Shown: positions 1-32,477 of the stretch, piece by piece
Layout of the letters: each line of letters begins with the position of its first letter
Position numbering within the stretch: position 1 is the first letter of the stretch
NCBI GenBank assembly: GCA_029859805.1
Contig: JAOUCL010000017.1
Location: 1-32,477, forward strand
Direction: 5' to 3'
From: Rhodospirillales bacterium
Lineage (GTDB): Bacteria; Pseudomonadota; Alphaproteobacteria; Kiloniellales; JAKSDN01
DNA: 32,477 bases
Position numbers and translations under genes: made by a program
The notes under the pieces: generated by a model
The model's input: only the letters and a program-made list of their open reading frames with translations
What the model was told of the DNA's origin: nothing
The model's database searches: none

Positions 1-1
1 G

Positions 2-988
<987 letters not shown>

Positions 989-1149
989 ATGCCGACGGCG
1001 ACGGGACCATGACGCTCGACGAGTGTCTGGCATTCCGGCACCGGATGAACTAAAAGCCCAGCCAGACGCTGCTCGAGGGTCTTCGGCGCAAAGGCCATCG
1101 AGCTTTGCCGCGGCTGGCGGCAACGGCACGATTGCATGGGGGGCAACGG

Positions 1150-2241
1150 ATGAGGACACAGTCGATCTTGGCGGCCCTGATCGCCGCCGTCGCGCCGATC
1201 GCGCTCGCGGCCTGCGAGAAGGAGCAGCCGGAGGTGGTGGAGCGGATCCGTGCGATCAAGACCGTCATCGTTTCCGAGCGCGGATCCGGACAGCTCACCC
1301 GTTATCCGGGGCTCATCGAGGCCGTGGACACCTCTATTCTGAGCTTCGAGGTGGCGGGCAACACGCGCGAAGTCAACGTCAACGTCGGCGACCGGGTAAC
1401 CGAGGGTCAAGTGCTCGCCAACTTGGATAAAACGCCCTTTCAGCTGAACGTCGAGGCGGCGGAAGCCGAGGTCGGCCGGGCGAAGGCCGTGCTCGCGGAA
1501 AAGACCACCGAGTTCGACCGGCAGGAAACGCTGTACAAGAAGGAATGGGTCAGCAAGGCGGCCTTCGACCAGGCCACGGCGGCGCGGGACAGCGCCGCCA
1601 GCTCCCTGTCCTATGCCAACTCGAAGCTGAACCTGGCGCGCCGGGACCTGGAGAAGACCGTCCTCGTCGCACCCTTCAACGGGGTGATCGCGGCCAAGTA
1701 CGCCGACCCCTTCCAGGAGGTCGCACGGGGCGAGAAGATCTTCGACATCTACATCGAGGGTGCGATGGAGGTGGTGCTCAGCGTCCCCGAAACCAGGATC
1801 GGCGATATCTACCTTGGACTGCCCGCGGAAGTCCAGTTTCCAGGAGAGCGGATACAGCCGCTGGGCGGTCGAATTTCCGAGATCGGCAGCGTCGCCTCGG
1901 AAGCCAATGCCTTCCCGGTGAAGGTGATTCTGATCGATGTGCCGCCGAGCGTGCTGCCCGGCATGACCGCCGAGGCCTCCCTGATTCTCGGAAGCGAAGA
2001 CAACGCCACCTCGTTCCTTGTCCCCTTCTCCGCGATCGCGGCGGGCGACGAGCCCGGACGCGGTTACGTCTTCGTCTTCGATTCGGCGACCTCGACCGTG
2101 AGTCGAACGCCGATCCAGGGCAAGGGCGTGCGCGACAACCGCGTGATGATCACCGAAGGGCTGGAGCCTGGCGACGTCATCGCCGTAGCCGGCGTCTCCT
2201 TTCTGCGCGACGGCCAGAAAGTCCGGCTGATGTCACAGTAG
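1150..2241 (+). CDS. RND efflux periplasmic adaptor (membrane fusion protein), lipoprotein
   Basis: HlyD/AcrA-type adaptor of a tripartite efflux pump; 363 aa. The start is taken at ATG 1150, because it gives a lipoprotein signal peptide: positively charged MRTQ, a hydrophobic stretch, and the lipobox LAAC with Cys22. The TTG 45 nt upstream would add residues that fit no signal. Next come the first biotinyl/lipoyl half-motif (VNVNVGDRVTEGQVLANLD), an alpha-helical hairpin rich in Ala/Glu around residues 100-170, the second lipoyl half (KTVLVAPFNGVIAAKYADP), a beta-barrel domain and a C-terminal membrane-proximal domain (EGLEPGDVIAVAGVSFLRDGQ). It lies 36 nt upstream of the RND pump on the same strand, so the two form an operon. 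No TolC-type outer-membrane gene is in the window. Substrate unknown. Confidence 0.93.
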   Translation: MRTQSILAALIAAVAPIALAACEKEQPEVVERIRAIKTVIVSERGSGQLTRYPGLIEAVDTSILSFEVAGNTREVNVNVGDRVTEGQVLANLDKTPFQLNVEAAEAEVGRAKAVLAEKTTEFDRQETLYKKEWVSKAAFDQATAARDSAASSLSYANSKLNLARRDLEKTVLVAPFNGVIAAKYADPFQEVARGEKIFDIYIEGAMEVVLSVPETRIGDIYLGLPAEVQFPGERIQPLGGRISEIGSVASEANAFPVKVILIDVPPSVLPGMTAEASLILGSEDNATSFLVPFSAIAAGDEPGRGYVFVFDSATSTVSRTPIQGKGVRDNRVMITEGLEPGDVIAVAGVSFLRDGQKVRLMSQ

Positions 2242-2277
2242 GCAGGATCGGCCTTTGGAAAGGAATGGGGCTGGCCC

Positions 2278-5200
2278 ATGCTGAACCTAACCGGATTCGC
2301 TCTCAGTACCTCGCGATTGACCATCGCCTTCATTCTCCTGGTGATTGCGGCGGGCATCAGCCAGTTCCTGACCTTCCCCCGGCAGGAGGACCCGCCCATC
2401 GTGATTCGCGAGGCGGTGGTCGCCGCGTTCTTCCCCGGCATGGTGCCCGAGCTCATGGAAGAACTGGTCACCCGCCGGATCGAAGAGCAGATCCGCACCA
2501 TGCCGGAGATCGAAGAGATCACCTCGGACACCAAGACCGGCGTCACCGTGATCCATGCCGAGACGCGCGACCAGTACGACGACCTCCAGGAAATCTGGAA
2601 ACGGCTGCGCAACAAGATGGCCGACGTGGAACCGGAATTGCCCGCGGGCACGATCGGCCCCGTCGTCTATGACGAATTCGGCCTGACCGCGGTCGCCACG
2701 ATCGCTCTCTGGTCCGACGGCTTCTCCATGGCCGAGATGCGGCTGGTTGCACGGGACATTCGCGACCGCCTCTACGAGTTGGACGGGATCCGCAAGGTCG
2801 AGCTGTACGGCGTTCAGGACGAGCAGGTCTACCTGAAGTTCTCCAATGCCAAGCTGTCCCAGTTCGGCGTCACCGCCTGGGAGCTGGTCGAGACCCTGAG
2901 AGACCAGAACGTCATCGTTCCGGGCGGCTCGATCAACAGCGAGGGTCAGGACGTCGTCCTCTCGCCATCCGGCAACTTCCGCAGCGTCGAGGACATCGAG
3001 GCGGTCCTGATCTCGATCCCTGGAACCCAGCAGATGGTGCGGCTCACCGATCTGGTCACGGTCGAGCGGGGCTATGCCGATCCGCCCGACTCGCTGGCCT
3101 ACTTCAACGGCCGGCCGACGATCGTGATCAGCCTGTCGATCGTGCCGGGCGTGAACAGCGTGGAATTCGGCGCGGGCCTGACCAGAAAGCTCGAGGAGTT
3201 CGAGGCCGACCTGCCGATCGGCTACGTGCTCGACTACGCCACCTTCCAGCCGGATCTCGTGGTGGCCGCCGTCGACGGCGCGTTGTCCTCGGTCTATCAG
3301 ACCCTGGTCATCGTGCTCGTCGTGGTCATGCTCTTCCTCGGCTTGCGCTCGGGTTTGATCGTCGGCTCCTTCGTGCCCATCGCGATGCTGCTGGGGCTCA
3401 TCGTCATGCGCCAGTTCGGCATCGAGCTGGAGCGCGTCTCGATCATCTCCGCGATCGTCGCGCTCGGCATGCTGGTCGACAACGCGATCGTCGTCACCGA
3501 GGACATCCGCAGCCGGCTCGAACGGGGAGAGGAGCGGCGCGAAGCCTGCATCGAGTCGGGCCGGACCCTGGCCATCCCGCTGCTCACATCGTCGCTGACC
3601 ACGATCCTGGCCTTCATGCCCATGCTGCTGCTCCAGGGCCAGACCGGCGAATACGCCTACTCGCTTCCGGTCGTGGTGATCATTCTGCTGCTCGGGTCGT
3701 GGTTCCTCTCGATGTACATGACGCCGGCGGTGTGCTTCTGGTTCATCAAGGTCAAGCCGCCGAAAGGCGAGGACGGCGGCGCCCCGCCCAAGGACCCCTA
3801 CGATTCACGCTTCTACCACATGTACCGTGGTGTCCTGCGGGCGGCCCTGAACGCCCGCTTGGTCGTCGTGGGCCTCACGCTGGCGCTGCTCGCGGGGGCC
3901 GCCCTGGGCTCGACCTTGATCGTGCGCGAATTCTTCGGACCGAGCGACCGCAACCAGTTTCTGGTCTACATCTACCTGCCCGCCGGCTCCCGCATCACGG
4001 CGACCGACGAGGTGGTGCGGCGGTTTACCGCCTGGCTGGAAGACGAAGAGATCAATCCCGAGGTCACCAGCAACATCGCCTATGTCGGAACCGGCGGTCC
4101 GCGCTTCTTCCTTTCCCTGTCGCCCATAGACCCGGACCCTCATGTCGCCTTCGCCGTGGTCAATACGGAAACGGCCGAGCAGACCCCGGCGGTCGTGGAG
4201 CGCGTGCGCAGCTATCTGATCGAGAATTTCCCGAACACGAACCCGCAGGTCAAGCGGATGTGGATGGGCTCCAACGAGCCCGGTTTCGTCGAGTTCCGCC
4301 TGGTCGGCCTCGACCCGGATTATCTCTACGCCAAGTCCCAGGAGCTGGAGAACGCCATTTGGGAGCTCGGGGGGATCGACTATGCGCGAACCGACTGGGA
4401 GAACAGGATTCTCCGGATCAACACCATAGTCGATCAGGCGCGCGCGCGGCGTGCCGGCGTCACCTCGCGCGAGGTCGCCCTCTCGCTCGAGGCCTTCCTC
4501 GACGGCAAGACCCTGACCGACTACCGGGAAGGTGATCTCTCGATCCCCGTCGTGCTGCAGGCCGTCGACGAGGAGCGCCAGGCGCTCGGCGATCTCTGGA
4601 ACATCAACGTCTACTCCTCGTCGCGCGGGGTCAACGTGCCCCTGACCCAGATCGCCGATATCAAGGGCCAATGGCAGTTCAGCCGCATCGCCCGCAAGGA
4701 CCAGGAAAGAACCGTTACGATCGAGACCAAGCACCAGTTCCTCAAGGCGCCGCAGTACGTCGCCGCCATGATGCCCGCGCTCGAGGCCCTCGATCTCAGG
4801 CCCGGCTACCGTTGGGAGATCGGCGGGGAAATCGAGGAAGCGACCGAGACCAACGAGAAGCTGTTCGCGCCGCTGCCGGCCTGCGCGCTGCTCATCGTCG
4901 TGCTGCTGATCTGGCAGTTCAACTCGTTCCGGCGGCCCTTCATCATCATGCTGACGATTCCCATGGCCTTCGCCGGCGCCCTGGTCGGCCTGTTCGTCAT
5001 GCGCGCGCCCTTCGACTTCTTTGCGATCCTCGGGCTGCTGAGCCTGGCCGGCGTCATCATCAACAACGGCATCGTCCTGATCGACCGGATCGACAGCGAG
5101 TGCGCGGCCGGCACCCAGCCCTATCAGGCCGTGGTCCAGGCGACGATCTCGCGCTTCCGCCCGATCATGATGTCGGCGATCACGACCATGCTGGGCGTTC

Positions 5201-5340
5201 TGCCCTTGATCATATTCAGGGATCCGCTGTTCTACTCCCTGGCCTGCGTGATCGCCTTCGGGCTGGCGCTCGGCACCGCGCTCTCGCTGCTGGTCGTGCC
5301 GGTGCTCTACAGCCTCTTCATGCGCATCAAACCGGCCTGA
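2278..5340 (+). CDS. RND-family inner-membrane efflux transporter (AcrB/MMPL superfamily)
   Basis: Proton-driven efflux pump, 1020 aa, typical for the HAE-type RND family. ATG 2278 follows an AAAGGA site. The layout is standard: TM1 at about residues 13-31, a periplasmic porter loop, TM2-6 clustered at about 335-490, a cytoplasmic linker, TM7 at about 527-550, a second porter loop, and TM8-12 from about 860 to the end. The TM4 proton-relay motif reads GMLVDNAIVVTED, with D401 kept and the second position N402 rather than the Asp of AcrB; this D-N variant is common in some RND subfamilies. TM10/11 contain NNGIVLIDRIDSE and the C-terminus ends in LLVVPVLYSLF. It partners with the lipoprotein adaptor upstream. 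Substrate cannot be told. It converges on the MscS gene with only 35 nt between stops. Confidence 0.95.
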   Translation: MLNLTGFALSTSRLTIAFILLVIAAGISQFLTFPRQEDPPIVIREAVVAAFFPGMVPELMEELVTRRIEEQIRTMPEIEEITSDTKTGVTVIHAETRDQYDDLQEIWKRLRNKMADVEPELPAGTIGPVVYDEFGLTAVATIALWSDGFSMAEMRLVARDIRDRLYELDGIRKVELYGVQDEQVYLKFSNAKLSQFGVTAWELVETLRDQNVIVPGGSINSEGQDVVLSPSGNFRSVEDIEAVLISIPGTQQMVRLTDLVTVERGYADPPDSLAYFNGRPTIVISLSIVPGVNSVEFGAGLTRKLEEFEADLPIGYVLDYATFQPDLVVAAVDGALSSVYQTLVIVLVVVMLFLGLRSGLIVGSFVPIAMLLGLIVMRQFGIELERVSIISAIVALGMLVDNAIVVTEDIRSRLERGEERREACIESGRTLAIPLLTSSLTTILAFMPMLLLQGQTGEYAYSLPVVVIILLLGSWFLSMYMTPAVCFWFIKVKPPKGEDGGAPPKDPYDSRFYHMYRGVLRAALNARLVVVGLTLALLAGAALGSTLIVREFFGPSDRNQFLVYIYLPAGSRITATDEVVRRFTAWLEDEEINPEVTSNIAYVGTGGPRFFLSLSPIDPDPHVAFAVVNTETAEQTPAVVERVRSYLIENFPNTNPQVKRMWMGSNEPGFVEFRLVGLDPDYLYAKSQELENAIWELGGIDYARTDWENRILRINTIVDQARARRAGVTSREVALSLEAFLDGKTLTDYREGDLSIPVVLQAVDEERQALGDLWNINVYSSSRGVNVPLTQIADIKGQWQFSRIARKDQERTVTIETKHQFLKAPQYVAAMMPALEALDLRPGYRWEIGGEIEEATETNEKLFAPLPACALLIVVLLIWQFNSFRRPFIIMLTIPMAFAGALVGLFVMRAPFDFFAILGLLSLAGVIINNGIVLIDRIDSECAAGTQPYQAVVQATISRFRPIMMSAITTMLGVLPLIIFRDPLFYSLACVIAFGLALGTALSLLVVPVLYSLFMRIKPA

Positions 5341-5375
5341 CCTCCCGGCAGCAACAGCGAAGATCGGCTCACGGA

Positions 5376-7760
5376 CTAGGCCGCGGTCTCGCCTTTCGCG
5401 GCAGCCTCGGCCTCCTCCTCCTCGGCCAGGACCCCCAGCGCCGCCGCGGCGGCGACATCTTTGACAGCCTTGGCCTGCGCGTCGGACAGCGGCGGCGGCG
5501 CCGCCTCTGCGGGGGTCTCGCCGGGCTCGGCCTGGTCGGAAACGCCCGGGACGTGGACGGTCACCTCGCGGTGCGCGAACTTGATACCGTGCTCCTTGAA
5601 GGCCTCCTGGATACGCCGGTAGACCTCCTTGCGGATGGTGAACTGCTCGCCGGGCTTGGCCATGAACTTGGCCCGGACGATCATCGCCGAGTCCTCCATG
5701 GCATAGACGCCCTGCGACTTCAGCGGCTCTATGAAGCCGGGGCCCAGCGTCTCGTCCGCCATCAGCTCGGTGCCGATCTTCTTGAAGATCTTCTTCACCT
5801 TGTTGACGTCGGTGTCGTAGGTGACCCGGAAATGCAGCTTCATGATCACCCAGTCGCGGCTGAAGTTCGTGAGGCTCGCGATCTCGCCGAAGGGGATGAT
5901 GTTCAAGGGACCGCGGTGATGGCGCAGCACCAGGGAGCGGACCGTGATGCGTTCGACCATGCCCTTGGCGACCCCCACATCGACGTACTCGCCCATGCGG
6001 AACGCGTCGTCCAAGAGGAAGAACACCCCCGAGACGATGTCGCGCACCAGGGTCTGCGCGCCGAAGCCGATCGCGATGCCGATGACGCCGGCGCCGGCCA
6101 GCAGGGGGCCGATCTGCACGCCCAGCGACGAGAGGACGATCATGACCGCCATCGCGACAATGGTGACGAAGAGGAAGCGCCGGAACAGGGGCAGCAAGGT
6201 CTTCAGCCGCGAGGCCGTGCCGTGGCCGCCGCCCTCGTCGCCCGGCCCCGCGGCGCCGCCGCCTTCCAGGGCAAGCCGCCGATCGATCGCCGTCTTGGCG
6301 AGCGCCCAGCCGACATAGGCCAGCAGGGCCGTGAGCCCGACATGCAGCACCGCGCGTGATACCTCCACGCCGAAGCCGGTGCGCGACAAGGCGAAGATGT
6401 CTACGCCCCAGATTCGCAGGAATACCAGGGTCCCGGCCAGGACGAGGACGATGCGCGCGGCGCGCAGCACGACGACCTCGTAGCCGTCCTCGGATACCGC
6501 CGTTTCCTCATCGGATCGCTCGGCGCGCTTGGCGGCGAAGTATTCGATAAGCACCTGGCGGATCGCCCCGTCAGCCAGAGGAACGGCGATGACGACGAGC
6601 AGGCTGCCGATCCCCCGCCCGGCCACCGGCTCCTGAGTCAACAGGCTTCCGATTCTCGACAGCACCGCTATCACAGCGACGTAGCAGATGGCCAGGATGT
6701 GCCAGATCTCGGCGATGACTCCCCGGATACGATATGTCGCGGTCATGACGGGCGGAGCCTCGCCGCGGATCAACTCGGCCACCGGCTTTCGGCCCTGCCA
6801 TATCGTGACCACCATCACGGCCACCATGACAATGGCGTTGATCGAGTTGAACAGCTGGATCACGCGCCAATCGAGACCGAGCAGCTGAAACAAGGCGGCG
6901 GTGTGGAAGCTGAAAACGGCAACCGCGGCAAATAGAATCACCCTGTTGTGCAGGAGGTGCGCACCCACGTCGTTCAGCGGCACCATGCGCAGGGCCGGTG
7001 TCGATGGCGCCAGGAGCGACTGCGAGACGACCGCGACGACCCGGAACAGAACGACAGCCGAGAGATACGTCAGGATGACCCAGCGGCTCGGCTCGTGCCC
7101 CTGATACATGACGAAGAAGACGCCGATCGCCGCGAGCCAGAAGACACCGAGGTTCAGGAGTTCCAGGACCAGGCGCGCGGCGAAGTAACCGAGCTTGGCC
7201 GTCATGCCCTCGGCGACGGCCTCCTGGATCCGCCGGCCGTAATTCCGTGTCATCCGCCGAAAGAGCCATTCCGCAGCAAACCCGGCCAGGAGGATCACGG
7301 CGAAGGCAACGAGGATGAGAGGCAGATCGGACTTGTCCCTGCCCGCCGCGAGGCGGTTCAAAAGGAAGGGCACGACCGAGGGCAGCTCGTCTATGGCGCC
7401 CAGCATTTCCCGCTGACTTTTCCGCACACGAGCGGCCGTGTCTTCGAAGTCGTCGATGAATCCGGGCGTATCGTCCGGCCCGGCACTGGCACCGGCCGCC
7501 GTATCCAGGTACTGCAGCATCAGCTCGCGGATTTGGCTGTCGCTGAGCCGCGCCAGGAGGTCGCGGCGCTCCTCGGCGCTGAGCTCGCCCGACAGCAGCG
7601 CCTCGGGCACCGGCCGGTCGGCCGTTCCCGTTTCTCCGCTGTCGCCGATCAGCATCGTCGCCGGGACCTGTGCGGCGCCGGATCCCGCATGCATCAGCAG
7701 GACCAGGCCGACAACGGCGCAAGAGATCAGGCTCGTAGTTAGGCTTCGTTGAAAAAACAT
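5376..7760 (-). CDS. Large MscS-family mechanosensitive ion channel
   Basis: Inner-membrane channel of the MscS superfamily, 794 aa, much larger than the 286-aa E. coli MscS. The ATG at 7760 is preceded by AAAGGTAAGG, a good ribosome site. An N-terminal signal peptide (cleavage near GSGAAQ) leads to a periplasmic region with an acidic helical section (residues ~45-120), then about ten predicted membrane segments. The MscS core is near residues 545-740: the Gly/Ala pore helix GPLLAGAGVIGIAIGFGAQT, then LVRDIVSGVFFLLDDAFRMG and the beta domain with NIIPFGEIASLTNFSRDW. The C-terminal tail is Pro/Ala/Glu-rich (EEEEAEAAAKGETAA) and probably disordered. Role by family: release of solutes under hypo-osmotic stress. 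It is transcribed alone. Confidence 0.93.
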   Translation of the reverse strand: MFFQRSLTTSLISCAVVGLVLLMHAGSGAAQVPATMLIGDSGETGTADRPVPEALLSGELSAEERRDLLARLSDSQIRELMLQYLDTAAGASAGPDDTPGFIDDFEDTAARVRKSQREMLGAIDELPSVVPFLLNRLAAGRDKSDLPLILVAFAVILLAGFAAEWLFRRMTRNYGRRIQEAVAEGMTAKLGYFAARLVLELLNLGVFWLAAIGVFFVMYQGHEPSRWVILTYLSAVVLFRVVAVVSQSLLAPSTPALRMVPLNDVGAHLLHNRVILFAAVAVFSFHTAALFQLLGLDWRVIQLFNSINAIVMVAVMVVTIWQGRKPVAELIRGEAPPVMTATYRIRGVIAEIWHILAICYVAVIAVLSRIGSLLTQEPVAGRGIGSLLVVIAVPLADGAIRQVLIEYFAAKRAERSDEETAVSEDGYEVVVLRAARIVLVLAGTLVFLRIWGVDIFALSRTGFGVEVSRAVLHVGLTALLAYVGWALAKTAIDRRLALEGGGAAGPGDEGGGHGTASRLKTLLPLFRRFLFVTIVAMAVMIVLSSLGVQIGPLLAGAGVIGIAIGFGAQTLVRDIVSGVFFLLDDAFRMGEYVDVGVAKGMVERITVRSLVLRHHRGPLNIIPFGEIASLTNFSRDWVIMKLHFRVTYDTDVNKVKKIFKKIGTELMADETLGPGFIEPLKSQGVYAMEDSAMIVRAKFMAKPGEQFTIRKEVYRRIQEAFKEHGIKFAHREVTVHVPGVSDQAEPGETPAEAAPPPLSDAQAKAVKDVAAAAALGVLAEEEEAEAAAKGETAA

Positions 7761-8042
7761 GCCTTACCTTTCTCGGCCTCCGGACCCTGAACCTGCGGCC
7801 GGGGCGGCCATGGCTGCTACCCTCCTGTCCTTGGCCTGCGCTTTGCAGGGTAGCCCTCTGCCGCAAGCCTGCCTCAAAGCAGGTCGGCCGATCAAGGGCG
7901 GGGTGATTTCGAGGGCTGGCCGCAGGGTGCCCGCACCGAGGGCAACCCGGCGCATGAGGAATTCGAGGCCACGGCAAGGCGGCGGACGCGCAGCTTGGCG
8001 CAAAAGCAACTTGCACATTTATTGCTGTAATTATCTCTAAAA
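7761..8042. other. Intergenic leader of the MscS gene, no convincing gene
   Basis: Open frames occur here on both strands, but their composition (Arg/Pro-rich, no family resemblance, no ribosome site) looks like chance reading of GC-rich DNA. A small hairpin CCTGC-CTCAAA-GCAGG lies at 7868-7883. From about 8000 rightwards the base composition turns sharply AT-rich. The MscS promoter, on the minus strand, should be somewhere in this stretch, but I could not fix it. Confidence 0.4.
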
Positions 8043-8129
8043 CTAGATCGACAATTGTTCTTTGTTATAAAGACGAACTATTTCTTCACCAAGATTCCAT
8101 TCATTTGCTTCCGTCTTTATGCTATTCAT
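8043..8129 (-). CDS. Possible 28-aa peptide in AT-rich island
   Basis: An ATG at 8129 (minus) is preceded by AAAAGGGGACCAT, a strong Shine-Dalgarno match at plausible spacing, and opens a 28-codon frame (MNSIKTEANEWNLGEEIVRL and eight more residues) ending in TAG. Composition is hydrophilic and AT-biased, unlike all neighbours. It sits in a roughly 31% GC stretch (8061-8130). I recognise no family. It may be a real small peptide, a remnant of acquired DNA, or chance. Confidence 0.22.
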   Translation of the reverse strand: MNSIKTEANEWNLGEEIVRLYNKEQLSI

Positions 8130-8172
8130 ATGGTCCCCTTTTATCTGTTCCCTTGCTAGCCGAGGTCTCACC

Positions 8173-8280
8173 ATGATCGAATTCATATCCTCAGTCTTCA
8201 GAGGCGAGGCCGGACCTATCGAATACAGCCTGATCACCGCTCTGGTATCGGTCACGGCCTTCGCCGCTCTGACGGGCTGA
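8173..8280 (+). CDS. Minimal Flp/Fap-type pilin-like peptide (35 aa)
   Basis: ATG 8173 follows GAGG at a spacing of seven bases. The product, 35 aa, reads MIEFISSVFRGEAGPIEYSL followed by a hydrophobic ITALVSVTAFAALTG. This resembles the N-terminal half of Flp-type pilins, which carry a short charged leader, a Gly, then a stretch with I-E-Y and a hydrophobic helix (typically GATAIEYGLIAALIAV). Here the Gly-to-EY spacing is altered by comparison (GEAGPIEY), so processing by a TadV/CpaA-type prepilin peptidase is uncertain. Flp pilins are usually about 50-70 aa; this one stops directly after the hydrophobic helix. No tad/cpa genes are in the window. It could be an orphan pilin or a truncated remnant. 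Rho-independent-like hairpins follow at once. Confidence 0.55.
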   Translation: MIEFISSVFRGEAGPIEYSLITALVSVTAFAALTG

Positions 8281-8288
8281 CACCAAGG

Positions 8289-8351
8289 CCCGAGTCTTCG
8301 GGAACCCGGCCGCACGGCCAGACCTTTGCGGGTCACGGCCTGGCCGGGTTC
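8289..8351. terminator. Bidirectional hairpin terminator candidates between flp-like ORF and pyc
   Basis: Two structures follow the flp-like stop. CCCGA-GTCT-TCGGG makes a tight 5-bp hairpin at 8289-8302. GAACCCGGCC at 8302-8311 and GGCCGGGTTC at 8342-8351 form a perfect 10-bp inverted repeat with a 30-nt loop, followed by CTCCTTTTCC on the plus strand. The right arm overlaps the last codons of pyc, so the element may end transcription from both sides. The T-run is weak. Confidence 0.45.
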
Positions 8352-11300
8352 TCCTTTTCCACGATCTCGCCGCCATCCGGCTCGATCCTCACCACCAGAT
8401 CGTGTGGCTGGACCCGCGTTCCGGCGGGCGCCGCGACCTCGCCGACGGTACCGTCCAGCTCGGCGTAAACCGCGGTCTCCATCTTCATGGCCTCGATCGT
8501 GAACAGGCGGTCGCCGCGGGCGACTTTCCGGCCGACCGCCGTGACGCTGACGATCAGCCCCGGCATGGGTGCGCCGACCTGGCCGGGATCGCCCTCGTCG
8601 GCCTTCCGGCGCGCTTTGCCAGCGGCGGCCAGGGCCCGGTCGGCCACCTTGACGGTGCGCGGCTGGCCGTTCAACTCGAAAAAGATTGTGCGCTGACCCT
8701 CCTCGTCCGGCTCGCTGGTCGCCAGATAGCTTATGACCAGGGTCTTGCCCGCCTCGATGTCGACGGCGATCTCCTCGCCCGGCTCGAGCCCGTAGAAGAA
8801 TGTGGGCGTCGGCAGCGCGCTGACCCGGCCATAGCGCCGCCGGTGCTTGGCATAGTCCTCGAAGACCTTGGGATACATGAGGTGGGAGGCGAGGTCCCGG
8901 TCGCTCACGTGGCGCCGGAGCGCGTGCTCCGCCGCGCCGCGCTCCGCCTCCAGGTCGGCTGGCGGCAAGACCGCGCCGGGACGCTCGGTGATCGGCGTCT
9001 CGCCCTTTAGCACCTTGGCCTGCAGCGCCACGGGAAAGCCGCCCGGCGGCTGGCCGATCTCGCCCCGGAAGAACTCGACCACCGACTGCGGGAAAGCGAT
9101 ATCGCGCGTCGGTTCGAGCACCGCCTCGGCGGTCAGGTCGTTGGTCACCATGAAGAGCGCCATGTCGCCGACTACCTTGGAGGTCGGGGTCACCTTGATA
9201 ATGTCGCCGAACATCTCGTTGACCGCGGCATAGGCCCGGGCCACGTCGGGCCAGTGCCTTTCGAGGCCGAGCCCGCGGGCCTGCTCGCGCAAGTTGGTAA
9301 CCTGGCCGCCCGGCATGCCGTGCTCGAAGACGCTGGCCGAGCCAGCACGCATGTCGCTCTCAAAGGCCAGATACTGGCGGCGCACGCCCTCCCAGTAGGT
9401 GTCCAGCTGGCCGAGCGCTTCGCGGTCGAGCCCCGGGTCGCGCGGGCCCCCGCGCAGGGCGGCTGCGATCGAGCCCAGATTCGGCTGCGAGGTCAGGCCG
9501 CTCATCGAGTCGATCGCGGCGTCGACCGCATCAACCCCGGCCGCGGCCGCGGCCAGCACGCTCGCCGCGGCGATGCCGCTGGTGTCGTGGGTGTGGAAGT
9601 GGATCGGGATGCCGATCTCCTGCTTCAGCGCCCGGACCAGGAGATCGGCCGCCGCCGGCTTGCACAGTCCGCCCATGTCCTTGATGCCCAGGATGTGTGC
9701 GCCGGCGGCCTCGAGCTCTTTCGCGAGGCCAACGTAGTAACCCAGGTCGTACTTGCGGCAGGCCGGGTCGCTCAGGTCGCCGGTGTAGCAGATCGCCGGC
9801 TCGCAGAGCCGGCCGCTCTCCAGCACCGCGTCCATGGCGACGCGCATGTTGTCGACCCAGTTGAGCGAGTCGAAGATGCGGAACAGGTCGACGCCGGCCT
9901 CGGCCGCCTGGGCGACGAAGAAGCGCACCACGTTGTCGGGATAGTTCTTGTAGCCGACCCCGTTGGCGCCGCGCAGCAGCATCTGCAACAGGACGTTGGG
10001 CACGGCCGCGCTGAGGTCCGCCAGACGCTCCCAGGGGTCCTCCTTGAGGAAGCGCAGGGCGACGTCGAAGGTCGCCCCGCCCCAGCATTCGAGCGACAGC
10101 AACTCGGGCAGCAGGCGGGCGGTGTGCGGGGCGACGCGCAGCATGTCGAAGCTGCGCATGCGGGTGGCGAGGAGCGATTGGGGCGCGTCGCGCAGGGTCG
10201 TGTCGGTGATCAGCACACGCTCCTGTTCGTGCATCCAGCGCGCGAAACCCTCGGGGCCGAGGGACGCCAGGCGCTGGCGGCTGCCCTCCGGCGGGTCGCC
10301 GGGCGGCAAGTCGGGCAGCGCCGGCTCGGCCAGCGGCCCCGGTGCGGGCCGGCCCGCGACCTCGGGATTGCCGTTGACCAATACATCGCCGATGAAGCCG
10401 AGCAGGCGCGTCGCCCGGTCGCGCCGCGGCGCGAAGTCGAACAGCTCTGGCGTCTCGTCGATGAAACGCGTCGTGTAGTCGGCCCCGCGGAAGCTGGGGT
10501 GCCCGATCAGGGTCTCGAGGAACCACAGGTTGGTCGCCACGCCGCGGATGCGGAACTCGCGCAGCGCCCGGTCCATGCGCGCGACCGCCTCCTCGGGGGT
10601 CGGCGCCCAGGCGGTCACCTTCTCGAGCAAAGAGTCGTAGAACGGCGTGATCAACGCGCCGGAATAGGCCGTGCCGCCGTCCAGGCGGATTCCGAAGCCG
10701 GTCGCCCCGCGGTAGGCGGTGATCCGGCCGTAGTCCGGGATGAAGCGGTTCTGCGGGTCCTCGGTGGTGATCCGGCACTGCAGCGCGTGGCCGTTGAGGC
10801 GGATCTCCTCTTGCGGCGGCACGCCGCTCGCGGGCGTCCCGATCGCCGCCCCCGCGGCGATGCGGATCTGCGCCTTCACCAGGTCGACACCGGTCACGGC
10901 CTCCGTCACCGTGTGCTCGACCTGGATCCGCGGGTTGACCTCGATGAAGTATATCCCGCCACTGTCGATGTCCTGCAGGAACTCCACGGTGCCGGCGCCG
11001 CTGTAGCCGGCCGCCCGGCCGAGCGCGACCGCGGCCTGGCAGAGCTCCGCCCGCGCGTCGTCGCCGAGGTAGGGCGCCGGCGCGCGCTCGACGACCTTCT
11101 GGTTGCGGCGCTGCATGGAGCAGTCGCGCTCGAAGAGGTGCACGACGTTGCCGTGACCGTCGCCCAGGATCTGCACCTCGACGTGGCGCGCCCGGCGCAC
11201 CAGCTTTTCCAGGAACACCTCGTCGCGGCCGAAGGCGGCCCGGGCCTCGCGCCGGCCGGCGGCGACCTGCTCGGCCAGCGCGGCCTCGTCCTCGATCACC

Positions 11301-11833
11301 CGCATGCCGCGGCCGCCGCCGCCCCAGCTCGCCTTGAGCATGAGCGGATAGCCGATCTCCCGCGCGATGCCCGCGACTTCGGCCTCGTCGCGGGGCAGCA
11401 CGCCACTCGCCGGCATGACCGGCAGGCCGGCGCTTTCGGCCAGCGCACGGGCCTCGACCTTGCTGCCCAGGGCGCGCATCACCTCGGGCGGCGGACCTAT
11501 GAAGGTGAGACCGGCCTCGGCGCAGGCCTCGGCCAGCTCGGGGTTCTCGGAGAGGAAGCCGTAGCCGGGATGGACCGCATCGGCCCTGGCCTGGCGGGCG
11601 ACGCGCAGCACCTCGCCGATGTCGAGGTAGGCCTGCACCGGCTCAAGGCCCCGGCCGACCAGGTAGCTCTCGTCGGCCTTGAAGCGGTGCAGGGCGAAAC
11701 GGTCCTCGTGGGAATAGAGCGCAACCGTGCGGATGCCGAGCTCGCTGGCGGCGCGCAGCACGCGGATCGCGATCTCGCTGCGGTTGGCGACCAGGATCTT
11801 CCGAAACGGTTTGAGGCCGGCGGCCTTGGCCAT
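8333..11833 (-). CDS. pyc: Pyruvate carboxylase
   Basis: Single-chain biotin enzyme, 1166 aa, converting pyruvate, bicarbonate and ATP to oxaloacetate in the cytosol (anaplerosis, gluconeogenesis). The ATG at 11833 (MAKAAGLKPF) is preceded by GGAAAGGGACAGGA; an in-frame GTG 18 nt upstream is less likely. Domains in order: biotin carboxylase at about 10-460 (FRKILVANRSEIAIRVLRAA, glycine-rich ATP loop WGGGGRGM, EVNPRIQVEHTVTE); carboxyltransferase TIM barrel at about 540-820 (ITDTTLRDAPQSLLATRMRS with metal-binding Asp, FHTHDTSG); a conserved carboxylase domain; and the C-terminal biotinyl domain with EAMKMET and the biotin-accepting Lys1117. Length matches the family. It diverges from the decarboxylase-like gene. 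The biotin protein ligase is not in this window. Confidence 0.97.
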   Translation of the reverse strand: MAKAAGLKPFRKILVANRSEIAIRVLRAASELGIRTVALYSHEDRFALHRFKADESYLVGRGLEPVQAYLDIGEVLRVARQARADAVHPGYGFLSENPELAEACAEAGLTFIGPPPEVMRALGSKVEARALAESAGLPVMPASGVLPRDEAEVAGIAREIGYPLMLKASWGGGGRGMRVIEDEAALAEQVAAGRREARAAFGRDEVFLEKLVRRARHVEVQILGDGHGNVVHLFERDCSMQRRNQKVVERAPAPYLGDDARAELCQAAVALGRAAGYSGAGTVEFLQDIDSGGIYFIEVNPRIQVEHTVTEAVTGVDLVKAQIRIAAGAAIGTPASGVPPQEEIRLNGHALQCRITTEDPQNRFIPDYGRITAYRGATGFGIRLDGGTAYSGALITPFYDSLLEKVTAWAPTPEEAVARMDRALREFRIRGVATNLWFLETLIGHPSFRGADYTTRFIDETPELFDFAPRRDRATRLLGFIGDVLVNGNPEVAGRPAPGPLAEPALPDLPPGDPPEGSRQRLASLGPEGFARWMHEQERVLITDTTLRDAPQSLLATRMRSFDMLRVAPHTARLLPELLSLECWGGATFDVALRFLKEDPWERLADLSAAVPNVLLQMLLRGANGVGYKNYPDNVVRFFVAQAAEAGVDLFRIFDSLNWVDNMRVAMDAVLESGRLCEPAICYTGDLSDPACRKYDLGYYVGLAKELEAAGAHILGIKDMGGLCKPAAADLLVRALKQEIGIPIHFHTHDTSGIAAASVLAAAAAGVDAVDAAIDSMSGLTSQPNLGSIAAALRGGPRDPGLDREALGQLDTYWEGVRRQYLAFESDMRAGSASVFEHGMPGGQVTNLREQARGLGLERHWPDVARAYAAVNEMFGDIIKVTPTSKVVGDMALFMVTNDLTAEAVLEPTRDIAFPQSVVEFFRGEIGQPPGGFPVALQAKVLKGETPITERPGAVLPPADLEAERGAAEHALRRHVSDRDLASHLMYPKVFEDYAKHRRRYGRVSALPTPTFFYGLEPGEEIAVDIEAGKTLVISYLATSEPDEEGQRTIFFELNGQPRTVKVADRALAAAGKARRKADEGDPGQVGAPMPGLIVSVTAVGRKVARGDRLFTIEAMKMETAVYAELDGTVGEVAAPAGTRVQPHDLVVRIEPDGGEIVEKENPARP

Positions 11834-11987
11834 CGTCCTGTCCCTTTCCACCCTAGCGTTCCTTTGCTCTAGTTATCACGCTGGGGGCTGCGCCACAGCA
11901 TGAAATTCGGTTGATTTCGCCAACTGGAGGGCCATGCTGGCCCGGCGACCCGGTCGCCCGGGCCTAGGAGAGACGAGGAGGTGCAGG

Positions 11988-13415
11988 GTGGATAACGAGG
12001 ACTTTCGCCGTCACGCCCACGTTCTGGTCGACTGGATGGCGGACTACCTGGAGAACGTCGAAGATTACCCCGTGCGTGCCCAGGTCGAGCCCGGCGAGAT
12101 TGCGGCCAAGCTGCCCGAGGGCCCGCCCGAAGAGGGCGAGTCGATGAAGCGGATCTTCGCCGACTTTCGGAACGACGTACTGCCGGGCATGACCCATTGG
12201 CAGCACCCGAGCTTCTTCGCCTACTTTCCGGCTAACTCTAGCCCGCCCTCGGTGCTGGCCGAGATGCTGACCGCGACGCTCGCCGCGCAGTGCATGCTGT
12301 GGCAGACCTCGCCGGCCGCGACCGAGATGGAAACCCGCATGATGGACTGGCTACGCCGGATGATCGGCCTGCCCGAGGGCTTCCACGGCGCGATCCAGGA
12401 CTCGGCCTCGAGTGCCACGCTCTGCGCGCTCCTGACCGCGCGCGAGCGAGCGACCGGCTGGGCGGCGGCCGAGCAAGGTCTCGGCGTGCTGGGCGGGACG
12501 GCCCGGCAGCTCGCCGTCTATGCCTCGGCGGAGGCCCATTCCTCGGTCGAGAAGGACGTCATGGTCGCCGGCCTCGGCCGCGAAAACTTGCGCAAGATTC
12601 CCGCCGGCCAGGACTTCGCCCTGCGCCCCGAAATCCTGGCCGAGGCGGTCGCGGCGGACCTGGACCGGGGCATTACTCCGGCCTGCGTAATCGCGACACT
12701 GGGCACTACGGGGACGGGCGGCTTCGACCGGCTCGGGCCGCTGGGCGAGATCTGCCGCGCACACGGCATCTGGCTGCACGTCGACGCCGCCTGGGCCGGC
12801 AGCGCGCTGATTCTGCCCGAACAGCGCTGGATGATCGAGGGCATCGAGGCCGTCGACAGCTTCGTCTTCAACCCGCACAAGTGGCTGTTCACCAACTTCG
12901 ACTGCTCGGCCTATTTCGTGCGCGATCCCGAGGCGCTCACCCGCACGCTCGCGATCAACCCGGCCTACCTGGCCTCGCGCGAGGGCGGCCGGGTGATCGA
13001 CTACCGCGACTGGGGCGTGCCGCTCGGCCGCCGCTTCCGGGCGCTCAAGCTGTGGTTCGTGATCCGCTCCTACGGCGTCGAGGAGCTGCGACGCAGGCTC
13101 GCGAGCCACATCGCCTGGACGCAGGAGCTGGCCGGCCAGGTCGCCGCCGACCCGGCCTTCGACCTGGTGACGCCGGTCAGCCTCGCGCTGTTCAACTTCC
13201 GCCATCATCCGCCCGGCCTCGGCGACGAGGCCGAACTCGACCGGCTGAACGAGCGCCTGCTCGAGGCGCTCAACGATTCGGGCCGGATCTACCTGACCCA
13301 GAACCGGGTTAGGGGCCGCTATGCCATCCGTTTCTCAGTCGGCCAGACCAACACCACGCGCGACCACGTGCAGAGGGCCTGGGAAACGATCAAGGAGACG
13401 GCGGCGAGCCTCTGA
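11988..13415 (+). CDS. PLP-dependent aromatic-L-amino-acid decarboxylase family protein
   Basis: Group II PLP decarboxylase, 475 aa, similar in plan to DOPA/tyrosine/tryptophan decarboxylases. I start at GTG 11988 because GAGGAGG sits six to seven bases upstream and the protein then begins in the family manner (DNEDFRRHAHVLVDWMADYL); an ATG at 11934 would add an Arg-rich peptide and has its GGAGG only three bases away. Key features: LPGMTHWQHPSFFAYFPANS near the substrate site, SAEAHSSVEKD, HVDAAWAGSALI with Asp266 (pairs with the PLP ring nitrogen), and NPHKWLFTNFDCS with the PLP Lys298. The C-terminus has the usual small domain ending in a TNTTRDHVQRAW helix. Substrate could be Phe, Tyr, Trp, DOPA or another amino acid; the sequence alone does not decide. 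It is divergent from pyc. Confidence 0.92.
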   Translation: MDNEDFRRHAHVLVDWMADYLENVEDYPVRAQVEPGEIAAKLPEGPPEEGESMKRIFADFRNDVLPGMTHWQHPSFFAYFPANSSPPSVLAEMLTATLAAQCMLWQTSPAATEMETRMMDWLRRMIGLPEGFHGAIQDSASSATLCALLTARERATGWAAAEQGLGVLGGTARQLAVYASAEAHSSVEKDVMVAGLGRENLRKIPAGQDFALRPEILAEAVAADLDRGITPACVIATLGTTGTGGFDRLGPLGEICRAHGIWLHVDAAWAGSALILPEQRWMIEGIEAVDSFVFNPHKWLFTNFDCSAYFVRDPEALTRTLAINPAYLASREGGRVIDYRDWGVPLGRRFRALKLWFVIRSYGVEELRRRLASHIAWTQELAGQVAADPAFDLVTPVSLALFNFRHHPPGLGDEAELDRLNERLLEALNDSGRIYLTQNRVRGRYAIRFSVGQTNTTRDHVQRAWETIKETAASL

Positions 13416-13546
13416 GGCGGGCCGGCCGCGGGATCCGGCATTGCCTGGCAGGACCTTCTGAGGCACCTTGGGCCGGAACTCGGATGCCATCCGGGAACCC
13501 TCGGATCGGCGGAACGAGATCTGTGGGCAACTTCGATGGAGTTGGC

Positions 13547-14767
13547 ATGAACACACGCCGTTTGTCGCTATCCAGACCATGGCTTTGCCTCCTTGCCATC
13601 GGCCTGGCGACGCTCTGGAGTACGGCCAGGGCCGAGACCGTGGCGCTCGATCGCCTGGAACACATCCACGGCCTCGCCGTCGATCCCGATCAGTCCTCGC
13701 GGCTCTACCTCGCCACCCATAGCGGCCTGTTTCTGGCCACGCCGAAGGGGCTGGCAACCCGGGTCGGTGTATCGAAGGACGACCTCATGTCCTTTGCCGT
13801 CCACCCGACGGACCCGGACGTCTTCTATGCCAGCGGCCACCCGCCGGGCGGCGGCAACCTGGGCGTCCTGGCGTCGCGCGATCGCGGCGAAAGCTGGCAG
13901 CGCGTCTCGGCGGGCGTGGGCGGTCCGGTCGACTTCCACGCCATGGACCTCAGCCGAGCCGATCCCCGGATGATCTACGGCATGTACAAGGGTCTGCAGA
14001 TGAGCGGCGACGGCGGCGCTACCTGGCGGCAGGCCGGCCCGCTGCCCAAGGACACCTTCGATCTGGCCGCCTCCGCGCGAGCACCCGAAGCGCTCTACGC
14101 CGCGGCGAGGGGCGGCTTGTTCGCAAGCCGCGATGGCGGCGGAAAATGGACCCGGGCCTTCCCGCAACCTCGTCCCGCGACGCTGGTCCACGTGTCGGAT
14201 CAGGAGGTTCACGCCTTCGTCTACGGAGTCGGCTTCGTGGCGGGCGCCGAGCCCGGTCTCGGCTGGGAGGTGCGCTCGGCCGCCTTCGGCGATCGGTTCC
14301 TGCTCCACATGACGGTCGACCCCAACGACCCCAATCTGTTCCACGCCGTCGCCGACACCGGGACGGTGCTGACCAGCAGAGACGGCGGGCGCAGTTGGGT
14401 GAGCTACACGGGACACGACCGGGAGACCCCGGAGGTCGTGGCCGAGGCTGGCCGGCTCTATGACAAGATCTGCAAGTCGTGCCACGGTGCGAAGGGCGTC
14501 GGCGAGCGGCCCGAGGACATGTACGCCAACGACGACTATGGGGTCGTGGCGCCGCCGCTCGACGACTCGGCGCACGGCTGGCACCACTCCGACGGCAACC
14601 TCGCCGAAACCATCCTGAACGGCTCGCCGCGCAACCCCCGGATGATGCCCTTCAAGGAGATCATCTCCGAGCAGGACGCCGGGAACCTGGTGGCTTATCT
14701 CAAGAGCCTGTGGAGCCCGCGCAGCCTCGCCTGCCAAGGCGCCCGGCACATGCGCTGTATGCACTAA
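13547..14767 (+). CDS. Exported BNR/Asp-box beta-propeller fused to a class I cytochrome c domain
   Basis: Periplasmic protein, 406 aa. ATG 13547 follows GGAG at five bases; a start 63 nt upstream would bury the signal. The signal peptide (MNTRRLSLSRPW, hydrophobic core, cleavage after STARA, ~29 aa) is clear. Residues ~35-290 form a sortilin/YCF48-like propeller with four Asp-box motifs: SRDRGESW (~110), SGDGGATW (~153), SRDGGGKW (~194) and SRDGGRSW (~277). Then, at residues ~295-395, comes a heme-c domain: CKSCH with Cys309, Cys312 and His313, and Met366/Met367 in a RMMPF segment as candidate axial ligand, ending in a DAGNLVAYLKSLW helix. The propeller probably serves as a binding or docking platform while the heme moves electrons. 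Partner and substrate are unknown. The Sel1 protein follows 59 nt downstream. Confidence 0.9.
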   Translation: MNTRRLSLSRPWLCLLAIGLATLWSTARAETVALDRLEHIHGLAVDPDQSSRLYLATHSGLFLATPKGLATRVGVSKDDLMSFAVHPTDPDVFYASGHPPGGGNLGVLASRDRGESWQRVSAGVGGPVDFHAMDLSRADPRMIYGMYKGLQMSGDGGATWRQAGPLPKDTFDLAASARAPEALYAAARGGLFASRDGGGKWTRAFPQPRPATLVHVSDQEVHAFVYGVGFVAGAEPGLGWEVRSAAFGDRFLLHMTVDPNDPNLFHAVADTGTVLTSRDGGRSWVSYTGHDRETPEVVAEAGRLYDKICKSCHGAKGVGERPEDMYANDDYGVVAPPLDDSAHGWHHSDGNLAETILNGSPRNPRMMPFKEIISEQDAGNLVAYLKSLWSPRSLACQGARHMRCMH

Positions 14768-14826
14768 CGGGGGTCGCCGACTTCGATCCGCTTGACGACG
14801 CTCCGACCAAGGAGAGACGGTAGTTC

Positions 14827-15357
14827 ATGATCTTGAAACGAAGCATGTTGGCTGCGCTTCTGGCCCTCGGCGTCGCGGCGACGGCCCAGGCCCACAGTCC
14901 GGACGTTCCGCGCGACCCGAACCAGTTGGCCCACTACCGGGCAGGCGTGGCGGCCTACTACAAGCAGGACTACGCCACCGCCTTGAAGGAATGGCGGCCG
15001 ATTGCCGAGAAAGGCAGTTCCGCGGCGCAGCTCTACCTCGGCTTCCTGCACGCCAACGGCCAAGGCGTGGCCCGGGACGACGGCGCCGCGGCCGACTGGT
15101 ATCGCCGGGCCGCCGAGCAGGACAACATGCTGGCGCAGATCAGGCTCGCCATAATGTACCGGCGGGGCCGGAGCGTGCAGCAAGACCTCGTCGCCGCGCA
15201 CCTTTGGACGAGCCTGGCCGCGCGCGACGAGAAGCATTTGAAGAACGTGGCGACGGCGCTCCGGCAGGCCCTGGAAACCGACATGACGCCGGCACAGGTC
15301 GCCGAGGCCGAGCGGCTGAAGCGAGACTGGCTGAAAAAGCATAGGAAGAAAGATTAG
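14827..15357 (+). CDS. Exported Sel1/TPR-repeat protein
   Basis: 176 aa, with AAGGAGAG about 11 nt before ATG 14827. A Sec signal peptide (MILKRSMLAALLALGVAATA, cleavage near AQAHS) is followed by two to three Sel1-like repeats: AGVAAYYKQDYATALKEWRP, SSAAQLYLGFLHANGQGVARD with DDGAAADWYRRAAEQ, and NMLAQIRLAIMYRRGRSVQQD. The C-terminus is helical and ends basic (KKHRKKD). Sel1 repeats build protein-protein contact surfaces; the protein is probably periplasmic. It lies 59 nt after the propeller-cytochrome gene on the same strand and may belong with it. No enzyme signature. Confidence 0.88.
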   Translation: MILKRSMLAALLALGVAATAQAHSPDVPRDPNQLAHYRAGVAAYYKQDYATALKEWRPIAEKGSSAAQLYLGFLHANGQGVARDDGAAADWYRRAAEQDNMLAQIRLAIMYRRGRSVQQDLVAAHLWTSLAARDEKHLKNVATALRQALETDMTPAQVAEAERLKRDWLKKHRKKD

Positions 15358-15510
15358 GGCCGAGGCCGGCCAAGACGTTCGGCGGGCGCCTGTACCGATC
15401 CGATAGTCCCTGGTATCTCTATGGAAATTGTGGACGCTTCGCGGGCCTGACACTAATTCCGATGCGCGCCGCATGACCCGGCGCGGCGGACGCCGGATCG
15501 AGGGGGGAGG

Positions 15511-16956
15511 ATGCACGCACCCGAAGTTTCGTTCCTGCCGCCGGACAAAATCACGGTGATGCGCGGCAGGGTGCTGGACCTCCTCGAAAAACGCGGCGTC
15601 CAGATGGAGCATCCCGAGGTAACCCGGCGCCTGGCCGAGGCCGGCGCGACCGTCGACGGCGAAACCTCGAACGTGCGCTTTCCCGCGTCCTTCATGGAAG
15701 AGGTGCTGGCGCGGGCGCCCAAACGGGTCGAGCTGTTCGGCCGGGACGGCGCCCGGAGGCTGGAAGTCCCCCGCCCCGAGGGCGGCTTCTTGCTGCGCAC
15801 CGGGACCGGCGCCCACGGCTATGTAGATCCGGAGACGGGGTCGTACCGCAAGGCGACCGCAGCCGACGCGGCCGCCTGGGCCAGGCTGGCCGATGGGCTG
15901 GACGAGGTCGATTTCTGCGCCTTTCCCTTCGTCGACGGGGTGCCCGTGCCGAGCGCCGACCTGCACGGGCTGATGGCGATCCTGAGCAATACCCGAAAGC
16001 ACGCCTGGATCCAGCCCTATACCGCCGAAAGCGTCGAATATCTGCTGAACCTAGCCGCGGCCGCCGCCGGTGGCGAGCAGGCCCTACGCGACGCCCCCCG
16101 GGTCAGCGTCATCGCCACGGCGCTGACCCCGTTCTCGGTCAAGTTCATGGACCTGGAGGTAATCCGGCTGGCCGCGCGCTTCGGTGTGCCGGTGCACGCC
16201 TGCAGCCTGCCCAGCGCGGCCGGCACGGCGCCCATCACCATGCCGGCCACGGTGCTCATGGCCGCGACCGAGATCCTGGCCATGCTGGCGGCGGCGCAGG
16301 TCATGGAACCGGCGGTCCCGGTGATCGCCACGCCGCTCGTCTTCGCCCTCGACATGCGCACCGGCCGGGGCCTGCAGTCCAGCGTCGAGGCCATGCAGGG
16401 GGCCGCCGCGGCGGTGCAGCTCATGAAACAGGGCTTCGGCCTGCCGACCCACACCTACGGCTCGGGGACGGACTCGCCGGTCCCCGACGGCCAGTCGATG
16501 GCCGAGCGGGCCCTGCTCGGCCTGCTGACGGGTCTCGCCCGGGCGGACATCCTGGGCGGCGCCGGGCAGCTCGAGGTGGCCACCGCCATCAGCCCGGTCC
16601 AACTCTGCATCGACGACGAGCTCGCGGCCATGATCCGGCGCCTGCTCCGCGGCCTCGAGGTGGACGACGATACCCTGGCCTGGGACGAGCTCTCGGCGGC
16701 CGCCCCGGGCGGCCACTTCCTGGCCGCGCAGCACACCCTGCGCCATTGCCGGGAGGGCTTCCTGCCCAAGCTGTTCACCCGTCTGCCCCGCGACGCCTGG
16801 GAGGCCAAAGGTGAGGGCGACTTGGCCGCGCGGGCACGCGAACGCTGCGGTGCGCTGCTGAGCGAGCCTGCGCCCGAACCGCTGCCTGAGGATGCGCGCA
16901 GGGAGATGGCCGCCGTCGTCGCGGCGGCGGACCGGCGGCTCGCCGGGACCGGCTGA
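15511..16956 (+). CDS. MttB-family (non-pyrrolysine) corrinoid-dependent methyltransferase
   Basis: 481 aa, trimethylamine methyltransferase superfamily (MttB/MtgB). GAGGGGGG sits just before ATG 15511. The frame shows family hallmarks such as an N-terminal helical segment (MRGRVLDLLEKRGVQMEHPE), the central TIM-barrel segments (HACSLPSAAGTAPITMPAT) and TYGSGTDSPVPDGQSMAERA near the region where archaeal MttB has its in-frame amber codon. No in-frame TAG interrupts this gene, so it belongs to the pyrrolysine-lacking branch, known members of which demethylate quaternary amines such as glycine betaine, proline betaine or carnitine. The methyl acceptor is the Co(I) corrinoid protein encoded 14 nt downstream. 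Actual substrate unknown; no MtgA-like methyl-tetrahydrofolate transferase or RamA-type activase is in view. Confidence 0.9.
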   Translation: MHAPEVSFLPPDKITVMRGRVLDLLEKRGVQMEHPEVTRRLAEAGATVDGETSNVRFPASFMEEVLARAPKRVELFGRDGARRLEVPRPEGGFLLRTGTGAHGYVDPETGSYRKATAADAAAWARLADGLDEVDFCAFPFVDGVPVPSADLHGLMAILSNTRKHAWIQPYTAESVEYLLNLAAAAAGGEQALRDAPRVSVIATALTPFSVKFMDLEVIRLAARFGVPVHACSLPSAAGTAPITMPATVLMAATEILAMLAAAQVMEPAVPVIATPLVFALDMRTGRGLQSSVEAMQGAAAAVQLMKQGFGLPTHTYGSGTDSPVPDGQSMAERALLGLLTGLARADILGGAGQLEVATAISPVQLCIDDELAAMIRRLLRGLEVDDDTLAWDELSAAAPGGHFLAAQHTLRHCREGFLPKLFTRLPRDAWEAKGEGDLAARARERCGALLSEPAPEPLPEDARREMAAVVAAADRRLAGTG

Positions 16957-16970
16957 CGAGGAATAGCGCC

Positions 16971-17600
16971 ATGGCATTGGACGACATCTATGACTCCATC
17001 CTTGGCTTCGACGCCGAGCGGACGTCCGAGCTGGTGCGGGCGGAGCTGGCGGCCGGCACCGAGGTCCGCGCCATCCTGGACGAGGCGCTGATCGCCGCCA
17101 TGGACGAGGTGGGCGCGCAATTCAGCGAAGGCGTGCTTTTCGTGCCCGAGATGCTGATGGCGGCCATGGCCATGAAGGCTGGCCTGGAGATCCTGCGCCC
17201 GCACCTTTCCGAAAGCGAGGCCAAGCCGGCCGGCGTCGTGGTCATCGGTACGGTCAAGGGCGACATGCATGATATCGGCAAGAGTCTGGTCGGCATGATG
17301 CTGGAAGGCTCCGGGTTCCAAGTGATCGACCTCGGCATCGACGTGCCGGCCGAACGCTTCCTTGCGGCGGCCGAGGAACACCAGGCCGACATCGTCGGCC
17401 TCTCGGCCCTGCTGACCACCACCATGCCCGCCATGCAGGCGACCGTGGCCCGCTTGCGCGAGCGCAACGCCGGGCCCCGGATCATCGTGGGCGGCGCGCC
17501 GGTCAACCGGGACTTCGCCCAGCGCATCGGCGCCGACGGCTACGGCGAGGACGCCCCCGGCGCCGTAGCGCTGGCCCGCCGGCTGGTGGCCGATCGATGA
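16971..17600 (+). CDS. Corrinoid (B12-binding) methyltransferase protein, MtbC/MtgC type
   Basis: 209 aa, cytosolic methyl carrier. ATG 16971 follows GAGGAAT. The N-terminal helical cap (about residues 1-85, ending in EMLMAAMAMKAGLEILRPHL) precedes the Rossmann-like B12 domain: VVIGTVKGDMHDIGKSLV contains DxHxxG with His100 as the cobalt ligand, followed by VGLSALLTTTMPAM (SxL motif) and IIVGGAPVN (GG motif). These are the three conserved B12-binding motifs. Length fits the family. It sits directly behind the MttB-family gene, so the two form a methyl-transfer pair: the enzyme moves a methyl group from substrate to cobalt and a further enzyme passes it to tetrahydrofolate. Confidence 0.95.
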   Translation: MALDDIYDSILGFDAERTSELVRAELAAGTEVRAILDEALIAAMDEVGAQFSEGVLFVPEMLMAAMAMKAGLEILRPHLSESEAKPAGVVVIGTVKGDMHDIGKSLVGMMLEGSGFQVIDLGIDVPAERFLAAAEEHQADIVGLSALLTTTMPAMQATVARLRERNAGPRIIVGGAPVNRDFAQRIGADGYGEDAPGAVALARRLVADR

Positions 17601-17619
17601 GCCGTCAGCCTCCGGCGGT

Positions 17620-18543
17620 TCAGAGCAGCCGGCGGTAGAGCGGCTTGGCGACGAGCGGCAGCAGATAGACCGGGATCTGGGCCATGGCCACGTAGAGCGC
17701 CAGGTCCCGGCCGAGCAGGCTGCCGGCCAGGACCAGCATCAGCGCCATGTTGCGGTTGCCCAGCGAGAGCCCCATGGAAAAGGCCGTGCGCCGCCCGCGC
17801 CGCCAGTAGATCAGCGCGCCCAGGGCCTGAAAGCCGGCGTTGAAGGCCACGGCGGCGGCCAGGAACAGGGCGACGGTCATGGGCTCGGCGAGCAGGCGGG
17901 CGGTCACGCCGTCCATCATGGCCAGCGCCGCGAACACCAGGATCACCACGTTGGCGCCGTCGAGCCGCTCGGCCTGCTGCGCGATCAAACCGGCCGGCAG
18001 CAGGCGCCGCAGGCTCCAGGCCGTGGCGAAGGGCAGGCCGACGAAGAGCGCGAAGCGCGCGAAGAAGGCACCCAGGTCAACCGCGAGATCGAGCCCGACC
18101 AGCCAAAACAGGACCGGGGTCAGGGTGAACGGCAGGAAGAAGGTGGTCGCCGTCACCAGCAGCACGGCGAGCGGTGCATCGAGGCCGATCAGCTGGGCGA
18201 GCGCCGCGGAGGCGACCAGAGACGGCGCCGCGCCGTTCAGCACCAGCGCGTGGGTCAGGCCCGGCGGCAGGCCGGCGAAGAGCGTCAGGCCCCAGACCAC
18301 GACCGGGGTGATCACCAGGTGCCAGCCGGTGGCGAGCGCCGCCGCACCGGGCCGGCGGGCATAGGCGGCGAGCCGCGACCAGTCCAGGCGCAGCAGCGAC
18401 ACGGCGAGCAGCAGCGCAACCAGGGACCCGAGCGCCGGGCGCACCGCCGTGGCCAGCTCGGGCAGCGCCAACCCGAGGAACACGCCGCCCGCGAGAAACG
18501 GCGGGGCGTTCCGGCCGAGGAAGGCGAGCAGGCGGCATAGCAT
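17620..18543 (-). CDS. Bile acid:sodium symporter (BASS)-family transporter
   Basis: 307 aa integral membrane protein, about 8-10 hydrophobic segments through the whole length, starting MLCRLLAFLGRNAPPFLAGG. Traits that fit the BASS/NTCP superfamily: early ALPELATAVRPALGSLVALL, a central LNGAAPSLVASAALAQLIGL (sodium-site crossover region) and SMGLSLGNRNMALMLVLAG near the C-terminus. Related proteins carry organic anions, such as pantoate, pyruvate or bile acids, with sodium; the substrate here is not told by sequence. It converges on the corrinoid gene with 19 nt between stops. A strong hairpin lies in its 5' leader (18573-18605). Family call is good, function open. Confidence 0.8.
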   Translation of the reverse strand: MLCRLLAFLGRNAPPFLAGGVFLGLALPELATAVRPALGSLVALLLAVSLLRLDWSRLAAYARRPGAAALATGWHLVITPVVVWGLTLFAGLPPGLTHALVLNGAAPSLVASAALAQLIGLDAPLAVLLVTATTFFLPFTLTPVLFWLVGLDLAVDLGAFFARFALFVGLPFATAWSLRRLLPAGLIAQQAERLDGANVVILVFAALAMMDGVTARLLAEPMTVALFLAAAVAFNAGFQALGALIYWRRGRRTAFSMGLSLGNRNMALMLVLAGSLLGRDLALYVAMAQIPVYLLPLVAKPLYRRLL

Positions 18544-18572
18544 GGCGCTTTCACCCGTGCAGGGAAATGTCG

Positions 18573-18605
18573 GGCGGCAATCCCCACGGCGGCGGGATTG
18601 CCGCC
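18573..18605. repeat. Perfect 12-bp inverted repeat, stem-loop in BASS gene leader
   Basis: GGCGGCAATCCC (18573-18584) and GGGATTGCCGCC (18594-18605) are perfect reverse complements with a 9-nt loop. On the minus strand the hairpin lies 30-62 nt upstream of the BASS ATG. No T-run follows on either strand, so it may be an attenuator, an RNA-stability element or an operator rather than a plain terminator. The 12-mer CCACGGCGGCGG within it (18584-18595) occurs again at 18647-18658. Confidence 0.6.
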
Positions 18606-18734
18606 TGCCACCCCGCCCGCAAGGTACCGCATTCAGGGTTTCTTAACCACGGCGGCGGAAAGATGTTCCCCGCGGCGAGACCTGCCGGAACGAGGCACGC
18701 TTCGTCGACCCGGCTCTCCGGCACAGGAATGACC

Positions 18735-18896
18735 ATGCCCCAGGATCTCATGAGCGAGCACACCGCCGAACTGATGCTCTTACTCTACGACGACGGCGTC
18801 GACCGTGACGAACTGAAGGCCCTGGTGGGCAGCGCCTTCAAGGACGGCATCGAATACACGATCAAGCGCATGAGCGACAACCGCGACAGCCCCTGA
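18735..18896 (+). CDS. Small hypothetical protein (~53 aa)
   Basis: An acidic, helical small protein: MPQDLMSEHTAELMLLLYDD, then GVDRDELKALVGSAFKDGIE and a short C-terminus ending NRDSP. AGGA lies six bases before ATG 18735; ATG 18729 and ATG 18750 are in frame alternatives. The periodic Leu/Glu/Asp pattern and codon use look like real coding sequence. I do not recognise a family and the neighbours (BASS transporter divergent, tRNA-Gly convergent) give no clue. Confidence 0.5.
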   Translation: MPQDLMSEHTAELMLLLYDDGVDRDELKALVGSAFKDGIEYTIKRMSDNRDSP

Positions 18897-18956
18897 GCAC
18901 CCTGGAGCCGCTTGTCCGGCGTCGGGCCCGATCCGGCGACCTCGATATCGGGAGTC

Positions 18957-19030
18957 TGGAGCGGGTGAAGGGAATCGAACCCTCGTCGTAAGCTTGGGAA
19001 GCTTCTGCTCTGCCATTGAGCTACACCCGC
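18957..19030 (-). tRNA. tRNA-Gly (anticodon CCC)
   Basis: The minus strand folds as a standard tRNA: acceptor GCGGGTG pairs with CACCCGC, D-arm GCTC-AATGGCA-GAGC, anticodon loop TTCCCAA with CCC at the complement of 18996-18998, and T-arm GAGGG-TTCGATT-CCCTT. Discriminator T and an encoded CCA follow (complement of 18957-18960). Anticodon CCC reads GGG glycine codons. Confidence 0.96.
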
Positions 19031-19048
19031 GTCCCAGGGATGGCCGGA

Positions 19049-19077
19049 AAACTACGAGTTTCACAGGCCGCGCGCAA
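19049..19077 (-). promoter_or_regulatory. Possible promoter of tRNA-Gly
   Basis: On the minus strand TTGCGC (complement of 19072-19077) and TAGTTT (complement of 19049-19054) are spaced by exactly 17 nt and end about 18 nt before the tRNA. Each box matches only half of the consensus; spacing and position are the main support. Confidence 0.3.
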
Positions 19078-19151
19078 GACTCTGGAAACCGTGACCCGCG
19101 TCGTTAACCAAGTTGGCGAGGCCGCCCCGTTGGACGCGAATCCTTTGCAGG

Positions 19152-19244
19152 TCAATGATTCCGCACCTGTCTCTCTGTTCCCATGGGTCGTTGTATGAAA
19201 GAATTTTTCAATCATTGATTGCTGTTCCGCGAGGCTTTGTTAAT
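19152..19244 (+). promoter_or_regulatory. Control region of the receiver-PilZ gene: inverted repeat and promoter candidate
   Basis: TCAATGATT (19152-19160) recurs inverted as AATCATTGA (19210-19218). The second copy is part of a palindrome AATCA-T-TGATT (19210-19220). A promoter candidate, TTGATT (19215-19220) and GTTAAT (19239-19244) with an 18-nt spacer, overlaps it, so a bound regulator could cover the -35 box. The stretch is AT-rich relative to its surroundings. Boxes are imperfect. Confidence 0.35.
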
Positions 19245-19305
19245 CTTTTTGGGGTAGCACTTGGCCGGTGATCGCCACCAAGGCGGCGCCTGGCGGGAGT
19301 CGGCG

Positions 19306-19971
19306 ATGCAGGTCCTCTACGTCGAAGACGACAAACTGATGGCCAAGAACGTGGAGCTGATCCTCCAGAAGGAGGGTCATTTCTGCCACACCGCCGACCG
19401 GGGCGAGCGGGCGGTCGAGCTCGCCAAACGCAACACCTACGACATCATCATCCTCGACATCATGCTGCCCGATTTCGACGGCTACGAAGTCATCGAGCGC
19501 CTGCGCGCGAGCGGCATCGACACGCCCTACCTGATACAGTCGGGTCTGGTCGATCGCGACACCCGGCCGGACGGGCTGGGGTTCGGGACCCACGAGTTCC
19601 TGATTAAGCCCTTCGACGGGGTCGAACTGATCGAGAGCATGGACCGCGTCATGGCGCGCGCCGAGCAACGCAGCGCCCAGAAACGCGATTCCAGACCTGA
19701 CGGTCAGGAGCCGCCAGGCCACCATGGCCCCGAGAAGAGACGCCACAGGCGATTCGCCACCATCAAGGCCGCCAAGATCATTCACAAGAAGATCCAGACG
19801 GACTGTATCATCCTTAATATTTCCCATGGCGGCGCCGCAATCAGGTTGCCCAAGAACAAGCTCAACTGCCCCGAAAACTTCGCCCTGAAACTGCAGTCCG
19901 AACCGTTGCACTACTGCCAGGTCTGCTGGCGGTTCGGCGACAAGATCGGTGTTAAGTTCATCGGGCGCTGA
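19306..19971 (+). CDS. CtrA-type response regulator receiver fused to PilZ domain
   Basis: 221 aa; ATG 19306 has GGGAG six bases upstream (an earlier in-frame TTG at 19261 is unlikely). Residues 1-118 are a receiver: acidic pocket E7-D8-D9, phospho-acceptor Asp51 (IIILDIMLPD), Ser79 and Lys101 (FLIKPF). Wording such as VEDD, VELILQKEG, DGYEV and SGL...GLGFG closely follows CtrA of alphaproteobacteria, including the phosphorylated Asp at position 51. Instead of CtrA's winged-helix domain, a basic linker leads to a PilZ domain with the cyclic-di-GMP motifs RRHRR (145-149, RxxxR) and NISHGG (171-176, NxSxxG). It therefore appears to join phosphorelay input to c-di-GMP binding, without DNA binding. 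No kinase or cyclase is adjacent. Target may be motility, cell cycle or envelope. Confidence 0.9.
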   Translation: MQVLYVEDDKLMAKNVELILQKEGHFCHTADRGERAVELAKRNTYDIIILDIMLPDFDGYEVIERLRASGIDTPYLIQSGLVDRDTRPDGLGFGTHEFLIKPFDGVELIESMDRVMARAEQRSAQKRDSRPDGQEPPGHHGPEKRRHRRFATIKAAKIIHKKIQTDCIILNISHGGAAIRLPKNKLNCPENFALKLQSEPLHYCQVCWRFGDKIGVKFIGR

Positions 19972-20063
19972 CCGTGTTCCGGCGGCCGGCCGGACCCCGA
20001 ACTCCGCGTGACGTGACCCTGTCCTTGCCGCTGAGGGCAGGGCAACCGGGGCCCTGGAGATAC

Positions 20064-20092
20064 TTGGCCCGGCGCGCGGGGCGGCGTACTAT
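20064..20092 (+). promoter_or_regulatory. Promoter candidate for apaG
   Basis: TTGGCC (20064-20069) and TACTAT (20087-20092) are separated by exactly 17 nt; each matches four of six sigma-70 consensus bases. Transcription would start near 20099, ahead of the GAGGAGG site of apaG. Confidence 0.45.
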
Positions 20093-20130
20093 GGCCCGGC
20101 CGCAGCGGCGAACCGAGGAGGTCGCGGGCC

Positions 20131-20523
20131 ATGTACAGCGAAACGACGCATTCGATCCGCGTCACGGTCGAGCCCATCTACCTGGAAGAGCAATCCTCGC
20201 CCAGCGACAACCACTATGTCTGGGCCTATCACGTGCGGATCGAGAACACCGGCGGCGATACCGTGCAACTGCTGACCCGCCACTGGAAGATCACCGATTC
20301 CCTCGGCCGGGTTCAGGAGGTGCGCAGCGCCGGTGTCGTGGGCGAGCAACCGGTCCTGCCGCCGGGCCAGGCCTTCGAGTACACCAGCGGCACGCCGCTG
20401 CCGACACCTTCGGGAATCATGGTCGGGTCCTACGGAATGGCGGCGGAAGACGGCAAGCGCTTCGACGTGGCCATTCCGGCCTTCTCGCTTGACAGCCCGC
20501 ACCAACCGGTGCAGTTGAACTGA
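20131..20523 (+). CDS. apaG: ApaG family protein
   Basis: 130 aa, matching the usual 125-130 aa of ApaG. ATG 20131 follows GAGGAGG at about ten bases. It is a single fibronectin-III-like beta-sandwich: [80 protein letters not shown] and a [18 protein letters not shown] turn, all typical of the family. ApaG has been linked to cobalt/magnesium homeostasis in enterobacteria; the biochemical role is poorly defined. It appears to have its own promoter and lies 130 nt upstream of folE. Confidence 0.96.
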
Positions 20524-20553
20524 TCCGGGGCCGCACCGAAACAAGCCAAATCG

Positions 20554-20562
20554 TGCTAGACT
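20554..20562 (+). promoter_or_regulatory. Extended -10 element upstream of folE
   Basis: TGC-TAGACT (20554-20562) fits an extended -10 (TGn then TAnAnT-like). No good -35 lies 16-18 nt upstream, as is normal for extended -10 promoters. It would give a leader of about 85 nt before folE. The same TAGACT hexamer serves as -10 candidate at 26047-26052. Confidence 0.3.
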
Positions 20563-20653
20563 TGCGGCCGTGGGCCGCTTTGCGCAGCGGTGCGGCGATG
20601 TCCCGGGCCGCTGGATTTGTGCAGTGGATCATCGACCGGAAGGGAAGGCTACC

Positions 20654-21304
20654 ATGACCTCCAGCGACGTCGCCCAAGTTGACAAGGGTGTCCGCGCCGA
20701 GGCGAGCGGGCGCCCAACCCGCGCCGAGGCCGAGCAAGCCGTCGAAACCCTGATTCGCTGGGCCGGCGACAATCCCCTGCGCGAAGGGCTGCTCGCCACG
20801 CCGAAGCGCGTCGTCAACGCCTACGAGAGCTTCTTCTCGGGCTACGGCCAAGACCCGGTCGAGCTGCTGCAGCGCACCTTCGAGGAGATAGACGGCTACG
20901 ACGAGATGGTGTTGCTGCGCGACATCCGCTTCGAGTCGCACTGCGAGCACCACATGCTGCCGATCATCGGCAGGGCGCACGTCGCCTACCTGCCGAAAAA
21001 GCGCGTGGTGGGTATCAGCAAGCTGGCGCGCGTGGTCGAAACCTATGCGCGGCGCCTGCAGATCCAGGAGAAGATGACTGCCCAGATCGCCAACTCCATC
21101 AACGAGGTGCTCGAGCCGCAGGGCGTGGCGGTCGTGATCGAGGCGGAGCACCAATGCATGACCACCCGCGGCGTGCACAAGCCGGGCGTCGCGATGGTGA
21201 CCAGCCGAATGCTCGGCCGCTTCCGCAGCGACGCCCGGAGCCGCCGAGAGTTCCTCTCCCTGATCGGGTCAGCGTCGGGGGCTAGGGGCCTGCAGGGCGC
21301 CTGA
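20654..21304 (+). CDS. folE: GTP cyclohydrolase I
   Basis: 216 aa, type IA enzyme turning GTP into 7,8-dihydroneopterin triphosphate, first step of folate (and preQ) biosynthesis. ATG 20654 has AGGGAAGG upstream. Visible: [20 protein letters not shown] at the N-terminal domain; [20 protein letters not shown] with zinc ligands Cys97 and His100 and catalytic His99; [20 protein letters not shown]; and [14 protein letters not shown] with the third zinc ligand Cys168. These match the E. coli Cys110/His113/Cys181 set. The C-terminus has a short extra tail after EFLSLIG. It is followed 40 nt later by trkH. Confidence 0.97.
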
Positions 21305-21344
21305 GCCGGGTGCCCCGACCGGCCGGCAATCGGCTCGTCTTCTC

Positions 21345-22790
21345 ATGATCGACTTTCGTCCCATCGCCTTCGTGCTCGGTATCCTGCTGGCCATCCTGGC
21401 GCTTGCCATGCTGATTCCGGCCTCGGTCGATGCGGCGATCGGCCATCCCGACTGGCAGGTCTTCACCGCCGCGGCCGGCGTGACGCTTTTCATCGGCGGC
21501 GCGCTGGTCCTGACCAGCCGTTCGGGGTGGAGCGCGTTCACCCTGCGCCAGGGCTTCATCATGACCAACCTGGCCTGGCTGGTGACCGCCACCTTCGGCG
21601 CCCTGCCCTTCGCATTCTCCGAGCTGGAGCTGAGCTATACCGACGCCTTCTTCGAATCCATGTCGGGCGTCACCACGACGGGATCGACGGTGATCACCGG
21701 CCTCGACGCGGCGCCGCCGGGCATCCTGCTGTGGCGCGCGATCCTGCAGTGGCTGGGCGGTATCGGCATCATCGTCATGGCGGTCGCCGTCCTGCCGATC
21801 CTGCAGGTCGGCGGCATGCAGCTGTTCCGCGTCGAGGCCTTCGAGACCGACAAGGTAGCGCCCCGGGCCGCGCAGATCGCCGGCAGCATCAGCATTGTCT
21901 ATGTGTTTCTGACCGGCGTGGCCTGGATCGTGCTCTGGGCGCTCGGCATGTCCAGCTTCGAGGCCGTGGCGCATGCCATGACTTCGATCGCCACCGGCGG
22001 GTTTTCGACCTCCGACGGCTCGCTCGGACACTTCAACAGTGCCGCCATCGACTGGTCCGTCAGCCTGTTCATGATTCTCGGCAGCCTGCCCTTCGTGCTC
22101 TACCTGCGCGCGGCGCGCGGCAACGTGCTGACGATCTTCCGCGACAGCCAGGTGCGCGTGCTGCTCGGCATCCTCGCGGTAGCCATTTCCCTGACCTGCC
22201 TCTGGCTCTGGCAGAAGGACATCATGGGTCTTGGCGGTGCACTGCGCTATGCCACCTTCAACGTGATCTCCGTCATGACCGGCACCGGCTACGCCACGGC
22301 CGATTTCGGCCAATGGGGCGGCTTCGTCCTGACCATCATGTTTTTGCTCATGTTCATCGGTGGCTGTGCCGGGTCGACCACCTGCGGCATCAAGATCTTC
22401 CGTTTCCAGGTACTCTACGCCACGGCCAAGGTGCAGCTCAGCCGCCTCATGCACCCGAACGGCGTCTTCGTTCCCTATTACAACAAACGGCCGATTCCGG
22501 AGACCGTCGCAGCCTCGGTGATGGGCTTCTTCTTCCTGTTCATCACTTCCTTTGCCCTGCTGGCCGTCGCGCTGGGCCTGATCGGCCTCGACCTGGTGAC
22601 CGCCCTGTCCGGCGCCGCAACGGCGATCGCCAACGTCGGTCCGGGCCTGGGCGACATCATCGGGCCGGCCGGCACCTTCGCGCCCCTGCCCGACGAGGCG
22701 AAGTGGTGCCTCTCGGCCGGCATGCTGCTCGGCCGGCTCGAGCTGTTCACCGTGCTGGTGCTGCTGGTACCCGATTTCTGGCGCAGTTGA
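21345..22790 (+). CDS. trkH: TrkH-family potassium uptake protein
   Basis: 481 aa integral membrane subunit of the Trk/Ktr potassium uptake system, proton- or sodium-linked. It carries the four pore-loop (M1-P-M2) repeats with selectivity-filter sequences TTTGST (110-115), ATGGF (216-220), TGTGYA (312-317) and NVGPGLG (430-436), each holding the conserved Gly. C-terminal GMLLGRLELFTVLVLLVPDF is typical of TrkH. ATG 21345 lacks a strong Shine-Dalgarno site; CGGCTCGTCTTCTC precedes it. Its cytosolic partner TrkA is not in the window. A 40-nt gap to folE and 17 nt to argE suggest a shared transcript, though functions differ. Confidence 0.95.
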   Translation: MIDFRPIAFVLGILLAILALAMLIPASVDAAIGHPDWQVFTAAAGVTLFIGGALVLTSRSGWSAFTLRQGFIMTNLAWLVTATFGALPFAFSELELSYTDAFFESMSGVTTTGSTVITGLDAAPPGILLWRAILQWLGGIGIIVMAVAVLPILQVGGMQLFRVEAFETDKVAPRAAQIAGSISIVYVFLTGVAWIVLWALGMSSFEAVAHAMTSIATGGFSTSDGSLGHFNSAAIDWSVSLFMILGSLPFVLYLRAARGNVLTIFRDSQVRVLLGILAVAISLTCLWLWQKDIMGLGGALRYATFNVISVMTGTGYATADFGQWGGFVLTIMFLLMFIGGCAGSTTCGIKIFRFQVLYATAKVQLSRLMHPNGVFVPYYNKRPIPETVAASVMGFFFLFITSFALLAVALGLIGLDLVTALSGAATAIANVGPGLGDIIGPAGTFAPLPDEAKWCLSAGMLLGRLELFTVLVLLVPDFWRS

Positions 22791-22807
22791 GGGAAGCCAC
22801 CCCGAGT

Positions 22808-23977
22808 ATGACCTCTGCGCGCCTCTCCCCGCGGCAACTGATCGACCGGCTGGTCGGCTTCGACACCACCTCGGCTAAGTCGAACCTGGCCCTGATCGAT
22901 TTCGTCGAGGCCTACTTGAAGAGCCACGGCGTGCCGGCTCGGCGCACGGTCGATCCCTCGGGCCTGAAGGCCAACCTCTTCGCCACGCTGGGGCCGGAGG
23001 CCGCAGGCGGCGTGGTACTCTCGGGCCACACCGACGTGGTCCCGGTCAACGGCCAGTCGTGGACCGGCGATCCCTTCGCCCTGGCCGAGCGGAACCGCCG
23101 CCTCTACGGTCGCGGCACGGCGGACATGAAGAGCTTCCTCGCGGTCGCGCTCGCGCTGGTGCCCGACGCGCTGTCCGCCGGCCTCGAACTGCCGATTCAC
23201 CTGGCACTCAGCTACGACGAGGAGGTCGGCTGCCTCGGCGTGGGCGGGCTGATCGCCGACATCAAGGCGAACCTCCCGCCGCCGCGCATCGTGATCATCG
23301 GCGAGCCGACCAACATGAAGCTCGTCACCGCCAACAAGGGCATCGCGGGCTTCGAGACGGGGGTCACCGGTGAGGAAGCCCACTCGAGCCAGCCGCACCG
23401 CGCCGGCAACGCGATCGTCGCGGCCGCCGAGCTGATCGGCTTCCTTGCTCGCCTGGCCGAGGAGAAGCGCAGCACGGCCCCGCAAGACGACCGCTTCGAC
23501 CCACCCTACACGACCTTCAACATCGGCACGGTCACCGGCGGCACCGCGCTCAACATCGTGCCGCGGCACGCGCGCTTCGCCTGGGAGTTCCGGCTGCTGC
23601 CGGGCGACGACGGGGAGGAGATCGTGGCCCGCTTCGAGCGCTTCGCCGAGCAGGAGGTCCTGCCGCGCCTACGGCAGACCGCCCCGGAGGCCGAGATCGT
23701 GACCGAGGCGCTCGCCCGGGTACCGCCTCTCGTCCCGGAATCGGACTCGCCTGCGGAGGCGCTCATCCGTCTGTTGACCGGCACCAACCGCGCCAAGGCC
23801 GTCTGCTTCGCAACCGAGGGCGGACTGTTCCAGGAAGCCGGCTTCTCCACCGTGATCTGCGGCCCCGGCTCGATCGACCAGGCCCACCGTCCGGACGAGT
23901 TCATCGAGCTGGCGCAGGTCGACTCCTGCGAAGCCTTCCTGCGCAAGCTGATCGCCTGGGCGGCCGGAGGCCCTTGA
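22808..23977 (+). CDS. argE: Acetylornithine deacetylase (ArgE/DapE-type M20 metallohydrolase)
   Basis: 389 aa, M20 peptidase family, hydrolysing N-acetylornithine to ornithine in arginine synthesis. ATG 22808 has GAGGGAAG about 12 nt before it. Di-zinc motifs are present: VVLSGHTDVVPVNG (His, Asp), GRGTADMKSF (bridging Asp), SYDEEVGCLGVGG (catalytic Glu and ligand Glu), a GEPTNMK ligand region and IDQAHRPDEFIELAQ (last His). The dimerisation domain holds ANKGIAGFETGVTGEEAHSS. The motifs favour ArgE over DapE (GEPTNM, IDQAHRPDEF). Length is typical. It follows trkH by 17 nt. Confidence 0.93.
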   Translation: MTSARLSPRQLIDRLVGFDTTSAKSNLALIDFVEAYLKSHGVPARRTVDPSGLKANLFATLGPEAAGGVVLSGHTDVVPVNGQSWTGDPFALAERNRRLYGRGTADMKSFLAVALALVPDALSAGLELPIHLALSYDEEVGCLGVGGLIADIKANLPPPRIVIIGEPTNMKLVTANKGIAGFETGVTGEEAHSSQPHRAGNAIVAAAELIGFLARLAEEKRSTAPQDDRFDPPYTTFNIGTVTGGTALNIVPRHARFAWEFRLLPGDDGEEIVARFERFAEQEVLPRLRQTAPEAEIVTEALARVPPLVPESDSPAEALIRLLTGTNRAKAVCFATEGGLFQEAGFSTVICGPGSIDQAHRPDEFIELAQVDSCEAFLRKLIAWAAGGP

Positions 23978-24088
23978 GCCTGAGGCCGCCCGAGCAGCTG
24001 CGCCGCCAAACGCGTGGCGTATCCCAGGCCGGAATTCCGGGAGGGAGCGGCGGTTGCGAAGGTCGGACCTCAGCTTGGAACGGGCGCG

Positions 24089-24211
24089 TTACGCGGCGGC
24101 GGCGCGGGCCAGAAGGACCAGGAACAGGACGACGATGGCCACGACCGGCAAGAGAACGTGGTCTTTGCTGTTTGGCGACTGGCTGGGCGGTGGGGAGGAC
24201 ATGTTCGGCAT
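24089..24211 (-). CDS. Small single-span membrane peptide (40 aa)
   Basis: ATG 24211 (minus) is preceded by AAAAGGCAGC. The 40-residue product starts MPNMSSPPPSQSPNSKDHV and continues as one hydrophobic span (LLPVVAIVVLFLVLLARAAAA). A hydrophilic Pro/Ser N-terminus followed by a clean transmembrane helix is unlikely as chance. AT-rich sequence with possible -10 boxes (around 24250-24280) lies upstream. I recognise no family. It fills most of the 340-nt gap between argE and the TPP enzyme; the remainder shows nothing else. An in-frame second ATG at 24202 is possible. Confidence 0.5.
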   Translation of the reverse strand: MPNMSSPPPSQSPNSKDHVLLPVVAIVVLFLVLLARAAAA

Positions 24212-24318
24212 GCTGCCTTTTGGCTGGATCGTTGCGCGTTCTGCGGGACCATAAATATCCGAGCCGGGTTATAGAACGATTAACGGCAGGCGGGCGGACC
24301 GCCTCGTCCGGAGCGCTC

Positions 24319-25923
24319 TCACCCGCGGAGCGCCGTCAGCTGATCGCCGTAGCCGCTCGGGTCGATGGCGATGTCCAGCAGCGCCGGGCCGTCGCCGGCC
24401 AAGGCGTCCTCGAGGGCCGGCGACAAGGGCTCGTCCGGCCCAAGCCGCCATGCCCTGCACCCCAGCGCCCTCGCCGCCGCGGCAAAGTCGACCCTTGGAT
24501 AGCGCACCCCTCGGCTCCCGCGCTGCCGCCGCTGCTGCTTGATGTCGATCAGCGAGAGCGCCGCATCGTTGAGGACCACGACGGCGATGTGACAGCGCCG
24601 CTCGACCGCCGTGGCCAACTCGGACAGGCACATCATCAATCCGCCGTCCCCGGTCACGGCGACGACGGGCCGTTCCGGCTCCTGCAAGACGGAGGCGATG
24701 GCCGCCGGCAGCGCGAACCCCATGGTCGACAGGCCGTTGGATTTGAGAACGCCAAACGGCTCCTCGGCCCGCCAGAAACTCATGGCGCTGAACATGTGAG
24801 CCCCGGAGTCGACGGTAAGCCGGCACCCGGCCGGCGTTTCCCGGGACAGCGTTTCGATCACCGTTTGCGCCGTATGTCCCTGGCCGGTCATGGCCAGGCG
24901 GGCTCGCATGCCGTCGCGAAGGGCCGCGATCTCGGACCGGCTCCACCCGGACGCCCGATCGACCGCGAGGAGTCCCTGGACCGTTTCGGCCAGGCGCCCG
25001 ACGACGCGGCATTTGGTTGCCGCCGGCGGCGGCTGCCCCTCGGCCGACCTCAGGTCAAGAATCGGCGCATCGTAGCGCCACGCCCCTGGAATGATCTCGA
25101 CCGGGTCCAAGCCAAAAAGGACGATCAAGTCCGAACGCCGGATGCACTTCGCCTCGGCCGCCGCGCCGGTGAACAGGCCGACGGCGTTCGGGTGGGAGTC
25201 GGGCAGGACACCCTTGGCCTTGTAAGTAAGAAGCACCGGACAGGAGAGAGCCTCGGCCAGCTGCCGAAGGGCGGAGGGGGTTTCGCCGTGCCGCGCTTCC
25301 AGTCCGGCGAGCAGGACGGGCCTGCGGCTTCGGGCGAGCATGTCGCGGGCCCTCTCCAGCGCCCCGGCCTCGGCTTCCAACGGCGGGCCGGCCTTCGATA
25401 CGGCGGGCCGCTGGCCCGCCGTACAGGAAACCGGCGCGGCGGCGTCCGCGGCTGTCAGGTCGAGGTGGACCGGACCCCAAGGCGGCGTCAGCGCGGTTTC
25501 CAGGAAGGCTTCGAGATCCGCGCGGCCGTTTTCCGGCCGCAGCCGGCCCTGGGTCTTGGTGATCGGCGCGAAGAGCGCGTTTTGATCGAAGGCTTGGTGC
25601 AGCGAAGACGCCGGACCATCGGTGAACAGGACCACCGGCGCCCGTTCCAGGTGGGCATAGGCGATGCCGTTGGCGGCGCTGGCCGCGCCCGGCCCGATTC
25701 CGGTCAGGACGACGCCCGGCGTACCGGAAAGCTCGCCGGTCACGGCGGCCATGATCGCCGCCGCCGTCTCCGTCCGGGTCAGCACGAAGTCGATCCCGAC
25801 GGCCCCGGCCGCTTCGATGAGCGCCAGGCTCGAGCCCCCGCCCGGAATGCCGAACATACGTTCGACGCCGCGCCGGGCGAGCGCATCGAGGATGTGTCGG
25901 GCCAAGCTTGACGTTTCGGACAT
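24319..25923 (-). CDS. Acetolactate-synthase-like thiamine-diphosphate enzyme
   Basis: 534 aa, three-domain ThDP enzyme (IlvB/benzoylformate decarboxylase/sulfopyruvate decarboxylase-like). I start at ATG 25923 (MSETSSLARHILDALARRGV); a GTG 90 nt upstream gives a Ser-rich extension without family look. PYR domain: GVERMFGIPGGGSSLALIEA and the activating Glu52 in LTRTETAAAIMA. Central domain at ~190-340. PP domain: TGDGGLMMCLSELATAVERR with Asp426 and the Mg-binding Asn452/Asp453 pair (VVVLND). The FAD-site details of true acetolactate synthase are not evident and no ilvN regulatory subunit follows, so it is probably a paralogue acting on another 2-oxo acid. It is transcribed alone. Confidence 0.85.
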   Translation of the reverse strand: MSETSSLARHILDALARRGVERMFGIPGGGSSLALIEAAGAVGIDFVLTRTETAAAIMAAVTGELSGTPGVVLTGIGPGAASAANGIAYAHLERAPVVLFTDGPASSLHQAFDQNALFAPITKTQGRLRPENGRADLEAFLETALTPPWGPVHLDLTAADAAAPVSCTAGQRPAVSKAGPPLEAEAGALERARDMLARSRRPVLLAGLEARHGETPSALRQLAEALSCPVLLTYKAKGVLPDSHPNAVGLFTGAAAEAKCIRRSDLIVLFGLDPVEIIPGAWRYDAPILDLRSAEGQPPPAATKCRVVGRLAETVQGLLAVDRASGWSRSEIAALRDGMRARLAMTGQGHTAQTVIETLSRETPAGCRLTVDSGAHMFSAMSFWRAEEPFGVLKSNGLSTMGFALPAAIASVLQEPERPVVAVTGDGGLMMCLSELATAVERRCHIAVVVLNDAALSLIDIKQQRRQRGSRGVRYPRVDFAAAARALGCRAWRLGPDEPLSPALEDALAGDGPALLDIAIDPSGYGDQLTALRG

Positions 25924-26023
25924 GGTGCCACCGGATCGAGGAATTCTCTTGGCAGAGGCCACCAAGGACTTTACCTGAAATGTCGTCGACGATGACCCAT
26001 TTGATGACGCCACAATGCCTGGC

Positions 26024-26052
26024 TTGCGAGCTCAAGGCCCGCTGGATAGACT
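26024..26052 (+). promoter_or_regulatory. Promoter candidate for the hypothetical gene at 26089
   Basis: TTGCGA (26024-26029) and TAGACT (26047-26052) are separated by exactly 17 nt, each four of six matches to consensus. Transcription would begin near 26059, thirty bases before the ATG. Confidence 0.45.
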
Positions 26053-26088
26053 TTGGCGACGGGGGGCGCTGACACAGGGGGCGGCGCC

Positions 26089-26400
26089 ATGTCGGTCGTT
26101 CGGTTTCCGGGCTCGGGTCTGACCGAGCGCGACTTCAAAGCGCTCCGGAACGAGGTCGCCCGTCGGCTCGGCCGCGGCCGGCCCGGCTACGTCACCCGCG
26201 GGGTCAGCGAGACGGGCGATATGTGGGCGGCGATCCTAGACCGCCCGGGCGGTTACCCGATGCAGCACTTCTGCCGCGAGCAGGGGGTCTACTACGTCCT
26301 CGATTTCACGGGGCCCGGTGCCGGGCGGTTGGTCGACGCCAGCCGCCGCTTCGACGAGGTGCTGAAGCGCCTGCCGGAACGGTCGCCGCGCTTCACGTGA
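26089..26400 (+). CDS. Hypothetical protein (103 aa)
   Basis: ATG 26089 follows a GGGGGCGG stretch, and a sigma-70-like promoter lies just upstream. The product is mixed alpha/beta with MSVVRFPGSGLTERDFKALR, a basic RRLGRGRPGYVTRG stretch, ILDRPGGYPMQHFCREQGVY and a C-terminal helix DASRRFDEVLKRLPERSPRF. No signal peptide or membrane span. I do not recognise a family. Codon use resembles neighbouring genes, so it is probably real. Confidence 0.6.
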   Translation: MSVVRFPGSGLTERDFKALRNEVARRLGRGRPGYVTRGVSETGDMWAAILDRPGGYPMQHFCREQGVYYVLDFTGPGAGRLVDASRRFDEVLKRLPERSPRFT

Positions 26401-26463
26401 ACTTGATGGGGGTTCAGCTCGGCAAAGTGGAATTCGCCGTGCGATCGGCTTAACCTGACGCCC

Positions 26464-26574
26464 ATGCGCGCGCCTGCGAAACCGTCCGCGGACCGGACCC
26501 GGGTCTCGGTGATCATTCCCCCGCTCTATCAGGCGCAGCGGGCCGGCGCCGCCTGGCGGGCAGGGGCGTCGTGA
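26464..26574 (+). pseudogene. Glycosyltransferase-2-like N-terminal stub overlapping the DUF547 gene
   Basis: ATG 26464 opens a 36-codon frame, MRAPAKPSADRTRVSVIIPP then LYQAQRAGAAWRAGAS, whose TGA stop (26572-26574) overlaps the GTG start of the next gene as GTGA. VSVIIP is how family-2 glycosyltransferases and related nucleotide-sugar transferases begin; what follows does not continue as one. A likely reading is that most of a transferase gene was deleted, leaving its first ~20 codons joined to its last ones with the coupling overlap kept. It may still be translated. No clear ribosome site is seen. Confidence 0.4.
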
Positions 26575-27452
26575 GCCAGCGGGCCGCGCGCTCGGCACTG
26601 CTGCGCTTCGGCGGCCGGCTGGCCCTTCTGGCCCTGCTCGTCCCGCCGCTGGCCGGTCTGGTCTCCATAGAGGCCTTGTTCGCTCCCAAGGCGAAGCTTT
26701 GGGCGCGCTGGCAGGCGCACGACCCGGCTGCCACCGCGCGCATCGATCACGGGCCCTGGGACAGGATCCTCGCCACCTACGTCGCCCCGGACGCCGCCGG
26801 CGTGAACCGCTTCGATTATGCCGGCATCAGTGCGCCGGACCGCGCCGCGCTGGACGGCTACGTCGCCGGCCTCGCGGCCCTGCCGGTCAGCCGCTACGCC
26901 AGGGCCGAGCAGCGGGCCTACTGGATCAACCTCTACAATGCGCTCACGGTCCAGCTCGTGCTGGCCCACTACCCGGTCGGCAGCATCCGCGACATCGACA
27001 TCTCGCCAGGCCTCTTCGCCGACGGCCCCTGGGACAAGCCGCTGCTCACGGTCGAAGGCCAGGCGGTCACGCTGAACGACATCGAACACCGCATCCTGCG
27101 GCCGATCTGGCGCGACCCGCGGATCCACTACGCGCTCAACTGCGCCTCGGTCGGCTGCCCCGACCTGCAGCGCCGGGCCTTCACCGCGGAGGGGACCGAG
27201 GCGCTCCTCGAGGCCGCGGCACGCGGCTACGTCAATTCGCCGCACGGCGTCAGCATTGCCAAGGACAAGCTGATCGTCTCGAGCATCTATGTCTGGTTCG
27301 GCGAGGATTTCGGCGGCGACGACGCCGGCGTCATCGCGCACCTGAAGCGTTATGCGGAGCCGGCGCTGGCGGCGCGGCTCGCCGGGTTCGACACACTGGG
27401 AGGCCACGCCTACGACTGGACGCTCAACGAACGCATCGGCCCGCCGTCCTGA
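26571..27452 (+). CDS. DUF547 domain-containing protein, membrane-anchored or exported
   Basis: 293 aa. Start at GTG 26571, with AGGGG five bases before and overlap with the preceding stub. An N-terminal hydrophobic stretch (LALLALLVPPLAGLVSIEAL, residues ~18-37) is a signal anchor or uncleaved signal. The DUF547 core follows: VNRFDYAGISAPDRAALDGY, AYWINLYNALTVQLVLAHYP, DIEHRILRPIWRDPRIHYAL and NCASVGCPDLQRRAF with two conserved Cys, then YVNSPHGVSI and SSIYVWFGEDFGG. The function of DUF547 is not known to me; the conserved Cys/His pattern resembles a hydrolase or peptidase-like fold, which is inference. It converges on the SLC13 gene with seven bases between. Confidence 0.9.
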   Translation: MSQRAARSALLRFGGRLALLALLVPPLAGLVSIEALFAPKAKLWARWQAHDPAATARIDHGPWDRILATYVAPDAAGVNRFDYAGISAPDRAALDGYVAGLAALPVSRYARAEQRAYWINLYNALTVQLVLAHYPVGSIRDIDISPGLFADGPWDKPLLTVEGQAVTLNDIEHRILRPIWRDPRIHYALNCASVGCPDLQRRAFTAEGTEALLEAAARGYVNSPHGVSIAKDKLIVSSIYVWFGEDFGGDDAGVIAHLKRYAEPALAARLAGFDTLGGHAYDWTLNERIGPPS

Positions 27453-27459
27453 TCCCGCC

Positions 27460-29238
27460 CTAAAGCGGCCAGACCAGCAGGATCATCGGCACCGCGACCA
27501 CGATGATAAGGACCTCCAATGGCAGGCCCATGCGCCAGTAGTCGCCGAAGCGATACCCGCCGGGCCCCAGGATCAGGGTGTTGTTCTTGTGCCCGATCGG
27601 GGTCAGGAAGGCGCAGGACGCGGCCACGGCGACTGTCATGAGGAAGGGGTCCGGGCTCACCCCCAAACGGTTCGCGATATCCAGGGCGATCGGGGCCGCG
27701 ACCACCGCCGTGGCGGTGTTGTTCATCACGTCGGAGAGCGTCATGGTGATGACCATCAGCAGGACGATCACCACGACCGGCGAAGACCCCGCCGAGAGCG
27801 TCAGTATGCCCTGCGCGATCAGGCCGGTGCTGCCGGTCGTTTCCAGGGCCACGCCGATCGGAATCATGGAGCCGAGCAGGACGATGACCGGCCACTCCAC
27901 CTGCTCGTAGATCTCGCGCAGCGGCACGATGTTCAGGAAGATCATCAGCGCGGCCGCGCAGGCCAGCGCAACCGGCAGATAGAGGACCCCGGTGCTGGCG
28001 AGCGCGATGGCCAGGGCGAAGATGCCTATGCAAAGCCCGGCTCGGCCCGGTTGGGCCGGCTGGATGCCCCGTCCGGCCAGCGGCAGGCAGCCCATCCAGT
28101 GGACCACCTCGGGCAGCTCGTTGGTGTTGCCTTGGAGCAGCAACACGTCGCCGGGCTCGATCGCCAGATGGCGGAGCCGCTCGCGAAACCGCTCGCCGCG
28201 CCGCGATATGCCCAGGAGGTGCACGCCGAAGCGGTATTTGAGGCGAAGGCTCATGGTGCTCCGACCGGCGATGCGGGCGCCAAGCGGCACGACGACCTCC
28301 ATGATGGTGACGTCCTTGCTGGACAGCAGACCGGTCTTCGATCCGCCGGCGGCCTCGTGCTCGAGCTTCAGGCCGGCGACGAAGCGTTCGAGGTCTTCCG
28401 GCCCCGCCTCGATCACCAGCAGATCGCCCTTGCGGATCTCGGCGTGGCGCGCCATGCCCGGGCGACGTTTGCCGGCGCGCCGCAGGGCGATGATTTCGAC
28501 CTCGTACTCCGCGACCAGCTCGTCCAGATCGCGGACCTTCCGTCCGATGATCTCGCTGCCTTCGGGGACCCGTGCCTCGGCGATATAGCCCTCGAGCTCG
28601 AAGGCCTCGGCGGTCGTCGGGCCGCTGCGCTCCCCCGGAACCAGCCGCCAGCCCACGATCGCGACGAACAGGACCCCGGCAAGGGCGCAGGCTCCGCCCA
28701 CCGGCGTGAAGTCGAACATGGTGTAGGACTCGCCCAGGGCGTCCTCCCGAAAGGCCGCGACGATGATGTTCGGCGGCGTGCCGATCAGGGTTGCCAGCCC
28801 GCCCAGGATGGTGGCGAAGGAAAGCGGCATGAGAGTAAGCGCGGTGGAGCGCTTGGCCTTTTTCGCCGCCTGAATATCGACGGGCATCAGGAGCGCCAGC
28901 GCGCCGACGTTGTTCATCACCGCCGACAGGGCCGCGGCCAGACCCGACATGACGAAGATATGCGACGTGACGGTCTTGGCGGCCCCGGTGACGGTGCGTC
29001 CCAACAGCTCCACGGCGCCGGAGTTCGACAGGCCGCGGCTGACGATGAGCACCATGGCGATGACCACCGTGGCCGGGTGCCCGAAGCCCGAGAAGGCCCG
29101 CTCCGTGGGCACCACGCCGACGCTCACCGCCACCAGAAGCGCCGTAAAGGCGACCAGGTCGTAGCGCCAGCGCCCCCATATCAGAAGGGCCATGACCACG
29201 GCCAGGATCGCAAAAACGGTTGCTTGTGGCGTGGTCAC
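27460..29238 (-). CDS. SLC13-family carrier with two TrkA-C (RCK_C) domains
   Basis: 592 aa, DASS/SLC13-like permease of the long type with cytosolic regulatory insert. GTG 29238 is chosen, with GAGG eight bases upstream and an immediate hydrophobic start (TTPQATVFAILAVVMALLIW). Transmembrane block 1 (~5-200) includes AVMNNVGALALLMPVDIQ and IGTPPNIIVAAF; two TrkA-C domains follow (~215-300, VPEGSEIIGRKVRDLDEL; and ~310-385, VVVPLGARIAGRSTMSLRLK); block 2 (~400-590) includes LSDVMNNTATAVVAAPIALD and CAFLTPIGHKNNTLILGPGG. The twin N-N-x-x-A motifs are typical of the anion-binding hairpins. Substrate could be a dicarboxylate, sulfate or another anion. It lies 40 nt behind the acyl-CoA synthetase on the same strand, suggesting one transcript. 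Confidence 0.9.
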   Translation of the reverse strand: MTTPQATVFAILAVVMALLIWGRWRYDLVAFTALLVAVSVGVVPTERAFSGFGHPATVVIAMVLIVSRGLSNSGAVELLGRTVTGAAKTVTSHIFVMSGLAAALSAVMNNVGALALLMPVDIQAAKKAKRSTALTLMPLSFATILGGLATLIGTPPNIIVAAFREDALGESYTMFDFTPVGGACALAGVLFVAIVGWRLVPGERSGPTTAEAFELEGYIAEARVPEGSEIIGRKVRDLDELVAEYEVEIIALRRAGKRRPGMARHAEIRKGDLLVIEAGPEDLERFVAGLKLEHEAAGGSKTGLLSSKDVTIMEVVVPLGARIAGRSTMSLRLKYRFGVHLLGISRRGERFRERLRHLAIEPGDVLLLQGNTNELPEVVHWMGCLPLAGRGIQPAQPGRAGLCIGIFALAIALASTGVLYLPVALACAAALMIFLNIVPLREIYEQVEWPVIVLLGSMIPIGVALETTGSTGLIAQGILTLSAGSSPVVVIVLLMVITMTLSDVMNNTATAVVAAPIALDIANRLGVSPDPFLMTVAVAASCAFLTPIGHKNNTLILGPGGYRFGDYWRMGLPLEVLIIVVAVPMILLVWPL

Positions 29239-29278
29239 CGCATTCGACCTCGATTGTTCGTCCTGCGCGCCGATGTGC

Positions 29279-30823
29279 TCACGGGGCGTCCTGTTCCGCT
29301 TTTTCGGCCCAGGCCCTGAGCTCGGTCTTGAGGATCTTGCCGTAGTTATTCTTGGGCAGCGCCGCCACGAAGCGGTAGCTCTTCGGCCGCTTGAAGCGGG
29401 CGATGCGCTCGAGGCAGTGGGCGTCGAGCGCATCTGCGCTGACCCCGGCCTCTGATCTCGGCACCACGAAGGCGACGATCTCCTCGCCCCACTCGGAATG
29501 GGGCCGGCCGACGACCGAGCATTCCTGCACCGCGGCATGGCTCTGCAGCGCCTCCTCGACCTCGCGCGGGTATATGTTGGCGCCGCCGCTGATGATCAGG
29601 TCCTTCGACCGGTCCTTCAGGGTCAGGTAGCCGTCCTCGTCGAGCACGCCCAGGTCGCCGGTGTGCAGCCAGCCGCCCTGGAGGGCCGCGGCGGTGGCGG
29701 CCGGATCGTCCCAGTAGCCCGGTATCACCGTGTCCCCGCGCACCAGGACCTCGCCCAGCTCGCCCGGCGGCAGCGGCCGGTCCTCGGCATCGGCGACGCG
29801 GACCTCGACCGCGGTCTGCGCACGGCCGGCCGAGGCGAGCCGCGCGGCATGGCGCGGATGGGCCGTGTCCGCGTGATCCGCCTTGGACAGGGCCGTTATG
29901 GTCATCGGGCTCTCGCCCTGACCGTAGATCTGGGCAAATACGTAGCCGAAGCGCTCCTGGCCGCGCCTCAGATCCTCCAGATACATTGGGCCGCCGCCGT
30001 AGACGATGGTCTTCAGGTTGGCGGTGTCCGCCTCTCCGACGGCCGGGTGGTCGACAAGGCGCTTGACCATGGTCGGCGCCGCGAACATCGTCAGGCCCGG
30101 ATGGCGGGGCAGCAGCGCGAAGATCTCTGCCGGCTCGAAGCCGCCGCCTTCCGGGATCACCTGGCACACGCCGGCCGCCAGGTGCGGCAGGCCGTAGAGG
30201 CCCGAGCCGTGCGACAGCGGCGCGGCGTGCAGAATGCAATCGCCGGGCGCGATGCCGTCCACGTCGGCGAAGTAGCAAAGCGTCATGGCCATCAGGTTGC
30301 GGTGGCTCAACATGGCGCCCTTGGGCCGGCCCGTGGTGCCGCTCGTGTAGAACAGCCAGGCTAGATCATCCGGCCCGCGCGGCACGAGATCGATCGGTTC
30401 GCCCCGCAGCAGATCGCGGTAGGCCGGCGCGTGCGCGTCGATCACCTCGACAAGGCGCTCGAGGCCGGCGCTCTCCGCCTCGAGCACGGCAGCCAGCTCC
30501 GGCGTGGCGAAGCACAGCCGTGCGCCGCTGTGGTCCAGAATGTACTTGAGCTCCAGCGGGTGCAGCTTGGCGTTGACCGGCACGGCGGCCAGTCCGGCGT
30601 GCCAGCAGGCGTAGACAAGCTCGAGGAACTCGGGGCAGTTCCTCATGACCAGTGCGACCCGCTCGCCGGGCCCGAGACCGAACCGCGTCCGCAACGTTCC
30701 GGCCAGCCGCGCGGCGCGGTCCGCCAGTTCGCCATAGCGCCAGAGCACCGCCTCGCCGACCGCGACGGCAGGGCCTTCCCGGCGGCTGCGGCCGGCACGG
30801 ATCAGCAGGTTGGCAAGGTTCAT
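29279..30823 (-). CDS. AMP-dependent acyl-CoA synthetase/ligase
   Basis: 514 aa ANL-superfamily enzyme that activates a carboxylic acid with ATP and CoA. ATG 30823 follows GGAGGGAT; the open frame continues far upstream but without family sequence. P-loop LFYTSGTTGRPKGAMLSHRN (Tyr159-Gly169 core), acyl pocket around HAAPLSHGSGLYGLPHLAAG, QIYGQGESPMT (A5), GWLHTGDLGVLDEDGYLTLK with the hinge DRSKDLIISGGANIYPREVE, and the catalytic Lys496 in NNYGKILK. Substrate class (fatty, aromatic or dicarboxylic) is not evident. The downstream SLC13-type gene could import its substrate. It is divergent from the TAXI gene. Confidence 0.93.
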   Translation of the reverse strand: MNLANLLIRAGRSRREGPAVAVGEAVLWRYGELADRAARLAGTLRTRFGLGPGERVALVMRNCPEFLELVYACWHAGLAAVPVNAKLHPLELKYILDHSGARLCFATPELAAVLEAESAGLERLVEVIDAHAPAYRDLLRGEPIDLVPRGPDDLAWLFYTSGTTGRPKGAMLSHRNLMAMTLCYFADVDGIAPGDCILHAAPLSHGSGLYGLPHLAAGVCQVIPEGGGFEPAEIFALLPRHPGLTMFAAPTMVKRLVDHPAVGEADTANLKTIVYGGGPMYLEDLRRGQERFGYVFAQIYGQGESPMTITALSKADHADTAHPRHAARLASAGRAQTAVEVRVADAEDRPLPPGELGEVLVRGDTVIPGYWDDPAATAAALQGGWLHTGDLGVLDEDGYLTLKDRSKDLIISGGANIYPREVEEALQSHAAVQECSVVGRPHSEWGEEIVAFVVPRSEAGVSADALDAHCLERIARFKRPKSYRFVAALPKNNYGKILKTELRAWAEKAEQDAP

Positions 30824-30860
30824 TATCCCTCCGTCGCCTCGGGATTCCGCGGCACGCTTC

Positions 30861-30891
30861 ATCCTAGTCCGATTCCCGGCCGGGAGGTCAA
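30861..30891 (-). promoter_or_regulatory. Promoter candidate for the acyl-CoA synthetase operon
   Basis: On the minus strand TTGACC (complement of 30886-30891, five of six to consensus) and TAGGAT (complement of 30861-30866) are 19 nt apart, slightly long. The start site would fall near 30854, about 30 nt before ATG 30823. A CCCGGCCGGG palindrome sits in the spacer. Confidence 0.4.
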
Positions 30892-31003
30892 TCGCGGAAG
30901 ACCGGCAAGACTGGTACTGGTACGGTCGCCAAGGGATTGCTATATCACTGTTATGGCGGGCCCCTGGGGGGCCGGCCGGTCGGTACCGGAAAGGGGCCGA
31001 ACC

Positions 31004-32098
31004 TTGCGGCGTGCCAAGACCAGCGACCGGCGGCAATCCGTGTTCCGGGCAGGGTGGCCGAGGCTGTCGGCTTTCACGGCCGCCGTGCTCGGCCTCGGTC
31101 TGCTTGTTTCGCTCGCCGGCGGCCAGGCCGCGGAGCTCAAGTTCTTCCGGATCGGCACCGGCTCGACCGCCGGAACCTATTTTCCGGTCGGCGGTTTGAT
31201 CGCCAACGCCATCAGCAAACCGCCCGGCAGCCGCGAGTGCGAGCGTGGCGGCAGCTGCGGGGTTCCCGGGCTGATCGGCGCGGCGGTGTCGACCCACGGT
31301 TCCGTGGCCAATATCGAGGCAATCGCCACCGGCGAGCTCGAGTCCGGCCTGAGCCAGGCCGACGTGGCCTACTGGGCCTACAGCGGCACCGGCATCTTCG
31401 AGAAACGGGGGGCGGTCGCCAACATCCGCAGCATCGCCAATCTGTTTCCGGAGTCGGTCCACCTCGTGGTTCGCCGCGACATCGCCGTGCACAGCGTCGC
31501 GGACCTGCGCGGCCGGCGCATCTCGGTCGACCACGAGGACTCGGGTACCAGGGTCGACGCTCTCCTGGTCCTGGAGGCCTACGGCCTGGGCCCGAAGAAC
31601 ATGGACCTCGTTTCCGTCGCCGCCAACCAGGCCATCGACATGGTCCGCGAGGGCTCGCTGGACGGGTTCTTCTTCGTTGCCGGCACGCCGGCGGGGGCCG
31701 TGGCCGAACTGGCCGACGAGTCGCGGATCCACCTCCTGCCGATCACCGGGCCGAAGGCCGAGGCCCTGACCAAGGCCGTGCCCTTCTTCGCGCCGATTAC
31801 GATCCCGGCCGGCACCTATTTCAACGTCGGTCAGACACAGACCATATCGGTCGGCGCCCAGTGGCTGGTTTCCGCCGAGATGCCGGAGGAGACGGTCTAC
31901 GGGATCACAAAGGCGCTATGGCACGAAAATTCCCGGCGCCTGCTCGACAGGGGGCACCCCAAGGGCCGGCTGATCCGCCTCGAGACCGCGATTCACGGTC
32001 TCGGCGCGCCGCTCCATCCCGGGGCCGCGCGCTACTACCGCGAGCACGGCCTCATCGGCGAGCAGGCCCTGGAGCCTGACGCTCCGGAAACTCAATGA
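31004..32098 (+). CDS. TAXI-family TRAP transporter solute-binding protein
   Basis: 364 aa periplasmic binding protein. I choose TTG 31004 because AAAGGGG lies seven bases upstream and a normal-length signal peptide results (RRAKTSDRR..., hydrophobic AVLGLGLLVSLA, cleavage near GQAAE). ATG 30953 has no ribosome site and would sit at the expected transcription start of a weak promoter (-10 TATATC, 30941-30946). Mature protein features: FFRIGTGSTAGTYFPVGGLI (TAXI hallmark), AVSTHGSVANIEAIATGELE, GLSQADVAYWAYSG, SVADLRGRRISVDHEDSGTR and DGFFFVAGTPAGAV. It is probably paired with a fused 4TM/12TM TRAP permease, which is not in the window. Ligand unknown (glutamate-like or other organic acids by family). 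Its last 47 nt overlap the GST gene on the other strand. Confidence 0.92.
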   Translation: MRRAKTSDRRQSVFRAGWPRLSAFTAAVLGLGLLVSLAGGQAAELKFFRIGTGSTAGTYFPVGGLIANAISKPPGSRECERGGSCGVPGLIGAAVSTHGSVANIEAIATGELESGLSQADVAYWAYSGTGIFEKRGAVANIRSIANLFPESVHLVVRRDIAVHSVADLRGRRISVDHEDSGTRVDALLVLEAYGLGPKNMDLVSVAANQAIDMVREGSLDGFFFVAGTPAGAVAELADESRIHLLPITGPKAEALTKAVPFFAPITIPAGTYFNVGQTQTISVGAQWLVSAEMPEETVYGITKALWHENSRRLLDRGHPKGRLIRLETAIHGLGAPLHPGAARYYREHGLIGEQALEPDAPETQ

Positions 32099-32477
32099 CC
32101 CAGGGCTCGGCCCGGGCGGCGGCGGACCATTCCTGCAGCGCCGGCCAGGCCAGAACCGCGTCCCGGTAGGCGGCCGCCGGCCCCTCGAGGGCCACGTCAT
32201 AGGTCGCAAAGCGCGTCGCCACCGGCGCGAAGGCCGCATCGGCCAGTGTGAATCCGCCGAACAGGAAGTCGCCGCCCCGCCCGAAGCGCGCCCGGCAGTC
32301 CTGCCAGATGGCAACGATGCGGGCGACGTCCTCGGCAACGCCGGGACCCCGGCCCAGTCCCGGATGGCGGCCGCGCAGGTCCATGGGCATGTGGGTCCGC
32401 AGGGCGGCGAAGCCGGCGTGCATCTCGGCGGTGACCGCGCGGGCGACCGCCCGGGCCGCCTCGTCCTCCGGCCAGAG
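32052..32477 (-). CDS. Glutathione S-transferase family protein, C-terminal part (5' end outside window)
   Basis: The frame is open to the right edge; 141 residues are visible, starting LWPEDEAARAVARAVTAEMH. The first Met in the window is internal, because LWPED and the AxAxTAEMHAGFAALR stretch are typical of the GST C-terminal helical domain, with MPMDLRG, the N-capping region FTLADAAFAPVATRFATY (family S/T-x-x-D box) and an ALQEWSAAARAEPWVIEF ending. The thioredoxin-like N-terminal half lies beyond. It overlaps the TAXI gene tail to tail by 47 nt. Substrate unknown. Confidence 0.85.
   Translation of the reverse strand, partial: LWPEDEAARAVARAVTAEMHAGFAALRTHMPMDLRGRHPGLGRGPGVAEDVARIVAIWQDCRARFGRGGDFLFGGFTLADAAFAPVATRFATYDVALEGPAAAYRDAVLAWPALQEWSAAARAEPWVIEFPERQAPGPARR

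Follow-up and report, generated by a model that had tools for sequence, protein, structure and literature searches.

Work on CtrA has treated it as a master regulator that binds DNA; the routes by which c-di-GMP acts on it are CckA and PopA. Response regulators that combine a receiver with a PilZ domain (REC-PilZ) are known from other bacteria. Within the CtrA circuit, PopA of Caulobacter is a receiver protein that reads c-di-GMP (PMC10333796), and Osp of Rhodobacter sphaeroides is a single-domain receiver which lacks two acidic residues and the active-site lysine and is not phosphorylated (PMC9430884). The CtrA residues that touch ChpT in the Brucella complex 4qpj are D9, A11, S15, L18 and M19 (PMC9981736). 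Here we describe a gene in a stretch of 32,477 nucleotides from a Rhodospirillales bacterium (the window), the product of which carries a CtrA-type receiver and a PilZ domain.

Results

Domain structure of the window protein

The gene lies on the forward strand at 19306..19971, starts with the ATG at 19306 and encodes 221 amino acids, as judged from the translation, the Pfam matches and the orthologs. A Shine-Dalgarno-like GGGAG (19295..19299, same strand) was read 6 bases 5' of the ATG. The product consists of a receiver domain (aa 1-118, 19306..19659), defined by Pfam, NCBIfam, the PDB match, the tree and the AlphaFold model, a linker (aa 119-141, 19660..19728) and a PilZ domain (aa 142-221, 19729..19968), defined by Pfam and the single-sequence structure model. 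In Pfam, Response_reg matches aa 3-111 (3.9e-23, 82 bits) and PilZ matches aa 143-218 (1.5e-8, 35.3 bits, above the curated cut-off of 22.5). These are the sole Pfam matches up to an E-value of 1, and Trans_reg_C, the winged-helix DNA-binding domain, is absent; the protein is therefore CtrA-derived and not a CtrA.

The active site of a response regulator is complete (E7, D8, D9, D51, S79, K101). It includes the predicted phosphoacceptor Asp51 (19456..19458), which is invariant in all 47 family members described below, and the active-site lysine Lys101 (19606..19608), likewise invariant in the family alignment. The PilZ domain carries both sequence motifs, RxxxR as R145-RHR-R149 (19738..19752) and D/NxSxxG in its Asn form as N171-ISHG-G176 (19816..19833). 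The initial annotation had pointed to CtrA-type wording around Asp51 and to a DNA-binding domain replaced by PilZ with both motifs. The translation bears out the former, as both 'SGL' and 'GLGFG' are found in the receiver, and Pfam together with the motif reading bears out the latter.

Two genomes of the same genus encode orthologs with 93-94% identity, and the flanks are collinear over 3.6 kb. The dN/dS between the window gene and either ortholog is ~0.2 for the receiver, 0.05 for PilZ and ~1.2-1.4 for the linker, so that, as judged from these substitution rates, both domains are under purifying selection. The conserved orthologs and flanks and the dN/dS of the domains show that the reading frame is real and did not arise by chance.

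Ancestry of the receiver

The best NCBIfam model for the window protein is CtrA (7.6e-34, next model 1.6e-21), where the match covers the receiver part only and lies far below the cut-off for full-length CtrA. Among PDB chains, Brucella CtrA in complex with ChpT matches best (4qpj, 2.7e-26). A tree was calculated from the receivers of the source genome, CtrA from named plasmids and other alphaproteobacterial genomes, and an outgroup of the 22 most similar receivers from non-alphaproteobacterial bacteria. A scan of contigs with a degenerate pattern was generic and gave ordinary receivers, which served as outgroup only. With an alignment of 124 columns, the splits of the CtrA group and of REC-PilZ are resolved but many inner forks are not. 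In the careful tree CtrA, REC-PilZ, a fusion of a CtrA-type receiver with MipZ (REC-MipZ) and the CtrA paralog L145 are separated from all other receivers with a support of 100/99. All REC-PilZ proteins that were found fall into a single clade (99/94), which recurs in 100% of 200 bootstrap trees, and the fusion therefore most simply arose once.

It could be argued that the window protein is an ordinary REC-PilZ response regulator without kinship to CtrA and that the CtrA-like wording came about by chance, since this architecture is familiar from other bacteria. We consider this very improbable, as it is contradicted by the grouping with CtrA in the tree and as the CtrA model beats the next NCBIfam model by 13 orders of magnitude. 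D56 and the SG(L/M) loop are common to CtrA and the REC-PilZ receiver. By sequence descent, the window receiver is thus derived from a CtrA-type receiver. A receiver tree had been named in the initial annotation as a check, and with this grouping the attempt at refutation failed.

Two f7 genera encode the REC-MipZ proteins (~480 aa; L174 = G019:C99, L187-L192), which join a CtrA-type receiver to MipZ, the ATPase of the division site. Their receivers are 54-64% identical to that of CtrA and make up a single clade (100/99) within the CtrA group. A genome of f7 or of the source genus (G000, G001, G002) encodes ~3-5 MipZ-type ATPases, compared with mostly 1 elsewhere in the order.

Structure models

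AlphaFold models the receiver with a pLDDT of ~95-98 except for the alpha4 region (residues 81-100, 61-72). For the full-length model the alignment contained receiver homologs only, which gave a good receiver and a meaningless PilZ half. Modelled from the single sequence, the PilZ half folds into a barrel of six strands, with modest confidence (pLDDT 69.5). The best matches in Foldseek are PilZ domains, among them the c-di-GMP-bound BcsA, 4xrn and PA0012 (probability 1.00, TM-score to query 0.46-0.58, but E-values from only 0.017 upwards). When this half was compared with PDB sequences by phmmer, there was no useful match, as the domain is too divergent for a single-sequence search. Structure prediction, another of the checks named for this protein, yielded a receiver that is confident outside alpha4 and a PilZ-like barrel of modest confidence.

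Paralogs and distribution of the family

The initial annotation had treated the gene as one small protein. Small it is, but it is one of ten paralogs of a lineage-restricted family, which had been missed. The source genome (G000; 5.36 Mb, 550 contigs, 97% complete) contains REC-PilZ loci on C26 (the window copy), C208, C264, C522, C115, C327, C271, C139, C533 and C266, where the C522 copy is cut at a contig end. Contamination was rejected as the source of the ten copies, as the same set is found in G001 and G002. The genome also encodes a normal CtrA (L010 on C9, 242 aa) and ChpT (C540). Besides CtrA there is another factor that resembles it, also in the DNA-binding part (L145, G000:C161).

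Of the PilZ proteins of the source genome, 13 are recognised by Pfam, and nine of these carry a CtrA-type receiver; the tenth receiver protein, C271, has a degenerate PilZ half. Motif 1 is missing from C271 and its orthologs and the acidic pocket is partly lost in C115 (ENN), so not all paralogs need be two-input switches. Six GGDEF proteins are present, and c-di-GMP can therefore be made. Subject to the completeness of the assembly, c-di-GMP receptors appear to outnumber cyclases unusually.

Two paralogs are larger proteins. The C264 copy (L137:3868-5136) is a REC-PilZ-bactofilin fusion of 423 aa, also found in G001 and G002. The C266 copy (L143:5936-9091) has 1052 aa with receiver and PilZ at opposite ends; the ~850 residues in the middle are rich in Pro, Ala and Glu, and the length of the protein varies among relatives.

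Across 47 family members, Asp51, Lys101 and a Ser/Thr at position 79 occur in every sequence and Asp8 in 44 of 46. Both PilZ motifs are kept in most of the 47, as counted by a simple regular expression which misses or misplaces a few. With a cut-off of 1e-38 family matches were found in 16/61 genomes of the order; a more distant full-length member in G005, from the same order, lies outside this strict count. The REC-PilZ members found belong to three families of the order (f1, f2 and f7).

When ~380 genomes from elsewhere in the class were sampled with a profile built on 23 members, there was no full-length match. The best matches in these genomes were to CtrA and covered the receiver only, at or above 4e-48, whereas seven members of the source genome score 1e-70 or better. 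In 397 other genomes of the phylum no profile match fell below 1e-48. In both surveys the best seven candidates per genome were scored, and REC-PilZ proteins carrying other receiver types would be missed by this approach. Among plasmids, the search returned CtrA receivers and no REC-PilZ. In the open-licence papers searched no CtrA-type REC-PilZ or REC-MipZ family was found, and hence no counterpart of a CtrA-derived, apparently single-origin REC-PilZ family with ten copies, confined to one order as sampled.

ChpT-facing and dimer surfaces

The alpha1 positions 9-19, which hold the ChpT contacts of Brucella CtrA (PMC9981736), correspond to 19330..19362 in the window. In 27 non-redundant family members the ChpT-contact positions carry the CtrA residue in 48% of cases, compared with 10% in outgroup OmpR receivers. 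For the alpha4-beta5-alpha5 dimer face, 14 positions that we assigned from OmpR-type factors, the values for the same 27 members and the outgroup are 31 and 69%. The average CtrA identity over all positions is equal (51% family, 49% outgroup). With contact sites partly kept and dimer sites largely lost, the phosphodonor side has stayed partly CtrA-like and the DNA-binding dimer side has decayed.

On average 3.1 of the five contacts are kept in the family, 4.9 in CtrA and 0.9-1.5 in other receivers. Four of five are present in C264, C115, C327, C271, C139 and C266. The window copy reads D-L-N-L-I at positions 9/11/15/18/19 and thus has 2/5, with D9 and L18 kept and A11, S15 and M19 changed to Leu, Asn and Ile. 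The ChpT of the source genome, aligned to that of Brucella by eye, reads HDLVGPIGAVNNGMEL and retains the residues facing A11 (Ala), S15/M19 (Asn) and L18 (Leu), i.e., the equivalents of A30, N33 and L37 which are the partner residues in the normal CtrA contact. As these are standard, a compensating change for the window copy is not visible there.

Genomic context

The window gene is flanked by tRNA-Gly on one side and apaG-folE-trkH on the other, neighbours which name no partner. No kinase gene was found beside it. Upstream of the window gene there are no CtrA boxes, and in the source genome family sites are not enriched over background. In three f7 genomes (L154, L120, L121) a CtrA-box-like TTAA-N7-TTAA with one mismatch stands ~37 bases 5' of the start at near-constant distance. 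Elsewhere in the window, at 15511-17600, an MttB-family methyltransferase gene is followed by a gene for a corrinoid (B12-binding) protein, a pair which likely serves methylamine-type methyl transfer; another MttB adjoins the C264 paralog.

In the sister family f7 the REC-PilZ gene is single-copy. It is flanked by gspJ and gspL and runs opposite to them in G012, G024, G038, G039, G041 and G042, where the placement in G012 and G042 rests on gspG spacing only, and in G027 it adjoins gspL of the type II secretion cluster. In the type II secretion clusters of f1 and f2 gspJ is followed directly by gspL. The position within the gsp clusters makes the secretion machinery the best target lead in f7, a lead that is limited to this family and does not extend to the window copy. 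GspE of f7 has an MshEN domain, a class which binds c-di-GMP in some secretion ATPases (PMC5013675). A second PilZ gene lies beside REC-PilZ in the type II secretion clusters of G027 and G039 (L154:9170-9793, L221:3988-4692), and the one on L154 carries two PilZ stretches. In G004 (C46, L149:4229-6178) a hybrid histidine kinase with two receiver stretches is encoded directly downstream of REC-PilZ on the same strand and is a candidate donor for its neighbour.

Discussion

The reading that we favour, and hold to be moderately probable, is that the REC-PilZ family arose once, in one order, by the joining of a CtrA receiver with PilZ, and that its members act as coincidence switches for phosphate and c-di-GMP. 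PilZ would have taken the place of the winged-helix DNA-binding domain, and the family would then have multiplied to ten copies in the source genus. Asp51 would be phosphorylated by a His-Asp relay, for which a ChpT-type phosphotransferase is the likeliest donor for the family. We see the chances of ChpT being this donor as evenly balanced for the family and as doubtful for the window copy, which might be served by ChpT with reduced affinity or by another hybrid kinase. Phosphorylation would no longer drive OmpR-type dimerisation on DNA and would act via the linker on the presentation of PilZ, which is predicted to bind c-di-GMP through R145/R149 and the N171-S173-G176 loop. The doubly informed protein would then bind a target protein, in f7 probably the type II secretion machinery. 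Phosphotransfer, c-di-GMP binding and target contact are predictions. The architecture and motifs, the CtrA origin, the number of copies, the invariant D51 and K101, the surfaces, the selection, the GGDEF proteins, the PilZ model, the context in f7 and the kinase neighbour in G004 speak for such a switch; the loss of contacts in the window copy, its uninformative neighbours, the paralogs with a missing motif 1 or a reduced acidic pocket, the 35 bits for PilZ and the pLDDT of 69.5 count against it.

The initial annotation had suggested that the protein might compete for the CckA/ChpT phosphate. As a competitor or sink it would take phosphate from ChpT and lower CtrA-P, with PilZ adding a dependence on c-di-GMP. 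The CtrA-derived receiver with its intact active site, the ChpT-facing alpha1 residues kept in the family far above background and the presence of ChpT are all in line with this. However, the window copy has two of five contacts and a Leu at the close Ala-Ala contact, while the partner residues of ChpT are standard; a pure sink needs no PilZ, which leaves the dN/dS of 0.05 on this domain unexplained; and Osp, a known receiver-type inhibitor of the same pathway, binds CckA and is not phosphorylated (PMC9430884). A sink is therefore an unlikely function, and of the original suggestion there stands a ChpT competition that would be plausible for the family, where contacts are partly CtrA-like, and weak for the window copy.

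A donor other than ChpT, i.e., an orphan hybrid kinase or phosphotransferase that would leave CtrA ancestry without CtrA wiring, is quite possible, though we lean slightly against it. The alpha1 residues differ among paralogs, as expected if the copies became insulated, and the G004 copy adjoins a hybrid histidine kinase, but the window copy has no adjacent kinase gene and at the family level the ChpT-facing residues are retained. The receiver could also act unphosphorylated, like Osp or FixT, and serve to dock or localise a PilZ domain that reads c-di-GMP. Such receivers are known in the same pathway (PMC9430884) and would fit the degraded dimer face and alpha4 region. Yet the residues missing in Osp are present here (D51 and K101 in 47/47, D8 in 44/46), which makes this a distinctly unlikely role. 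The coincidence switch remains our preferred reading. More tentatively, and with less confidence than in a different donor, we propose that the roughly ten adaptors give the CckA-ChpT relay a second layer of output that does not involve DNA, in which one relay would phosphorylate CtrA and, alongside it, these c-di-GMP-gated switches. If so, they would act on secretion, on the cytoskeleton (the bactofilin fusion) and on division (REC-MipZ), and cell-cycle phosphate and c-di-GMP would meet at the effector level.

In this family a CtrA-type receiver has come to sit on a predicted c-di-GMP receptor, and the combination has multiplied: nine of the 13 Pfam-recognised PilZ proteins of the source genome carry one. 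Should phosphorylation by ChpT hold true, the cell-cycle relay would gain direct post-translational outputs with ten branches. The paralogs offer a natural series for studying the insulation of paralogous receivers on one relay.

Compared with CtrA, the window protein belongs to the same receiver clade, shares D51, K101 and S79 and is part of a family with partly kept ChpT-facing alpha1 residues (two of five in the window copy), but it has PilZ instead of the winged helix and the alpha4-beta5-alpha5 dimer residues are mostly lost. The REC-PilZ regulators of other bacteria have the same domain order, receiver then PilZ, a likeness of architecture; in contrast to these, the family described here has a receiver of CtrA descent, is restricted to one order as far as sampled and is present in ten copies in the source genome. 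The stand-alone PilZ receptors DgrA, YcgR, PA4608 and MapZ share RxxxR, D/NxSxxG and the six-strand barrel, whereas here PilZ is coupled to a receiver that is predicted to be phosphorylatable. PopA differs in its REC-REC-degenerate GGDEF organisation, with c-di-GMP on the degenerate GGDEF and receivers that are PleD-like and not CtrA-like. Like Osp, which itself acts on the CckA/ChpT/CtrA system, the window protein is a receiver protein without DNA-binding output. The Osp/FixT hallmark of missing acidic residues and lysine is not found in it; unlike Osp it has the acidic residues, the lysine and a PilZ output.
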